From Rubellimicrobium roseum (GTDB taxonomy: Bacteria; Pseudomonadota; Alphaproteobacteria; Rhodobacterales; Rhodobacteraceae), in assembly GCF_006152145.1 (NCBI RefSeq), contig NZ_VDFV01000010.1:1-64000 (forward strand): 64,000 nucleotides of DNA. Direction: 5' to 3'. The translations under genes were made by a program, and so were the position numbers. The notes below the pieces were generated by a model. That model was not told the DNA's origin, ran no database searches, and saw nothing but the letters and a program-made list of their open reading frames with translations. Position 1 is the stretch's first letter, and each line of letters begins with the position of its first letter. Of the stretch, positions 1-64,000 are shown one piece after another.

Positions 1-104
1 CCGCTCCGGCCAGGCGCAGCGCGACAGTTCTACTTTGCACGGCCGGCGACGTTTTAACTTGGTGACAACATTGGATCCGACCTGGCGAGGCCTGCGCCCC
101 GCCA
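1..104. other. Left-edge intergenic segment
   Basis: No coding sequence is seen. The segment lies beyond the 3' end of the minus-strand phoR-like gene. In related genomes pst phosphate-uptake genes often follow phoR, so it may be the upstream region of pstS, but that gene is outside the window. It contains TTAA-N7-ACAAC at 54-69, a weak relative of the boxes described elsewhere here. Confidence 0.3.
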
Positions 105-1142
105 TCAGTCGGCCGGCAGGATGACTGAGAACGTGCTGCCTCTGCCGATTTCACTCTCGATGCGAAGCCGCCCGCGATGGCGGCTCACGATGTGCTTGAC
201 GATGGCGAGCCCAAGCCCCGTGCCACCCACCTCGCGCGAGCGATGCGTGTCAACGCGGTAGAAGCGTTCCGTGAGCCGCGGGATATGGTGCGCGGCGATC
301 CCCGGCCCGCGGTCGGTCACGGAGAGCCGGACGCCCTGACGCCGCAGGCCCGGCTGCTCGGCGGGCCCCGTCAGCGCGACTTCCACGGGGCCGCTGCGGC
401 CGCCGTACTTGATCGCGTTCTCCACCAGGTTCGTCAGGACCTGCCGGAGCTGCCCCGAGTCGCCAAGGATCGTCGGCGCCTGGTCCGGCAGGTTGAGCCG
501 GATCTCGGCGCCGGACTGCGCGGCCACGGGCTCCAGCGTCGCGGCGACCGAGGCCGCGAGGGCGCGAAGGTCCACGCGCTCGGTCGGACGGCGCCGCTCC
601 TCGGCCTCGACGCGGCTGAGGCTCAGAAGGTCGTCCACGAGCCGGGCCATGCGCTGCGCCTCGCGCAGGATGATGCCCAAGAAGCGCTCGCGCGCCGCGG
701 CGTCGTCCCGCGCGGGCCCGCGCAACGTTTCCACGAAGCCCAGGAGCGCGGTCAGAGGTGAGCGCAGCTCGTGGCTGACGTTGGCCACGAAGTCCCGCCG
801 GATCGTGCCCGCCTCCTCCACGGCCGTCACATCCTCGAAGGTGACGATGACGCGCCGGCCCGTGGCCAAGGCGACGTCGCGGGCGCTGACGCGCCAGGTC
901 GTGTCGCGGCTGCCATCCGTGCCGAGGTAGCGCCCCTCGCGCGGGTGGCCGTCGCGCAGCGTGGCCTCCACCACGTCGAGCGTCGCGGGCTGGCGCAGCA
1001 CGGTGATGTAGTGCCGCCCTGTCCCGTCATGGCCGAACAGCGACGCCGCCGCGGGATTGGCGGCCTCGATGCGCTCGGAGGCGTCGATCAGGACGGCGGG
1101 GATCGGCAGGGCTTTGACGAGAGCGAGGATGTCCGGGGTCAT
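105..1142 (-). CDS. phoR: PhoR-type sensor histidine kinase (345 aa)
   Basis: This is a sensor kinase that autophosphorylates on histidine and would pass phosphate to a PhoB-like regulator. A PAS domain occupies about residues 10-110. HisKA follows, with the phospho-acceptor H124 in VSHELRSPL, then a HATPase domain with an N box (LVENAIKYGG) and G boxes (DRGPGIA, GGTGLGLAIVKHI). No transmembrane segment is visible at the N-terminus, so this is the short form common in Rhodobacteraceae, without the membrane anchor of E. coli PhoR. The PhoR assignment rests on architecture and familiarity. No pst/pho gene is visible in the window to confirm it, so another orphan kinase remains possible. Confidence 0.8.
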   Translation of the reverse strand: MTPDILALVKALPIPAVLIDASERIEAANPAAASLFGHDGTGRHYITVLRQPATLDVVEATLRDGHPREGRYLGTDGSRDTTWRVSARDVALATGRRVIVTFEDVTAVEEAGTIRRDFVANVSHELRSPLTALLGFVETLRGPARDDAAARERFLGIILREAQRMARLVDDLLSLSRVEAEERRRPTERVDLRALAASVAATLEPVAAQSGAEIRLNLPDQAPTILGDSGQLRQVLTNLVENAIKYGGRSGPVEVALTGPAEQPGLRRQGVRLSVTDRGPGIAAHHIPRLTERFYRVDTHRSREVGGTGLGLAIVKHIVSRHRGRLRIESEIGRGSTFSVILPAD

Positions 1143-1294
1143 GGTGTGACCCGATTAGGACGATTCACGCGCCAGTGGAACAGCCAGGCCTTGTGCTGTT
1201 GTGAGGCGGCGAACGATCCCGTAGTCACGCGTTCGTGTGGGGCCGGGCGACCTTCGGGGCCCGCGATGGCGCGAGGGGCAACGGCGAGGCCAGT

Positions 1295-1639
1295 ATGACA
1301 GGTGCCCCGGCGGAGATGATCCTCGTGATCGGCAACCTCGACGCGTGGGAGCGGCACGGCCGCCGCGCGCCCGATCTCGACGGCTTCCGCTTTGCCCGCT
1401 TCGACGAGATCGACGCCGGGCTCCTGGCGGAGGTCGCGCCCGGCATGGTGCTGTCCTGGCTGGTGGACGACGGGCACGACGCGGTGGATATCGCGCGTCG
1501 GCTGGCCGAACTGGGCTTCGCGGGGCGATACCGGGCGCTCGCGCCCGACCTGCCGAACGTGGCGGCCATCGTCGAGGAGGTGCGCGAGGTCGCGCCCGAC
1601 CTCGATTTCGACCTCTTCCGGGTCAGTCCAGGGATCTGA
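1295..1639 (+). CDS. Conserved hypothetical protein (about 114 aa)
   Basis: A small acidic protein with alternating beta/alpha character. It begins MTGAPAEMILVIGNLD and reads like a receiver-like or Rossmann-like half-domain, but no known motif is recognised. The ATG at 1295 is preferred over the ORF start at 1235, whose first 20 residues are arginine-rich and low-complexity. The gene is flanked by minus-strand phoR and the minus-strand carbonic anhydrase. Its last 17 bases overlap the 3' end of the latter, a tail-to-tail overlap. Codon use matches the region. The function is unknown. Confidence 0.6.
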   Translation: MTGAPAEMILVIGNLDAWERHGRRAPDLDGFRFARFDEIDAGLLAEVAPGMVLSWLVDDGHDAVDIARRLAELGFAGRYRALAPDLPNVAAIVEEVREVAPDLDFDLFRVSPGI

Positions 1640-2144
1640 GGCCACGGGCGAAGCGCTCGGCATTGGCGGCGTAGGACCGGGCCGACTGGCGCAGCCGCTC
1701 CACCGCATCGTCGTCGAGGGGACGGATCGCCTTGGCGGGGCTCCCGACGATCAGGGTCCGGGGCCCGAAGCTCTTGCCTTCGGTCACCAGCGCCCCCGCC
1801 CCCACGAGGCTGTCCCGCGCCACCACCGCGCCGTTCAGCACCGTCGCGCCCATGCCGATCAGGCAATTGTCCTCGACGGTGCAGCCATGGACGATGGCCT
1901 TGTGCCCGATCGTGCAGCCCGCGCCGATTCGCAGCGGAAAGCCCCAGTCGCTGTGCAGCGCCGAAAGGTCCTGCACGTTGGTGTCCTCGCCGATCTCCAT
2001 CCATTCGTTGTCGCCGCGCAGGACCGCCCCCCACCAGACCGAGGCACCCGCCCCGATCCGAACGCGCCCGATCACCTGGGCGTTCGGCGCGATCCAAGCG
2101 GTGGGATGGATCTCGGGCCGCTCGCCGTCCAGCTCCCAGATCAT
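1623..2144 (-). CDS. Gamma carbonic anhydrase-family hexapeptide-repeat protein
   Basis: A left-handed beta-helix protein of the gamma-class carbonic anhydrase/PaaY/YrdA family (173 aa from the chosen start). It shows the typical pattern [36 protein letters not shown] and [11 protein letters not shown], with the metal-binding histidines in the HSD, GHK and VHG turns. The start at 2144 ([11 protein letters not shown]) forms an ATGA overlap with the upstream gmk stop, implying translational coupling. The longer ORF adds an arginine-rich leader that lies inside gmk. Many family members lack measurable CO2 hydration activity, so the substrate is uncertain. Confidence 0.87.
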
Positions 2145-2797
2145 TGCGCCGCCTCGAACTCGCGCGAGAGGCTGCGCACGAAGTCGTTGAGCCAAGGCTG
2201 CCGCTCGCGCCGAAGCCGCTCAACCTCGACGATGTGGCGCACGCGGGCCTCGGTCTCGTCCACGTCGCGGTTCACCAGCACGTAGTCGTACTCGGCCCAG
2301 TGGCTCACCTCGGCCATGCTGCGCGCCATGCGGCCCGCGATGACCTCCTCGCTGTCCTGGCCGCGCCCGCGCAGGCGCCGCTCCAGTTCCGCCATGGAAG
2401 GCGGGAGGATGAAGATCGACACCACCTCGCGCCCCAGCGCCGAGTTCCGGATCTGCTGTCCCCCCTGCCAGTCGATGTCGAACAGCGTGTCGCGTCCGTC
2501 GGCCATGGCGAGCTCGATGGGCAGCCGGGGCGAGCCGTAGAGGTTCCCGAAGACCTCCGCATGCTCCAGCAACTCCCCGCGCTCCACCATGGCCTCAAAG
2601 GCGGGGCGGGTGACGAAGTGATATTCGCGCCCGTCGACCTCGCCGGGGCGCGGGGCGCGCGTGGTGGCCGAGACGGAGAAGCGGATGGCCGGGTCGGCGG
2701 CCAGCAGGCGGCGCGCGATGGTGGTCTTTCCGGCCCCGGAGGGGGAGGACAGGATGACGAGCAGACCCCGGCGTTCGGGCGCGGAAAGGGCCGCCAT
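2141..2797 (-). CDS. gmk: Guanylate kinase
   Basis: Phosphorylates GMP to GDP with ATP. At 218 aa it has the usual family length. The P-loop [10 protein letters not shown] is at about residues 17-26, followed by the GMP-binding segment ([19 protein letters not shown]) and the lid/closing region (VLVNRDVDE). It sits in the frequent alphaproteobacterial order yicC-gmk, only three bases after yicC, and overlaps the downstream carbonic anhydrase-like gene by four bases. The three minus-strand genes therefore look like one transcription unit. Confidence 0.97.
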
Positions 2798-2800
2798 GCG

Positions 2801-3688
2801 TTACTCCACGTTCTGGACCTGCTCGCGCATCTGGTCGATGGCCGCCTTCAGGTCAAGGCCGATGCGGGTGAGGGCCGCCGAACCGGACTTGGACAGGAGC
2901 GTGTTGGCCTCGCGGTTGAACTCCTGCAGGAGGAAGTCGAGCCGGCGGCCGGCGGGCTTGGGATCGGCGATCAGCGCGCGCCCCTGCGCGACATGGGCGC
3001 GGAGCCGGTCGAGCTCCTCGGTGACGTCCGCCTTGACCGCGATCAGGGCCAGCTCCTGCGCGAGCCGCCCCTCGTCCACATCGGGCACGCTCTCTGCGAC
3101 CCGCCGCAGCGCGGCGCGCAGGGCCTCCGCCGAATCGTCCTTGCGAGCGTCAGCGAGTCGCTGGGACTCGTCCACGAGTGATTCGATGCTAGCTATCTGA
3201 TTCGAAAGAAGGCCCTCCAGCGCCGCGCCCTCCCCCTCCCGCGCGGCCACGAAGTCGTCGAGGAGCCCGTCCAGATCCTGAAGCAGCGCGGCGAGCAGCC
3301 CCTCGTCCGCGCTCGCCGGGGCCGCGATGACCACCCCCTTCTGTAGCAGCACATCGGCCGCCGTGGGCTGGCCCAGCGTCACTCCCAGGGCGAAAGCCCG
3401 CTGCTGGACCTGCTCCAGCGCGTGCAGCACGCGGTCGAGTTGGGCCTCGTCGATGCCGAAACCGCCCTCGCCCGCGCTCCGCGACAGCCGCAGCGCCAGC
3501 GACACGCTCCCCCGCGCGAGCCGGGCCTGAAGCGCGGCGCGGACTCCCGCCTCGAGCCCTTCGATCCCGTCCGGAAGGCGCAGCCTCAGGTCCAGCCCCC
3601 GCCCGTTCACGCTGCGCAGGTCCCAGTCCCATTCGACATCGTCGCGCCCGCCCCTGCGGCTGGCAAATGCGGTCATGGAGCGGATCAT
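2801..3688 (-). CDS. YicC/YloC family endoribonuclease-like protein
   Basis: A 295-aa member of the YicC family. It has the characteristic N-terminus (MIRSMTAFASRRG, then WDLRSVNGRGLDLRLRLPD) and C-terminal DUF1732 region (RRLDFLLQEFNREANTLLSKS, ending in the acidic tail REQVQNVE). Family members act in RNA turnover as endoribonucleases and are conserved next to gmk, as here. The gene is the first of the yicC-gmk-carbonic anhydrase unit. Its promoter must share the 122-bp divergent space with the PAS-domain gene at 3811, which contains two CtrA-like boxes. Confidence 0.93.
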   Translation of the reverse strand: MIRSMTAFASRRGGRDDVEWDWDLRSVNGRGLDLRLRLPDGIEGLEAGVRAALQARLARGSVSLALRLSRSAGEGGFGIDEAQLDRVLHALEQVQQRAFALGVTLGQPTAADVLLQKGVVIAAPASADEGLLAALLQDLDGLLDDFVAAREGEGAALEGLLSNQIASIESLVDESQRLADARKDDSAEALRAALRRVAESVPDVDEGRLAQELALIAVKADVTEELDRLRAHVAQGRALIADPKPAGRRLDFLLQEFNREANTLLSKSGSAALTRIGLDLKAAIDQMREQVQNVE

Positions 3689-3730
3689 TGTGCCTCCTGA
3701 TTCATCACGGACGGAAATGGAATTAACCCG

Positions 3731-3746
3731 TTAACACTTTAGTAAC
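3731..3746 (+). promoter_or_regulatory. CtrA-like box 1 (TTAA-N7-GTAAC)
   Basis: TTAACACTTTAGTAAC matches the alphaproteobacterial CtrA consensus TTAA-N7-TTAAC except for one base. It lies between divergent yicC and the PAS-domain gene. AT-rich motifs of this kind stand out against the GC-rich background. Function is inferred only. Confidence 0.4.
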
Positions 3747-3771
3747 AGACATCACCGACAAAGCGGGTAGC

Positions 3772-3787
3772 TTAAGACTTGCGTAAC
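3772..3787 (+). promoter_or_regulatory. CtrA-like box 2 (TTAA-N7-GTAAC)
   Basis: TTAAGACTTGCGTAAC is a second copy of the same 16-base architecture, 41 bases from the first and 23 bases before the ATG of the PAS-domain gene. Two boxes in a 122-bp interval support a shared regulator. A box this close to the start codon could act as a repressor site. Confidence 0.4.
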
Positions 3788-3810
3788 CATTTCAGCCCCG
3801 GAGCCCGGCG

Positions 3811-4494
3811 ATGTCCTACGACGACCTTCTGGAAGACATGGAAGGGAGCCTCTGCGGGCGAACGGACGATTGCGACGACAACGTGCTGCGCACCGTGCCA
3901 GCCGGGCGCGAGGGCCTTGCCGAGCTGGAGGCCTACTGGCGCGAGATCCGGGGCGCGGCGTTCCTGCCCCGCCGCCGCGATCTCGACGCCACGCGCTTCG
4001 CAAGCGCCCTGCCCCATGCCTTCATCCTTGAGCGAGTCGCCCCCGGCATCGCCCGCGTACGCACCAGCGGGCAGATGCTCCGCGGCCATCTGGGCTTCGA
4101 GGCGCGCGGGATGCCCCTGTCGCTCCTTTTCACGCCCGAGGGACGCAACCGGCTGCGGGTCTGGCTGGACCGCTGCTTCGACGGGCCGGCGCTCGTGGAC
4201 CTGCCGCTCACCGCCTGGCGCGGCGCCCTTCACCCGCCGGCGACGGGGCGGCTCCTGCTCATGCCGCTCCTCGACCACGAAGGCAAGGTCACGCGCGCCG
4301 TGGGTGGGGTGTTCCTCGACCGCGCGATGCGGATGAGCCGCGTGCGCTTCGACGTGAACGAGGCGGCGGGCGTCCGGCACGAGAAGCTGCGCCCCGCCGC
4401 CTGGCCCGTGCTGGCCGCCGCGGGCGAACCCCGGATCAGGGAACTTGCCGAGCCCCGGCGTCCCTTCCTGCGTCTGGTCGTCTCCAATCCCTGA
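3811..4494 (+). CDS. PAS-domain protein (PAS_5 / DUF1457 type)
   Basis: A 227-aa soluble protein. The segment from about residue 35 to 170 (LEAYWREIRG, DLDATRFASALPHAFILERV, RVRTSGQMLRGHLGFEARGMPLS) has the layout of the alphaproteobacterial PAS_5 family. No output domain (kinase, GGDEF, HTH) is attached, so it probably acts as a stand-alone sensor or adaptor. The divergent promoter region carries two TTAA-N7-GTAAC boxes, which suggests cell-cycle or CtrA-linked expression. The ligand and partner are unknown. Confidence 0.75.
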   Translation: MSYDDLLEDMEGSLCGRTDDCDDNVLRTVPAGREGLAELEAYWREIRGAAFLPRRRDLDATRFASALPHAFILERVAPGIARVRTSGQMLRGHLGFEARGMPLSLLFTPEGRNRLRVWLDRCFDGPALVDLPLTAWRGALHPPATGRLLLMPLLDHEGKVTRAVGGVFLDRAMRMSRVRFDVNEAAGVRHEKLRPAAWPVLAAAGEPRIRELAEPRRPFLRLVVSNP

Positions 4495-4501
4495 CAGGCA
4501 C

Positions 4502-4525
4502 GGGCGGAGGCACCGGCCCCCGCCC
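4502..4525. terminator. Weak hairpin between convergent genes
   Basis: GGGCGG at 4502-4507 pairs with CCGCCC at 4520-4525. It lies between the PAS-domain gene and the convergent DAHP synthase gene. There is no T-run, so this is at most a weak bidirectional terminator. Confidence 0.3.
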
Positions 4526-4538
4526 AAGATCATGGATC

Positions 4539-5909
4539 TCAGACCGCCTCGGCGCGAGCCAGCGCCGTGCGGCGGGCGGACAACTCCTCCGAGACGAGGA
4601 ACGCCAGTTCCAGCGCCTGGGACGCGTTGAGGCGCGGGTCGCAAGCGGTGTGGTAGCGGTCCGACAGATCCTCGTCCGTGACCGCGCGCACGCCACCCGT
4701 GCATTCGGTCACGTCCTTGCCGGTCATCTCGAAATGGACGCCGCCGGGAATCGTGCCCTCGCCGTTGTGGACGGCGAAGAACTCCCGCACCTCGCGCAGC
4801 ACGGATTCGAAGGGCCGCGTCTTGTAGCCGGTCGAGGACTTGATCGTGTTCCCGTGCATCGGGTCGCAGACCCAGACGACGTTCGCGCCCTCCTCCTGCA
4901 CCGCGCGCACCAGTCGCGGCAGATGCTCGCCCACGTTGCCCGCGCCAAAGCGCGAGATCAGCGTCAGCCGCCCCGGCTCGTTCCTGGGGTTGAGCTTCGA
5001 CATCAGCGCCTTGAGATGCCCGGAGGTCATCGACGGCCCGCACTTGAGCCCGATCGGGTTCTGCACGCCGCGGCAGTATTCGACATGCGCCCCGTCCGGC
5101 TGCCGCGTGCGGTCGCCGATCCAGATCATGTGGCCCGAGCCCGCGAGCCACTGGCCGGTGGTCGAGTCCACGCGGGTCAGGGCCTCCTCGTATTCCAGCA
5201 GAAGCGCCTCGTGCGAGGTGAAGAACTCCACGGTTTGGAGCGTGTGCGCTGCCTCGTCGCTGATCCCGGCCGCGCGCATGAAGTCGAGCGTATCCGAGAT
5301 GCGGTTGGCCATCTCGCGATACTTCTCGGCCTCGGGGCTCGCGGTGAAGCCCAGCGTCCAGGCGTGCACCTTGTGGACGTCGGCGTAGCCCCCGGTGGCG
5401 AAGGCGCGCAGCAGGTTGAGCGACGCCGCCGCCTGGAGATAGGCCTGCAGCATCCGGTCCGGATCGGGCACCCGCGCGGCTTCCGTGAAGTCGAAGCCGT
5501 TGATGATGTCGCCCTTGTAGGACGGCAGCTCCACGCCCCCGATCGTCTCCATCGCGGCCGAGCGCGGCTTGGCGAACTGGCCGGCGATGCGGCCGACCTT
5601 CACCACCGGCACCTTGGCGCCGTAGGTCAACACCATCGCCATCTGCAGCAGCACCTTGAAGGTGTCGCGGATGTTGTCGGCCGAGAACTCCGCGAAGCTT
5701 TCGGCGCAGTCCCCGCCCTGAAGCAGGAAGGCCTCGCCCTTGGACACCTTGGCCAGATGCGCCTTGAGCTTGCGCGCCTCTCCGGCGAAGACGAGCGGGG
5801 GATAGGAGGCGAGCCGCGCCTCGACGTCGCGCAGGCGGTCCTGGTCGGGATAGTCGGGCATCTGCACCCGCGGCAACTTCCGCCAGTCGGTCTTCTGCCA
5901 TTCCCCCAT
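4539..5909 (-). CDS. Class II 3-deoxy-7-phosphoheptulonate synthase
   Basis: Condenses phosphoenolpyruvate and erythrose 4-phosphate, the first step of the shikimate pathway. The protein (456 aa) is the class II (AroA_II) type found in plants and many alphaproteobacteria. Recognisable segments are [12 protein letters not shown] near residue 80, [34 protein letters not shown] and [22 protein letters not shown]. The start [13 protein letters not shown] has an appropriately placed AGGAGAAC element upstream on the minus strand. It is transcribed alone, divergent from the GlxA-type regulator. Confidence 0.95.
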
Positions 5910-6132
5910 GGTCGTTCTCCTTGGCCCGTGTCGCGGGTCGGCCCCGTTTTCGATAGGGCGCGCTTATAGCTCTCCCCCCCGTCAAGTCCAACGCAAAACG
6001 GGCCGCACGGGCGAAAGATGCGGACCGTCCGCGACACGAAATGTCGCGTCCGAGCAACCCTCTTGTCGTTTCCGGACGAACCTGAGAGAATGTCGCCGCG
6101 GGACGGCGGAGTGCCGGTCCCAGGTGGGTCCC

Positions 6133-7140
6133 ATGAACATCCAGCCTCAGATCGTCGAGCTCGACAGCCTTCGTCCGCGCTCCCGCCGCTTCGTCTTCGT
6201 GCTTCTCGACAACTTCACGATGCTCTGCTTCGCCTGCGCGGTGGAGTCACTGCGCATCGCCAACCGCATGGCCGGGCAGACACTCTACAACTGGGTCCTG
6301 GCCGGCGAGGGCGGCGACAGCGTCACCTGCTCGAACGGGACGCGCTTCAAGCTCGACATGGACCTGGGCGAACTGGCGCGCGACGACACGATCATGGTCT
6401 GCGGCGGCATCGACGTGCAGGACGCGACGACCCGGCCCCTGCTCAACTGGCTCCGGCGCGAGGCGCGGCGCGGGATCGTCATCGGCGGGCTCTGCACGGC
6501 GGCGCACACGCTGGCCAAGGCGGGGCTCCTCGACGGCAAGAAGGCGACTATCCACTGGGAGAACCAGGACTCCTTCTTCGAGGAGTTCGAGGACGTGACG
6601 CTGACTAAGTCGGTCTTCGTCGTCGACGGAAACCGGATCACGACCGCCGGGGGCACGGCCTCGATCGACCTCATGCTCAAGCTCATCGCCGACGACCACG
6701 GCGAGGAGCTGGCCAACGCCGTCGCCGACCAGCTCATCTATTCCTCGATCCGCACCGACCAGGACACGCAGCGCCTCTCGATCCCCACCCGGATCGGCGT
6801 GCGCCACCCCAAGCTCAGCCGCGTCATCCAGATCATGGAGCAGGCCATCGAGGAGCCGATCAGCCCGGCGACGCTCGCGCGTGACGTGGGGCTGTCGACC
6901 CGGCAGCTCGAACGGCTCTTCCGCCGCTACCTCGACCGCAGCCCTAAGCGCTATTACATGGAGCTTCGTCTCCAGAAGGCGCGCAACCTGCTGATGCAGA
7001 CGGACATGAGCGTCATCAACGTCGCGCTGGCCTGCGGCTTCGCCTCGCCCTCGCATTTCTCGAAATGCTACCGTGCCCATTATGGCACCACGCCCTATCG
7101 CGAACGCGGCACCCAGGGCGGCGCGCGCCTGTCGATCTGA
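6133..7140 (+). CDS. GlxA family AraC-type transcriptional regulator
   Basis: A 335-aa regulator. Residues 1 to about 190 form a DJ-1/PfpI-like amidotransferase fold used as a ligand-sensing domain (VLLDNFTMLCFACAVESLRIANR, VCGGIDVQDATT, GGLCTAAHTLAKAGLL). The C-terminal 100 residues form an AraC double helix-turn-helix (SPATLARDVGLSTRQLERLF, then INVALACGFASPSHFSKCYR). Relatives such as GbdR and CdhR sense quaternary amines or amino-acid derivatives. The ATG at 6133 is chosen because the homologous N-terminus starts there. The Liv-type transporter starts 87 bp downstream on the same strand and is the natural candidate target. Confidence 0.9.
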   Translation: MNIQPQIVELDSLRPRSRRFVFVLLDNFTMLCFACAVESLRIANRMAGQTLYNWVLAGEGGDSVTCSNGTRFKLDMDLGELARDDTIMVCGGIDVQDATTRPLLNWLRREARRGIVIGGLCTAAHTLAKAGLLDGKKATIHWENQDSFFEEFEDVTLTKSVFVVDGNRITTAGGTASIDLMLKLIADDHGEELANAVADQLIYSSIRTDQDTQRLSIPTRIGVRHPKLSRVIQIMEQAIEEPISPATLARDVGLSTRQLERLFRRYLDRSPKRYYMELRLQKARNLLMQTDMSVINVALACGFASPSHFSKCYRAHYGTTPYRERGTQGGARLSI

Positions 7141-7157
7141 GCGCTCCGCAGCGTCTG

Positions 7158-7227
7158 TCTTCCTTTGGCCGCGGGCGGTGTCTAGCCTAGCGGGCAGGAT
7201 CACAAGAATCCGACAGGGAGACCACCA
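7158..7227 (+). promoter_or_regulatory. Leader/promoter copy A of the duplicated binding-protein unit
   Basis: Contains TCTTCCTTT, a CGGGCG tract, CTAGCCT (7182-7188) and CAAGAATCCGACAGGGAGAC just before the ATG. All elements recur in the same order before the second binding-protein gene (8481-8549), so the leader was duplicated with the gene or is kept for co-regulation. AGGGAG acts as the ribosome binding site. Confidence 0.5.
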
Positions 7228-8427
7228 ATGAAGAAACTGCTCCTGGCCGCTTCGGCCACGGCGCTCTGCGCTGGCGCGGCCGTCGCTCAGGATGCCCCCT
7301 CCGGGGCCGCCCCCAAGATCGGCATCGTGCTCGGCTTCACCGGGCCGCTCGAATCGATCACCCCCTTCATGGCCCAGTCCGCCGAGGTCGCCATCGCCGA
7401 GGTAAATGCCGCCGGCGGCATCGTGAACGGCCAGCAGGTCACCTCCGAGCGCGCCGACTCCACCTGCATCGACGCCGCCGCCGCGACGGCCGCGACCGAG
7501 GGGCTGGTGAACGGCGGCATCAACGCCATCATGGGCGCCGACTGCTCGGGCGTGACCAACGCCATCCTGACCAACGTCGCTGTGCCCAACGGCATCGGGA
7601 TGATCTCGCCGTCGGCCACCTCGCCCGGCCTCTCGACCGCCGAGGACAGCGGCCTGTTCTTCCGCACCGCGCCGTCGGACGCCCGCCAGGGCCAGGTCAT
7701 GGCCGACATCCTCAAGGACCGGGGCGTCTCCGAGGTCGCGCTGACCTACACCAACAACGACTACGGCAAGGGCCTCGCCGACAGCTTCACCCAGGCCTAC
7801 ACGGCCGGGGGCGGCACGATCTCCATCACCGCCGCGCACGAGGACGGCAAGGCCGACTACTCGGCCGAGGTCGCCTCCCTGGCTGCGTCGGGCTCGGACA
7901 TCCTCGTGGTGGCGGGCTACACCGACCAGGGCGGCCGCGGCATCATTCGCAACGCGCTCGACACCGGCGCCTTCGAAACCTTCGTGCTGCCCGACGGCAT
8001 GATCGGCCAGGAGATCGTGGACGTACTGGGCGACGGTCTGTCCTCATCCTTCGGACAGTATCCCGGCACCGACAGCCCCGGCGCGACGCGCTTCCAGGAG
8101 ATCGCCACCGCCGAGGGCTTCGACGGCACCTCCGCCTTCTCGCCCGAGTCCTATGACGCCGCCGCGCTCATCATGATGGCGATGGAGGCCGCGGGCTCGA
8201 CGAACTCCGCCGACTGGACCCAGAAGGTGGCGGACCTCGCCAACGCCCCCGGCGAGGAGATCCTGCCGGGCGAGCTGGCCAAGGCGCTGGAGCTGATCCG
8301 CGCCGGCACCGACATCGACTACGTGGGGGCCACGGCGGTCGAGCTGATCGGCGCAGGCGAGTCCGCCGGCAATTATCGCGAGGTCGAGTTCAAGGAAGGG
8401 GAGATCGTGACGATCCGTTTCCGCTGA
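7228..8427 (+). CDS. ABC transporter substrate-binding protein (LivK-like), copy A
   Basis: A periplasmic type I binding protein (Peripla_BP_6), 399 aa. A signal peptide (MKKLLLAASATALCAGAAVA, cleaved before QDAP) precedes a mature part starting PKIGIVLGFTGPLESITP. It is the first gene of a complete branched-chain-amino-acid-type (HAAT) operon and is closely similar to copy B over its whole length. Ligands of this family include Leu/Ile/Val, amides, urea and aromatic compounds. The exact one cannot be read from sequence, though the GlxA-type regulator upstream hints at an amino-acid-like or amine compound. Confidence 0.9.
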   Translation: MKKLLLAASATALCAGAAVAQDAPSGAAPKIGIVLGFTGPLESITPFMAQSAEVAIAEVNAAGGIVNGQQVTSERADSTCIDAAAATAATEGLVNGGINAIMGADCSGVTNAILTNVAVPNGIGMISPSATSPGLSTAEDSGLFFRTAPSDARQGQVMADILKDRGVSEVALTYTNNDYGKGLADSFTQAYTAGGGTISITAAHEDGKADYSAEVASLAASGSDILVVAGYTDQGGRGIIRNALDTGAFETFVLPDGMIGQEIVDVLGDGLSSSFGQYPGTDSPGATRFQEIATAEGFDGTSAFSPESYDAAALIMMAMEAAGSTNSADWTQKVADLANAPGEEILPGELAKALELIRAGTDIDYVGATAVELIGAGESAGNYREVEFKEGEIVTIRFR

Positions 8428-8435
8428 AGGAACAA

Positions 8436-8462
8436 TGGCGTCCGGTGCAAGACCGGACGCCA
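8436..8462 (+). terminator. Intra-operon hairpin after binding-protein gene A
   Basis: TGGCGTCCGGT (8436-8446) is perfectly complementary to ACCGGACGCCA (8452-8462) around a 5-nt loop. There is no T-run. A hairpin after a binding-protein gene typically protects the upstream mRNA or attenuates distal transporter genes, which would give excess binding protein over permease. Confidence 0.65.
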
Positions 8463-8480
8463 AGTCACTGGCCCTGACGG

Positions 8481-8549
8481 TTCTTCCCTTTCCCCGGGCG
8501 CGCCACTAGCCTGCCCGGCAGGTCCAAGAATCCGTCAGGGAGACCATAC
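8481..8549 (+). promoter_or_regulatory. Leader/promoter copy B of the duplicated binding-protein unit
   Basis: Carries TTCTTCCCTTT, a CGGGCG tract, CTAGCCT (8506-8512) and CAAGAATCCGTCAGGGAGAC, in the same order and spacing as the leader of copy A. This suggests that copy B has its own regulated promoter. Confidence 0.5.
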
Positions 8550-9737
8550 ATGACCAAGTTGCTCCGGGCCGCCTCGGCCCTCGCGCTCCTCGCGGGCGCC
8601 GCCGCCGCGCAGGACGCGGCCGCGCCCAAGATCGGCATCATCCTGGGCTTCACCGGCCCGCTCGAATCCATCACGCCGAACATGGCCACCGGCGCCGAGA
8701 TGGCGATCAACGAAGTGAACGCCGCGGGCGGCCTCCTCGGCCAGCAGGTCGGCGTCGAGCGCGCCGACTCCACCTGCATCGACGCCGCCGCCGCGACGGC
8801 CGCGGCCGAAGGCCTCGTGGCGGGCGGCGCCAACGCCATCATGGGCGCCGACTGCTCGGGCGTGACCGGCGCCGTGCTGACCAACGTCGCCGTGCCCAAC
8901 GGCATCGGGATGATCTCGCCCTCGGCCACCTCGCCCGGCCTCTCGACCGCCGAAGACAACGGCCTCTTCTTCCGCACCGCGCCGTCGGACGCCCGCCAGG
9001 GCGAGATCCTAGCTCAGGTGCTGCAGGAGCGCGGCGTGACCGACGTGGCGCTGACCTACACCAACAACGACTACGGCAAGGGCCTCGCGGACGCCTTCAC
9101 GACCGCCTTCACCGCGGCGGGCGGCACCGTGTCGATCACCGTGCCCCACGAGGACGGCAAGGCCGACTACTCGGCCGAGGTCGCCTCGCTCGCGGCCTCC
9201 GGCTCGGACGTGCTGCTGGTGGCGGGCTACACCGACCAGGGCGGACGCGGCATCATCCAGAACGCGCTCGACACCGGCGCGTTCGAGACCTTCGTGCTGC
9301 CCGACGGCATGATCGGCCAGGACATCGTCGACACCTTAGGCGAAGGCCTCGCGACCTCCTTCGGCACCATGCCGGGCACCGACAGCCCCGGCGCGGCCGC
9401 CTTCCAGGAGATCGCCTCGGCCCAGAGCCTCGACGGGACCTCGGTCTACGCCGGCGAGTCCTACGACGCGGCCGCGCTGATCATGCTCGCCATGGCGGCG
9501 GCGGGCTCGACCAACGGCGCCGACTGGGCCGCGCAGGTCGAGTCGGTCGCCAACGCCCCGGGTGAGCAGGTCCTCCCGGGCGAGCTGGGCAAGGCGCTGG
9601 AGCTGATCGCGGCCGGCACCGACATCGACTACGTGGGCGCCACCGCCGTGGAACTCATCGGGACGGGTGAATCCGCGGGCAACTTCCGCGAACTCGAGTT
9701 CAAGGACGGCCAGATCGAAACGGTCCAGTTCCGCTGA
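8550..9737 (+). CDS. ABC transporter substrate-binding protein (LivK-like), copy B
   Basis: A second Peripla_BP_6 binding protein, 395 aa, with signal peptide MTKLLRAASALALLAGAAAA. It is nearly collinear with copy A and shares blocks such as GMISPSATSPGLSTAED, FFRTAPSDARQG and ALTYTNNDYGKGLAD. Differences are scattered across both lobes, for example EILAQVLQERGVTD against QVMADILKDRGVSE. One permease/ATPase set follows both genes, so the two proteins probably deliver different or overlapping ligands to the same transporter. The high similarity points to a tandem duplication. Confidence 0.9.
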   Translation: MTKLLRAASALALLAGAAAAQDAAAPKIGIILGFTGPLESITPNMATGAEMAINEVNAAGGLLGQQVGVERADSTCIDAAAATAAAEGLVAGGANAIMGADCSGVTGAVLTNVAVPNGIGMISPSATSPGLSTAEDNGLFFRTAPSDARQGEILAQVLQERGVTDVALTYTNNDYGKGLADAFTTAFTAAGGTVSITVPHEDGKADYSAEVASLAASGSDVLLVAGYTDQGGRGIIQNALDTGAFETFVLPDGMIGQDIVDTLGEGLATSFGTMPGTDSPGAAAFQEIASAQSLDGTSVYAGESYDAAALIMLAMAAAGSTNGADWAAQVESVANAPGEQVLPGELGKALELIAAGTDIDYVGATAVELIGTGESAGNFRELEFKDGQIETVQFR

Positions 9738-9762
9738 CATAAAGTTACGTTGACGGAAATGC

Positions 9763-9789
9763 ACGGCCTGGGGTATGGCCCCGGGCCGT
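9763..9789 (+). terminator. Intra-operon hairpin after binding-protein gene B
   Basis: ACGGCCTGGGG (9763-9773) pairs with CCCCGGGCCGT (9779-9789) with one T-G wobble and a 5-nt loop. There is no T-run. It occupies the same position relative to copy B as the hairpin after copy A, so stabilisation or attenuation is likely. Confidence 0.6.
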
Positions 9790-9844
9790 TGCGCTATTCA
9801 AGAGACCCGCCCACGGGTCCGCTTTCCCGAAGGGACTTCCCCGC

Positions 9845-10617
<773 letters not shown>

Positions 10618-10621
<4 letters not shown>

Positions 10622-11451
10622 CCGACTACGAGGCGCTGCGCGACAACCGCGGCAACAACGACCGCTCGATCGCCAAGGACAACGGCAGCGGCGGCCTCCA
10701 CGTCGCCGACAACCGCCAGACCCGGCCCGCGCCCTCCGTCAGCCGCGCCTTCCTCGTGGGCGAAGCGATGGTCGGCGGCTACGGCAAGGGCCCCTCGATC
10801 CTCAACGGCTGCACCATCGCCGCCGAGAAGGGCGAGATCGCGGTGATCGTGGGTCCCAACGGCGCCGGCAAGTCCACCGCCATGAAGGCGGTCTTCGGGA
10901 TGCTCGATCTCCGGCAAGGCTCGGTGCGCCTGAACGGCGAGGACATCACCCGCCTCACGCCCCAGGCCCGCGTGGCCAAGGGCATGGCCTTCGTGCCCCA
11001 GGTCCGCAACATCTTCCCCTCGATGTCCGTCGAGGAGAACCTGGAGATGGGTGCCTTCCTGCGCCGCGACGATATCTCGCGCACCATCGAGCAGGTCTAC
11101 GGCCTCTTCACCATCCTCAGGGACAAGCGCCGCCAGCCCGCGGGCGAGCTGTCGGGCGGCCAGCGCCAGCAGGTCGCGGTGGGCCGTGCGCTGATGACCC
11201 AGCCCAGCGTGCTCATGCTCGACGAGCCCACGGCCGGCGTTTCTCCCATCGTCATGGACGAGCTTTTCGACCGCATCATCGAGATCGCGCGGCAGGGCAT
11301 CACCATCCTGATGGTCGAGCAGAACGCGCGCCAGGCGCTCGAGATTGCGGACAAGGGCTACGTCCTCGTCCAGGGCGGCAACGCCTTCACCGGCACCGGC
11401 AAGGAACTCCTGGCCGACCCGCAGGTGCGCAAGTCGTTCCTGGGGGGATGA
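10618..11451 (+). CDS. livF: HAAT-family ABC transporter ATP-binding protein (LivF-like) with N-terminal extension
   Basis: The second ATPase of the importer, 277 aa. It has Walker A GPNGAGKST (79-87), signature LSGGQ (178-182) and Walker B VLMLDE (198-203). The first 40 or so residues are an Asn/Asp/Arg-rich, probably disordered extension (MTDYEALRDNRGNNDRSIAK...) that ordinary LivF proteins lack. The ATGA overlap with livG supports this start over a later one. It may be a regulatory tail or simply lineage-specific sequence. Confidence 0.92.
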
Positions 11452-11469
11452 GGATGGGCCCCCGTCGCA

Positions 11470-11485
11470 TTAACCTTCCGGCAAC
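11470..11485 (+). promoter_or_regulatory. CtrA-like degenerate box upstream of livH
   Basis: TTAACCTTCCGGCAAC has the TTAA-N7-NNAAC spacing with two departures from the CtrA consensus. A further poor match (GTAA-N7-TCAAC) follows at 11502-11517. Both lie in the 115-bp gap between livF and livH, where an internal promoter could be placed. Confidence 0.22.
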
Positions 11486-11566
11486 CCGACCGTTCGGTGC
11501 TGTAACGTTTCGTCAACGCGCGTCCGGGATCCTTGGTCCCATGACCCGCAGCCACAGGACCCCCTG

Positions 11567-12577
11567 ATGGACCTCCTCAACGCCCTCGTGGCCTTCCTGA
11601 ACTTCGTGTTCATCCCCGCCCTGGCCTATGGCTCGCAGCTCGCGCTGGGGGCGCTGGGGGCGACGCTGATCTACGGCATCCTGCGCTTCTCGAACTTCGC
11701 CCATGGCGAGACGATGGCCTTCGGCACGGCGATCACCATCCTCCTCACCTTCGGCCTGCAAGCCCTTGGTATCACGTTCGGACCGTTGCCCACGGCGCTC
11801 ATCGCCCTGCCCCTGGCCATCGCGGCGACGGCGCTCCTGCTCCTGGGCACCGACCGACTGGTCTATCGCTTCTACCGCGACGCCAAGGCCGCGCCGACGA
11901 TCCTGGTGATCGTCTCCTTGGGTGTCATGTTCATCATGAGCGCCATCACCCGCTTCCTCGTGGGCGTGGAGGACATCGCCTTCGCCGACGGCGAGCGCTT
12001 CGTGGTCACCGCGCGCGGCTTCCGCGACTGGTCGGGGCTCGAGGAGGGACTCGCCATCCGCTCGACCCAGGTCATCACGGTGGTCGTGGCCGGCATCGCC
12101 GTGGCGTTGCTCTTCTGGTTTCTCAACCGCACCCGCACCGGCAAGTCGATGCGCGCCTTCTCGGACAACGAGGACCTCGCGCTGCTGTCGGGCATCAACC
12201 CGAACCGCGTGGTCGCCGTGACCTGGGTCATCGTGGCGGCGCTGGCGACCACGGCCGGGGTCCTCTACGGCCTCGACAAGAGCTTCAAGGCCTTCACCTA
12301 CTTCCAGCTCCTGCTGCCCATTTTCGCAGCGGCGGTGGTCGGGGGCCTGGGCAATCCGCTCGGCGCCATCGCGGGCGGCTTCGTGATCGCCTTCTCCGAG
12401 GTCATGGTCACCTACGCCTGGCGGCAGGTCGTGGCCTACGCCCTGCCGGGCGATTGGGCGCCGGCGGGCCTCCTCCAGATCATGTCGACCGAATACAAGT
12501 TCGCGGTCTCCTTCGCGATCCTCATCATCGTTCTCCTCTTCAAGCCCACGGGCCTCTTCAAGGGTCAATCGGTATGA
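11567..12577 (+). CDS. livH: HAAT-family ABC transporter permease (LivH-like)
   Basis: Inner-membrane permease subunit, 336 aa, with about eight hydrophobic segments. The N-terminal helix is preceded by the typical LALGALGATLIYGILRFSNFAHGE block of LivH proteins. A GGLGNPLGAIAGGFVIAFSE segment near the C-terminus corresponds to the conserved cytoplasmic coupling region. It overlaps livM by ATGA. It would form the translocation pore with LivM, energised by LivF and LivG. Confidence 0.93.
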   Translation: MDLLNALVAFLNFVFIPALAYGSQLALGALGATLIYGILRFSNFAHGETMAFGTAITILLTFGLQALGITFGPLPTALIALPLAIAATALLLLGTDRLVYRFYRDAKAAPTILVIVSLGVMFIMSAITRFLVGVEDIAFADGERFVVTARGFRDWSGLEEGLAIRSTQVITVVVAGIAVALLFWFLNRTRTGKSMRAFSDNEDLALLSGINPNRVVAVTWVIVAALATTAGVLYGLDKSFKAFTYFQLLLPIFAAAVVGGLGNPLGAIAGGFVIAFSEVMVTYAWRQVVAYALPGDWAPAGLLQIMSTEYKFAVSFAILIIVLLFKPTGLFKGQSV

Positions 12578-13920
12578 CGACTGTTCCCCAAGCGACCCTA
12601 GCCCGGTCCTCGGCCTCCGGCGCAAGCCTGCGCCCCGTCCTTCTCTATCTCGCGATGGCGGCGCTGATTGTCGGGACCGGCTTCGTCATGGGCTGGAACT
12701 ACGCGCTGACCGTCGTGAACATGGGCCTGATCTCGGCCATCATGGCGCTGGGCGTGAACCTGCAATGGGGCTTCGCCGGGCTTTTCAACGTGGGCGTCAT
12801 GGGATTCGTCGCGCTGGGTGGGCTCGGGGCCGTGCTGGTCGCCATGCCGCCAGTGGCCGAGGCCTGGGTGGTCGGCGGCGGACGTGTCGGGGCCGGCCTC
12901 GTGCTCGGGGTGCTCACCGTCGTGTCGCTGGTCGTGATCCGCACCCGCATGGCTCGGGGGCAGCTCGCGACCTTCGTGATGCTGGCCGTGGGCGTCGGAG
13001 GCTATCTGGTGATGCGCGCCGTGCTGGATCCCGGCGTGATCGCTGTCGAGGCCGTGAACCCCGCCTCCACCGGCTATTTCGGCGGCCTCGGACTGCCGGT
13101 GCTCCTCGCCTGGCCCGCCGGTGGCCTGCTGGCCGCCGGCGCCGCCTGGATCATCGGCAAGACGGCTCTGGGCCTGCGGTCGGATTACCTCGCCATCGCG
13201 ACGTTGGGCATCGCCGAGATCATCCTCGCCGTCCTCAAGAACGAGGACTGGCTGGCGCGGGGCGTCAAGAACGTGGTGGGCATTCCCTCGCCCGTCCCGC
13301 AGGAGATCGCGCTTCAGCAGGACCCCGGCTTCGTGGCCCGCGCGGCCTCCTTCGGCGTGGACCCGGTCACGGCCTCGACCCTCTGGGTCAAGGTCCTCTA
13401 CATGGGCCTTTTCGCGGTCGTGCTGCTCGCATTGCTCCTTCTTGCGCAGCTCGCGCTTCGCTCGCCCTGGGGGCGCATGATGCGCGCCATCCGGGACAAC
13501 GAGGTCGCCGCCGCCGCGATGGGCAAGGACGTGACCGCCCGCCACTTGCAGATCTTCGTGCTAGGCTCGGCCATCTGCGGCATCGCCGGCGCCATGATGG
13601 TGACGCTCGACGGCCAGCTCACGCCGGGCTCCTACCAGCCGCTGCGCTATACCTTCCTGATCTGGGTCATGGTGATCGTCGGCGGCTCCGGCAACAACTG
13701 GGGCGCGGTACTGGGCGGCTTTCTGATCTGGTGGCTCTGGGTGATCGTGGAGCCCCTGGGCAACGCGCTTTTCGGCGTCATCAGCACCACTCTGCCCGCC
13801 GGTTCGCCGATCACGTCACATCTCCAGGACGCCAGCGCTCATATGCGCCTGCTGACGATGGGCGTGATCCTGCTCCTCGTGCTGCGTTTCTCGCCGCGTG
13901 GCCTCATCCCCGAGAAGTGA
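12574..13920 (+). CDS. livM: HAAT-family ABC transporter permease (LivM-like)
   Basis: The second permease subunit, 448 aa. Hydrophobic helices begin at about residue 18, and the family block LQWGFAGLFNVGVMGFVALGG is followed by further helices. The coupling region (RSPWGRMMRAIRDNEVAAAAMGKD) and the block MVIVGGSGNNWGAVLGGFLIWWLW are clear. The ATG at 12574 is chosen because it overlaps the livH stop by four bases, while the longer ORF would read through livH in another frame. It is the last gene of the operon and ends before a strong terminator. Confidence 0.93.
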   Translation: MTTVPQATLARSSASGASLRPVLLYLAMAALIVGTGFVMGWNYALTVVNMGLISAIMALGVNLQWGFAGLFNVGVMGFVALGGLGAVLVAMPPVAEAWVVGGGRVGAGLVLGVLTVVSLVVIRTRMARGQLATFVMLAVGVGGYLVMRAVLDPGVIAVEAVNPASTGYFGGLGLPVLLAWPAGGLLAAGAAWIIGKTALGLRSDYLAIATLGIAEIILAVLKNEDWLARGVKNVVGIPSPVPQEIALQQDPGFVARAASFGVDPVTASTLWVKVLYMGLFAVVLLALLLLAQLALRSPWGRMMRAIRDNEVAAAAMGKDVTARHLQIFVLGSAICGIAGAMMVTLDGQLTPGSYQPLRYTFLIWVMVIVGGSGNNWGAVLGGFLIWWLWVIVEPLGNALFGVISTTLPAGSPITSHLQDASAHMRLLTMGVILLLVLRFSPRGLIPEK

Positions 13921-13939
13921 GCGGCCTCTCGGGTCGATG

Positions 13940-13975
13940 AACCCCGCGCGGTCTGCCAGCCGCGCGGGGTTTTCC
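13940..13975 (+). terminator. Rho-independent terminator of the liv operon
   Basis: AACCCCGCGCGG (13940-13951) pairs perfectly with CCGCGCGGGGTT (13960-13971) around an 8-nt loop, and the hairpin runs into TTTTCC. It lies directly after livM and before the convergent dehydrogenase gene, so it can serve both strands. Confidence 0.85.
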
Positions 13976-13979
13976 GTTC

Positions 13980-14867
13980 CTAGCGCCGAAGCCGCTTGAT
14001 GAGGCTCGACGTGTCCCAGCGACCGCCGCCCATAGCCTGCACGTCCCCGTAGAACTGGTCCACCAGCGCGGTGACCGGCAGGCTCGCCCCAATCTCCCGC
14101 GCGGTATGGAGGCAGATGCCGAGATCCTTGCGCATCCAGTCCACCGCGAAGCCGTGCTCGAACCGGTCATCCAGCATGGTCCCGTGCCTGTTCACCATCT
14201 GCCAGGACCCGGCCGCCCCCTGCGAGATGACCTCCACCAGCGCCCGTCCGTCGAGCCCGGCCTTCTTGGCGAAGGCCAGCGCCTCTGACAGCCCCTGCAC
14301 CAGCCCGGCGATGGCGATCTGGTTCGCCATCTTGGCCATCTGCCCGCTGCCCACCTCGCCCAGCCGCCGGCAGACGCGCGTGTACGGCGCCACGATCACT
14401 TCGGCCCGTGCATAGTCGGCCTCGGAGCCCCCGCACATGATCGAGAGCTGGCCCTTCTCGGCCCCCGCCTGACCGCCCGACACCGGCGCGTCCACGTAGC
14501 CGATGCCCTTCCGGGCGGCCTCGGCCGCGAGTTCCCGAGTGACCTGCGCGCTCACCGTGGTGTGGTCGATGAAGAGCGTGCCCTCGGCCATGCCGGCAAA
14601 CGCGCCGTCCTCGCCCAGGCAGACGGCGCGCAGGTCGTCGTCGTTGCCTACGCAGGCCAGCACGGCCCCGGCACCCTGCGCCGCCTCGCGGGGCGTGGGC
14701 GCGTTGCGATGGCCGTGCCGCTCGACCCAGGCCTCGGCGCGGGCCGTCGTACGGTTGTAGACCGTGACCTCCGCCCCGGCCGCCGCCAGATGCCCGGCCA
14801 TCGGCCCGCCCATCACCCCGAGCCCCAGAAAGGCCAGACGCCCCACTCCCGCCCCTGTGTCCGTCAT
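13980..14867 (-). CDS. NAD(P)-dependent beta-hydroxyacid dehydrogenase (3-hydroxyisobutyrate dehydrogenase family)
   Basis: A 295-aa oxidoreductase. The Rossmann motif FLGLGVMGGPMAGHLAAAG lies near the N-terminus. The substrate block DAPVSGGQAGAEKGQLSIM and the catalytic-lysine region GQMAKMANQIAIAGLVQG are both intact. Candidate substrates are 3-hydroxyisobutyrate, tartronate semialdehyde or 2-(hydroxymethyl)glutarate. Valine catabolism would fit a branched-chain amino-acid transporter next door, but this is only circumstantial. The start MTDTGAGVG at 14867 is preferred to the longer ORF because it places the Rossmann motif at the usual distance. Confidence 0.88.
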   Translation of the reverse strand: MTDTGAGVGRLAFLGLGVMGGPMAGHLAAAGAEVTVYNRTTARAEAWVERHGHRNAPTPREAAQGAGAVLACVGNDDDLRAVCLGEDGAFAGMAEGTLFIDHTTVSAQVTRELAAEAARKGIGYVDAPVSGGQAGAEKGQLSIMCGGSEADYARAEVIVAPYTRVCRRLGEVGSGQMAKMANQIAIAGLVQGLSEALAFAKKAGLDGRALVEVISQGAAGSWQMVNRHGTMLDDRFEHGFAVDWMRKDLGICLHTAREIGASLPVTALVDQFYGDVQAMGGGRWDTSSLIKRLRR

Positions 14868-14947
14868 ACGCTTGCCCCGCCTGTGAAACCCTGCCAAACG
14901 GTTGGCCGCATCCCAAAGCCCCGTCAACCTGCCCCGGAGCCCTCTCG

Positions 14948-17416
14948 TTGGTCACTCTGTTCCGCTGGCTCTTCCGGGTGACGGTGGCCCTGGTCGTCCT
15001 AGGCGTGCTGGCCTTCACGCTCCTGACCTGGTTCGCCTCGCGCTCGCTGCCCGACTACGAGGCCACGACCGAGGTCGAGGGGATCGGCGCCCAGGTCGAG
15101 ATCGTGCGCGACCATTCCAGCGTTCCCCATATCTTCGGAAAGACAGACGCCGACGTGTTCTTCGCACTGGGCTATGCCCATGCGCAGGACCGGCTCTGGC
15201 AGATGATGATGACACGGCGCACCGTGCAGGGCCGCCTGTCCGAGCTCTTCGGCGAGCGGACCCTCGGCATCGACCGGCTGATGCGCCGCCTCGACCTCCA
15301 TACCCTCGCCCGCGAATCGCTCGACGATCAGGACGCGCCCGCGCGGGACGCGCTCGAGTCCTACAGCGCCGGGGTCAATGCCTGGCTCGCCGAGGTCAAC
15401 GAAGGCGCTCTGGGCCGCGGCGCCCCCGAGATGTGGCTCTTTCGCCAAGCCATCGCGCCATGGCAGCCCGCCGACTCGCTGGCGGTCCTCAAGCTGATGG
15501 CGCTCCGGCTCAACGCTCACCTGGATGCCGAGGTGCTGCGCGCCCGCGCCTCGCTGGTGCTGCCGCCCGAGCGGCTGGCCGACATCCTGCCCGACATGCC
15601 CGGAGAGGGCGTGGCCGCCCTGCCCGCCTATGCCGAGCTGGTCCCCAGCGCCCGGCCCAGCTTCGCCGAAGCCACGTCTCGAGATCCTCTGTTTCCGAAT
15701 CCCGGCACCGGGCTTGCAGGGGCGTCGAACGTCTGGGCGGCGGGGGTGTCGCGCTCGGCCGCGGGCTCGACGCTGCTCGCCAACGACCCGCATCTGGGGC
15801 TTTCGGCCCCCGGCACCTTCTACCTCGCGCGGCTGGAGCTTTCGACCGGCGGCGTGATCGGCGGCACCATCCCCGGCCTGCCTCTCGTGCTGACGGGGCG
15901 CAGCGCCAACCTGGGCTGGGGCGTCACGTCGAGCTACCTCGACGATCTCGACGTGCAGGCCGAGGAGGTGAACCCCGCCAACGCCGATGAATACCGCACG
16001 CCCGAAGGCTGGGCCCCCTTCCGCAGCCGCGACAGCATCATCGAGGTCAAGGACGCCCCTGCGGTCACCGTCCGCCTGCAGTGGACCGAGAATGGCCCGG
16101 TCTTGGGCCCCGAGGACTTCGACCTAGGCCAGATCCGGCCGCCGGGGCATGTCATGTCCATCTCCTGGACGGCGCTGTCCGACCGGGACACCACCCTGAC
16201 CGCCGCCCTGCGGATCATGCGCGCTCGCGACATGGAGGAGGCGCTCGATGCCGTGCCGCTCTTCGTGGCGCCGTCGCAGAACCTCGTCCTTGCCGACCGC
16301 AACCGCATCGCCATGGCGACTCTCGGCGCCATCCCCGACCGCGACCCGGCGCACCAGAGCAAGGGCCGCCTGCCCACCCTGGGCCACCGGCCCGAGAACC
16401 GCTGGCGCGGCGTCAAACCCGCCGAGGCCAATCCCGTCTTTCTCGATCCTGAAGGCGGCGTGGTCGGAAACACGAACAACAAGATCCTCGACGCGCCCTT
16501 CCCGGACCACCTGTCCTTCCTCTGGGGCGACAGCCAGCGCATCCAGCGGTGGCAGTTCCTGATGCAGGGGCGCGAGATCCACACCCGCGACAGCTTTATC
16601 GAGGCGCAGCTCGACACCGTGTCGCCGGCCGCGCGCACGCTCCTGCCGCTTGTGGCCCGCGACCTGTGGTTCACCGGCGAGGCCGCGCCCGAGGGCACGC
16701 CCGAGCGGCAGCGCGCCCGCGCGCTGGAGCTGCTGGCCGAATGGAACGGCCAGATGAACGAGCACCTGCCCGAGCCGCTGATCTATTCCGCCTGGATGCG
16801 CATGCTGCAGGAGAGGCTCGTGCGCGACGAGCTGGGTCCCTTGGCCGACGCCTTCACCCATGTCGAGCCCCTGTTTCTGGAGCGGGTCTTCAAGGACATC
16901 GACGGTGCCTCCATCTGGTGCGACGTGCAGCAGTCCGAGCCGGTCGAGACCTGCGACGACATGGCCCGCGAAGCACTGGACGAAGCACTCCTGCAGATCG
17001 ACGCGCGCTGGGGCACGGCGCTCGAATCGCTGCGCTGGGGCGACGCGCACGAGGCGGCGCACGACCATCCGGTGCTCGGGGGCACGCCGCTCCTGAGCTG
17101 GTTCGTGAACGTCCGCCAGTCCACCAGCGGCGACGACGACACGCTGATGCGCGGGCGGACCAGGGGCACTGGCCCGAACCCGTTCGTCAACGTCCACGCG
17201 GCGGCCTATCGGGGAGTCTACGACTTCGCCGACCCCGACTCCTCCGTGTTCATCATCCCGACGGGCCAGTCGGGCCACCCGCTCTCCCGGCACTATGACG
17301 ATTTGGGCGAGCTGTGGCGGCGGGGCGAATACATCCCCATGTCGCTCGATCCCGCGCTGGCGCGCGCGGCGGCCGTGGGGGTCACGACGCTCATGCCCGA
17401 AGGGTCGACGCCCTAG
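14948..17416 (+). CDS. Penicillin acylase family protein (Ntn hydrolase)
   Basis: A large amide hydrolase of the Ntn family (822 aa). A hydrophobic N-terminal segment (LFRWLFRVTVALVVLGVLAFTLLTWF) exports or anchors it. The alpha chain follows (VEIVRDHSSVPHIFGKTDADVFFALGYAHAQDRLWQM). The predicted autocatalytic site is GASNVW with S260 as the new N-terminal nucleophile of the beta chain. The beta chain contains the expected NDPHLG and GTIPGLPLVLTG blocks. Translation appears to begin at a TTG, with GGAG nine bases upstream. Likely substrates are acyl-homoserine lactones, beta-lactams or N-acyl amides; the sequence does not decide. Confidence 0.88.
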   Translation: MVTLFRWLFRVTVALVVLGVLAFTLLTWFASRSLPDYEATTEVEGIGAQVEIVRDHSSVPHIFGKTDADVFFALGYAHAQDRLWQMMMTRRTVQGRLSELFGERTLGIDRLMRRLDLHTLARESLDDQDAPARDALESYSAGVNAWLAEVNEGALGRGAPEMWLFRQAIAPWQPADSLAVLKLMALRLNAHLDAEVLRARASLVLPPERLADILPDMPGEGVAALPAYAELVPSARPSFAEATSRDPLFPNPGTGLAGASNVWAAGVSRSAAGSTLLANDPHLGLSAPGTFYLARLELSTGGVIGGTIPGLPLVLTGRSANLGWGVTSSYLDDLDVQAEEVNPANADEYRTPEGWAPFRSRDSIIEVKDAPAVTVRLQWTENGPVLGPEDFDLGQIRPPGHVMSISWTALSDRDTTLTAALRIMRARDMEEALDAVPLFVAPSQNLVLADRNRIAMATLGAIPDRDPAHQSKGRLPTLGHRPENRWRGVKPAEANPVFLDPEGGVVGNTNNKILDAPFPDHLSFLWGDSQRIQRWQFLMQGREIHTRDSFIEAQLDTVSPAARTLLPLVARDLWFTGEAAPEGTPERQRARALELLAEWNGQMNEHLPEPLIYSAWMRMLQERLVRDELGPLADAFTHVEPLFLERVFKDIDGASIWCDVQQSEPVETCDDMAREALDEALLQIDARWGTALESLRWGDAHEAAHDHPVLGGTPLLSWFVNVRQSTSGDDDTLMRGRTRGTGPNPFVNVHAAAYRGVYDFADPDSSVFIIPTGQSGHPLSRHYDDLGELWRRGEYIPMSLDPALARAAAVGVTTLMPEGSTP

Positions 17417-17426
17417 TGCACCGATC

Positions 17427-17454
17427 CCGTCGTCGCGACGGAGGTTTGGACCTC
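17427..17454. terminator. Tandem short hairpins between convergent genes
   Basis: CCGTCG/CGACGG (17427-17441) and GAGGT/ACCTC (17441-17454, followed by TTAAAG) form two small perfect stems between the acylase gene and the convergent hflX. Either could be a weak terminator. They cannot both form fully, because position 17441 is shared. Confidence 0.35.
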
Positions 17455-18627
17455 TTAAAGTGTCGAGTAGCGGTCCCGCTGCCGCGCGGTCCAGCGCACG
17501 CGCATGCGCGTGCCCTTCTCCTCGTCCTGCTCCCCGACCACCAAACGGTTCTCGTGAAGCCAAGCCCGCTGCCTCCCGGCGGCGTAGGGGACGACGACCT
17601 CCTCCTCCTCGCGGGGTTCGTCGAGCCGGCCCGAGACCTCGGCCAAGAGAGCGTCGAGACCCTCTCCGTTCGTGGCCGAGACAGGGAAGACCTGCGGCAC
17701 CCGCTCGCCCTGCACCCGAACCGATTCGCGTGATTCGGGGTCCAGAAGATCGATCTTGTTCCATACCTCGATCAGCGGGGTGCCCTCGCCCACGCCCAGG
17801 CTCTGAAGGATCGCCTCCACGTCCTCGGCCTGCTGATCGGTCTGCGCGTGGCTGATGTCGCGCACGTGCAGGATCAGGTCGGCGTCCAGAACCTCCTCCA
17901 GGGTGGCCCGGAAGGCCGCGACCAGCTCGGTCGGGAGGTCCGAGATGAAGCCCACCGTGTCCGACAGGATCACGTCGAGCCCCGAGGGCAGCCTTACCCG
18001 TCGCATCGTCGGATCGAGCGTGGCGAACAGCATGTCCTTGGCCAGCACCTCGGCGCCGGTCAGGCGGTTGAAGATCGTGCTCTTGCCGGCGTTGGTGTAG
18101 CCCACCAGCGCCACGACCGGAAACGGCACCTTGGCGCGGGCCGCACGGTGCAGGGTCCGCGTCCGCGCCACCCGGTCGATCTGCCGGCGCAGCTTGACGA
18201 GCTGATCATCGATCGCGCGCCGGTCGGCCTCGATCTGCGTCTCGCCGGGGCCGCCAACGAAGCCGAAGCCACCGCGCTGCCGCTCCAAGTGGGTCCAGGA
18301 CCGCACGAGGCGGGTGCGCTGGTAGCTCAGCGCCGCCATCTCGACTTGCAGCACGCCCTCGCGGGTGCGCGCGCGGTCGGCGAAGATCTCGAGGATCACG
18401 CCCGTCCGGTCGAGGAGCTTGACGCCCCACTCCTTCTCAAGGTTGCGCTGCTGTACAGGGCTTACGGGCCCGTCCACCAGCACCAGCTCGACGCCGGCGT
18501 CCTTGAAGCGTCCCTTCAGCTCTTCGATCTTGCCCGATCCGAAGAGCATTCCCGGATGCACGCGGCCCAGCCGCACGATCTCCGAGCCGCGCACGTCGAG
18601 CCCCGGCAGCGCTGCGGCCAAGGCCAC
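17455..18627 (-). CDS. hflX: GTPase HflX (5' end uncertain)
   Basis: A ribosome-associated GTPase that splits stalled 70S ribosomes. The HflX domain (VHPGMLFGSGKIEELK, VDGPVSPVQQRNLEKEW, RTRLVRSWTHLERQRGG) precedes the G domain with G1 GYTNAGKST, G3 DTVGF and G4 NKID. The listed GTG at 18627 gives 390 aa. Homologous sequence clearly continues upstream in frame (TPAWVLHPEIKNDRDARP), reaching a stop at 18787-18789 with no ATG, GTG or TTG on the way. The true start may be CTG at 18729 or ATT at 18747, or the start may be damaged. It is the last gene of the dusB-ntr-hfq operon. Confidence 0.93.
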   Translation of the reverse strand: MALAAALPGLDVRGSEIVRLGRVHPGMLFGSGKIEELKGRFKDAGVELVLVDGPVSPVQQRNLEKEWGVKLLDRTGVILEIFADRARTREGVLQVEMAALSYQRTRLVRSWTHLERQRGGFGFVGGPGETQIEADRRAIDDQLVKLRRQIDRVARTRTLHRAARAKVPFPVVALVGYTNAGKSTIFNRLTGAEVLAKDMLFATLDPTMRRVRLPSGLDVILSDTVGFISDLPTELVAAFRATLEEVLDADLILHVRDISHAQTDQQAEDVEAILQSLGVGEGTPLIEVWNKIDLLDPESRESVRVQGERVPQVFPVSATNGEGLDALLAEVSGRLDEPREEEEVVVPYAAGRQRAWLHENRLVVGEQDEEKGTRMRVRWTARQRDRYSTL

Positions 18628-18825
18628 GGCTTCGCCCAGGGCCGGCTCGGCGGGCCGTGCGTCGCGGTCGTTCTTGATCTCGGGATGAAGGACCCAGGCC
18701 GGGGTCCTCTTGGCATCTAGGTCGAGCAGGTCGGTCGTCCCGTCAATGAGGAGGAGGAAGATTGCGCGACGAGCCGCGCGGTCCTCTCATGTAGGTCGCC
18801 GGGCCGTCTGGGCGAAGGGGTGCGC

Positions 18826-19059
18826 TCAATCGTCCCCATCATAAAGGTTAATCGGCTGCGCCGGCATGATGGTCGAGATCGCGCTCTTGTAGACGAGCTG
18901 CGACTGTCCATCCCGGCGCAGCAGCACGCAGAACGAATCGAACCATGTGATGACGCCCTGCAGCTTCACCCCGTTGATGAGGAAGATGGTCACGGGAACC
19001 TTGGTCTTCCGGACGTGATTGAGGAACGCGTCCTGAAGATTCTGCTTGCTGTCGGCCAT
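18826..19059 (-). CDS. hfq: RNA chaperone Hfq
   Basis: A 77-aa Sm-like hexameric protein that pairs small RNAs with mRNAs. The Sm1 motif ([25 protein letters not shown]) and Sm2 motif ([12 protein letters not shown]) are intact. MADSKQNLQ at 19059 has GGGAG seven bases upstream, so the longer in-frame ORF reaching back to 19263 is not used. hflX follows on the same strand, the usual hfq-hflX arrangement. The 200 bp between ntrX and hfq could hold a separate hfq promoter. Confidence 0.97.
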
Positions 19060-19259
19060 TCCGGCTCCCGTCTTGTTCTTGCGGCCCGGCGTCTGCGGCG
19101 GGCCGTCCCCTTCAACATCACTATGTCGTGCCGCCGGGGGGGATTCCAAGCCGGCGGATGGCAATGAGGTCACAACTGTGGCGGGTTTGCCCGAGGGCGC
19201 CGCCTGTCGCGGCGCCAGGCCCAGCACGCGCCGCGGCGGCGGGGCTTTGTCGTCGTTCA

Positions 19260-20657
19260 TCATCCTTCCTCCGCATAGACGAGCCGCGGCGTCGTCTTCA
19301 GCCCGGTCACGACCCCGAGAGACTTCAACTTACGATGAAGCGCGGAACGTTCCATCCCCACGAATGCTGCAGTGCGAGAAATGTTGCCGCCGAAGCGATT
19401 GATCTGCGTCAGAAGGTACTCCTTCTCGAAGAGCTCGCGCGCCTCTCGCAGCGGCAGCGTCGCAAGGCCACCCGACAGGACCACGCGGCCTTCCTCGGAC
19501 GGGCCTTCCTCCATCGAGGGCAGTTCCTTGGCGCTGATGTCGCCGCCGGCTTCGCCCAGGATCAGCACCCGCTCGATCACGTTGCGGAGCTGGCGCACGT
19601 TCCCCGGCCAGAGCATCGTCTGGAGGAGCGCCCGCGCGTCCTCGCCCAGGCGGCGTAGCGGCAGGCCCTGGGTCCGGTTCAGGACCCCGAGAAAGTGCTC
19701 GGCCAGGAGAGGGATGTCCTCGCGCCGCTCCTCCAGCGAAGGAACATGGATCGGCACGACGTTGAGACGGTGGAACAGCTCCTGCCGGAAGCTGCCGCCT
19801 GCAATGGCGGCCAGGAGGTCGCGATTCGTGGACGAGATCACCCGCAGATCGACCTGCACCTTGTCGCTGCCGCCCACGCGGGTGAACTGCTGGTCCACCA
19901 GGACCCGCAGGATCTTGGACTGCGTACCGAGGGGCATGTCGGCCACCTCGTCGAAATAGATGATCCCGCCATGGGCCTGCTCCATCAGGCCTTTCTCGAC
20001 GCCCTTGCCCGGCATCTCGCGGCCGAAGAGCACCTCCTCGAAGCGCTCGGGCTCGATCGAGGCCGAGGAGACCACGACGAAGGGCCCGCTGGCACGGTTG
20101 GAATGGGCGTGGATGTAGCGCGCGGCCGACTCCTTGCCCGAGCCGGGCTCGCCCGTCAGCATCACCCGCCCATTCGACTTGGTCACCTTGTCGAGCTGCG
20201 AGCGGAGCTGCCGGAAGGAGGCCGACTCGCCCAGCATCTCCGTCTTCTGGTTGTCGCCGCGCTTGAGCGCCAGGTTCTCGCGCCGCAGCCGCGAGGTCTC
20301 CATCGCGCGGCGGATCACCACGAGGAGCTGCTCGATGTTGAAGGGCTTCTCGATGAAGTCGTAGGCGCCCTGCTTGATGGCCGCGACGGCGATCTCGATG
20401 TTGCCATGGCCCGAGATGATGATGATCGGGATCTCGGGATGCTCGCGCTTGACCTGCTTGAGGATGTCGATCCCGTCCATCCGGCTGTCCTTGAGCCAGA
20501 TGTCGAGGATCATGAGCGCGGGCACCTCCCTGGCGATCTCGGCCATGCACTGGTCCGAGGAACCCGCCAAGCGCGTCGTGTAGCCCTCGTCCTTCAGGAT
20601 GTCCGAGATCAGCTCGCGGATGTCACGCTCGTCGTCGGTGATCAGGATGTCGCCCAT
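19260..20657 (-). CDS. ntrX: Response regulator NtrX (GAFTGA-less AAA+ activator)
   Basis: A 465-aa regulator paired with NtrY, linked in alphaproteobacteria to nitrogen, redox and envelope control. It has a receiver domain (phospho-acceptor D52 in LDIWL), AAA+ domain (Walker A GEPGSGKE, Walker [12 protein letters not shown]) and Fis-type helix-turn-helix ([23 protein letters not shown]). The loop that normally carries GAFTGA reads [18 protein letters not shown], so contact with sigma-54 is unlikely in the standard way. It starts 31 bp after ntrY. Confidence 0.95.
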
Positions 20658-20688
20658 CTCTTGTAACCGCCCTTCTGCTTGCCTGTGA

Positions 20689-22926
20689 TTATGCTGCTGC
20701 TTCGATCGTCTGCCGCGCCTTGACTGTCAGGCGGATGACGGCGCGTGCCCCCCGCCCTTCGGCATCCTCGAGCGCCAGCGTGCCGCCGTGCTCCTCGATG
20801 ATCTTCTTCACGATGGGAAGGCCCAGCCCCGTCCCCGACTTCCGGGTCGTCACGTAAGGCTCGAAGAGCCGGGCCCGGTCCTCGGGCAGGCCGATGCCGT
20901 TGTCCTCGATGGTGATGCGCGCCTCTCGCCCCTCGACGGTCAGCGCCACCCGGATGCGCGGCTCGAAGCCCGCCTCGACGCCCTGCTCCTGCCGGGTCTC
21001 GATGGCCTCGCCCGCGTTCTTGATGAGGTTCGTCAGCGCCTGCGCGATCATGGTCGGGTCCACCTCGGCCGGCACCGGACCCTCGGGGAAGTCCCGCTCG
21101 AAGCGCACGCCGGGCTGCCCGGCTTCCTGCAGCGTCACCGCATCGCGCACCAGCGTGGCGAGGTCGCTGTCGCGGCGGTCGGGCTCGGGCATCCGCGCGA
21201 ATTTCGAGAACTCGTCCACGATCCGCCGCAAGTCCTCGGTCTGGCGCACGATCACGTCCGTCATCTGGTCAAGATCCGCGGCGTCGTCCCCGAGCTTGCG
21301 ACTGAACTTCCTCTTGATCCTTTCGGCCGAGAGACGGATGGGCGTGAGCGGGTTCTTGATCTCGTGGGCGATGCGCCGCGCCACGTCGCCCCAAGCCGCC
21401 ATGCGCTGTGCCGAGACGAGGTCGGTCACGTCGTCGAAGGCGACCACGTAGCCTTCGAGCGAGCCGTCGTCCGCGCGCCGGGGCGACATCCGCACCAGGA
21501 GCATCTCCTGCTTGCCGCCGCGCACCAGCGCGACCTGCTCCTGCGCCGTCGCCCGGCCCTCGTGAACCAGGGTATCGAAGAGCGGCGCGAACTCGGGCAC
21601 GGCCACTCCCAGCGGCACCGCCTCGCTCACGCCCCCTTCCAGAAGCCGCAGCGCCGAACGATTGGCGAAGGTGACGCGCCCCTCGGGGTCCAGCCCCACC
21701 ACACCCGAGGTGACGGAGGACAGCACCGAGTCGAAGAGCCGCCGCCGCCGCTCGATCTGCTCGGTCGTGTCTAGCAGCCTCTCGCGCTGCGCCTTGAGCC
21801 GGCTCGTCATCTGGTTGAAGTGCCGGCCCAGCGCCGCGATCTCGTCGTCGCCGTCCTCCTCGATCACCCGCACGTCGAGATCGCCGGCCCCCACCCGCTC
21901 GGACGCCCCCAGGAGTCGGCCCACCGGCTTCGACAGACCCTCGGCGAACGACAGGCCCAGCCAGACGGCCGCGAGGATCAGGATCAGCGCGAAGCCCAGG
22001 TACAGCAGCCCGAACTCGAACAGCAGCCGCCCCTTGTCGGCGTCGAGCTGGCGGTAAAGGTTCACCGTCTCCTGGGTCTCGTCCAGCAGGGCCAGGATCT
22101 CGCCGTCGACGGCGCGGGTCACGTAGAGGTAGCGGTCGAGGAAGGACGGCATGGGCAGCAGCGCCCGGAACTCGTCGTTGGTCCAGTCCTCGGTGATGCG
22201 GACGCCCTCGGCCTCGGCAAGGCGGAAATCCTCGTCGGTGGGCATCTCGTAGTCGAACTCGTAGCTCCTCGCGCCACGGGCCCGGATCTTGCCGGTGCCG
22301 TCGAGGACGAAGGCCTCCGTCAGCCCGCGCTCGATCTGCCCCTGCAGGCGACCAAGGATCTGCCGCAGCTCGCCGTCCGACAACGCGAGATTGGACTGCT
22401 TCTCACGGTCGAGAACCTGCGCCAGCGCGCGCGCGTCGCGCTCCAGCTCCTCGCGGTGCTCCTGCTCATAGGCCTGAGCCGCTTCCATCGAGTTGGAGAC
22501 CACGTCGCGCACCCGGTCCGAGAACCAGCCTTCCAGGCCCACGTTGATCGTCAGGACCGAGAAGACGGCGACCAGCACCGTCGGGATCAGCGCCAGAAGC
22601 CCGAAGACCCCCACGAGCCGCAGGTGGAGCCGCGACCCCGCCGAGCGGGCGCGCCGCGCGGCGACCATGCGCCCCACCTCGCGGAAGACGAGCGTCGCCA
22701 CCGCGAGGACATAGACGAGATCCGCCAGCAGCACGAAGCGAAGCGCGAGCGAGGACACGCCCCGGTCCAGCGGACCCAGCACGACATAGGTCAGACCCGC
22801 GAGCACGGGACCCAGCACCACGAGGCCAAGCTTGGCCGTGGCCCTCACCCGCCGCTGGCGTCCCCAGCGCCCGAACTGCGCGAGTCGTCTGCCGGCCAAC
22901 CTCCGCTGCACGCCCCATCGCCTCAT
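20689..22926 (-). CDS. ntrY: Sensor histidine kinase NtrY
   Basis: The membrane kinase partner of NtrX, 745 aa. N-terminal hydrophobic segments (LGLVVLGPVLAGLTYVV, FVLLADLVYVLAVATLVF, VGVFGLLALIPTVLVAVFSV) and a later one (LGFALILILAAVWLGLSF) flank a sensor loop. HAMP, PAS, HisKA (H521 in [11 protein letters not shown]) and HATPase (NLIKNAGEAI, EDNGIGLPE, GTGLGLPIVKKI) follow. The three-helix N-terminal bundle plus periplasmic loop is standard for NtrY. It is separated from ntrC by 77 bp, which leaves room for its own promoter. Confidence 0.95.
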   Translation of the reverse strand: MRRWGVQRRLAGRRLAQFGRWGRQRRVRATAKLGLVVLGPVLAGLTYVVLGPLDRGVSSLALRFVLLADLVYVLAVATLVFREVGRMVAARRARSAGSRLHLRLVGVFGLLALIPTVLVAVFSVLTINVGLEGWFSDRVRDVVSNSMEAAQAYEQEHREELERDARALAQVLDREKQSNLALSDGELRQILGRLQGQIERGLTEAFVLDGTGKIRARGARSYEFDYEMPTDEDFRLAEAEGVRITEDWTNDEFRALLPMPSFLDRYLYVTRAVDGEILALLDETQETVNLYRQLDADKGRLLFEFGLLYLGFALILILAAVWLGLSFAEGLSKPVGRLLGASERVGAGDLDVRVIEEDGDDEIAALGRHFNQMTSRLKAQRERLLDTTEQIERRRRLFDSVLSSVTSGVVGLDPEGRVTFANRSALRLLEGGVSEAVPLGVAVPEFAPLFDTLVHEGRATAQEQVALVRGGKQEMLLVRMSPRRADDGSLEGYVVAFDDVTDLVSAQRMAAWGDVARRIAHEIKNPLTPIRLSAERIKRKFSRKLGDDAADLDQMTDVIVRQTEDLRRIVDEFSKFARMPEPDRRDSDLATLVRDAVTLQEAGQPGVRFERDFPEGPVPAEVDPTMIAQALTNLIKNAGEAIETRQEQGVEAGFEPRIRVALTVEGREARITIEDNGIGLPEDRARLFEPYVTTRKSGTGLGLPIVKKIIEEHGGTLALEDAEGRGARAVIRLTVKARQTIEAAA

Positions 22927-23003
22927 GAGGGGGGTTCCGAGAACCCCCTGCCGCCCTCGCCACGGTCCCCGGCTTGCACCGGGGCCACGGTTCTGTGGCG
23001 GTT

Positions 23004-24380
23004 TTACATCAACTTCCTGCGACGTGTCACGCGGATATCGAGGTCGGTGATCTTTTTGCGAAGCGTATTGCGATTGATGCCGAGCAGGTCGGCGCAGCGG
23101 GCCTGATTCCCGGCCGTCGCGTCCAGCGCGATCTCGATCAGCGGGATCTCAACTTCGCGCAGTATCCTGTCGTAAAGGCCGGCCGGCGGCAGCATGCCCC
23201 CGTGCAGGTCGAAGTAGCGACGGAGGTGCTTGGCGACGGCCCCCATCAGGGGCTCTCCTCCGTCACCGCCGCGCAACGGTTCCATGGCGGGTTGGTGCCC
23301 CAGCACCGCCTCCACCTCGGCCTTGGCAACCTCCTCCTCGCCGGAGGTGACCACCAGGCGGCGGATGACGTTCTCGAGCTGGCGCACGTTGCCGGGCCAG
23401 GAATAGGTCCGCACGAGGTCGAGCGCGCCCGAAGACAGCCGCCGCGGCGGCGAGCCCTCCTTCTCGGCCCGACCTAGGAAGTGCTCGGCCAGCAGCGGGA
23501 TGTCGTCCACCCGCTCGCGCAAGGCGGGCACGCTGATGGTCACGCCGCTCAGGCGGTAGAAGAGGTCCTCGCGGAAGCGGCCTGATTCCATTCGGACATT
23601 CAGATCCGCGCGCGAGGTGGCCATGATGCGCGGCGCGCCCTCGCCAAAGCTGTCGAGCATGCGCACGACGCGGGCCTGCGCCTCCTCGGGCAGGTCGCCC
23701 ACCTCGTCAAAGAGGATCGAGCCGCCCCGCGCGCGCGCAACCACCTGCGACGGCCCCTCCACGCCCTGGAGGTCGGCGGCGGTCACGGTGACGAAGGGCA
23801 GGCTTCGCCGGTCCGAGAAGTCGTGGACGGCGCGGGCGATCAGCGACTTGCCGGTGCCGGACTCGCCCGTGACCAGGACGGGCAGAGTCGTGTTCATGAC
23901 CTTGGCCACGAGCCGGTAGAGTCCCTGCATCGCCGGCGTCCGTCCGACAAGCGGAAGGTCCTCGCCGCGCTCGCGCGCCTCGGGGACGACGGCGCGGGCG
24001 GCGACCTGCGCGCGGCGCTTCACGTCCAGCGCGCGGGCCGCACGCTTCATCAGGTCCGGCAGGTCGAAGGGCTTGGGCAAGTAGTCGTAGGCCGAGGCCT
24101 CGGCCGCCTGGATTGCCGTCATGATCGTGTTCTGCGCCGAGATCACGATGACCGGCAGCCCCGGTCGCGTCGCGCCGATCCGGGGGATCTGCTCGATCCC
24201 ATTGCCGTCGGGCATGATGACGTCCGAGATCACGAGGTCGCCCTTGCCCTCCTCGACCCAACGCATGAGCGTCACCAGAGAGGAGGTCGCGTGCACCTTG
24301 CACCCCGCCCGGGTGAGCGCCTGCGTCAGCACGGTGCGGATGGTTCGGTCGTCGTCGGCGACAAGGACGGTGCCGTCCAT
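23004..24380 (-). CDS. ntrC: Nitrogen regulator NtrC (lacking GAFTGA)
   Basis: Activates nitrogen-scavenging genes when phosphorylated by NtrB. In 458 aa it has a receiver domain with D53 ([10 protein letters not shown]), AAA+ domain (Walker A GESGTGKS at 172-179, Walker [11 protein letters not shown]) and a C-terminal Fis-type HTH ([21 protein letters not shown]). The stretch between the Walker motifs is shortened ([17 protein letters not shown]) and has no GAFTGA. This is the hallmark of Rhodobacter capsulatus NtrC, which works with sigma-70 RNA polymerase. It begins immediately after the ntrB stop. Confidence 0.97.
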
Positions 24381-25466
24381 TCAACGTTCTCCTTCAGGGG
24401 GTTCGGGGGCGTCCTTGGGGGCCATGGGCAGCGACACGCGAAAGACGGTCCGCCCGGGGACCGACTCGACCGAGATCCAGCCCCCCATCTCCGACAGGAG
24501 CTTGGAAACCAGCGCGAGGCCCAGGCCCGTGCCGTTCTCGCGACCCGAGACGAAGGGCTCGAAGATGTCGGCGGCCATGTCGGGCGGAATGCCGGGGCCG
24601 TCGTCGATGACCTCGACCTGGAGCGGAAGCCGCGCCTGGGTGCCGTCCTTGCGCCGCACCCGGAGCGACGGCTCGTAGAAGGTGTGCAGGCGGATGGTGC
24701 CGCCCTCGCCCCCGGCCTCCGAGGCGTTCTTGATGAGGTTGAGGAATACCTGCGTGAGCTGGTCCGCATCCGACATCGTGCGTGGCAGCGAAGGGTCGTA
24801 GTCCTCGACGAAGCGCATGTGTGCGCCCCAGCCCACCGCCGCCGACTGCCGCGCGCGGTCCAAGATGTCGTGCACGTTCACCGCCTGAAGTCGCGGCGGC
24901 CTCAGGTTCCCGAACTGCTCCACCTGCTCCAGGAGCTTCACGATCCGCCGCGACTCCTCGACGATAAGATCGGTCAGCTCCAGATCGGCCCCCGTCAGCC
25001 CCATGGACAGGAGTTGCGCCGCCCCCGTGATCCCCGCCAGGGGGTTCTTGATCTCGTGCGCCAGCATCTCGGCCATGCCGATGGCGGACTTGGCGGCCTT
25101 CTGGCTCCCGGCGTTCTGCGTCATGCGCGAGGCGATCTCGCGCGGAGAGATCAGCATCAGCATCCGACCGTCGCTGCGCAGGAGCGGCGCGAAGTGGATG
25201 TTGCACTGCACCGGCGGACGCTCTCCCGAACCCACGTCCACGTCATTGACGAAAAGCGAGGAGCGCTGCGCCCTTGCGCGGCGGAATGCATCCTCGAGGG
25301 GCGCGTCGATCATGACCTTGTCGAAGACCGGCGCCCCGCGCAGGGACTTGGCCGACAGGTTCAGGAACTGCTCGGCCGCCGGGTTGGGTTCGATGATCAT
25401 GTCGTCGGAGGTCAGGAGCAACGCCGGGATCGGCAGCGAGGCCCAGAGCGAGTCGTTGCCGATCAT
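24381..25466 (-). CDS. ntrB: Nitrogen regulation histidine kinase NtrB
   Basis: A cytosolic two-component kinase/phosphatase, 361 aa, controlled by the PII protein. It has an N-terminal PAS domain (residues about 8-110), HisKA with H137 ([20 protein letters not shown]) and HATPase ([34 protein letters not shown]). It shares an ATGA overlap with dusB upstream and is directly followed by ntrC, so the three are translated together. Confidence 0.97.
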
Positions 25467-26488
25467 GCCGCGCGCGCCTCCGAATGCACGGGGATCAGCG
25501 CTTCGGGCAGGAGCCGCAGCACCATGGCGGGTTCAGGGGCCGTCAGCACGCGCGCGCGCAGGTCCGCAGGGGTCCCGGCCGTGTCCATGTACCAGCCCAG
25601 GTGCTTGCGGGCGACCCTGAGGCCCAAGGTGGTACCATAGAACGCGAGCATCGCCTCGTAATGTCCTGCCACCATGTCGAAAAGCGCGCCGCCGCTAGGG
25701 GCGTCGGGCGCGGGTCTCCCCATCAGGCCCGCAGCTACCTGCGCGGGTTGCCAGGGCCTGCCCTGCGCGCCGCGCCCAATCATCACCCCATCCGCGCCCG
25801 ACAGGCGCAGAGCCTCGCGCGCGGTAGGAAGGTCCACGATGTCGCCATTGGCGATCACCGGGATCGTGACGGCCTCCCGGATCGCCCGGATGGCGGCCCA
25901 GTCGGCGCGGCCCTTGTAGAACTGGCAGCGGGTGCGGCCATGGATCGTCACCATGCGCACGCCGGCCTCCTCGGCCCGCCTGGCCACGTAAGGCGCGTTG
26001 AGGCAGGTCTCGTCCCAGCCCAGCCGCGTCTTGAGCGTCACGGGCACGCTCACCGCGCCCACCACCGCCTCGATCAGGCGCAGCGCGTGGTTGGGCTCGC
26101 GCAGCAGCGCCGAGCCGGACCAGCCGTTCGTCACCTTCTTCGCGGGGCAGCCCATGTTGATGTCGATGATCTTGGCGCCATTGGCCTCGACCATCCGCGC
26201 CGCCTCGGCCATCCAGTGCGGATCGCGTCCGGCCAGCTGCACGGCGGTGTTGGCCTCCCCGAACCCCAGTTCGGCCTTCTCGCGCACGCCGGGCTTGGCC
26301 TGCACCATCTCCTGGCTCGCCACCATCTCGGACACGACCCAGCCTGCGCCGAAGCGGGCCACCAGCGCCCGGAACGGCAGGTCGGTGATGCCCGCCAGCG
26401 GCGCCAGCGCCACCGGCGGCGCCAAAACCGCGCCGCCCAGGTCGATCGCGCGCAACTCGCCCATTGTGTTTGCCGCTTCCTTCGTCAT
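25463..26488 (-). CDS. dusB: tRNA dihydrouridine synthase (DusB/NifR3)
   Basis: An FMN-dependent enzyme that reduces uridine to dihydrouridine in tRNA. The 341-aa protein shows [12 protein letters not shown], the catalytic-cysteine block [20 protein letters not shown], the [11 protein letters not shown] segment and the FMN phosphate site ([24 protein letters not shown]). In Rhodobacter the gene was named nifR3 because it opens the ntr operon, exactly as here. Translation could also begin at the second Met (26464, MGELRAIDL). Confidence 0.96.
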
Positions 26489-26657
26489 ATGCCCGATTTC
26501 CGGGCGTCACCCACTGCCTAGCCGCTCGCTGCCGGTCCGACAACGCGGCAGGGGGCCGCGACGGGCCGGGATTCTCGATCTGCCCACTTTTTCAGCAGAG
26601 TGCACCCGCTCCCGAGGGGATTTGCGCCTTCCGCCCGATGCGGCTAGGTCAGCCCGC
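26489..26657. promoter_or_regulatory. Divergent promoter region dusB-ntr / ispDF
   Basis: A 169-bp space from which the whole minus-strand ntr operon and the plus-strand ispDF operon must both be transcribed. TTTTTCAGCAGAGTG near 26590 is its most AT-rich segment. No convincing -35/-10 or NtrC dyad was identified by eye. Confidence 0.35.
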
Positions 26658-27794
26658 ATGGAAACGGGCATGCGCGTGGCGGGGATCATCGTGGCGGGAG
26701 GTCGGGGCACGCGCTTCGGCGGCGCGCCCAAGCAATGGCGCGAGCTCGCCGGCCGCAGCATCGCGGCGCACGCCGTCGCGGCCCTGGCGCGGGCGGGTCT
26801 GGACCCCCTCGTCATCGTCCACCACCCCGAGGACGCCGCCGACGCGGCCCGTCTGCATCCGGGCGCGCTCCTCACGCCCGGCGGGTCGACCCGCGCCGAG
26901 AGCGTGCGCGCCGGGCTCGAACGGCTGGCCGCCGATCCGCCCGACTACGTGCTGATCCACGACGCCGCGCGCCCCTGCGCGACGCCCGATCTGGTGAGCC
27001 GTGTCGTGGCGGCCCTGTCCCACGAGGACGCGGCGGCGCCGGGCCTGCCGGTGACGGACACGCTCTGGCGCGGCCACGACCTCGTCGAGGGCACTCACCC
27101 GCGCGAAGGCCTCTGGCGCGCGCAGACTCCGCAGGGCTTCCGCTTCGGCCCGCTTTTGGCCGCGCATCGCGACCATCCGGGGGACGCCACCGACGACGTC
27201 GAGGTGGCGCGCGCCGCCGGCCTTTCGGTCGCCATCGTGCCCGGCGACGAGGACAATCTCAAAGTGACGCATCCGGCGGACCTTCTGCGCGCCGCACGGA
27301 TCCTGGAGGGCCGCATGGACGTCAGGTCAGGCAATGGGTACGATGTTCACGCCTTCGGTCCGGGCGATCACGTGATGCTTTGCGGCGTGCGCATATCGCA
27401 CGACTGCGGGGTGCTGGCCCATTCCGATGGCGACGTTGGCCTGCATGCGCTCACCGACGCCATTCTCGGTGCCCTGGCGCTGGGCGACATCGGCCAGCAC
27501 TTCCCGCCGTCGGACCCACAGTGGAAAGGCGCGGACAGCACTCTGTTCCTCCGTCATGCCGCAACCCTCGCGCGCGAGGCCGGCTACCGCGTCTCCAACG
27601 TCGACGTGACCCTCGTCTGCGAGGCGCCCAAGGTCGGCCCCCATGTTGCGGCGATGCGAAGCGTGGTCGGCGACGCCCTCGGGATCGGCCCCGACCGCGT
27701 AGGCATCAAGGCCACCACCTCCGAACGCCTGGGCTTCACCGGCCGGCGCGAGGGCCTCGCGGCGCTCGCCACCGCCACGCTGGTCTCGCCATGA
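26658..27794 (+). CDS. ispDF: Bifunctional IspD-IspF fusion enzyme
   Basis: Two steps of the MEP isoprenoid pathway in one 378-aa polypeptide. The N-terminal IspD (cytidylyltransferase) has [14 protein letters not shown] at residues 15-27 and VLIHDAARP. The C-terminal IspF (cyclodiphosphate synthase) begins at about residue 220 and carries the metal site D229-x-H231 and H263, with [12 protein letters not shown] and [14 protein letters not shown]. IspD-IspF fusion is common in alphaproteobacteria. The start could also be Met at 26670. The stop overlaps pgpA (ATGA). Confidence 0.96.
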
Positions 27795-28294
27795 GCCGCC
27801 TCGTCGCCAGTGCCCTGGGTGTGGGCTTCCTGCGCCCCGCTCCGGGCACCTGGGGCTCGCTCGCGGGCCTCGCCCTCGCCTATGCCGCGCTGCGCCTGGG
27901 TGGCCTCGGTCTGTTCCTGCTGGCCTTCGCCGCCGCCCTGGCTCTGGCCGTCTGGTCCATCGGCCGGCTGATCGCCGCCCTCGGGCCGGAAACCGGCAAG
28001 CACGACCCGAGCTGGGTCGTCATCGACGAGGTGGCGGGCCAGTGGATCGCCATCATGCCCGTGGCCTTCGGCGCCGCCTCGAACGGCGTCGCGGTGGAAC
28101 GTCTCTGGCCCGGCTGGGTCGCCGCCTTCCTGCTGTTCCGCCTCTTCGACGTCTGGAAGCCCGGCCCCATCGGCTGGGCCGACCGCCGCCCCGGCATGGC
28201 GGGCGTGATCCTCGACGACCTGATGGCCGGCCTCGCCGCCGCGCTGGGGGTCATTCTCCTCGCCGGGCTTGCGCATGGGGTGCTGATGCGATGA
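27791..28294 (+). CDS. pgpA: Phosphatidylglycerophosphatase A
   Basis: Removes phosphate from phosphatidylglycerophosphate in phosphatidylglycerol synthesis at the inner membrane. The 167-aa protein has [14 protein letters not shown] near the N-terminus, hydrophobic helices, the metal-binding [13 protein letters not shown] block and [20 protein letters not shown], all diagnostic of PgpA. It overlaps ispDF upstream and the cinA-like gene downstream by four bases each, giving a tightly coupled three-gene unit. Confidence 0.95.
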
Positions 28295-28764
28295 GCGCCG
28301 AGGCCCTTCTCCAGGCGGCACGGGACAGGGGCCTCCGCATCGCGGTCGCCGAAAGCTGCACGGGCGGGCTTCTCGCGGGTGCGCTCACCATGCCCGCGGG
28401 GGCCTCGACCGTCTTTGACCGGGGCTTCGTCACCTATTCCAACGCCGCCAAGGTCGACCTTTTGGGCGTGCGCATCCAGACCCTGACCGACCACGGGGCC
28501 GTCTCCGAGGAGGTTGCGCGCGAGATGGCCGAAGGCGCGCTGGCCCGCTCCGAGGCCGAGATCGCGCTGTCGATCACCGGCGTCGCAGGCCCCGGAGCCT
28601 CGGCCCGCAAGCCCGAAGGGCGCGTCTGCTTCGGCCTCGCCACCGAGGACGGCGTCACGGCCGAGACGGTCGAATTCGGCGCGTTGGGCCGCGACGCCGT
28701 ACGCGCGGCCTCGGTCGAGCACGCGTTGCGGCTCCTGCGTCAGGCGGTCGAGCGCACGCCGTAA
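28291..28764 (+). CDS. pncC: CinA-family nicotinamide-nucleotide amidohydrolase (C-terminal domain only)
   Basis: A 157-aa stand-alone CinA C-terminal domain, which deamidates NMN to nicotinic acid mononucleotide in NAD salvage. Motifs are VAESCTGGLLAGALT, the GFVTYSNAAKVDLLGV segment and SITGVAGPGASARKPEGRVCFG. The N-terminal COG1058 half of full-length CinA is absent, as in E. coli YgaD/PncC. Its 3' end overlaps the convergent COQ10-like gene by 25 bases. Confidence 0.9.
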   Translation: MSAEALLQAARDRGLRIAVAESCTGGLLAGALTMPAGASTVFDRGFVTYSNAAKVDLLGVRIQTLTDHGAVSEEVAREMAEGALARSEAEIALSITGVAGPGASARKPEGRVCFGLATEDGVTAETVEFGALGRDAVRAASVEHALRLLRQAVERTP

Positions 28765-29198
28765 AGCTGCGCCGCCCGTTTCTCGAAGGCGCGGACGATC
28801 TGCTGCATCGCCTGATAGAAGAAGACGCCCGCCGCCTTCTGCAGAAGGCGGCTCCTGAACTCGAAATCGGTATCGAAGCGCACCTCGACCCCGCCCGGCA
28901 CGTCGCGGAACCGCCAGACGCTGTCCATCTTCCTGAACGGCCCATCGATGTAGGCAGTCTCGATCCGCTTCTCCCGCGGGAAGAGCCGCACCCGGCTGCC
29001 GAAGCTTTCCCGGAACAGCTTGAACGACACCACGAGGTCCGCGAGCATCTCCGCGTGGTCGCCCAGCTCCTCGACCGAACGGATGCGCGCCGCAGCCGTC
29101 CAGGGCAGGAACTCGGGATAGCGCTCCACGTCCGCCACGAGGTCGTACATCTGCTGCGCGGTGTAGGGCAGCACGCGGGTCTCGGAGTGGGTGGTCAT
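28740..29198 (-). CDS. COQ10 / RatA-type polyketide cyclase-START protein
   Basis: A 152-aa protein of the SRPBCC (START-like) fold. It begins HSETRVLPYTAQQMYDLVADVERYPEFLPW, the family's typical opening, with FRESFGSRVRLFPREKRI and WRFRDVPGGVEVRFDTDFEF later. Mitochondrial COQ10 binds ubiquinone and aids respiration; enterobacterial RatA was reported to affect ribosome association. In an alphaproteobacterium a quinone-chaperone role is more likely. It is convergent with pncC and divergent from hpt. Confidence 0.88.
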   Translation of the reverse strand: MTTHSETRVLPYTAQQMYDLVADVERYPEFLPWTAAARIRSVEELGDHAEMLADLVVSFKLFRESFGSRVRLFPREKRIETAYIDGPFRKMDSVWRFRDVPGGVEVRFDTDFEFRSRLLQKAAGVFFYQAMQQIVRAFEKRAAQLYGVRSTA

Positions 29199-29331
29199 GG
29201 CGTGGGCCCTTCCGTCGTGAGGGTGTCATGTCGGACAGGACGGCGCCGGGTTCAAGACCCCCCACGATTCGCGCTTGTTTTCGCGCGGCGGCGGGGCGAC
29301 ACGGGGCGCCGCCGCAAAAGCCGAGTCCGCC

Positions 29332-29877
29332 ATGCCCCAGCGCCCCTACGTCATCGACCAGCTCATCTCCGCCAAGGCCATCGCCGCGCGCATCGAGGAT
29401 CTCGCCCGCGAGATCGGCGACGAGTTCCGCGACACCGACAAGCTGGTGGTCGTCGGCCTGCTGCGCGGCAGCTTCGTCTTCATCGCCGACCTCGTGCGCG
29501 AGCTGGACCTGCCGGTCGAGGTCGACTTCCTCGAAGCCTCGTCCTACGGCGACGCCATGGAATCCTCGCGCGAGGTGCGCATCCTCAAGGACCTGCGCGC
29601 CGCCATCGAGGGACGCGACGTGCTGGTGGTCGAGGACATCGTCGACACTGGCCACACGCTGAACCACGTCACCAAGTTCCTGCTGTCCCGCAAGCCCGCC
29701 AAGCTGCGTACCATTGCGCTGCTCGACAAGCCCTCCCGGCGCGAGGTGGACTTCAAGGCCCACTGGATCGGCTTCTCGATTCCTGACGAGTTCGTGGTGG
29801 GCTACGGCATCGACTTCGCGCAGCGCAACCGCAACCTTCCCTTCATCGGCAAGGTCCGCTTCACCGACGAGGCCTGA
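29332..29877 (+). CDS. hpt: Hypoxanthine phosphoribosyltransferase
   Basis: Purine salvage enzyme (181 aa) making IMP (and possibly GMP) from the base and PRPP. The PRPP-binding motif [14 protein letters not shown] is intact, and so are the [13 protein letters not shown] loop and the C-terminal [20 protein letters not shown]. The start at 29332 (MPQRPYVID) is chosen because the longer ORF adds a Gly/Arg-rich leader unlike the family. Confidence 0.95.
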
Positions 29878-29901
29878 CCTCGCGCATCCCGCGCCGCGTC
29901 G

Positions 29902-29926
29902 GGATCAAAAGCCCGCGATCCGCGTT
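29902..29926 (+). promoter_or_regulatory. Possible EcfG-like stress promoter (GGATC-N16-CGTT)
   Basis: GGATC at 29902-29906 and CGTT at 29923-29926 are 16 bases apart, one mismatch from the alphaproteobacterial general-stress consensus GGAAC-N16-CGTT. It lies about 50 bp before a GlsB-type gene, a common member of such regulons. Chance occurrence is possible. Confidence 0.25.
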
Positions 29927-29976
29927 GTGCGGAAAGCCGCCGATGGCACGGACGGCGCAACAGAAAGGACGCGGAC

Positions 29977-30231
29977 ATGGAAGGACTGGGCTGGCTGAGC
30001 TTCCTGATCATCGGTCTCATCGCGGGCTGGATCGCCGAGAAGATCATGCATCGCGACCAGGGGCTGCTCGTGAACCTGATCGTGGGGGTGATCGGCGCCT
30101 ATCTTGGCGCATTCCTCTTCAGCCTTGTGGGCCTCGAAACGGCCGGGAGCTGGATCGGAGCCATCATCGTGGCCACCATCGGAGCGGTCGTGCTCCTCTG
30201 GATCGTGGGGATGATCCGGCGCCGGGCCTGA
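29977..30231 (+). CDS. GlsB/YeaQ/YmgE family stress-response membrane protein
   Basis: An 84-aa inner-membrane protein with three hydrophobic helices (LSFLIIGLIAGWIAEKIM, LIVGVIGAYLGAFLFSLVG, IIVATIGAVVLLWIVGMI). The glycine-rich GVIGAYLGAFLF segment is the family's mark (the old name is transglycosylase-associated protein). These genes are usually induced by envelope or stationary-phase stress, but a biochemical role is not established. A hairpin follows the gene. Confidence 0.88.
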   Translation: MEGLGWLSFLIIGLIAGWIAEKIMHRDQGLLVNLIVGVIGAYLGAFLFSLVGLETAGSWIGAIIVATIGAVVLLWIVGMIRRRA

Positions 30232-30243
30232 CGGGAACCCCTC

Positions 30244-30268
30244 GGGGGCGCGGCCCAACCGCGCCCCC
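30244..30268 (+). terminator. GC-rich hairpin after the GlsB-like gene
   Basis: GGGGGCGCGG (30244-30253) pairs perfectly with CCGCGCCCCC (30259-30268), with a 5-nt loop. There is no T-run. It is a likely transcription end in this T-poor genome. Confidence 0.6.
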
Positions 30269-30401
30269 ACAGGCGATTGCGGCATCTTCCGGCCGGGATC
30301 CGGGCGAATATGCGCAACCGGCTGTGCAAGAACACAGGGGTTCGCTTCGCTCATAAGCGGCTAGCCTCGGGCGGCGTCCAGCACCCCGGAAAGGAGTCGC
30401 A

Positions 30402-30872
30402 ATGATCCGCACCCTCAGCCTCGCCGCCGTGGCCGCGCTCGGCCTGGCCAGCGTCACCGTCGCTCAGGAAGGGCCCACGCCCGAGCAGCAGGCGGTCAAC
30501 GCCCGCCAGTCGCACATGACCCTCTATGCCCACAACCTGGGCAAGCTCGGCGCCATGGCCCAGGGCAACGCCGAATACAACGCCGAGACCGCCACCGCCG
30601 CCGCGGCGTCGCTGCACCACCTCGTCCAGCTCGACCAGTCCGGCTACTGGCTCGAGGGCACCTCGTCCGAGCAGATGGAGGAGTCCCGCGCCCTGCCCGC
30701 CCTCTGGCAGAACCTGGAGGACGCCGGGGCCAAGCACGAGGCGCTGATGACGGCCGTCGAGAACCTCCAGTCGACCGCCGGCACCGACCTTGCCTCGCTC
30801 CAGGCCGCACTCGGCGGCGTCGGCCAGGCCTGCGGCGCCTGCCACGAGAACTACCGCGTCCCGCAGAACTGA
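30402..30872 (+). CDS. Cytochrome c' (class II, C-terminal heme site)
   Basis: A periplasmic 156-aa protein with signal peptide MIRTLSLAAVAALGLASVTVA. The single heme-binding CGACH is near the C-terminus (residues 144-148, followed by ENYR), as in class II c-type cytochromes with a four-helix bundle. Family members bind NO or CO, or act as electron carriers. A strong ribosome binding site (AAAGGAG) precedes the ATG. Only two bases separate it from the diheme cytochrome gene, so both are co-expressed. Confidence 0.9.
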   Translation: MIRTLSLAAVAALGLASVTVAQEGPTPEQQAVNARQSHMTLYAHNLGKLGAMAQGNAEYNAETATAAAASLHHLVQLDQSGYWLEGTSSEQMEESRALPALWQNLEDAGAKHEALMTAVENLQSTAGTDLASLQAALGGVGQACGACHENYRVPQN

Positions 30873-30874
30873 CG

Positions 30875-31807
30875 ATGCGTCGGGCGCTGACCGCATTGGT
30901 CCTCCTCGCCGCCGTGGGCGGGGGCGTGGCATGGTGGCTCACGGCGCCCGATCCCATTCCCGAATCCGAACTGGCGGGACTGACCGGCGACGCGACCCGC
31001 GGGCAGGCGGTCTTCGCCGCCGCGGGCTGCGCGTCCTGCCATCTCGCGCCCGAGGACGAGTCGGCCGGCCCTCCCGTGCTGGCAGGCGGCCAGCGCTTCG
31101 TCACCCAGTTTGGAACCTTCGTGGCACCCAACATCTCGCCTTCGCCGCAAGGCGTTGGCAACTGGACCGACGCGCAGCTCATCAACGCGATCGCGCGCGG
31201 CGTCTCGCCCGAGGGGCAGCATTACTACCCGGCCTTCCCCTGGACCGCCTACAACAAGGCCGACCTCCAGGACCTCGCCGATCTCGTGGCCCATCTGCGC
31301 ACGCTCCCGCCCTCGGAGGCGGAGAGCCTGCCCCACGAGGTGCCCTTCCCCTTCAACATCCGCCGCAGCCTCGGCGGCTGGAAGCTCCTCTTCGAGAACC
31401 GCGACTTCGTCCTCCAGGCCGACCTCACGCCCGAGCAGGAGCGCGGCCGCTACCTGGTCGAGGCGCTGGGTCATTGCGGCGAGTGCCACACGCCTCGCAA
31501 TCCCCTGGGCGGCCTGCGCACCGACGCCTGGCTCTCGGGCGCGCCCGATCCGGCGGGGGACGGGCAGAACCCGAACATCACCCCGGCGGGCCTCCAGTGG
31601 TCCGAGGGCGAGATCGTCGCCATGCTCCAGTCCGGCTTCACGCCCGAGTTCGACGTCGTGGGCGGCGAGATGGCCGAGGTGGTCCGCAACACGAGCCAGC
31701 TCTCCGACGCCGACCGGCAGGCCATCGCGGCCTACCTCAAGGCCGTCCCGCCGATCGAGTCGCCCGCGCCCGAGCCCGGCACCGGCGATTCCACCGCCGA
31801 GGAGTGA
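30875..31807 (+). CDS. Diheme class I cytochrome c
   Basis: A 310-aa protein with an N-terminal hydrophobic segment (LTALVLLAAVGGGVAWWL) that may anchor it to the membrane. It has two heme motifs, CASCH (52-56) and CGECH (201-205). Segments such as VAPNISPSPQGVGNWTD and YPAFPWTAYNKAD resemble cytochrome subunits of membrane-linked dehydrogenases (gluconate or aldehyde type). No dehydrogenase lies nearby, and its partner here is the adjacent cytochrome c'. An electron relay from quinol or an unlinked dehydrogenase is the reasonable guess. Confidence 0.88.
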   Translation: MRRALTALVLLAAVGGGVAWWLTAPDPIPESELAGLTGDATRGQAVFAAAGCASCHLAPEDESAGPPVLAGGQRFVTQFGTFVAPNISPSPQGVGNWTDAQLINAIARGVSPEGQHYYPAFPWTAYNKADLQDLADLVAHLRTLPPSEAESLPHEVPFPFNIRRSLGGWKLLFENRDFVLQADLTPEQERGRYLVEALGHCGECHTPRNPLGGLRTDAWLSGAPDPAGDGQNPNITPAGLQWSEGEIVAMLQSGFTPEFDVVGGEMAEVVRNTSQLSDADRQAIAAYLKAVPPIESPAPEPGTGDSTAEE

Positions 31808-31879
31808 CGTTCCGGCGTGCTTGACAGCTCCGGGCCGGGCGAGGACCGTCGCCCGACTACGGAAGGAGACCCCAAGACG

Positions 31880-32842
31880 ATGAAGCTCGTGCTCGACTGC
31901 GATCCCGGCGTGGACGACGCCGTGGCGGTGATGCTGGCGCTCGCCTCGCCCGAGGTGGAACTGCTGGGCCTCAGCACGGTCTTCGGCAACGCCCCGGTGG
32001 ACGTGACCACCCGCAACGCCCGCACGCTGCTGCGCGCGGGCGGGCGGCCCGACCTGCCGGTGGCGAAGGGGGCCCACGGGCCGCTGGTCGGGCGCTTCGG
32101 CGGCGGCGTGCCCTTCATCCACGGCAAGGACGGCCTGGGCGACGGCAACGTCGCCCGCGCGTCCGAGGACGACCGTCCCCCGGACCTGTCCGCTGTCGAG
32201 CTGCTGCGCCGCGAGGTGCTGGCCGCGCCGGGCGAGGTCACGCTCCTGGCCGTGGGGCCGCTCACCAACATCGCGCTCTTCGCCCGCGTCCACCCCGAGG
32301 CCGCGCGGCAGGTCGCCCGCGTCGTGGTCATGGGCGGCAACGCCCTGTCCCCCGGCAACATCACGCCGGGCGCCGAGGCCAACATCCACAACGATCCCGA
32401 AGCCGCCGACATCGTCATGGGCTTCGACTGGCCGGTGGCGATGGTCGGGCTCGACGTGACCGACGGGATCGTCCTGGGCCCCGCCCATCTCGACGCCATC
32501 GGCTCGGGCGGCACCCCGGCGCACGACCTTCTCGCCCGCGCCGTGCCGCTCTACCGGCAGTTCTACAAGGACTTCAACGACATCGACGGCGTGGCCGCCC
32601 ACGACCCGGCGGCGCTGGCGCTCCTGCTCGTGCCCGACCTCTTCGACACCGAGGACTGGCCCATCCGCGTGGAGCTGTCCGGCATCGGCCGCGGCAAGAC
32701 CTGGCCGCAGACACGCCGCCGCCCGACGCCCCCGCCGGGCTGGGAAGGCCGCCCACCGGTCCAGGTCGCCACCGGCGCCCGCAGCGAGGCCGTGGCCGAC
32801 TTCATCGCCGACCGCATCGCCAAAGCGCGGTTCGGGACCTGA
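31880..32842 (+). CDS. Inosine-uridine preferring nucleoside hydrolase family protein
   Basis: Cleaves the N-glycosidic bond of ribonucleosides in purine/pyrimidine salvage. The 320-aa protein opens with the calcium-binding signature LDCDPGVDDAVAVML and continues with LLAVGPLTNIALFAR and VVMGGNA, then HDPAALALLL for the second active-site face. The ATG at 31880 is chosen because the signature should be at the extreme N-terminus, and GGAGACC is properly placed upstream. It has no signal peptide, so it acts on cytoplasmic nucleosides. Base preference is not predictable. Confidence 0.93.
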   Translation: MKLVLDCDPGVDDAVAVMLALASPEVELLGLSTVFGNAPVDVTTRNARTLLRAGGRPDLPVAKGAHGPLVGRFGGGVPFIHGKDGLGDGNVARASEDDRPPDLSAVELLRREVLAAPGEVTLLAVGPLTNIALFARVHPEAARQVARVVVMGGNALSPGNITPGAEANIHNDPEAADIVMGFDWPVAMVGLDVTDGIVLGPAHLDAIGSGGTPAHDLLARAVPLYRQFYKDFNDIDGVAAHDPAALALLLVPDLFDTEDWPIRVELSGIGRGKTWPQTRRRPTPPPGWEGRPPVQVATGARSEAVADFIADRIAKARFGT

Positions 32843-32857
32843 GCCCGAAAGGTGCGC

Positions 32858-32877
32858 GGGCGGGCCTCGGCCCGCCC
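32858..32877. terminator. Hairpin between convergent nucleoside hydrolase and lipA
   Basis: GGGCGGGCC (32858-32866) pairs with GGCCCGCCC (32869-32877) with a very small loop (effectively a CTCG tetraloop). It is placed to serve both converging genes. There is no T-run. Confidence 0.55.
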
Positions 32878-32882
32878 CAGCA

Positions 32883-33827
32883 TCACGCCAGCTTCGCCTC
32901 CCGCGCCGCCTGCAGCTTCGCGAAGTCATCGCCCGCATGGTAGCTCGACCGCGTGAGCGGGCTTGCCGAGACCATCAGGAATCCCTTGCCCCGAGCCGTA
33001 CGCTCGTAGTCCGCGAACTCGTCGGGCGTCACGAAGCGGTCCACCCGGTGATGCTTGGGCGAGGGCTGGAGATACTGGCCGATCGTCAGGAAATCGACGT
33101 CCGCCGCGCGCATGTCGTCCATGACCTGCAGCACCGCCTGCCGGTCCTCGCCCAGCCCCACCATGATCCCAGACTTGGTGAAGGCGCCCGGCCAGATTTC
33201 CTTGGCGCGCTGGAGAAGCCGCAGCGAGTGGAAATAGCGGGCGCCCGGCCGCACCTCGGGGTAGAGCCCGGGCACGGTTTCAAGGTTGTGGTTGAACACG
33301 TCCGGCCGCGCCGCGATCACCATCTCCAGCGCCTCGGGCCCGCACTTGAGGAAGTCGGGCACCAGCACCTCGATGGTGGTCGCCGGGCTGCGCCTCCGGA
33401 TCGCCCGGATCGTCATGGCGAAGTGCTCGGCCCCGCCGTCCGACAGATCGTCGCGGTCCACGCTCGTCACCACGACATGGCTCAGGCCCAGCTTCTGCAC
33501 CGCGTCCGCCACCCGCCCAGGCTCGAATGCGTCCAGCGCCTGCGGCCGCCCCGTGGCGACGTTGCAGAAGGTGCAGCCCCGGGTGCAGATCTCGCCCATG
33601 ATCATCATGGTCGCGTGCCCCTGCCCCCAGCATTCGCCGACGTTGGGGCAGCCCGCCTCCTCGCAGACCGTGGTCAGCCGATGCTCGCGCATGATGCGCG
33701 AGGTCTCGCGGTAGCCGGCACTCGTGGGCGCCTTCACACGGATCCACGACGGCTTGCGGGGCTGCTCCTGATCGGGGCGGTGGGCCTTCTCCGGGTGCCG
33801 TTCTCCCGGGATCTTGAGGTCGCGCAT
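32883..33827 (-). CDS. lipA: Lipoyl synthase
   Basis: A radical-SAM enzyme inserting two sulfurs into octanoylated lipoyl domains. In 314 aa it has the auxiliary-cluster cysteines in [12 protein letters not shown] and the radical-SAM motif [10 protein letters not shown], followed by [12 protein letters not shown] and [10 protein letters not shown]. The start at 33827 ([14 protein letters not shown]) is preferred, as GGAAAGGGG lies just upstream. The longer ORF adds 19 residues without family support. Confidence 0.96.
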
Positions 33828-33929
33828 CGTGCCCCTTTCCTCAGGGTCAATCGGTTCCATTTCAAGATAAGCGGACCGGGCCACCTTTACCAGCAGGACC
33901 AGCGAACCGGCCCGCCAGTGGAGGGAACA

Positions 33930-34664
33930 ATGAGTCCAATGTCAAAGAAAATGGTTGCCGAGGCCATCGGCACCTTCATCCTCGTCTTCTTCGGTTGCGG
34001 AGCGGCCGTCTTCATGGGCGAACAGATCGGGATGCTCGGCATCTCCTTCGCCTTCGGCCTGTCGATCGTCGCCGCCGCCTATTCGCTGGGCCCGATCTCG
34101 GGGGCCCATCTCAACCCGGCCGTCTCCTTCGGGATGGTGATGGCCGGCCGCATGACCATGGCCGAGGCGCTCCGCTACGCGGCGGCCCAGGTCCTCGGCG
34201 CGATCGTCGCGGCGCTCGCGATCTGGCTCATCGCCTCGGGCACGGCGACGTGGTCGCTGGCCGAGAACGGTCTCGGCCAGAACGGCTACGGCACGGGCTA
34301 CCTGGGACAGTATTCCTGGGGCGCGGCCTTCGTCTTCGAGGCGCTCGCCACCTTCCTCTTCGTGACGGTGATCCTGGGCGCCACGCAGGCCGCCTCGCCA
34401 GGGGCCTTCGCGGGGCTCGCCATCGGGCTGACGCTCGCGGCGATCCACATGGTGGGCATCAACATCACCGGTGTCTCGGTGAACCCTGCCCGCTCCATCG
34501 GCCCCGCGCTCTTCGCCGGGACAGGGGCGCTCGCGGACCTGTGGCTCTTCATCGTGGCGCCGCTCGCGGGGGCCGCCGCCGCCGGGGCGCTCTTCGCCGC
34601 CGGCTGGACCTCGGCCGACGAGAAGCCCGCCGACATGGTCAAGGCCCAGCCCGACATCGCCTGA
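33930..34664 (+). CDS. aqpZ: Aquaporin Z-type MIP channel
   Basis: A six-helix water channel of 244 aa. Both NPA half-helices are intact: [11 protein letters not shown] and [11 protein letters not shown]. The AqpZ-like opening ([21 protein letters not shown]) and the [25 protein letters not shown] block favour an AqpZ-type water channel over a glycerol facilitator, because the position after the second NPA is R-S-I and not the longer GlpF-type loop. GGAGGG sits five bases before the chosen ATG. A second Met at 33939 is possible. It is divergent from lipA. Confidence 0.95.
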
Positions 34665-34671
34665 CCTCCGA

Positions 34672-34700
34672 CGCGCGGCGCCCACCCGGGGCGCCGCGCG
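34672..34700 (+). terminator. Strong hairpin after aqpZ
   Basis: CGCGCGGCGCCC (34672-34683) pairs perfectly with GGGCGCCGCGCG (34689-34700), a 12-bp stem with a 5-nt loop. There is no T-run. It lies just after the aquaporin stop. Confidence 0.65.
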
Positions 34701-34774
34701 CATCGTCGCAGCCCCGCCTGGGCTGTTGACCCGCGGTCCCGCGACCGGTCATTCCCACCCGGCCAGGAGTCGCC

Positions 34775-35356
34775 ATGCCGCCCGTCGAGACCGCCCTCGC
34801 CATCCTCGTCCTGCTGCTCACGCCGGGACCCACCAACACGCTCCTCGCCATCGCCGGGGCCGAGCGCGGCTGGACGCGCGCCGTGCGCCTGATCCCCGCC
34901 GAACTGGGCGGGTATCTCGCGATCACGCTCCCGCTCGCCCTCCTGGGGGCGCGGCTCCTCGACGCCCAGCCAGCGGCACGCACGGCCATCACGCTCCTGG
35001 CGGCGGTCTGGGTGGCCTGGCTTGCGCTCTCGATGTGGCGCGTGCCGGCCGCGCGCACGGGCGCGCCCAGCGTCACCGGCCGGCGCGTCCTCGTCACCAC
35101 GCTCCTGAACCCCAAGGCCCTGATCTTCGGCCTCGTGCTGCTTCCCGCGGCCGACGGCGCGCGCCTCCTCCTGAACCTCGGCCTCTTCGCCGCCGAGATC
35201 GTCGCCGTCGCCATGGCTTGGGCGGCGCTGGGCGCGCTCCTGCGCCGGGCCGGCGCGCGCGGGACCGGCATGCCGCAGGGCTGGCGCCGCGCCGCCTCGG
35301 TCTGGCTCGGCGCCCTGGCCGTCTACCTGCTCGGGCGTGTCGCGGGCCTCGCCTGA
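34775..35356 (+). CDS. LysE/RhtB family amino-acid exporter
   Basis: A 193-aa membrane protein with about five or six hydrophobic segments. The N-terminal block ETALAILVLLLTPGPTNTLLAIAG is the family signature. TTLLNPKALIFGLVLLP is the second conserved region. Exported solutes in this family include lysine, homoserine, threonine and leucine; none is indicated here. An AGGAG element precedes the ATG. It is convergent with the DUF6456 gene, only four bases apart. Confidence 0.88.
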   Translation: MPPVETALAILVLLLTPGPTNTLLAIAGAERGWTRAVRLIPAELGGYLAITLPLALLGARLLDAQPAARTAITLLAAVWVAWLALSMWRVPAARTGAPSVTGRRVLVTTLLNPKALIFGLVLLPAADGARLLLNLGLFAAEIVAVAMAWAALGALLRRAGARGTGMPQGWRRAASVWLGALAVYLLGRVAGLA

Positions 35357-35360
35357 GCCC

Positions 35361-36398
35361 CTAGCCGATCACCCCCGCCTCGGCGCGGTAATGCTGCTGA
35401 AGCCGCTCGAGCGCGATCCGCAGCACCACCTTGCCCGACCGCGCCGACCAGCCGTGCCGCCGCTCCACCTGTTCCAGCCCCTCCAGCAGGCAGCAGCAGC
35501 GCAGCGCCACATCCGCGAGCCCCGGTCCCAGGTCCGCCAGCGCCCGCTCGATCCTCCGCCGCGCGGCTTCGGGCCCGGCGGTCAGCGGGCGCGGCACCTC
35601 GTCGATCCGGGGCACCCGCAACAGCCAGCCCTCCCAGTCCGCTGCCACCTCGGCCTCCTGCGCGATCTCGAAATCCTCGCGCAGCCGCTCCCCGGCCGCG
35701 ATCAGGTCGCGCGGCAGGAACGGACGCCCGTCGCCGTCCCGCCGCCGTGACAGGATCAGGAGCGGGCTCTCCCCCAGCATCGACCGCGCGTGCCGAAGCC
35801 GCGCGTCCTCGCTCTCGAACGCGAACCCCGCCTGCGCCTCGGCAAAGCCCGCGGGCCGCCCCCCGTCCACCATCCGCCGCAGGAGCGCCCGGCCAGCCGG
35901 AGAGATCCGGTAGCGCTGGATGCGCGCCTCGGGCAGCCCGCCCCCGATCCAGTCGCGCAGCGCCATCGCCTCGGCGAGCCGCCTCTCCACCACCGCGAGG
36001 CGCGTCGGCTCGCCGTCCGGCACGTCGCGCACCAGCACGCCCTTTTCCATGTCGCGCGCCACCGCCAGCACCGTTCCCGACTCGGCCAGCCGGCGCAGCA
36101 CCGGCAGGGCCTCGCGCGCCAGCGCCTCTTCGTCCTCTCGCTCGGTCCCGCCCGCCGTGAGCGACTCGAGCGCCGAATCGACCAGCGGATCGTCCCGCAG
36201 CGACTCGACCCGCCGCACGCGCCGCGACACCGTCGAGGGCGCCACCCGCGCCTCGCGCGCCAGCGCCCGGATGCCCTGGCCCTTCTCGGTATGCGCCAGG
36301 TAATGGGCCGCGGCCTCCGGCACCCATCCGGGCAGGCCCTCCCGGTCGCCGCGCGGCGTCTCGGTTCTCCGTTGCGCCGTTCCCTTGCTTTTCGTCAT
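35361..36398 (-). CDS. DUF6456 helix-turn-helix protein
   Basis: A 345-aa basic, probably DNA-binding protein restricted to alphaproteobacteria. A helix-turn-helix is visible at about residues 38-65 (GIRALAREARVAPSTVSRRVRRV), and the C-terminal 130 residues form the DUF6456 region (RDLIAAGERLREDFEIAQEA, QVERRHGWSARSGKVVLRIALERL). Biological targets are unknown. A TTAA-N7-GTAAC box lies 283 bp upstream in an unusually long (500 bp) leader region. Confidence 0.82.
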   Translation of the reverse strand: MTKSKGTAQRRTETPRGDREGLPGWVPEAAAHYLAHTEKGQGIRALAREARVAPSTVSRRVRRVESLRDDPLVDSALESLTAGGTEREDEEALAREALPVLRRLAESGTVLAVARDMEKGVLVRDVPDGEPTRLAVVERRLAEAMALRDWIGGGLPEARIQRYRISPAGRALLRRMVDGGRPAGFAEAQAGFAFESEDARLRHARSMLGESPLLILSRRRDGDGRPFLPRDLIAAGERLREDFEIAQEAEVAADWEGWLLRVPRIDEVPRPLTAGPEAARRRIERALADLGPGLADVALRCCCLLEGLEQVERRHGWSARSGKVVLRIALERLQQHYRAEAGVIG

Positions 36399-36898
36399 TC
36401 GCGTGTCCCGCCCTCAGTTGCGGCCGTTGCCGGCACGTTCGTTCCAGCCGCGCGCGGCGCGCCGGTTCGGGCAAAGACTGGTTGCGAGAATCCTAACGAT
36501 CCCTGACAGCACCGAACGGTCCCCCCCGACTTCACGCAACACCTGCGCGCTTCGTGGCAAACTGTTGGTCCCACACATGGGCGGACACGAGAGGGCTGAA
36601 AATGCAGGAAACCGGGGAAGGACGCGATTCGCCGCGCTCGGCGCAGGCCCGGCCGACCGCAGCCGGGCCCGAGGGAAATGGTTACGGCAGTGTTAACAAT
36701 CGTCTGCGGCGCCCGCGGCCGCGCCGTCCCCGCTGGGGCATCGACTGGGCGGCGCGGTCCCGCGCCTGGTGGAAGGCGGACCCCGCCAACCCGCAGGAGC
36801 ATCACCAGCCCGAGGTGCGGGACGCCTGCCGTCCCATGGTGTGGCCGTCCGCGCGCTGTCCGGGCGCGCGGCTTCCGATCCGCTGGAGGCGGATGCTG
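36399..36898. other. 500-bp gene-free stretch between mttB-like gene and DUF6456 gene
   Basis: No credible gene was found. Open frames on both strands are Arg/Pro/Gly-rich and lack family resemblance. The interval should hold the promoter of the minus-strand DUF6456 gene and the 3' end signals of the mttB-like gene. Its distinguishing feature is the AT-rich element around 36681-36700. Confidence 0.5.
36681..36696 (-). promoter_or_regulatory. CtrA-like box (TTAA-N7-GTAAC) in DUF6456 upstream region
   Basis: On the minus strand the sequence reads TTAACACTGCCGTAAC, one base from the CtrA consensus. It shares TTAACACT and GTAAC with the box at 3731, so both could bind the same factor. Its distance of 283 bp from the DUF6456 ATG implies a long leader. 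Confidence 0.35.
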
Positions 36899-38452
36899 TC
36901 AGAGGAACGCGTCCGGGACGCTCGCCTTCTTGCGGGCGACATAGTCGTCGAGCGACTCGCGGATCCCCGCGTCGAGCTCCGGCTGACGGTAGGTTTCCAG
37001 CAGGCGACGGACGCGGGCCGACGCGAGCGCCTGCGTGTCGCGGGCGCCCTCCTCCTCCCAGGTCTCGAAGGGCTTGTAGTCGAGCAGGTCCGACCGCCAG
37101 AAGGCGTCCTTGAAGTTGGCCTGGGTATGCTCGCAGCCGAGATAGTGCCCGCCGGGCCCGACCTCGCGGATGGCGTCCATCCCCTGCCCGTTCGCATCGA
37201 GAGCGACGCCCTTGGCGAAGTGGTGAAGCGCCCCGAGCTGGTCTGCGTCCATGACGAACTTCTCGTAGGAGGACACGAGGCCCCCCTCCAGCCAGCCGCA
37301 GGCGTGGAGCATGAAGTTCACACCCGACATGAGGCCCATGTTGAGGCTGTTGGCCGATTCGTAGGCCGCCTGAGCGTCGGGCAGCTTGGAGCCGCAGAAG
37401 CCCCCGGCGCTCCGGTAGGGCAGGCCCAGGCGACGGACGAGCTGGCCCGCGCCATAGGTGATGTGGCTGGCCTCCGGCGTCCCGAAGGTCGGCGCGCCCG
37501 AGTTCATGTCGATCGAGGTCACGAAGGCCCCGGCGATCACGGGGGCGCCCTTGCGGATGAGCTGGCTGTAGCTCACGCCCGCCAGGATCTCGGCCAGCAC
37601 CTGCGTCAGGGTGCCGCCCACGGTGACGGGCGCCATGGCCCCGCCCACGATGAAGGGGCTGACGATGGCCGCCTGGTTGTTCCGGGCATAGACCTCGAGG
37701 GCGCCCATCATGATGCCGTCGAACGTGAGCGGCGAGTTGATGTTGATGAGAGAGGTCATCACCGTGTTGTTCTGGACGAAGTCCGCCCCGAACAGCAGCG
37801 ACGCCATGTCCACCGAATCCTGCGCCCGCTCCGGCGCCGTGACCGAGCCCATGAACGGCTTGTCCGACAGCGTCATGTGCGCGTGCAGCATGTCGAGGTG
37901 GCGCTTGTTCACCGCAACATCGGTGGGCTCGCACACCGTCCCACCCGAGTGGTGCAGCCACTTGGACATGTAGCCGAGCTTCACGAAGTTGCGGAAGTCC
38001 TCGATGGTCGCGTAGCGGCGGCCGCCTTCGGCGTCGCGCACGAAGGGAGGCCCGTAGACCGGAGCCAGCACGAGGTTGCGCCCGCCGATCTCCACGTTCC
38101 GCTCCGGGTTCCGCGCGTGCTGCGTGAAGGTCTTGGGCGCGGTCGCGCAAAGCTGGCGCGCCAGCCCCCGCGGGATGCGCACCCGCTCGCCCTGCACGTC
38201 GGCGCCCGCGTCCTTCCAGCGCTCCAGCGCTTCCGGGTTCTCGACGAAGTTGACCCCGATCTCCTCCAGCACCGTCTCGGCGTTGTGCTCGATGATCTGG
38301 AGAGCCTCTTCGTTCAGGACCTCGAAGTTCGGGATGTTGCGCTCGATGAAGCGGGCGGTCTCCACGCTCACGGCGGTCCGCTCGGCCCGGCGGGCGGCTC
38401 CGCCGCCACCCCGCGACCGGCGACCCGTTCCAGCTTCGGCCACGTCAGCCAT
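36899..38452 (-). CDS. MttB-superfamily methyltransferase (trimethylamine methyltransferase family, non-pyrrolysine)
   Basis: A TIM-barrel methyltransferase of the MttB superfamily (517 aa), which in characterised members moves a methyl group from a quaternary or tertiary amine to a corrinoid protein. Diagnostic segments are [27 protein letters not shown] and the [13 protein letters not shown] and [22 protein letters not shown] regions. No in-frame TAG interrupts it, so this is a non-pyrrolysine member, like the glycine-betaine methyltransferases. No corrinoid protein or RamA-like reactivase lies nearby. The likely substrates are betaines; not proven. Confidence 0.88.
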
Positions 38453-38587
38453 GATGCACCCTCCTACGGCTTTTCCGCCTCATACCGGGGCAACCCGCGC
38501 GGGCGGAAGGAGGATGCGCCCCTTCGCGCCCAAAAGCGACATCCGCGACGCTTGCGCCGCTGCGCCCTTCGTCCTAAGGCCCGCCCC

Positions 38588-40171
38588 ATGACCCTTGACA
38601 CCGCCCAGATCGCCGCCCCGGACCACCAGCGCCTGCTGATCATCGACTTCGGCAGCCAGGTCACGCAACTGATCGCCCGCCGCCTGCGCGAGCTGAACGT
38701 TTATTGCGAGATCCACCCCTTCAACGCGGTCACGCCCGCGTTCATCCGGGATTTCGCCCCCCAGGCGGTGATCCTGTCGGGCGGCCCCGCCTCGGTCTTC
38801 GCCGAGGGCGCGCCGCTGCCGCCCCCCGACGTCTTCGAGCTGGGCGTGCCGGTGCTGGGCATCTGCTACGGCCAGCAGGCGATGATGCACATGCTGGGCG
38901 GCAAGGTGGAGTCGGGCCACGGCACCGCCGAGTTCGGCCGCGCCTTCGTGACGCCCACGGACGACACGCTCGACATCCTCAAGGGCTGGTTCCTGGAGGG
39001 CCGCGAAGAGGTCTGGATGAGCCACGGCGACCACGTGAGCCGCATCGCTCCCGGCTTCCGCGTCTACGGCACCTCGCCCAACGCCCCCTTCGCGATCACG
39101 GCGGATCCGGACCGGCACTTCTACGCCGTCCAGTTCCACCCCGAGGTCCACCACACCCCGAACGGCCGGACACTCTACCACAACTTCCTGCGCCTCGCGG
39201 GCTTCCGGGGCGACTGGACCATGGCTGGCTACCGCGACGAGGCCATCCGCAAGATCCGGGAGCAGGTGGGCGACTCCAAGGTGATCTGCGGCCTTTCAGG
39301 CGGCGTCGACTCCTCGGTGGCCGCCGTCCTGATCCACGAGGCCATCGGCGATCAGCTCACCTGCGTCTTCGTGGACCACGGCCTGCTGCGCAAGGGCGAG
39401 GCCGAGCAGGTCGTGAGTATGTTCCGCGACCACTACAACATCCCGCTGGTCCACGCCGACGAATCCGAGCGCTTCCTGACCGCGCTCGAAGGGCTCGACG
39501 ACCCCGAGGCCAAGCGCAAGACCATTGGCCGTCTGTTCATCGACGTGTTCCAGGAGCACGCCAAGGCCGTGGGCGGGGCCGAGTACCTGGCCCAGGGCAC
39601 GCTCTACCCGGACGTGATCGAGTCGGTCAGCTTCTCCGGCGGCCCATCGGTCACCATCAAGAGCCACCACAACGTGGGCGGCCTGCCCGAGAAGATGGGC
39701 CTCAAGCTCGTCGAGCCCCTGCGGGAGTTGTTCAAGGACGAGGTCCGGCAACTGGGCCGCGAGTTGGGACTGCCCGAGTCCTTCATCGGCCGCCACCCCT
39801 TCCCGGGTCCCGGCCTCGCGATCCGCTGCCCCGGCGCGGTGACTCGCGAGAAGCTGGCGATCCTGCGCGAGGCGGACGCGGTCTACATCGACCAGATCCG
39901 GAAGCACGGGCTCTACGACGAGATCTGGCAGGCCTTCGCGGCCATCCTGCCGATGCGGACCGTGGGCGTGATGGGCGACGGGCGGACCTACGACTACGCT
40001 CTGGCGCTCCGGGCGGTGACCTCCGTGGACGGCATGACCGCCGACTACTACCCGTTCACCCACGGGTTCCTGGGCGAGACCGCGACCCGCATCATCAACG
40101 AAGTGCGGGGAGTCAACCGGGTCTTCTACGACTGCACCTCCAAGCCGCCGGGCACCATCGAGCTCGAATAG
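38588..40171 (+). CDS. guaA: GMP synthase (glutamine-hydrolysing)
   Basis: Converts XMP to GMP using glutamine. The 527-aa protein has a class I amidotransferase domain with C93 ([11 protein letters not shown]) and H184/E186 (FHPEVHH). The ATP pyrophosphatase P-loop SGGVDSS is at 237-243, and the C-terminal dimerisation/XMP site ends in PPGTIELE. The start at 38588 ([23 protein letters not shown]) is chosen within a very long open frame that is only an artefact of antisense GC-rich codons. It is divergent from the mttB-like gene. Confidence 0.97.
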
Positions 40172-40232
40172 AGCCTCTGGCGTCCCGCACCGCCCCGTGA
40201 TTGCCTCCCTTCGCCAACAGGGAGGACGGCAG

Positions 40233-41225
40233 ATGCAGGCGGTCAGGTTCATGGAGGTGGGGCGGGTCGAGCTGGGCGGCATCCCCGAGCCTTCGCCCGC
40301 GCGGGGCGAGGTGGTCGTGAAGGTCGCCCATGCCGGCGTCTGCGGGACCGACCGCCACATCCTCTGGGGCGAGTTCCCGAGCCGCCCGCCGGTCGTGCTG
40401 GGCCACGAGTTCGCGGGCACCGTGGTCGCCATAGGCGAGGGCGTCACGACCCACAGGGTCGGCGACCGCGTGGCCTGCGACCCCAACATCGCCTGCGGCG
40501 CCTGCCCGTCCTGCCTGCGGGGCCGGATCAACCTCTGCGAGAACCTCGTGGCCGTGGGCATCCAGCGCGACGGCGGCTTCGCCGAACTCAGCGGCATCCC
40601 CGCCCACCGCGCCATTCCCCTTCCCGAAGGCATGGGCCTGCGCGCCGCCGCCTTTTCCGAGCCCCTGGCCTGCTGCGTCCATGCCCTGGACATCGCGGCG
40701 ATCCGGCCCGGCGAGCGAGCCATCGTCATCGGCGGCGGGGTGATCGGGCTTCTCTGCGTCCAGCTCGCCCGCCTTGCCGGGGCCGAGGTCCTGCTCCTGA
40801 CCCGCTCGCCCGCCCGACAGCGGATCGGGGGCGACGTGGGCGCGCAGCACGCGGTCGCGTCACCCGTTGAGGCGCGCGCGCTCTGGCCGCGCGGGGCCGA
40901 CGTGGTGCTCGAATGCGCGGGCGTGGCCGAGACGATGACCGAGGCGCCGCAGCTGGCCGGCCGGGGCGGGCGCGTGGTGATCGTGGGCGTGCTTGCGCAA
41001 GGCGAGCAGATCGCCATCGAGCCCTTCGACCTCCTGGTACGCGAGGTGGACCTGCGCATGGCCTTCGTGAACCCCTTCACGCAGGCTCGCGCCATCGGCC
41101 TCCTCGCCTCGGGCGCAGTGCGGACCGATCCGCTGGTCACGCGCGAGGTCGGGCGAGAGGAGATCCCGGCGATCCTTCACGCCAAGCCTGGACCGACGGA
41201 GGTCAAGGTAATGGTGACGGCGTGA
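40233..41225 (+). CDS. Zinc-dependent alcohol dehydrogenase (MDR family)
   Basis: A 330-aa medium-chain dehydrogenase. The catalytic zinc site includes the Cys of HAGVCGTDRH and GHEFAGTVV. The four structural-zinc cysteines lie in CDPNIACGACPSCLRGRINLC. The Rossmann loop is IGGGVIGLLCVQLA. Related enzymes act on threonine, sorbitol or galactitol; specificity is not predictable. GGGAGG precedes the ATG. Its stop overlaps the GTG start of the DMT transporter gene, so the two are co-translated, which suggests export of a product or substrate of the dehydrogenase. Confidence 0.9.
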   Translation: MQAVRFMEVGRVELGGIPEPSPARGEVVVKVAHAGVCGTDRHILWGEFPSRPPVVLGHEFAGTVVAIGEGVTTHRVGDRVACDPNIACGACPSCLRGRINLCENLVAVGIQRDGGFAELSGIPAHRAIPLPEGMGLRAAAFSEPLACCVHALDIAAIRPGERAIVIGGGVIGLLCVQLARLAGAEVLLLTRSPARQRIGGDVGAQHAVASPVEARALWPRGADVVLECAGVAETMTEAPQLAGRGGRVVIVGVLAQGEQIAIEPFDLLVREVDLRMAFVNPFTQARAIGLLASGAVRTDPLVTREVGREEIPAILHAKPGPTEVKVMVTA

Positions 41226-42112
41226 CCGCCGTGCCCCGCAGCGGCACGGCGGTCGCCGCGCTCTGGATGACGGGCGCCATCGCCAGCTTCTCCCTGCTGG
41301 CGGTCGCAGGCCGGGCGGTCAGCGCCGATTTCGACACCTTCGAGATCATGCTTTATCGCAGTGGCCTCGGCGTGCTGATCGTGACGGCGCTCCTCGCGGC
41401 GTCGGGGCGGCTGGTCGAGGCCCGGCCGCACCGCCTGCCCTTCCACGGGCTGCGGAACGTCATCCACTTCACCGGGCAGAACCTCTGGTTCTACGCCCTG
41501 ACCGTCCTGCCGCTCGCGCAGGTCTTCGCGCTGGAGTTCACGACGCCGCTATGGGTGATCCTTCTCGCACCACTTGCACTGGGCGAGCGTCTGACCGGGC
41601 GGGGCCTCGTGGCAGGTGCGCTGGGCTTCGCGGGCGTGCTGATCGTGGCGCGGCCCGACTTCGGCGACCTGCATCCCGGCATCGCGGCGGCGGCGGCCTG
41701 CGCCGTTTGCTTCGCCGCCACCTCCATCATGACCAAGAAGCTCACCCGGACGCAGCCCGTCATCGGCATCCTATTCTGGCTGAACCTGCTCCAATTCGTG
41801 CTCGCGGCGATCACGGCTGGCTGGGACGGCGAGGTTCCTTTGCCGACCGCCGCCCACCTGCCCTGGCTCCTGCTCATCGGCGTCTCGGGCCTTGTCGCCC
41901 ATCTGTGCCTGACGAGCGCCCTGGGTGCCGCGCCCGCCTCTGTCGTGATGCCGCTCGACTTCCTCCGCCTTCCCGTGATCGCCGTCGTGGGCTGGGCCGC
42001 CTATGGCGAGCCGCTGGACATCCTCGTCTTCATCGGCGCAGCGCTCATCCTCGGGGGCAACCTTCTCACCCTTCAGCGACCCATCCCCGAGGAGGCTGCG
42101 GCGGGTCCATGA
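41222..42112 (+). CDS. EamA/DMT family transporter (first copy)
   Basis: A 296-aa inner-membrane protein of the drug/metabolite transporter superfamily with ten hydrophobic segments in two EamA repeats (IMLYRSGLGVLIVTALLAA and LAQVFALEFTTPLWVILLAPLALGERLT in the first, VVMPLDFLRLPVIAVVGWAAYGE in the second). The GTG at 41222 is chosen for its GTGA overlap with the alcohol dehydrogenase stop. Substrate unknown; amino-acid or S-adenosylmethionine-like efflux is common in the family. Confidence 0.87.
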   Translation: MTAVPRSGTAVAALWMTGAIASFSLLAVAGRAVSADFDTFEIMLYRSGLGVLIVTALLAASGRLVEARPHRLPFHGLRNVIHFTGQNLWFYALTVLPLAQVFALEFTTPLWVILLAPLALGERLTGRGLVAGALGFAGVLIVARPDFGDLHPGIAAAAACAVCFAATSIMTKKLTRTQPVIGILFWLNLLQFVLAAITAGWDGEVPLPTAAHLPWLLLIGVSGLVAHLCLTSALGAAPASVVMPLDFLRLPVIAVVGWAAYGEPLDILVFIGAALILGGNLLTLQRPIPEEAAAGP

Positions 42113-42188
42113 CGCGGCGTTTCCGTTGACGCAACTTCTGGTCGAGCGATGCTGAAGCCCAACAAAGAACATCCTGCCGGGAGGAGTC

Positions 42189-43397
42189 ATGAATAAGGTC
42201 GTGCCGGGCCTCGGGGCCTTGCTGCTTTCTACATCCCTAGCGAACGCCGGCGCGCTCGACCGCACCGGGCAGCCGGTGACGGCGCTCTTCGCCGAGGGCA
42301 CCACGGCCGAGCTGAGCTTCGGCTTCACGAGCCCCGACGTGCAGGGGACCCACACCAACCGGCTCAGCGGAGCGGCGACAGATTCGGGCAACGTCGGGGT
42401 CGACTTCACCCAGGTCACCCTGTCGTTCAAGACGGACCTCAACGACCGGCTCTCGGTGGCGGTGATCCTCGACCAGCCCTTCGGAGCCGACGTGGAATAT
42501 GGCGACGCCGGCCTCGGCTATCCGATCGGCGGCTCCAGGGCCGAGTTCGAGAGCAGCGGCCTCACCGCCTTGGCCCGCTATCGATTCAATGACGCCTTCA
42601 GCCTGCACGGCGGCGCGCGCCTTGTGCGGGTGGATGCCGACCTCCTCATAAACACTCTGATCCCGGTCGGCCCCACCGGCGTGCCGGTCGGCCCAGGCGA
42701 GATCCCGACCGGCGCGTCGCTCTTCAGCTACGATGCGGAATTCGACACCGACTCGGACGTGGGCTTCGTCCTGGGCGCCGCCTACGAGCGCCCCGACATC
42801 GCCCTGCGCGTGGCGCTCACCTATTCGAGCGAGACCGAGTTCACGCACGACACCACCTTCGCCCGGACCTTCGGCGGGGCCGCGATCCCGGGCGCCACCT
42901 CCGGCACGACCACCTACACCCTGCCGCAGTCCGTCAACCTCGAATTCCAGACGGGCATCGCGGCCGACACCCTGCTCTTCGGCTCCATCCGTTGGGCCGA
43001 CTGGTCCGAAACCGAGATCAGCGTGCCGGGCTATGCGCTGGGGGCGACCGACTTCAACCCGGTCGTCAGCTACGAGGGCGATTACGTCACCTACACCCTT
43101 GGCGTGGGCCGGCGGTTCAGCGACCGGCTCTCGGCTTCGGCCGCCGTGATCTACGAGCCGGGGGTCTTCTCGGACTTCGACCCCACCGATCCCCGGATCG
43201 GCGCGTCGAACCTCGCGCCGACCGACGGCCAACTCGGGATCCAGCTCGCGGCCAGCTACGCCGTCACCGACAACCTCGAGTTGGGCGGCGGCATCCGCTA
43301 CACCCGGCTTGGCGACGCGTCGACCCGGCGCATCGGCGCCGAGTTCGAGGACAACGACGCCTTGTCGCTGGGCCTGAGGGCAGCCTACCGCTTCTGA
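42189..43397 (+). CDS. FadL/OmpP1-type outer membrane protein
   Basis: An outer-membrane beta-barrel of 402 aa with a cleavable signal peptide (MNKVVPGLGALLLSTSLANA). The mature part starts GALDRTGQPVTALFAEGTTAEL and contains alternating strands (VGVDFTQVTLSFKTDLNDRLS, YTLGVGRRFSDRLSASAAVIYEP) and ends in the aromatic C-terminus LRAAYRF required for barrel insertion. FadL proteins admit long-chain fatty acids or other hydrophobic molecules. It has an AGGAG ribosome binding site and a strong hairpin after the stop. Confidence 0.9.
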   Translation: MNKVVPGLGALLLSTSLANAGALDRTGQPVTALFAEGTTAELSFGFTSPDVQGTHTNRLSGAATDSGNVGVDFTQVTLSFKTDLNDRLSVAVILDQPFGADVEYGDAGLGYPIGGSRAEFESSGLTALARYRFNDAFSLHGGARLVRVDADLLINTLIPVGPTGVPVGPGEIPTGASLFSYDAEFDTDSDVGFVLGAAYERPDIALRVALTYSSETEFTHDTTFARTFGGAAIPGATSGTTTYTLPQSVNLEFQTGIAADTLLFGSIRWADWSETEISVPGYALGATDFNPVVSYEGDYVTYTLGVGRRFSDRLSASAAVIYEPGVFSDFDPTDPRIGASNLAPTDGQLGIQLAASYAVTDNLELGGGIRYTRLGDASTRRIGAEFEDNDALSLGLRAAYRF

Positions 43398-43402
43398 CGC
43401 TC

Positions 43403-43437
43403 TGCGGCGCGACCCGCACGATCCGGGTTGCGCCGCA
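43403..43437 (+). terminator. Long hairpin after the FadL-type gene
   Basis: A 14-bp stem: TGCGGCGCGACCCG (43403-43416) pairs with CGGGTTGCGCCGCA (43424-43437) with one G-T wobble and a 7-nt loop. There is no T-run. It lies 26 bases before the next gene. Confidence 0.65.
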
Positions 43438-43463
43438 CGGCGCTTTGCGGTGATTGAGCGGCC

Positions 43464-44387
43464 ATGATCGAGCAGAAGAGCATGACCGCCGCCGCATGGG
43501 TCGAGATGGCCCTGCTGGGCTCCATCTGGGGCGGGTCCTTCCTGTCGAATCACGTGGCGCTGGAAGAGGCGGGAGTGGCCACCACCGTGGCCATGCGCGT
43601 CCTGGGCGCGGGCCTCGTTCTCTGGGCCGTGGTGCGGGCGCGCGGCCTTTCCATCCCGCGCGAGCCGCGCGTCTGGGGTGCCTTCCTCGTGATGGGTATT
43701 CTCAACAACGCCCTGCCCTTCAGCCTCATCACCTGGGGGCAGCTCAACATCGAATCGGGGCTGGCGGCGATCCTGAATGCCTCGACGGCGATCTTGGGCG
43801 TGCTGGTCGCGGCGCTCGTGTTCCGGGACGAGCGGCTGACCGCGCGCAAGGCGCTGGGCGTGGGCCTGGGCTTCCTCGGCGTCGTCGCGGTGATCGGACC
43901 CTCGGCGCTGGGCAGCTTCGACCTCACCTCGCTCGCGCAGCTCGCCATTCTCGGCGCGGCACTGAGCTACGCCGTCTCGGGCGCCTTCGCCCGCGTGGCG
44001 ACCCAGGGCATCGCGCCCGAGGTCGCGGCAGCCGGAATGCTGACGGCCTCCTCCCTCATCATGGTTCCGGCGGCTCTGTTCCTCGACGGGATGCCCGACC
44101 GCGCCTGGTCCTGGCCCACCTGGGCCGCGCTCGCCTATCTCGCGCTCATGGCCTCGGCGCTGGCCTATCTGCTCTTCTATCGGCTCCTTCGCCGCGTGGG
44201 CGCCGGGAACACCTCAGTTGTAACGATGCTGGTTCCTCCGGTGGCGATCCTCCTCGGCGCCGTGGTGCTGGACGAAAGCCTTCCCCTGCGCGCCTTCGGC
44301 GGCTTCGCGCTCCTGGCGCTGGGGCTCATCATACTGGACGGGCGGCTGTTCCGGCGGCCCGACGAAACGGGGACGACGGCGGGATGA
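43464..44387 (+). CDS. EamA/DMT family transporter (second copy)
   Basis: A 307-aa ten-helix transporter. Two EamA repeats are seen (WVEMALLGSIWGGSFLSNHVAL..., LAQLAILGAALSYAVSGAFAR...). Unlike the first DMT gene at 41222 it retains the classic RhaT-type motif GSIWGGSF. The two copies are not close paralogues by eye. It overlaps the downstream ATPase by four bases, which suggests that the ATPase is functionally tied to it or simply in the same unit. Confidence 0.88.
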   Translation: MIEQKSMTAAAWVEMALLGSIWGGSFLSNHVALEEAGVATTVAMRVLGAGLVLWAVVRARGLSIPREPRVWGAFLVMGILNNALPFSLITWGQLNIESGLAAILNASTAILGVLVAALVFRDERLTARKALGVGLGFLGVVAVIGPSALGSFDLTSLAQLAILGAALSYAVSGAFARVATQGIAPEVAAAGMLTASSLIMVPAALFLDGMPDRAWSWPTWAALAYLALMASALAYLLFYRLLRRVGAGNTSVVTMLVPPVAILLGAVVLDESLPLRAFGGFALLALGLIILDGRLFRRPDETGTTAG

Positions 44388-45259
44388 TCTACGCCAACGC
44401 GGAGGAGTGGCTGCGCGCCACGAAGCGGCACGTGCTGCTGTTCGGGATGTCGGGCCTGGGTAAGACCCATGTCGCCAAGTGCCTGCGCGGCGCGGGTGGC
44501 TGGTTCCACTACTCGGTCGACTACCGGATCGGCACCCGCTACATGGGCGAGCTGATCGCCGACAACGCCAAGCGCGAGGCCATGAAGGTCCCCTTCCTGC
44601 GCGAGCTGCTGCTGTCGGACTCGATCTACATCGGGTCGAACATCACCTTCGACAACCTGGACCCGGTCTCGACATACCTGGGCAAGCCCGGCGACCCGGC
44701 CCGGGGAGGCCTCCCCTTCGCCGAGTACCAGCGCCGGCAGGCCGAGTTCCGCGAGGCGGAGGTCGCGGCCCTCCTCGACACTGGCCGCTTCATCGACCGG
44801 GCCGAGGCGCTCTACGGCTACCCCCATTTCATTTGCGACACCGGGGGATCGATCTGCGAATGGGTGGACCCCGAGGACCCGCGCGACCCGGTCCTGACGG
44901 CTCTGGCCTCGCGCTGCCTGATGGTCTGGATCGAGGGCTCCGAGGCCCACACCGCCGAGCTCGTGCGCCGCTTCGACAAGGCCCCGAAGCCGATGTGCTA
45001 TCGGCCCGACTTTCTCCTGGCTCAATGGCAGGCCTATCTCGACCTCAAGGGTGTGGCCGAGGACCAGGTGGACCCCGACGACTTCATTCGCTTCACCTAT
45101 GCCGCAGCGCTCGCCCACCGGCAGCCGCTCTATGCGGCGATGGCGCGAAACTGGGGGATCACCGTCAGGGCCGAGGACATGGCCCGCGTCAACGACGAAG
45201 CGGCCTTCGTCGAGGTGGTGGCCGGCGCGATGCGGGAGCGAATGCGCGGCGCGGCATAG
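44384..45259 (+). CDS. Uncharacterised P-loop ATPase
   Basis: A 291-aa soluble protein beginning MIYANAEEWLRATKRHVLLFGMSGLGKTHVA. The Walker A is GMSGLGKTH at 21-29. The later part, with FICDTGGSICEWVDPEDPRDPVL and CLMVWIEGSEAHTAELVRRFDKAPKPM, resembles nucleoside/phosphotransferase kinases of the P-loop fold more than AAA+ machines. Similar proteins are widespread but unstudied in Rhodobacteraceae. It overlaps the DMT transporter gene by ATGA. No function can be assigned. Confidence 0.75.
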   Translation: MIYANAEEWLRATKRHVLLFGMSGLGKTHVAKCLRGAGGWFHYSVDYRIGTRYMGELIADNAKREAMKVPFLRELLLSDSIYIGSNITFDNLDPVSTYLGKPGDPARGGLPFAEYQRRQAEFREAEVAALLDTGRFIDRAEALYGYPHFICDTGGSICEWVDPEDPRDPVLTALASRCLMVWIEGSEAHTAELVRRFDKAPKPMCYRPDFLLAQWQAYLDLKGVAEDQVDPDDFIRFTYAAALAHRQPLYAAMARNWGITVRAEDMARVNDEAAFVEVVAGAMRERMRGAA

Positions 45260-45333
45260 CGGCCATGCCCGAGGGGGCCCTTGCGGGTTCCCGCGCTTTT
45301 ACCTAAGTTCCCGGCTTTCCCGAGGTTTTCCCG

Positions 45334-46263
45334 ATGCCCATCAAGCTGCCCGCCGACCTGCCCGCCTTCGACGTCCTTACCCGTGAAGGGGTCATGGTCA
45401 TGTCCGAGTCCCGGGCCGCGCGGCAGGACATCCGGCCGCTGCGCATCGGGCTTCTCAACCTCATGCCCAAGAAGATCCAGACCGAAACGCAGTTCGCGCG
45501 TCTCGTGGGCTCGACCCCGCTCCAGATCGAGCTGTCGCTCATTCGCATGACCGAGCACCAGACCAAGACCACCGCCTCCGAGCACATGGAGCAGTTCTAC
45601 CGTCCCTTCGCCGAGGTCGCAGAGTCGGGCGAGAAGCTCGACGGCCTGATCGTCACTGGCGCACCGGTGGAGCACCTGCCCTTCGAGGAGGTCACGTACT
45701 GGGACGAGCTGCAACAGGTCTTCGACTGGACGCAGACCCATGTCCATTCCACCTTCGGCGTCTGCTGGGGCGGGATGGCCATGGCCTACCACTTCCATGG
45801 CGTGCAGAAACACATGCTGGAGGACAAGGCCTTCGGGCTGTTCCGCCACCGCGCGACCGAGCCGGCCTCCCCCTTCCTGCGCGGCTTCTCGGACGACCTG
45901 CTCGTGCCGGTCAGCCGCTGGACCGAGATGAAGCGCACGGAGATGGAGGCGGCGGGCCTCCGGACCCTTCTGCACTCCGATGAGGTCGGGCCCTGCCTGG
46001 TCGAGGACGAGGGCCAGCGCGCCCTCTACATCTTCAACCACCTCGAATACGACAGCGACACGCTCAAGCAGGAGTACGACCGCGACGTCGAGGCGGGCGC
46101 GAAGATCCGGCTGCCGCGCGACTACTATCCCGACGACGATCCCTCCCGCGCGCCCTCGAACCGCTGGAGAAGCCACGCGCATCTCCTCTACGGCAACTGG
46201 ATCAACGAAATCTATCAAACGACGCCCTACGACCTGGCCGAGATCGGCGCGAAGGCGGCATGA
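45334..46263 (+). CDS. metA: Homoserine O-acyltransferase MetA (acetyl-CoA type by active-site Glu)
   Basis: The first committed enzyme of methionine synthesis, 309 aa. The nucleophile C144 is in FGVCWGG, and the catalytic His/Glu region is in FRHRAT and the FNHLEYDS block. The position that sets acyl-CoA preference is E113 ([14 protein letters not shown]). E. coli succinyltransferase has Gly there, and the Glu form uses acetyl-CoA, so this is probably a homoserine O-acetyltransferase. It overlaps the following alpha/beta hydrolase gene (ATGA). Confidence 0.94.
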
Positions 46264-47231
46264 TCGGCTGGGCCGCGCTGGGCTTGGCCACAGGCGGCGT
46301 GGCGGTGACGGAGGTCCGCGCCGCTCGCCGCGAGCGTGCCGCAGGGGCCGCCTTCCCGCCCGAGGGCGAGATGCTCGACGTGGATGGTCGGCGCGTCCAT
46401 GTGGTGGTGCGCGGCTGCGGTCCCGACCTCGTCCTGATCCATGGCGCTTCGGGCAACGCGCGCGACATGACGATGGGGCTCGTGGACCGGCTGACGGATC
46501 GTTATCGCGTCACCGTCTTCGACCGCCCGCGGTTGGGCTACACCGACCGTGCGCGGCCAGGTCTCGACCGGGTCTGGAGCCGCGAAGGCGAAACGCCTCA
46601 GGAACAGGCGATGCTCCTTCTGGCCGCGGCGAGGCAGCTCGGGCTCAGGCAGCCCATCGTCATGGGTCATTCGCTGGGTGGAGCCGTGGCGCTGGCTTGG
46701 GCCCTGGCCGACCCGGAAGGAATATCCGCTGTGGTGGACGTCTCGGGCGTCTCCATGCCCTGGCCCGGTACGCTCGACCGCATTTACCGGATCAACGGCT
46801 CGATCGCCGGCGGGGCGCTGCTGCCACCCTTGTTGGCCGCCTTCGCGCCGCAGCGGGCCGCCGACATGGCGCTGGCCGCGATCTTCGACCCCGACCCGGT
46901 TCCGCCCGACTATGCCTCGCGCATCGGCGTCGGACTGACGCTGCGCCGCGGCTCGATCCGAGCCAACGCCCGTCAGGTCGTCTGCCTCCGCGTGGCCGTC
47001 CTGGAGATGTCCCGGCACTACGCGAGCCTCTCCATGCCGGTCGAGATCGTGCACGGCGAAGCCGACATCATCGTTCCGCCCACGATTCATTCGGTGCCCC
47101 TGTCGCGCCTCGTGCCGAGCGCGAATCTTGTGCTGCTGCCCGGCGTGGGCCACATGCCCCATCATTCCCGGCCCGAGGCGGTGGTGGCTGCCATCGACCG
47201 CGCCTGCGTCCGAGCCACCCTGCGTGGTTGA
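46260..47231 (+). CDS. Alpha/beta hydrolase
   Basis: A 323-aa hydrolase. The oxyanion region is [13 protein letters not shown], the nucleophile elbow is [12 protein letters not shown], and the catalytic His is in [12 protein letters not shown]. The acid residue is likely the Asp of [10 protein letters not shown] short N-terminal hydrophobic segment ([19 protein letters not shown]) suggests membrane anchoring. It overlaps metA and precedes ppk2. The substrate is unknown; homoserine-related activity is not implied merely by coupling to metA. Confidence 0.88.
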
Positions 47232-47277
47232 ACGCCCGCTCCGGCCCCCCATAGTTACGGGGAAGGAGGACGATCCC

Positions 47278-48159
47278 ATGGACCTGCCACTCGACGGGGC
47301 GATCAGCCGCTACTTCCGCGACGAGGCGCCCGAGGAGGTCCGTCACCGGATCGATCTCGCGGACGAGGACGATGTGCTCAACCCGCGCTATCCCTATCCC
47401 GAGAAGATGAAGCGCAAGGATTACGAAACGCAGATGCAGGCCCTGCAGGTGGAGCTGGTCCGCTTCCAGGCCTGGGTAAAGGAGTCTGGCGCGCGTGTGG
47501 CCGTCGTCTTCGAGGGGCGCGACGCGGCCGGCAAGGGCGGCGCGATCAAAGCCTTCAGCGAGAACCTCAACCCGCGTGGCGCCCGCGTGGTGGCGCTCCA
47601 GAAGCCCACCGAGATCGAGGCGGGCCAGTGGTACTTCCAGCGCTACATCGCCCAGCTTCCCACCGCCGGCGAGATCGTGCTCTTCGACCGCTCCTGGTAC
47701 AACCGCGGCGTGGTCGAGCACGTGTTCGGCTTCTGCACGCCTGAAAGCCGTGCCCACTGGTTCGAGCAGGTCGGCCCCTTCGAGGAGATGCTGGTGAACG
47801 AGGGCATCCACCTGTTCAAGTTCTGGCTGAACGTCGGCCGGGCGACTCAGCTCGAACGCTTTCTCGCGCGCGAGCGCGATCCACTTAAGCAGTGGAAGCT
47901 GTCCTGGATCGATGCCGAGGGCCTCCGGCGCTGGGACGACTACTCGGCCGCCATTGCCGAGACGCTGATCCGCACCCATTCCGGCCGCGCCCCCTGGACG
48001 GTGCTGCGCGCCGACGACAAGCGACGGACGCGGCTCAATCTCATCCGCTCGGTGCTCGCGCCCATCTCCTACGCCCGAAAGGACCCCACCGCCGTGGGCG
48101 TGCTGGACCCCCGGATCGTTGGCGGGCCCGAGGTCGTGACGTCGGGCGGAGGCGTCTGA
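47278..48159 (+). CDS. ppk2: Polyphosphate kinase 2
   Basis: Transfers phosphate between polyphosphate and nucleotides, typically making GTP/GDP or ATP from poly-P. The 293-aa single-domain protein has Walker A GRDAAGKGG (80-88) and the Walker B block DRSWYNRG (D137), plus a lid region with arginines (RFLARERDPLKQWKLS). The single-domain length is typical of one-domain PPK2. GGAAGGAGG precedes the ATG. The TetR gene begins one base after its stop region, so they are likely co-transcribed. Confidence 0.94.
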   Translation: MDLPLDGAISRYFRDEAPEEVRHRIDLADEDDVLNPRYPYPEKMKRKDYETQMQALQVELVRFQAWVKESGARVAVVFEGRDAAGKGGAIKAFSENLNPRGARVVALQKPTEIEAGQWYFQRYIAQLPTAGEIVLFDRSWYNRGVVEHVFGFCTPESRAHWFEQVGPFEEMLVNEGIHLFKFWLNVGRATQLERFLARERDPLKQWKLSWIDAEGLRRWDDYSAAIAETLIRTHSGRAPWTVLRADDKRRTRLNLIRSVLAPISYARKDPTAVGVLDPRIVGGPEVVTSGGGV

Positions 48160-48160
48160 G

Positions 48161-48778
48161 GTGCTGAAGCGTGGCTATCATCACGGCAACCTGCGCGAGG
48201 CGCTGGTCGAGGCTTGTCTCCGGCTCATCGCCGAAAAGGGTCCCACCGGCTTCACGCTGTCGGAGGCGGCACGCGAGGCCGGCGTGACGCCGGCCGCCGT
48301 CTACCGCCATTTCGAGGGGCGCGAGGACCTGATCGCCGAAGCCGCGCGCCAGGGCTACGAGATGTTCGCGGACCTCCTAGAACACGCTTGGGAAAAGGGA
48401 CAACCCTCGGCGCTGGCGAGCTTCGAGGCCACGGGACGGGCCTATCTCGCCTTCGCGCGGAAGTTTCCCGGCCATTACGTGGCGATGTTCGAATCCGGCA
48501 TCTCGACCCAGCGCACGCCCGAGTTGGCGCAGGCAGCGCGGCGATCGATGGAGATCATGGAAAAGGCCGCCCGCGACCTAAGCCAGCACATCCCGCCCGA
48601 GAAGCGACCACCGCCTGCGATGTTCTGGGCCCATGTCTGGGCATTGTCTCATGGGGTAGTGGAGCTGTTCGCGCGCAGTGCGCCCGGCACCCGCTGCCCT
48701 TTCCCGCCGGAGGACCTGCTCGAGACTGGGATCGGGGTCTACCTTCGCGGGCTGGGTCTCCTGCCGCCGGACGAGTGA
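48161..48778 (+). CDS. TetR/AcrR family transcriptional regulator
   Basis: A 205-aa regulator. The N-terminal HTH (LREALVEACLRLIAEKGPTGFTLSEAAREAGVTPAAVYRHFEGREDLI) is a textbook TetR domain. The all-helical C-terminal part (a TetR_C_33-like region) includes GHYVAMFESGISTQRTPEL. Translation starts at a GTG one base beyond the ppk2 stop, so a shared transcript is likely. Possible targets are the ppk2 operon or a nearby gene; the ligand is unknown. Confidence 0.9.
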   Translation: MLKRGYHHGNLREALVEACLRLIAEKGPTGFTLSEAAREAGVTPAAVYRHFEGREDLIAEAARQGYEMFADLLEHAWEKGQPSALASFEATGRAYLAFARKFPGHYVAMFESGISTQRTPELAQAARRSMEIMEKAARDLSQHIPPEKRPPPAMFWAHVWALSHGVVELFARSAPGTRCPFPPEDLLETGIGVYLRGLGLLPPDE

Positions 48779-48818
48779 GCGCGCGGGGGGATGTTCCCGC
48801 GCGCGCCCGAGACCAGGG

Positions 48819-49568
48819 TCACGGAGTGGCCGTGGCGTCCGTCGGTTCGGTCGTGCCCATGGTGCCGGCGCCGCTCATGTCGATGCCCAGTTCGGTCGCT
48901 CGCGCTTGGTCGAGCTGGCAGACGGACAGTTGCAGCATCGCGTCGTCCATGGCGCCTGCCGTCGCGGTCTCGGCGGCCGTGCTCTCGATGTTCTCGACAC
49001 CGCTCGCGAGGTCGTCGTCTGCCGCGTCAGTCGTTCCGCTCGCATCGGCGGTAATATCGGTCGAGCCCGTCGTTCCCGCTGCTCCGGTCGTCGAGTCGAT
49101 CGTGCCCGTGGCGTCGGCGGTCGCCATGTCCGTGCCCGTCCCGGTCGTCTCCGCGCCATCCGTGCCTGCGGCATCGACCGAGGCCATGTCGCTGCCGGTC
49201 GCGGCATCCGGAGCAGCGCCCATCGTGCCACCGGCGTCGGCGGTGTCGCCCGTCGTGCCGACCTCGTCCAGCGGGGGGGCGCCCGTGTCCGCCGTGTCGG
49301 TCGGCACCGCCCCGGTCTCGTTCCCCAAGCCATAGACTACGGCCGGGTCGAGCCCGCTCTCGCTCAGGCGGGTCTGGGCGATCTGCTGGATGGTCGCCTC
49401 GTCCATGGCGCAGGCCTCGGCCGCTTGGGCGACAGGCACCTGCACGGCCGTGCCGCCGACATCGATGTAAACGTTGCTGAGTTCCTGGGCGGGGTCCTGC
49501 TGCGCGAAGACCGCCGTGGACGAAAGCAGAAGGGCCGCCGTCGAGGCGGTGACATATGCGAGTTTCAT
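48819..49568 (-). CDS. Secreted low-complexity Thr/Ala/Asp/Gly-rich protein
   Basis: A 249-aa exported protein with signal peptide MKLAYVTASTAALLLSSTAVFA. A folded-looking head (QDPAQELSNVYIDVGGTAVQVPVAQAAEACAMDEATIQQIAQTRL) and a C-terminal block (AMLQLSVCQLDQARATELGI) each contain one cysteine. About 110 residues between them are almost only T, G, A, D, S. The head recalls small secreted proteins seen in marine Rhodobacteraceae. The start at 49568 has GGAGGAG upstream. Function unknown; a structural or cation-binding role is possible. Confidence 0.7.
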   Translation of the reverse strand: MKLAYVTASTAALLLSSTAVFAQQDPAQELSNVYIDVGGTAVQVPVAQAAEACAMDEATIQQIAQTRLSESGLDPAVVYGLGNETGAVPTDTADTGAPPLDEVGTTGDTADAGGTMGAAPDAATGSDMASVDAAGTDGAETTGTGTDMATADATGTIDSTTGAAGTTGSTDITADASGTTDAADDDLASGVENIESTAAETATAGAMDDAMLQLSVCQLDQARATELGIDMSGAGTMGTTEPTDATATP

Positions 49569-49784
49569 CGGGTCTCCTCCGGGATGTGCAGACCCGATGA
49601 CACATGCGGGCCTGTGCAAGACCGTCCGCGAAGGGGAGCGGCCTGCGCGAGGTGAACCCCCGAACGGCACCATCCGTTCCAGTGGTCCTGGGGTCGGGGC
49701 CGGCTCAGCAAGCTTCTGCGGGCGCCCGACAGACGGAGAACGCCGCGCCTGTCGGTGCGTTCCGCACGGCCCCTACCAAGCGGG

Positions 49785-50888
49785 TCAGCGGCTGAGGACG
49801 ACCAGCGACCGCTCGTCCCAGACGACCTGCGTCACCGCGCCCACGTCGAGCACCGGCCGCCCGATGAGGTTCTTCATGGAGATGGTCAGCGGCTGTTCCA
49901 CCCCGGGGATGCGGACATCGTAATAGGTCATGTCGCCGAAGTAGACGACCTCGTCCACCGTTCCCGCCGCCAGCCGACGGTCAGTGGTCTCGCCGGGGAA
50001 GAGGATACTCAGCGTCTCGGGCCTGATGCCGACGGTGGTCGCCCCCGGCTGGACGCCGCTCGGTGCCTGGTCGGGCTCGATGGCACCGCGCCCCAGGCCC
50101 GCCACGTCCACGACGATCCGGTTCCGTTCCATCGCCGCGGTGGCTGGCAGAAGGTTCATCTTGCCGATGAATTCCGCTACGCGGCGCGAGTTCGGGCGGC
50201 GGTACATCGTTTCCGGGTCGGCCATCTGGGCGATGTTGCCCTCGAACATGACGGCGATCCGATCGGACATGATGAGCGCCTCCTCCTGGTCATGTGTGAC
50301 CAGGATGAAGGTGATGCCGACGTTGCGCTGCAGCTTGATGAGCTCCACCTGCATCGTCTCGCGCATCTTCTTGTCGAGCGCCGAGAGCGGCTCGTCGAGG
50401 AGAAGCACCTTGGGCTTGAGGATAAGCGCCCGCGCCAGCGCCACGCGCTGTCTCTGCCCGCCCGAGAGCGCGTGCGCCGCGCGCGCGCCGTAGCCGCCCA
50501 GGCCCACCATCTCCAGCGATTCGGCAACGGCCCGGGCCTTCTCCGCCTTGCTGCGCGGATCGCGGCGAAGGCCGAAGCCCACGTTCTCGGCTACCGAGAG
50601 ATGCGGGAAGATGGCGTAGCTCTGGAACACCATGTTGGTGGGCCGGTGGTTCGCGGCCACCCCCGCCATGTCGCGTCCGTCGATGGTCAGTGACCCCGAA
50701 GAGGGCGCCTCGAAGCCCGCGATGGTGCGCAGCAGCGTGGTCTTGCCGCAACCCGAAGGGCCGAGAAGCGAGAAGAATTCGCCCTTCTTGATCTCGAGGT
50801 CGATGCCGCGCAGCGCATGGTAGTCGCCGTAGTGCTTGTGCACGTCGCGCAGCTGGATCAGCGGGGCGGCCGAGGGGGAATAGGTCAC
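49785..50888 (-). CDS. potA: Spermidine/putrescine-type ABC transporter ATP-binding protein (PotA-like)
   Basis: ATPase of a polyamine-type (PotABCD/Opp-FeuP class) importer, 367 aa. It has Walker A GPSGCGKTT, signature LSGGQRQRVALARAL, Walker B VLLLDEPLSALD, and a C-terminal TOBE regulatory domain (VGIRPETLSIL). Translation starts at a GTG whose GTGA overlaps the potC stop. It is the last gene of the potBCA unit. Substrate cannot be set, since no binding protein gene accompanies it; other members carry mannopine, iron or betaines. Confidence 0.92.
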   Translation of the reverse strand: MTYSPSAAPLIQLRDVHKHYGDYHALRGIDLEIKKGEFFSLLGPSGCGKTTLLRTIAGFEAPSSGSLTIDGRDMAGVAANHRPTNMVFQSYAIFPHLSVAENVGFGLRRDPRSKAEKARAVAESLEMVGLGGYGARAAHALSGGQRQRVALARALILKPKVLLLDEPLSALDKKMRETMQVELIKLQRNVGITFILVTHDQEEALIMSDRIAVMFEGNIAQMADPETMYRRPNSRRVAEFIGKMNLLPATAAMERNRIVVDVAGLGRGAIEPDQAPSGVQPGATTVGIRPETLSILFPGETTDRRLAAGTVDEVVYFGDMTYYDVRIPGVEQPLTISMKNLIGRPVLDVGAVTQVVWDERSLVVLSR

Positions 50889-51697
50889 AGGAACCCTCCG
50901 GAGTCCTTGAGGCCGGCGCGGGCCACGCCGCGGCGCCGGAAGTATTCGGCAATGACGAGGAGCGTGATCGAGATCGTCACCAGGATCGTTCCCAGCGCCA
51001 TGATGAGCGGCAGCGCGTCCACGAAACGGGTCAGGCCGTAGATGTAGACTGGCATGGTGGGGTTCGCGCCGGTCAGGAACTGCGCGATCACGAAGTCGTC
51101 GAGCGAGATGATGAAGCAGATCAGCAGCGACGAGACGATTCCCGGAAACACCAGCGGCAGGATCACAAGCCGGAAGGCGCCCCAACGGGTCTCACCCAAG
51201 TCCATGGCCGCCTCCTCGAAGGAGGGATCGAGGTTCTGAAACGCCCCGTTGAGGATGGCGATCGAGAAGGGAATGCAGATCACCGTATGCGCCGCGATCA
51301 CCGTCAGGTTCGAGAGCTCCAGATCGAAGACCTGACGCACGACGATAAGGAGCGCGACCGCGATGACGATCTCGGGCAGCACGAGCGGCAGCATGATGAA
51401 GCCAAGCGCGCCGCTCTTGCCCGGGAAGTTGGCCAAGGTCCCCGCCCTTGCCGCGCAGACGCCCAGCGTCGTCGCAAGCACCGCGGTCACCGTCGCGATG
51501 ATGAGCGAGTTCTGCAGCGCGTCGTGCAGCGCCTGCGTGGTCCAGAGCTGCTCGAACCAGCGGGTGGAGAAGCCCGACAGCGGGAAGGCGATGATCGCCG
51601 CGTCGTTGAAGGCGAAGAGCGGGAGGAGAAGGATCGGCGCGTAGAGGAACGCGAGATAGATGACCGCGTAGGCGCGGAGCCCCCAACCCTTCTTCAT
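50885..51697 (-). CDS. potC: ABC transporter permease (PotC-like)
   Basis: Inner-membrane subunit, 270 aa, with about six hydrophobic helices. The conserved EAA loop reads EEAAMDLGETRWGAFRLVILPLVFPGI, which contacts the ATPase. It overlaps potB upstream and potA downstream by four bases each. Paired with PotB it forms the translocation channel. Confidence 0.92.
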   Translation of the reverse strand: MKKGWGLRAYAVIYLAFLYAPILLLPLFAFNDAAIIAFPLSGFSTRWFEQLWTTQALHDALQNSLIIATVTAVLATTLGVCAARAGTLANFPGKSGALGFIMLPLVLPEIVIAVALLIVVRQVFDLELSNLTVIAAHTVICIPFSIAILNGAFQNLDPSFEEAAMDLGETRWGAFRLVILPLVFPGIVSSLLICFIISLDDFVIAQFLTGANPTMPVYIYGLTRFVDALPLIMALGTILVTISITLLVIAEYFRRRGVARAGLKDSGGFL

Positions 51698-52584
51698 GCC
51701 CGGCCTCTGAGCCAGCGGCGGTTGAGGAGGATGAAGACGAGGCTCACGATTCCCACGGCGAGCATGGTGATAATCGACAGCGCCGCGCCGAGCGGCCAGT
51801 TGTTGAGCTGTAGGAACTGGGTCTGGATCACGTTGGACATCAGCCGCCCGCCGGAGCCCAGCATCAGCTCGGGCGTCACGTAGTCGCCGATGGTGGGGAT
51901 GAAGACGATGAGGACCGCGCCGACGATGCCTGGCACCGACAGGGGCAGCGTCACGCGCAGGAAGGTAGAGAAGCGGCTTTCGCCTAGGTCCTGCGACGCT
52001 TCGAGGAGAGAGCGGTCGATCTTCTCCAACGCCACGTAGATGGGCAGGATCGCGAAGACGGCATAGGCGTGCGACAGCGTGATGATGACCGAGTTGAGGT
52101 TGTAGAGCAGGACGCTCAGCGGCTCCTCAATGACCCCGAGCGACTGGAGCCCGGTGTTCACCACCCCGTTGAAGCCCAGGATCACCTTCCACAGGAACAC
52201 GCGGATCAGGTAGCTGGTCCAGAACGGGATGGTGATGAGGAAAAGCCAGAGCGCCTTGCGCTCGGGCGCCACCACGAAGGACACGAAGTAGGCGATCGGA
52301 TAGGCCAGCACGACGGTGACCAGCGTCACGGTCGCCGACACGAAGAGGGAAAGCGGCAGCACCCCCCACCGATTCGCGTTGCCCCAGACATAGATGGGGC
52401 TCGAGAAGATCTCGCGATAGTTCTCGAGCGTGAAGACCCGGTTCAGCGCCAGCCCGGACTGCGTCCAGAACGAGATGACGATGATGGCGATAAGGGGGAA
52501 GGCGAGCAGCGCCAGGGCATAAAGGAACGGTGGCGCGACGAGGGCCGCGGCGCGCACCCGGGGGGACGTGTCGAGAATGCCCAT
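51694..52584 (-). CDS. potB: ABC transporter permease (PotB-like)
   Basis: First gene of the potBCA unit, 296 aa, with about six hydrophobic helices. The EAA motif is LLEASQDLGESRFSTFLRVTLPLSVPGI. The start ATG at 52584 lies in a 222-bp intergenic region that also holds the ribosomal-operon terminator. A substrate-binding gene (potD) is not adjacent in this window. Confidence 0.92.
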   Translation of the reverse strand: MGILDTSPRVRAAALVAPPFLYALALLAFPLIAIIVISFWTQSGLALNRVFTLENYREIFSSPIYVWGNANRWGVLPLSLFVSATVTLVTVVLAYPIAYFVSFVVAPERKALWLFLITIPFWTSYLIRVFLWKVILGFNGVVNTGLQSLGVIEEPLSVLLYNLNSVIITLSHAYAVFAILPIYVALEKIDRSLLEASQDLGESRFSTFLRVTLPLSVPGIVGAVLIVFIPTIGDYVTPELMLGSGGRLMSNVIQTQFLQLNNWPLGAALSIITMLAVGIVSLVFILLNRRWLRGRA

Positions 52585-52749
52585 GACGCGGGGAGGCCTT
52601 CCTTCGGGATCGGGGCGATGTTGTCCGAGCGAGCGGGAAGGTCAACGGCTAAGTGCCTGCGCTCGCGCGATGCACGCAAGGTTGTGTAGGGGGAACGTCA
52701 CTGCGGTGCACGGGGCACCAAGGGCTGGTTCGCTTGGGCCCAAATGAAA

Positions 52750-52776
52750 AAGGCGCGATCCCGTGGACCGCGCCTT
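52750..52776 (-). terminator. Rho-independent terminator of rplM-rpsI
   Basis: On the minus strand AAGGCGCG and CGCGCCTT pair around an 11-nt loop and run into TTTTT, then CATTTG. It lies about 30 bp after the rpsI stop. It is the best T-rich terminator on the minus strand of this window. Confidence 0.8.
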
Positions 52777-52806
52777 CCAGATGTCGAACCGGATGATGGG
52801 CCCGGA

Positions 52807-53301
52807 TCAGCGCTTCGAGAACTGGAAGCTCCGGCGCGCCTTGCGCTTGCCGTACTTCTTGCGCTCGACCACGCGGGCGTCGCGGGTCAGGAAGCCAGCG
52901 GCCTTGAGCGAGGGACGCAGCGCCGGATCGAAGAGCTGGAGCGCCTTCGAGATGCCGTGCTTGACCGCGCCGGCCTGGCCCGAGAGGCCGCCGCCCGCGA
53001 CGGTCGCCATCACGTCGAACTGGTCGGTCACGCCGGCCACCGAGAACGGCTGCCGCAGGATCATTTGGAGCACGGGACGGGCGAAGTAGACCCCCATCTC
53101 CTTGCCGTTCACGGTCACCTTGCCGGTGCCGGGCTTGACCCAGACGCGGGCCACGGCGTCCTTGCGCTTGCCGGTGGCATAGGCGCGGCCGAGCGCATCG
53201 CGCACGGGCTCGCGCGGGGCCGGAGCGGGCGCCGCCTCGGGGGCGGCGGGCGCGACGGCAGCTTGGCTGAGCTGGTCGAAGGACCTGATCTGATCGGCCA
53301 T
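52807..53301 (-). CDS. rpsI: 30S ribosomal protein S9
   Basis: The small-subunit protein whose C-terminal tail reaches the P-site tRNA. The conserved ending [16 protein letters not shown] is present, as is [18 protein letters not shown]. The protein is 164 aa, about 30 more than E. coli S9, because of an Ala/Pro-rich N-terminal extension ([20 protein letters not shown]) typical of Rhodobacteraceae. It follows rplM by two bases. Confidence 0.97.
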
Positions 53302-53303
53302 TT

Positions 53304-53765
53304 TTACGCGGTCCTCGTGTTCTTCTTGTTCATGGACTTCACGTCCAGGACTTCGGGCTGCTGGGCGTTCATGCCATGCTCGGCGCCCGCGAAGACGCGC
53401 AGGTGCGAGAGCTGCTGGCGCGACAGGCGGTTGCGGGGCAGCATCCGGCGGATGGCGTTCTCGACCACGCGCTCGGGGTGGTTGCCATCCAGGATCTGGC
53501 CCTTGGTGCGGGACTTGATGCCGCCCGGGTGGCCGGTGTGCCAGTAGAAGTTCTCTTCGCGCTTGTCGCCCGTCAGCTGCACCTTGTCGGCGTTGATGAC
53601 GATGACATTGTCGCCCATGTCCATGTGCGGCGTGAAGGTGGGCTTGTGCTTGCCACGAAGGCGCATCGCGACGATCGAGGCGAGGCGGCCCAGAACGACG
53701 CCCTCGGCGTCGATCAGGATCCACTTCTTCTCGATGTCCGCGGGGGTCGCGGTAAAGGTTTTCAT
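53304..53765 (-). CDS. rplM: 50S ribosomal protein L13
   Basis: An early-assembling large-subunit protein, 153 aa. [30 protein letters not shown] is the standard start, followed by the [25 protein letters not shown] block. The start at 53765 is chosen over the upstream extension. rplM-rpsI is the universal order. A slightly AT-rich 130-bp region upstream likely contains its promoter. Confidence 0.97.
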
Positions 53766-53898
53766 CGGGGTGTCCCAGAGTTGAGGGGCGGGGCAGACCC
53801 CGCGTCGGAATGCCGGGGTTATACGCATTCGCGCGCCCAGGTCAACTGGCTTCAGGAACTTACTTTCCAACAAAAACAATCACTTGCATAATGAGGTA

Positions 53899-54333
53899 TC
53901 AAGATACCCCAAGGCCCGGCGCTGGCGGGATCGAATAGGTGAAGTTGGCCCGCGCCACCACCGTATCCTCGCCATCGCTGAAGAGACGGGTGTCCACCAC
54001 CACGAGCGTCCACCCGAGCTTCAGGATCTCGGCCCGGCAGAGAAGGTCGCGCCCTGCCGCGGGCTTCCTCAGGAAGTCGATGCCCGCATTGGTCGTCACC
54101 GTCAGCGCCCGTGGCCCAATGCGCGACAGGATCGCGCAGTAGGCCGCCACGTCGGCCAGAAGGAACATCGCGGGACCGCCCAGCGTGCCGCCGGGCCGAA
54201 GGTGCCTCTCGGAGACTCGCAGCCGGACAGTGGCGACCGGCCCGTCCAGCGTTTCCACGGCGATCTCGTCCGCGACCTGCGGGAACTCGCGCGCCAAGAA
54301 GTCTTGGAGCGCCGGAATGTCCATGCCCGCCAT
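53899..54333 (-). CDS. PaaI-type hotdog thioesterase
   Basis: A 144-aa protein of the hotdog fold. The segment RPGGTLGGPAMFLLADVAAYCAI is the HGG-type thioesterase helix with an acidic catalytic Asp. NAGIDFLRKPAAGRDLLCRAEILKLG follows. PaaI enzymes hydrolyse aryl- or acyl-CoA esters. It lies directly downstream of the M32 carboxypeptidase gene with no gap. Confidence 0.85.
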   Translation of the reverse strand: MAGMDIPALQDFLAREFPQVADEIAVETLDGPVATVRLRVSERHLRPGGTLGGPAMFLLADVAAYCAILSRIGPRALTVTTNAGIDFLRKPAAGRDLLCRAEILKLGWTLVVVDTRLFSDGEDTVVARANFTYSIPPAPGLGVS

Positions 54334-55803
54334 TCAGAGCCCGTAAAGGTCGCCGTACTTCGCCTCCAGCTCATCAAGGAGCGGCTCCTCCGAAGGCTCG
54401 AAGCCCGCGGCATGGGCCACGGTTGCCCGCGGCTCGCGCAGGCCTCCGTGCCGCTGCAGCCGCTCGCGCAGCCAGCCCACCGCGCCCGAGGCGTCTCCGC
54501 GCGACAGTTGGGCGTCGAGGTCCGCCACGTCCCGTCGCAGCGCCCGATGCAGGCAGCCCGCATAGACGTTGCCCAAGCTGTAGGTCGGAAAATAGCCGAA
54601 GAGCCCGGCCGACCAGTGGACGTCCTGCAGCAGCCCGTTCGAGGGCCGGTCCACCGCCACGCCGAAATCCGCCAGGAACCGCTCGTTCCAGGCTTCCTCC
54701 AGGTCCCGCACCTCGACCTGCCCGCGCATGAGCGCCTGCTCCAGGTCGAAGCGCATCAGGATGTGGAGATTGTACTGCACCTCGTCCGACTCGGTACGGA
54801 TGTAGCCTGCCGAAACGCGGTTCACGGCACGGTAGAAGCTGTCCTCGTCCGCAATCCCGAAGTCGCCGAACAGGTCCCGCATACGGCCGTAAAGCCAGCC
54901 CGTGAAAGCCCGCGACCGGCCGAGCTGGTTCTCGTAGATCCGGCTCTGGCTCTCGTGGACGCCCAGCGAAACGCCCTGCCCCAGCACGGTCAGGAAGTGC
55001 CGCCCGTCGATGCCCTGCTCGTAGGTGGCATGTCCCACCTCGTGGATCGTCGAGTAGATGCAGTTGAACGGGTCCTCGGGGTTCGTGCGCGTCGTGATCC
55101 GCACGTCCTGACCGCTGCCGGACGAAAAAGGATGGACAGCCTTGTCGAGCCGCCCCTTTGAGAAGTCGTAGCCGAAGGCGCGGGCGACCTCGTTCGCCAG
55201 ACAAAGCTGCCCCTGCTCGGAAAAGGCGCCCGTGACCCGCGGCGCCTCGGGCGCCCCTATCACCCTGTCGCGCAAGGCCACCAGACGGGGCCGCAGCGCC
55301 CCGAACATCGCGGCGATCTCAGCCGAGGTCGTCCCAGGCTCGTAGTCGTTCAGAAGCGCGTCATAAGGGTCGCCATTCCGGGCGAGTGCGGCCCCCTCCT
55401 CGCGTCGCAGCCGCACGACCTGCTCCAGCACCGGCAGGAAGCCCGCCACGTCCTCGTTGGCCCGCGCCTCGGCCCAGATCCCCTGCGCGCGAGACGTCAC
55501 GCGGGCGATCTCGGAGGCCAGCGACGCCGGCACCTTCCTGTTGCGCTCGTAGCGCCGTCGGATCTCGCGCAGGTTGGCCGTTCCGACCTCGTCGGGCGCC
55601 TTGGCCGCATCCAGCCAGTCTCCGACCCGCGGATCGGTGCGGCGGGCGTGAAGGACGCCTTCCAGCGCCGCCATCTCCTCGGCTCGCTGCCCGGCCGAGC
55701 CCGGCGGCATCACCGTCTCCTGATCCCAGCCGAGCCGCCCCATGACCTGCGCCAGGGCCTCGGTCTCGCGCTGGAAGGACAGGAGCTCGGCATAGGCAGT
55801 CAT
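54334..55803 (-). CDS. Carboxypeptidase, M32 (Taq) family
   Basis: A zinc metallo-carboxypeptidase of 489 aa. The HExxH zinc site is HEVGH at residues 254-258 (STIHEVGHATYEQG). The DVRITTRTNPEDP block and the family's tail with HWSAGLFGYFPTYSLGN are present. It degrades peptides in the cytoplasm. It begins one base after the ctaA stop and runs straight into the thioesterase gene. Confidence 0.93.
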   Translation of the reverse strand: MTAYAELLSFQRETEALAQVMGRLGWDQETVMPPGSAGQRAEEMAALEGVLHARRTDPRVGDWLDAAKAPDEVGTANLREIRRRYERNRKVPASLASEIARVTSRAQGIWAEARANEDVAGFLPVLEQVVRLRREEGAALARNGDPYDALLNDYEPGTTSAEIAAMFGALRPRLVALRDRVIGAPEAPRVTGAFSEQGQLCLANEVARAFGYDFSKGRLDKAVHPFSSGSGQDVRITTRTNPEDPFNCIYSTIHEVGHATYEQGIDGRHFLTVLGQGVSLGVHESQSRIYENQLGRSRAFTGWLYGRMRDLFGDFGIADEDSFYRAVNRVSAGYIRTESDEVQYNLHILMRFDLEQALMRGQVEVRDLEEAWNERFLADFGVAVDRPSNGLLQDVHWSAGLFGYFPTYSLGNVYAGCLHRALRRDVADLDAQLSRGDASGAVGWLRERLQRHGGLREPRATVAHAAGFEPSEEPLLDELEAKYGDLYGL

Positions 55804-56943
55804 TCAGCGGCCTCGGATGGTGGCGGGAATCGGATGCCGCGCGAGGAAACGCCCGCGGATCACGAGAGTCCAGAGCAGAACGGCCACCGCCTGATGAGTG
55901 ATCGCGACGTGAAGCTGCGCCTGCGACAGCACGGCCCAGACGCCCAGGCCCACCTGCACCGCCATCGCGGCCAACATGTAATGGAACGCCCGCCGGGTGC
56001 TCGCGTGCGGTGACTTCGATGCCCGCAGCCAGACCACGAGCGCAAACACCGCAAAGAGATAACCTGTCATGCGGTGGATGAACTGCACGGTCCCGGCGTT
56101 CTCGAAGAAGTTGCGCCAGACGGGCTGGAGGCTCAGCGGGTCGGGCGGCAGGAAGCCCCCCGCCATGTCGGGCCAGGTCGGATAGGCCCGGCCCGCGTCG
56201 ATCCCCGCCACCAGCGCCCCCAGCACGATCTGCAGGAACAGGAGGTGCACGAGCCCCGTGGACATGGAGAACAGCCGCGGCTCGGCCTGCCGCCGCGCAG
56301 TCAGCAGCTCCGTCTCGCGACGCGAAAGGAGGTTGGCGTACCAGACAATCAGCCCGAGGATAACGAACGCGAGCCCCAGATGCGTAGCCAGCCTATAGGA
56401 GGCAACCGAGGTCATCCCCTCCTGCAGTCCCGAATGCACCATCCACCAGCCTACGGCACCCTGCAGCCCGATGAGTCCGCCCAGGATCAGCAGGCGCCCC
56501 GCCCAGCCCGGCGCCAGTCGCCGCGACAGCCAGAAGCCCAGGAAGCCCGCGATGAACACGAGGCCGATCACCCTACCCAGGAAACGGTGCCCCCATTCCC
56601 ACCAGTAGATGAACTGGAACTCCTGCAGCGTCATGCCCCGGTTCATCAGCTCGTACTGCGGCGAGGCGCGGTAGAGGTCGAACTCGCTCTGCCATTGGGC
56701 GGCGCTCAGCGGCGGCAGCGTCCCGGTCACGAGATCCCATTCCGTGATCGACAGCCCCGAGTCGGTGAGCCGCGTCAGCCCGCCCACCACGATCATGACG
56801 ACGACCAGCGCGAACAGGGCAAGAAGCCACAGCCGCACCCATCTTCGCGCGTCGGGCCGCCCCCGGTCGATGGCCCCCGCCACCGCGGCGGGGCGTTGGG
56901 TGGTGGTCACGTCCTCGAAGATCGCGCGCGGCTTGGTCGCCAT
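55804..56943 (-). CDS. ctaA: Heme A synthase (COX15/CtaA)
   Basis: Oxidises heme O to heme A for cytochrome aa3 oxidase. The 379-aa membrane protein has about eight hydrophobic segments. VVGGLTRLTDSGLSITEWDLVTG and EFQFIYWWEWGHRFLGRVIGL (heme-ligand histidines) are family signatures; the second half repeats with VAGIDAGRAYPTWPDMAG and FIHRMTGYLFAVFAL. The length fits the alphaproteobacterial COX15 type. It is first in a ctaA-M32-thioesterase series on the minus strand. Confidence 0.95.
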   Translation of the reverse strand: MATKPRAIFEDVTTTQRPAAVAGAIDRGRPDARRWVRLWLLALFALVVVMIVVGGLTRLTDSGLSITEWDLVTGTLPPLSAAQWQSEFDLYRASPQYELMNRGMTLQEFQFIYWWEWGHRFLGRVIGLVFIAGFLGFWLSRRLAPGWAGRLLILGGLIGLQGAVGWWMVHSGLQEGMTSVASYRLATHLGLAFVILGLIVWYANLLSRRETELLTARRQAEPRLFSMSTGLVHLLFLQIVLGALVAGIDAGRAYPTWPDMAGGFLPPDPLSLQPVWRNFFENAGTVQFIHRMTGYLFAVFALVVWLRASKSPHASTRRAFHYMLAAMAVQVGLGVWAVLSQAQLHVAITHQAVAVLLWTLVIRGRFLARHPIPATIRGR

Positions 56944-57040
56944 GGAAGTCCCTCTCCGGTCGGCGCGGGTCTAGACGCCGGGGAACGGCCCTTCAAGGCC
57001 GAGCCCCCCAAGTCGCCGCGCATTCGCGTCGAAATAGGCG

Positions 57041-57787
57041 CTATTCCGGCCGCTTGCGCGCCCAGCGGACCATCTGTCGCAGCATTCCGTGAAGGGTCTG
57101 CACGTCCTGCCCGGTCAGCGGCATCCGGCTCCACAGGTTGCGCAGGGACAGCTTCATGCTCTCGGCCTTGTGGTCGGGAAAGAAGAAGCCCGCCTCTTCC
57201 AGCCGCTCCTCGAAGTGCCGGGCAAGATGGTCCACCTCCAGCACGCTCGCCTTCTGGGTCCCGGCCATCACCTCCTGCAACGCCGGCGTCTCGTGGGTGG
57301 CCCGGCGCCATTCGTAGGCGACCAGCAGCACGCACTGCGCGAGGTTCAGCGACGGGAACTCCGGGTTCACGTCCACGGTGATGATGGCGTTGGCCTGCGC
57401 GACGTCCTCGTTCTCCAGGCCCGCGCGCTCGGGTCCGAACATCACCGCGACCCGCTCGCCCTCCCCGATCCGCCGGACCATGTCCCGCGCGGCGGCCTCG
57501 GGGCTGAACACCGTCTTGGTCAGGTCGCGCGGCCGGGCGGTGGTGGCGTAGACATAGGTGCAGTCCCCCGCCGCGCCAGCGAGGTCCGGGAACACCTGCG
57601 CCGCGTCCAGCACCCGCCCCGCCCCCGAGGCCATGGCCACCGCGCGCGGGTTGGGCCAGCCGTCGCGCGGATCGACGAGCCGCATCCGGCTCAGGCCGAA
57701 GTTCCACATGGCGCGCGCCGCGGCGCCCACGTTCTCGCCCATCTGCGGGCGCACGAGGAGGAAGGCGGGTTCGACAGGTCCTTGCAT
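57041..57787 (-). CDS. trmJ: SPOUT tRNA/rRNA methyltransferase (TrmJ-like)
   Basis: A SAM-dependent 2'-O-methyltransferase of the SpoU/TrmH family, 248 aa. The start region FLLVRPQMGENVGAAARAMWNFGLSRMRLVDPR and the knot blocks VMFGPERAGLENEDVAQANA and VNPEFPSLNLAQCVLLVAYEW are diagnostic. In TrmJ the methylated site is position 32 of tRNA. The start at 57787 (MQGPVEPAF) is chosen because the longer frame adds an atypical leader. It is divergent from the ThiE-like gene. Confidence 0.9.
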   Translation of the reverse strand: MQGPVEPAFLLVRPQMGENVGAAARAMWNFGLSRMRLVDPRDGWPNPRAVAMASGAGRVLDAAQVFPDLAGAAGDCTYVYATTARPRDLTKTVFSPEAAARDMVRRIGEGERVAVMFGPERAGLENEDVAQANAIITVDVNPEFPSLNLAQCVLLVAYEWRRATHETPALQEVMAGTQKASVLEVDHLARHFEERLEEAGFFFPDHKAESMKLSLRNLWSRMPLTGQDVQTLHGMLRQMVRWARKRPE

Positions 57788-57882
57788 GGCACGCCTCCTA
57801 AGGGCCGCCGCGCCCGCCGGCAAGCTTGCAAAGCCGCGCCGGGGGGCTAGAAGCGGCCGGACCCCAGACCGAGAGGACCGCC

Positions 57883-58506
57883 ATGACCGACCCGCGCGAG
57901 AGGCCGCAGATCACGCTCGTCACGCCGCCGGAGCTGGAGCTGTCCACCTTCCCCGACCTGCTGCGCCGGGTGCTCGACGCCGCCCCCGTGGCCTGCCTGC
58001 GCCTCGGCCTCTCAACCCGCGACGAGGACCGGATCAGCCGTGCGGCCGACGCCCTTCGCGAGGTCGCCCACGCGCGCGACATCCCGCTCGTGATCGAGAG
58101 CCACGTCCTGCTGGTCGGCCGCCTCGGCCTCGACGGCGTCCACCTGCTCGACGCCGCCCGCTCGGTCCGCAAGGTCCGCAAGGACCTCGGCCCGGACGCC
58201 ATCGTGGGCACCTACTGCGCGGCCTCGCGGCACGACGGCATGACCGCGGGCGAGCTGGGCTGCGACTACGTGAGCTTCGGCCCCGTGGGCGCCACGCCCC
58301 TGGGCGACGGCCGCCAGGCCGAGCGCGAACTCTTCGAGTGGTGGTCCGAGATGATCGAGGTCCCGGTGATCGCCGAAGGCGCCCTGAACGAGGATCTCGT
58401 TCGCAGCCTCGCGCCGGTGACCGACTTCTTCGCCTTCGGCACCGAGGTCTGGAGCGCCGAGGACCCGGGGGCGCGCCTCCGGGCACTCGATGCGGCCATG
58501 GGCTAG
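57883..58506 (+). CDS. Thiamine phosphate synthase family protein (ThiE-like)
   Basis: A 207-aa TIM barrel. The segments RLGLSTRDEDRISRAADALREVA, DGVHLLDAARSVRKVRKDLG, GTYCAASRHDGMTAGELGCDYVSFGPVG and PVIAEGALNEDLVRSLAPVTDFFAFGTEVW follow the ThiE fold order. Several of the usual ThiE phosphate- and pyrophosphate-binding residues are not obvious, so it may be a divergent paralogue (TenI-like or unrelated to thiamine). A thiamine locus is not nearby. It overlaps the convergent acyltransferase by four bases. Confidence 0.75.
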   Translation: MTDPRERPQITLVTPPELELSTFPDLLRRVLDAAPVACLRLGLSTRDEDRISRAADALREVAHARDIPLVIESHVLLVGRLGLDGVHLLDAARSVRKVRKDLGPDAIVGTYCAASRHDGMTAGELGCDYVSFGPVGATPLGDGRQAERELFEWWSEMIEVPVIAEGALNEDLVRSLAPVTDFFAFGTEVWSAEDPGARLRALDAAMG

Positions 58507-59300
58507 AGAGCGGAGCGCACTGAGGCTTCCGCCTCGGCCGCCAGCGTCTTGCGATCCCGCCCCGCCACGGGGATCGGCGGATGGAATGTCACCTTGACCC
58601 GCCCGCCGCGCCGGGCCGCCAGCACCGCCAGCGCGTGCGGCCCGAGGTCCATTCCGCCGTACCAGGCGAAGAAGCGCGGGTCCTCGCCTTCGGGCGCCTC
58701 ATAGCGCAAAGTTACCGGCTGCACGGCTGGCCCGGCCATCAGCCCGGCGAAGAGCGCCGGCCGGAACGGCAGGACGCGGCGATTGTCGGTCGAGGTGCCT
58801 TCGGGAAACAGCGCGAGCCGCGCCCCCTGCCCGATCCGCTCAGCCAGCGTCTGCGCCTGCGCCGCCACCTCGCCCCGCGCCTCCCGCCGGATGAAGACCG
58901 TTCCCGTCGCCCGCGCCAGCAGCCCGATCCCCGGCCAGCCCGCCACCTCAGCCTTGGACACGAAGACGACCGGCGCCTGCGCGTTCAGAACCAGGATGTC
59001 CAGCCAGGACGAGTGGTTGGCCACCAGCGCGCCCGGCCCCTGCATCGGCCGCCCCCGTGCTTCGACCCTCAGGCCCAGGATGCGCATCGCGATCCGGCAG
59101 ACGGCGACCGTGATCCAGGGCGACAGGGGTCGGCGCGCCCCAGCCAGCGGCCGCTCGACCGCCCGCACCAGCAGCTTCAGCCCAAGCCCCAGCGCCAGGA
59201 CGGTGACCAGAGGCCCGCCCCGCAGCAGGACCAGCGCCCAGCCGACCGCGCCCGGCCGGGCCGGCACGAGATCCGGCCCGTCGCGCCAGGTCAGGCTCAC
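58503..59300 (-). CDS. Lysophospholipid/lyso-ornithine-lipid acyltransferase (PlsC/OlsA family)
   Basis: A membrane-bound acyltransferase of 265 aa. The catalytic HX4D motif is NHSSWLDI and the second block is FPEGTSTDNRRVLPFRP. An N-terminal hydrophobic segment (VLALGLGLKLLVRAV) anchors it. Its GTG start overlaps the olsB stop by four bases, so it probably adds the second acyl chain to the lyso-ornithine lipid made by OlsB (OlsA role). A general PlsC role is also possible. Confidence 0.88.
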   Translation of the reverse strand: MSLTWRDGPDLVPARPGAVGWALVLLRGGPLVTVLALGLGLKLLVRAVERPLAGARRPLSPWITVAVCRIAMRILGLRVEARGRPMQGPGALVANHSSWLDILVLNAQAPVVFVSKAEVAGWPGIGLLARATGTVFIRREARGEVAAQAQTLAERIGQGARLALFPEGTSTDNRRVLPFRPALFAGLMAGPAVQPVTLRYEAPEGEDPRFFAWYGGMDLGPHALAVLAARRGGRVKVTFHPPIPVAGRDRKTLAAEAEASVRSAL

Positions 59301-60043
59301 CCCGCCGCCTTTCCCGGCATCACCCGCTTGTTGAGCGATCCGCTGTCGAGCACCATGCAGACGTCGATGCAACCGAACGCCTCATCGAGAAACGCCCCTT
59401 CGCCGACCCCCGCCCCCAGCCGGAGGTAGGCCTTGACCAGCGCGGGCATCGCTAGGACTGCCGCGCGCCGGTCGAAGATTCTCCCCGTCATGGGAACGGG
59501 CCGAAGGGATCGTGGCCGCAACTCCTTGGGCGCGGCATGCTCGGCCGCGAGCACGCCGAGTTGCGGCGCGACCTCCGCCGGGTCGAGACCCCGGAGTGAC
59601 GCGAGTCCGAAGATCAGCTCGGTCCCTTGCTCCGCCACGACCTGCGCAAGGCCGCCCCATAGCTGGTGCAGCGCCGAGCCCCCGCGGTGATCGGGGTGCA
59701 GGCAGGTCCGGCCCACCTCCAGGAGCCGTCGCCCCGAGTCCCGAAGCGGCCCAAGATCGAATTCCTCCTCGGTGGCGTATCCCCCTGCCGCCCGGGCCCC
59801 CTCGGGCGTGAGCACCCGCGTCGTCCCCACGACGGCGCCGTCCCGCAGGGGATCGACCAGCAACAGATGCAGGCAGTGCGGGTCGAATCGGTCGGCTTCG
59901 ATCCGCCGCTCCCCATCCGTAAGGGCGCCGCCCCTCCCGCCAAGCTCGGCCACGAAGACGGCGTGACGCAGCGCCTGCGCCGCCGTCACGTCAGCGCCGT
60001 CGATGGCCGCCCGCAGCAGGTAGCGCGGCGCAAGGCGCGTCAT
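59297..60043 (-). CDS. olsB: Ornithine acyl-ACP N-acyltransferase (OlsB-like GNAT)
   Basis: The first enzyme of ornithine-lipid synthesis, joining 3-hydroxyacyl to ornithine. At 248 aa it has the GNAT-like OlsB order: RHAVFVAELGG, DPHCLHLLLVDPL, VVGTTRVLTPEGA, LEVGRTCLHPDHRGG and FGLASLRGLDP. The start at 60043 (MTRLAPRYLLRA) is favoured. An upstream Met at 60115 would give 272 aa but is less family-like. A TTAA-N7-GCAAC box lies in the resulting leader. Ornithine lipids replace phospholipids under phosphate limitation. Confidence 0.88.
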   Translation of the reverse strand: MTRLAPRYLLRAAIDGADVTAAQALRHAVFVAELGGRGGALTDGERRIEADRFDPHCLHLLLVDPLRDGAVVGTTRVLTPEGARAAGGYATEEEFDLGPLRDSGRRLLEVGRTCLHPDHRGGSALHQLWGGLAQVVAEQGTELIFGLASLRGLDPAEVAPQLGVLAAEHAAPKELRPRSLRPVPMTGRIFDRRAAVLAMPALVKAYLRLGAGVGEGAFLDEAFGCIDVCMVLDSGSLNKRVMPGKAAG

Positions 60044-60090
60044 CCCCAAACCGACAACTCCCTGTTGAGCCCGCGTCACGGGGCCAGCCG

Positions 60091-60106
60091 TTAACCCTTT
60101 GGCAAC
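60091..60106 (+). promoter_or_regulatory. CtrA-like degenerate box upstream of olsB
   Basis: TTAACCCTTTGGCAAC (two departures from TTAA-N7-TTAAC) is 48 bases upstream of the favoured olsB start. It would be inside the gene if the longer start at 60115 were used. The proximity to chpT, a CtrA-pathway gene, is suggestive only. Confidence 0.25.
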
Positions 60107-60135
60107 CAGACTCATGTAGGCTTTCCGCAGGACCC

Positions 60136-60330
60136 CTAGAAGGGGGTCTGACCAAGGGAGACGAGGGTCAGGGGAATGCGCGCGCCGTCGATGACGATCT
60201 TGCCCGTTTCGGGAAAGTTGACGGTGATGCGTTGACCCACGACGGACTGCACCTGCCCCGTGCCCCATTCGGGGTGGTCGGGATGCGCGACCAGCATCCC
60301 CGGCGCGAGGATCGAGTTCATGTCGGACAT
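60136..60330 (-). CDS. DUF3553 domain-containing protein
   Basis: A 64-aa protein. The segment ILAPGMLVAHPDHPEWGTGQVQSVVGQRITVNFPETGKIVID matches DUF3553, a small beta-barrel related to the UvrD/RapA-type Tudor-like module that may contact RNA polymerase or nucleic acid. It is divergent from chpT, as in many Rhodobacteraceae. Met at 60330 or 60321 could start it. Function unknown. Confidence 0.85.
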   Translation of the reverse strand: MSDMNSILAPGMLVAHPDHPEWGTGQVQSVVGQRITVNFPETGKIVIDGARIPLTLVSLGQTPF

Positions 60331-60395
60331 CGGGTCCCTCGGTCCAGGAACGGAAAGGCCGCGCGGCGGCACGGAAGCGAAGGGTGCACCCGCTC

Positions 60396-61049
60396 ATGAC
60401 CGAAGTCCACAGCATCGCCGACGATCTCCTTGCGACGGATCGCCCCGCGGGCGCGTCCGACCCGGCGATCGCACTGGCCGCGACGATCGTGTCGCGGATC
60501 TGCCACGACCTCGTGAGTCCCCTTGGCGCGCTCGCCAACGGCGTGGAGCTCCTGGCCCTTTCGGGGGAGGAGCCTTCGCCCGAGATGCAGCTCATCGCCC
60601 AAAGCGTGGAAAGCGCGAATGCCCGCGTCCGCTTCTTTCGCCTGGCCTATGGCGCCTGCAGCGATCAGGTCGTCGGCCGGTCCGAGCTGTCGCGTCTTCT
60701 TGCCTCGATGTCGCGCAGCGGCCGCATCGCCTACGACTGGCCGCTGACGGTCGAGCAGCCGCGCCGCATCGTCCAGGTGATGTTCCTCGTCTTCCAATGC
60801 CTCGAATCGGCTCTTCCGGCGGGCGGTCGCATCGTCGTTCGGCCCCGTGGCAGCCGTTGGGAGGTCACGGCGGATGGACCACGGCTCCGCCTGAATCCAA
60901 CGGCCTGGGACTGCCTGGGCCTTCCCCGAACCCCACCGCCCGCCGGGCCGTCCCTGGTGCAATTTGGCCTTCTTGCTACCGCGCTCGCCGACTCGCGACG
61001 TCAAATAGAGTTCGACTTCGGCCCGGATCGTATCGTCGCCCGCTTCTGA
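60396..61049 (+). CDS. chpT: Histidine phosphotransferase ChpT
   Basis: The relay protein of the CckA-ChpT-CtrA/CpdR pathway that controls cell cycle, motility and gene transfer agents. The 217-aa protein has the dimerisation helical hairpin with phospho-acceptor H37 (SRICHDLVSPLGALANGVELLAL) and a degenerate HATPase-like C-terminal domain that lacks nucleotide-binding boxes. The ATG at 60396 is chosen over the GTG at 60384. It is divergent from the DUF3553 gene. Confidence 0.9.
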   Translation: MTEVHSIADDLLATDRPAGASDPAIALAATIVSRICHDLVSPLGALANGVELLALSGEEPSPEMQLIAQSVESANARVRFFRLAYGACSDQVVGRSELSRLLASMSRSGRIAYDWPLTVEQPRRIVQVMFLVFQCLESALPAGGRIVVRPRGSRWEVTADGPRLRLNPTAWDCLGLPRTPPPAGPSLVQFGLLATALADSRRQIEFDFGPDRIVARF

Positions 61050-61126
61050 CCGCTGGCGCGGAACGGCGGCAAGCTACCTTCCGACATGACGGGCGCTGGA
61101 CCGCCGCGTGACGAGGACGCCGACGC

Positions 61127-61675
61127 ATGACCGACCCCGAGAACCTGCGGCGCATCGCCGCCGCCTTCAACCTGGCTGCGCAGGCCCATACGGGCCAGAC
61201 CCGCAAGGGCGCAGCGGCGGAACCATATGTGAATCATGTGGCCGACGTTGCCGCCCGCCTCGCACAGAGCCCGGCGGTCACGGATGACTTGCTGATCGCG
61301 GCCATCCTCCACGATGTCGTGGAGGATACCGCCCACAGTCTCGACGAAATTATCCAGCGCTTCGGCCCAGAGGTCGCAGGCTACGTCGCGGAGGTCACGG
61401 ACGACATGTCATTGCCTGATGCAGAGAGGAAGCGGCGGCAGGTCGAGGAAGCCCCCCGCAAGTCCGATGGAGCGAAGCGGATCAAGCTGGCCGACAAGGC
61501 TTCGAACATTGCCGCCCTGGCCGACTCGCCCCCGCATTTCTGGGACCGAGCGCGGAAGCGCCGCTATCTCGAATGGGCGCGAGAAGTTGTAGCGGGGCTG
61601 CGGGGCGTCGACCCCCTGCTGGAAGGAGCCTTCGACCGCGAGTCGACCCGGGCCGAATCGGTTCTGGACGACTGA
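61127..61675 (+). CDS. Stand-alone HD-domain (p)ppGpp hydrolase-like protein (MESH1-like)
   Basis: A small 182-aa HD phosphohydrolase. The metal-binding pattern is complete: H37 (YVNHVADVA), H62-D63 with ED at 66-67 (ILHDVVEDTAHS), and a later Asp in RIKLADKASNI. No synthetase, TGS or ACT domain follows, so this is a short hydrolase like MESH1/SAH enzymes. It would clear ppGpp or NADPH-type substrates. It ends just before the low-GC segment. Confidence 0.85.
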   Translation: MTDPENLRRIAAAFNLAAQAHTGQTRKGAAAEPYVNHVADVAARLAQSPAVTDDLLIAAILHDVVEDTAHSLDEIIQRFGPEVAGYVAEVTDDMSLPDAERKRRQVEEAPRKSDGAKRIKLADKASNIAALADSPPHFWDRARKRRYLEWAREVVAGLRGVDPLLEGAFDRESTRAESVLDD

Positions 61676-61811
61676 TGCAGTACATTGCGCGAAAAACGGC
61701 GGGTACATTCGATGGCCCAAGTGAACGGCCTTGCATAGCAAACCTTAGGGTTCCGGCTGGCGGCGGAAGTGACTCCACAACGGCGTAACAGGACGGCATG
61801 ATGCGCCAGTC

Positions 61812-62039
61812 ATGTTCAGCCGTCTCTCTTTCATCTTGAGTCTTGCCGCTTCGGGTGTTCCCCTACTCTTGTTCGCGGTCCAAGCGTTCGGAGATGCCCA
61901 GGCTGCCAACGATATGCTGGGTTTTCTGGCCCCAGGCGTCCGGGAGGCGGTCTTGTCCGACGCCGGTCTTGTGACGGTGTTGGCCACTAGCTATTTCTGC
62001 TTCGCTTGGCTTCTTTACCGTGAACACACAGCGAGCTAG
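61812..62039 (+). CDS. Small hypothetical membrane protein, possibly truncated by an amber codon
   Basis: A 75-aa protein with two hydrophobic segments: FILSLAASGVPLLLFAVQAFG and GLVTVLATSYFCFAWLLY. No family is recognised. The TAG at 62037-62039 is followed in the same frame by 23 further sense codons (RARKGLAALQDEIRAAHLNFEMI) with amphipathic helix character. This suggests that the stop is a nonsense mutation in a longer gene. Base composition is lower in GC than its neighbours. The 5' end is not well supported; there is only a weak ribosome binding site. Confidence 0.45.
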   Translation: MFSRLSFILSLAASGVPLLLFAVQAFGDAQAANDMLGFLAPGVREAVLSDAGLVTVLATSYFCFAWLLYREHTAS

Positions 62040-62149
62040 CGGGCGCGCAAAGGTCTTGCCGCCTTGCAGGATGAAATCAGAGCGGCCCACCTCAACTTCG
62101 AGATGATCTAAAGGCTGACGTCGAGGAGCATGGTCGGCACGTTGCTTCC
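62040..62149 (+). pseudogene. Possible decayed linker between the two hypothetical ORFs
   Basis: The frame of the first ORF continues past its TAG to a TAA at 62109-62111. The frame of the second ORF is open from 62075. A -1 shift near 62105 would give ...AAHLNFEM-DLKADVEEHGRHVASV..., a continuous helical run. This is consistent with a single ancestral membrane protein broken by one stop and one frameshift. It could also be coincidence. Confidence 0.3.
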
Positions 62150-62623
62150 GTGTCGCGCCGAGTAGCCCGAGAAGGCGTAATTGCCGCTGGCGTGTCCGGC
62201 TTGGTTCAGGCCAACTGGTCCGCTTTCCAGAGTCTCGCTGACCATAGACAGCACTTGCAAGCCGCTGAGGGTCTGGCCGCGCCGGGAGTGAGCAGGGATG
62301 CGTGGTTACGGACCTTGACGATCTACACGGCAGAGTACGGCCTATTGATATCTGCGCTCATTTCCCTTGCTGCATCCACAGGCGACTATAACCCAAGGCC
62401 TTTAACCTCTAACTACACGTTCTTGCATTCGGAACGCTTTGTGGACATGACGAGTGAGACCCTACGCTTCGCTGTGATGGAAAGCGAGCTTTCGACGGCC
62501 TTGGCAGCTTTAATGCCGCTGATCAAGTTGCATGCGCCGGACTTGCTGAACGCGAAATTCTTTAGAGATCATGTTCGCCAAGCTATACCGCAGAAAGGCG
62601 GCGGTGAACCTTTCCCGCAATAG
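62150..62623 (+). CDS. Hypothetical protein (157 aa), possible C-terminal part of a split gene
   Basis: Begins at a GTG without a clear ribosome binding site. The sequence is mainly helical (SAFQSLADHRQHLQAAEGL), with one hydrophobic stretch (YTAEYGLLISALISLAAS) and a C-terminal domain with SERFVDMTSETLRFAVMES. No known motif was recognised. The frame is open upstream as far as 62075, so the true 5' end may lie there or in the preceding ORF. Base composition matches the preceding ORF. Function unknown. Confidence 0.45.
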   Translation: MSRRVAREGVIAAGVSGLVQANWSAFQSLADHRQHLQAAEGLAAPGVSRDAWLRTLTIYTAEYGLLISALISLAASTGDYNPRPLTSNYTFLHSERFVDMTSETLRFAVMESELSTALAALMPLIKLHAPDLLNAKFFRDHVRQAIPQKGGGEPFPQ

Positions 62624-63294
62624 CTCGTTGCGAATATTCACCTCATCAGGCCCGATCCGCTACACCGGTTGAGCGTAGTTCACGCCCGCTCGCTTCAGTA
62701 CCGCCCCCGAGAGATTCGGGGCATCCGTCCCGAACACATAAACCTGCCTTGAGCACCGTACGGCGCGTCGGTGACGTGGCCCCTTGCTGGTCGAGAGGCA
62801 CCGCTGGAGGAGGGGCTGACCTCGGCTCGGGGACGACCCGGCCCGCCTCGGGAGCGGATTCCGAGGCCACCCTCCGGGTCTGCCAATCAGGCAAGGCACT
62901 CATCGGCTGCGCTTTATGGTCAACGGTCGGGCGAAGGGCGAGCCTGCCGAGGATGGTCGGCCGGCAGGTCGGACGGACCGCCCATGGCCAGAGAACTGGA
63001 CCGCGTATCGCGCGTACTGGGATCCATTGAGCCCCACGGCACGTCGGACAGGCTCTCCGGACGCGGCGGCTTTAGGCCCATGGCGCGCGCCATGGCCCAG
63101 GACCCTGACCGTCCAACCTCCGGGCGCCTCCCACCCGCATCGCTCTCGAAAACCGTACCTCGGCCCGCGGCACCGCGGGGATTGGGCGCGTCGCTGGACC
63201 CTGAAGCACCGAGGGCAGGTCCGTCCCCAGCCTGGGCGGCGCCCCAACAACACCATAGATGCGAACTGTTCCGCAGATATGCCTCTTCCGGCGA
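62624..63294. other. 671-bp stretch without a credible gene
   Basis: All frames on both strands give Arg/Gly/Pro-rich or unrelated sequences. GC returns to chromosomal level. It contains an 18-base perfect palindrome CCATGGCGCGCGCCATGG at 63078-63095. A degraded gene or mobile element remnant is possible, but no family could be recognised. Confidence 0.45.
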
Positions 63295-64000
63295 TCAGAG
63301 GGCGCGGCCCAGGCGCCGTCCCTCGTAGAAGGCGTAGGGAGCCTGCCGGGGGGCGGCGGCGTCGCCGATCACGTGGCATTCGAGATCCTTGAGGTCCTGC
63401 GACAGCGGCTCGAAGGCCCGGTTCGTGGTCGCCATCACCAGCGCCTGGGCCGTCACCCGCTCCTCGTGACTGTCGAGGAGTGAGCGCAATGTGGCTCCGT
63501 CGCCGTGCCACGCAAGGACCGCATGATCGGGCAGCATCCGCACGCCCAGCCGCGCGAGCCTTTGCCGCAGCGGGATGTCGGCCGAGGTGCGCGAAAGCTC
63601 GCGGCCCACATAGGGATCGGGCGTGACCAACGTCACGCGATGCCCGGCCTCGGCCAGATGCCAGGCCGTGCCGGCGCCCCGCCAGTTGCCGCCTTCGTCA
63701 TAGACGATGACCTCCTCGCCCAGACGGGCCGCCCGGCGCAGGACCTCCTCGGGCGACCAGACGCCGCCCTGATCGAGCCCCGGCAACGGCCCAAGGTCCG
63801 GAAGCCATCGCTGCGTCGCCTCCTCGTCGGGCAGCGAACCGGTGGCCAGGACCACCGCGTCGGGCTCCAGCGCGCGCACCTCGTCCGCTTCGAGGAAGGT
63901 GTTGCGCAACACGCGGACCTGAAGGGTCGTGAACTGCCGCTCGTACCAGTCGATGAGGTCGAGGATCTGCGCCCGGCGCGGCTGAAGCCCGGCCAGCCGG
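63295..64000 (-). CDS. NADH:flavin oxidoreductase/FAD-NAD(P) oxidoreductase, 5' end beyond window
   Basis: The C-terminal part of an oxidoreductase of the 2,4-dienoyl-CoA reductase / dimethylamine dehydrogenase type. The frame stays open to the window edge (RRAQILDLIDWYERQFTTLQV...). The Rossmann-like segments are DAVVLATGSLPDEEATQRW and VIVYDEGGNWRGAGTAWHLAEAGHRVTLVT, ending with CHVIGDAAAPRQAPYAFYEGRRLGRAL, the family's typical terminus. At least the N-terminal FMN barrel is missing from view. Substrates in related demethylases include methylated amines. Confidence 0.8.
   Translation of the reverse strand, partial: RLAGLQPRRAQILDLIDWYERQFTTLQVRVLRNTFLEADEVRALEPDAVVLATGSLPDEEATQRWLPDLGPLPGLDQGGVWSPEEVLRRAARLGEEVIVYDEGGNWRGAGTAWHLAEAGHRVTLVTPDPYVGRELSRTSADIPLRQRLARLGVRMLPDHAVLAWHGDGATLRSLLDSHEERVTAQALVMATTNRAFEPLSQDLKDLECHVIGDAAAPRQAPYAFYEGRRLGRAL

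What the first reader, a model, noticed from the sequence alone, without database searches (positions are those of the whole stretch)
61812..62623. Possible single membrane protein split by an amber codon and a -1 frameshift
After the TAG of the 61812 ORF the same frame continues for 23 helix-like codons, and a -1 shift near 62105 joins it to the 62150 ORF as a continuous helix. The result would be two membrane helices, a coiled linker, a third hydrophobic segment and a soluble end. This may be decay, a phase-variable gene, or programmed recoding.
Basis: partly seen in the sequence, partly recalled or inferred. Interest (0 to 1): 0.55.

Follow-up and report, generated by a model that had tools for sequence, protein, structure and literature searches.

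The report
Decayed cargo gene of a transposon
Two neighbouring reading frames are most likely the broken halves of one membrane-protein gene that was once cargo of a small mobile element of the IS1595 kind, now worn down, so this looks like gene decay and not a special way of reading the genetic code.

Summary
In detail: ORF1 ends in TAG at 62037, its frame stays open 23 codons more, and a -1 change in 62075-62108 leads into ORF2. Codon usage favours coding past the TAG and, weakly, before ORF2's start. Downstream on the minus strand (62728-62549) lies a damaged DUF6471 gene (E 8e-14). In 51 of 66 DUF6471 loci of relatives an IS1595-type transposase is near; 48 have both inverted ends, 42 of these an exact 8-bp duplication. 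Their left part is a cargo slot with a very variable gene. The window keeps a worn left end (61726), the slot's leader motif (61771) and a start codon at nt 88 (87-93 in 8 of 19 motif-bearing relatives), and ORF1+ORF2 fill the slot. Transposase and right end were not found, nor an IS1595 transposase in the draft genome. I saw no slippery site, and RNA folds are ordinary. No homologue of the cargo protein was found, so its function is unknown. Verdict: relic of a transporter IS with a decaying cargo gene; ordinary. The living elements' diverse cargo slot is more interesting.

The parts
61726..61743 (+). worn left terminal inverted repeat of an IS1595-type element (its inner part, from 61744 on, no longer matches)
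   Evidence: Weight matrix from 73 terminal repeats of relatives; the site scored from 61725 is the best of 127964 positions on both strands of the window with 19 matrix positions, but rank 200 of 127948 with all 27 and 349 of 127978 with 12
61771..61778 (+). leader motif GACTCCAC of the cargo slot
   Evidence: GACTC[CT]AC is present in 19 of 59 related elements, 42-75 nt from the left end; here at nt 47; six occurrences in the whole window on both strands
61812..62039 (+). ORF1: N-terminal part of the broken cargo gene, two hydrophobic segments, ends in TAG
   Evidence: ATG at nt 88 from the left end; in the 19 motif-bearing relatives the listed ORF starts at nt 87-93 in 8, at 32-113 in 9 others, at 238 and 390 in two
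62040..62108 (+). same frame beyond the TAG, 23 open codons with coding-type codon usage (tested to 62101)
62075..62108 (+). stretch in which the -1 frame change must lie (both frames open)
62102..62623 (+). ORF2 with the open frame before its GTG: C-terminal part of the broken cargo gene
   Evidence: its stop overlaps the 3' end of the DUF6471 remnant, an overlap also seen in part of the relatives
62549..62728 (-). DUF6471 remnant with an in-frame TAG and a lost stop codon
   Evidence: tblastn with L009's DUF6471 against the whole window: 51.7% identity over residues 9-68 of 68, E 8e-14, the only significant hit; Pfam PF20075 E 0.0018, below its cut-off; DNA 77% over 62595-62697; TAG, frame running on past the end

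Best explanation
The two ORFs are the halves of one cargo gene of a transporter insertion sequence (an IS1595-family element that carries passenger genes). Intact relatives read: left inverted repeat, leader, cargo gene, convergent DUF6471 gene, IS1595 transposase, right inverted repeat, with 8-bp target duplications. Here the left part remains: worn left end, leader motif, cargo gene broken by a TAG and a -1 change, DUF6471 broken by a TAG. The transposase and right end were not found. Shown: the anatomy and the damage. Inferred: the two ORFs were once one membrane-anchored protein, the element inserted whole and later lost its right part, and nothing functional is now made from it. The cargo protein's biochemical role is unknown; most likely a membrane-anchored accessory protein without a role in transposition.
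For: DUF6471 remnant directly downstream. Of 66 DUF6471 loci examined, 51 have an IS1595-type transposase match close by, 59 the left repeat, 48 both repeats, and 42 of those 48 an exact 8-bp duplication, 2 more 7 of 8. Window left-repeat match, leader motif and start position; leader alignment with L085 over 49 columns, one 3-nt gap, running through the start codon. In the 19 elements with the motif a single ORF covers at least 75% of the slot in 16. Codon usage. G+C 0.52-0.61 at 61700-62749 against 0.64-0.77 in the windows of 59000-64000 that do not overlap it. No transposase match in the window or elsewhere in the draft genome.
Against: No homologue of the cargo protein was found, so the single-gene reading rests on codon usage and slot anatomy, and the shuffle test before ORF2's start is weak (252 of 5000). 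The full 27-position repeat model ranks the left end only 200th of 127948, and the 19-position cut was chosen after seeing the site. No right repeat and no second copy of the left flank CAAGTGAA in 61601-64000. Related elements of about 1.2-1.3 kb without transposase exist (L136, L141 with exact duplications), so the transposase may never have been in this copy. A 34-nt match of the linker to another gene's antisense strand is unexplained if it is not chance.
Confidence: 0.9

Rival explanations
1. Programmed recoding: TAG read-through plus a -1 frameshift makes one protein.
For: Frames are open and coding-like on both sides of each break.
Against: Needs two recoding events; by eye no slippery heptamer; RNA folds no better than shuffles (z -0.31, -0.83, -0.41); the neighbouring DUF6471 gene is broken too.
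Confidence: 0.02
2. Two separate short genes share the cargo slot.
For: In 20 of 59 slots no single ORF covers 75%, so multi-gene or broken slots occur.
Against: 16 of the 19 slots with the same leader motif have one ORF covering at least 75%; frame 0 is coding-like beyond ORF1's stop and frame 2, weakly, before ORF2's start; by eye no ribosome-binding sequence just before GTG 62150.
Confidence: 0.06
3. Sequencing or assembly errors in an intact gene.
For: The genome is a draft of 155 contigs.
Against: By eye no long homopolymer at the breaks; several lesions (TAG, -1, TAG in DUF6471, worn repeat, missing transposase and right end) would all have to be errors.
Confidence: 0.02

Closest known systems
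IS1595 family, transporter insertion sequences (tIS) with passenger genes
   Same: The relative in L009 has the family's transposase domain and zinc ribbon; relatives have inverted repeats and 8-bp duplications. PMC8101967 (passages) gives 8-bp TSDs and, except in one group, an N-terminal zinc finger as family features; PMC3129680 (passages) describes ISs with passenger genes; PMC5704250 (passages) names tISCpe8 and MTnSag1 as IS1595-type examples.
   Different: In this copy no transposase and no right end were found. The DUF6471 gene plus one highly variable convergent cargo gene was named in no title or abstract start that I saw listed (two searches listed none); only passages of three papers were read, and the 2009 IS1595 paper itself was not.
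DUF6471 (PF20075)
   Same: The minus-strand remnant aligns to residues 9-68 of the 68-residue L009 protein.
   Different: Broken by a TAG, stop lost, Pfam score 18.6 against a cut-off of 26.8.
Cargo gene of L085 and its relatives L079 and L125
   Same: Leader alignment of 49 columns through the start codon with L085; L079 and L125 have two hydrophobic peaks (1.77 and 1.35; 2.04 and 1.49); L085 is broken too.
   Different: No significant protein similarity to the window's reading; the best phmmer match to any passenger is L084, E 0.17.

Membership tests
IS1595-family transporter IS | DDE_Tnp_IS1595 transposase in the element | tested here: not met
   No transposase hit in the window (best E 0.58) and none in the draft genome at E 0.001; so the locus is filed as a relic derived from such an element, not as a member
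IS1595-family transporter IS | terminal inverted repeats | tested here: inconclusive
   Worn left repeat found (rank 1 to 349 of about 128000 for model lengths 12-27); no right repeat
IS1595-family transporter IS | 8-bp target duplication | tested here: inconclusive
   Only the left flank can be named; CAAGTGAA has no second copy in 61601-64000. Relatives: 42 of 48 exact
IS1595-family transporter IS | passenger gene in the slot next to DUF6471 | tested here: met
   Slot length, start position, leader motif and overlap with DUF6471 lie within or next to the range of relatives
DUF6471 | Pfam PF20075 above its gathering score | tested here: not met
   18.6 bits against 26.8 for the read-through remnant; homology itself is clear by tblastn, E 8e-14

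The most novel reading that the evidence does not exclude
The living relatives form an IS1595-type transporter group with a dedicated cargo slot between a leader and the DUF6471 gene, in which unrelated orphan genes are exchanged (47 cargo proteins fall into 17 clusters). The window would be a dead snapshot of one more cargo type. DUF6471 might serve the exchange or regulate transposition.
Probability: 0.25. Interest if true: 0.5.

Novelty: new member of a known kind. Interest (0 to 1): 0.2.

Why it matters
It explains an apparent split gene as transposon-cargo decay, and it points to a little-described group of IS1595-type elements that carry different orphan genes in the same slot from genome to genome. 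Those intact elements, not this relic, would be worth study as vehicles of small membrane proteins.

Tried and rejected
Homologues of the joined reading or of ORF2: own genome (besides itself one weak match, E 0.185), 61 genomes, its own included (only itself), viral contigs, phages, plasmids, 390 genomes of the order (besides itself three at E 0.006-0.009, 33-40% identity over parts, not followed), genome contigs twice (pattern matches, none confirmed). DNA of the region against plasmids: none; against 394 genomes of the family: one 34-nt match, antisense to a gene that I read as nadE (recalled, no family scan), without a counterpart in the own genome, taken as chance. Pfam, PHROGs and PADLOC on the window ORFs: nothing over a cut-off or below E 0.05. 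PDB sequences: best E 0.0023, to 7on7 (a designed protein, recalled), not credited. AlphaFold of ORF2 alone: pLDDT 46.9, helical, not used for a fold search; of a four-member cargo family: pLDDT 63.3, pTM 0.38, not searched either. Synteny: in the three relatives in which both were found (G001, G002, G007) the HD-domain gene and the gene at 63295 lie on different contigs, so an empty site could not be shown; the neighbourhoods fetched were not analysed.

Full report
Observation. ORF1 (61812-62039) ends in TAG; its frame is open for 23 more codons to a TAA at 62109; the frame of ORF2 (62150-62623) is open from 62075, so a -1 change anywhere in 62075-62108 joins them. Codon frequencies from 15 cargo genes of related elements show frame 0 coding-like after the TAG (+4.5 bits; 10 of 5000 shuffles) and frame 2, weakly, before ORF2's start (+2.2; 252 of 5000). 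GC by codon position agrees: the position poorest in GC shifts with the frame. Two hydrophobic segments are clear (2.23 and 1.63), the third is weaker (1.49).

Surroundings. The stretch lies in a G+C trough (0.52-0.61 at 61700-62749 against 0.64-0.77 in the windows of 59000-64000 that do not overlap it) between an HD-domain gene (61127-61675 +) and an oxidoreductase gene (from 63295 on the minus strand). A DNA search of the eight genomes of the genus gave a 77% match of 62595-62697 to G007, the only other genome with a match. There it is the minus-strand DUF6471 gene (PF20075, E 6.8e-25) between a membrane-protein gene and an IS1595-type transposase. Against the whole window the DUF6471 protein has one significant hit, 62728-62549 minus, 51.7% identity, E 8e-14, with an in-frame TAG and a frame that runs on past its end.

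The intact elements. PF20075 occurs in 48 of 390 genomes of an order sample and in 34 of 394 of a family sample that overlaps it. I fetched 66 loci: 65 of the 72 distinct hit rows plus the G007 locus; seven rows were left out (G440 twice, G250, G143, G549, G563, G018). In 51 of 66 an IS1595-type transposase match, pieces included, lies close by; 59 have a left repeat and 48 both repeats (at most 8 of 27 mismatches); in 42 of 48 the flanking 8 bp are an exact duplication, in 2 more 7 of 8; the other four are L062, L089, L090 and L091. Elements with both repeats measure 1221-3979 bp. Between left repeat and DUF6471 lies the cargo slot: 47 cargo proteins of at least 150 aa form 17 clusters at E 1e-3. 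Two of the 47 match the M78 peptidase family; the other Pfam matches are single and weak. No PADLOC model is matched by more than two members (capP and RmrA among them).

The window as one of them. A matrix built from 73 repeats of 40 loci ranks the site scored from 61725 first of 127964 positions with 19 matrix positions; for lengths 12 to 27 its rank varies between 1 and 349, and it is 200 at full length. The 19-position cut was made after seeing the site. The leader motif GACTC[CT]AC, found in 19 of 59 related elements 42-75 nt from the left end, is at nt 47 here. ORF1's ATG is at nt 88; in the 19 motif-bearing relatives the listed ORF starts at nt 87-93 in 8, elsewhere in 11. The leader of L085 aligns over 49 columns, with one 3-nt gap, through the start codon. 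ORF2's stop overlaps the DUF6471 end by about 75 nt (from the coordinates); relatives with an overlap show 1-74 and one 135, while others end before DUF6471. In motif-bearing slots 16 of 19 have one ORF over at least 75% of the slot, and 14 of 19 have two hydrophobic peaks of at least 1.3 within the first 130 residues, a threshold set after seeing the values (L085, itself broken, is among the five that do not).

Damage. TAG and -1 in the cargo gene, TAG and lost stop in DUF6471, worn left repeat, no right repeat, no transposase match in the window or in the draft genome (a copy lost in an assembly gap cannot be excluded). Further right, 63101-63195 resembles the end of another transposase. RNA folding gives no sign of recoding, and no promoter or terminator pattern was found in 61600-63300.

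Conclusion. A relic of an IS1595-type transporter IS whose cargo gene is decaying. The transporter-IS concept is published (PMC3129680 and PMC5704250, passages read; the 2009 IS1595 paper that they cite was not read). A search for DUF6471 found no paper in the library. The function of the cargo is unknown.

Noticed in passing
window 63101-63195 (+): Remnant of the C-terminal end of a second transposase: DNA 72% to G007 (L010), whose protein matches DDE_Tnp_1; 14 of 21 residues identical over 63133-63195. That it is IS5-like is recalled.
   Followed up: partly
L136, L141: Elements of 1310 and 1221 bp with both repeats (L141's right one with 7 mismatches) and exact 8-bp duplications but no transposase match, as if moved by a transposase acting from elsewhere.
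   Followed up: no
19 of 59 elements among L058-L097 and L117-L142, 42-75 nt from the left repeat: The motif GACTC[CT]AC is shared by elements whose cargo genes are otherwise very different; a short leader frame or an RNA/DNA signal is possible.
   Followed up: partly
L085: Another cargo gene broken inside its slot, with its transposase match in two pieces; L079 and L125 are its cluster mates with long single ORFs.
   Followed up: no
window 62044-62077: 34 nt at 91% identity to the antisense of a gene that looks like nadE (recalled) in G079 (L109 1501-1534); no counterpart elsewhere in the own genome, probably chance.
   Followed up: partly
L090, L127: Cargo proteins that form one cluster; two of the 47 cargo proteins scanned match the M78 (IrrE-like) peptidase family, and L090 shows the HEIAH motif, so these two are probably the ones.
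   Followed up: no
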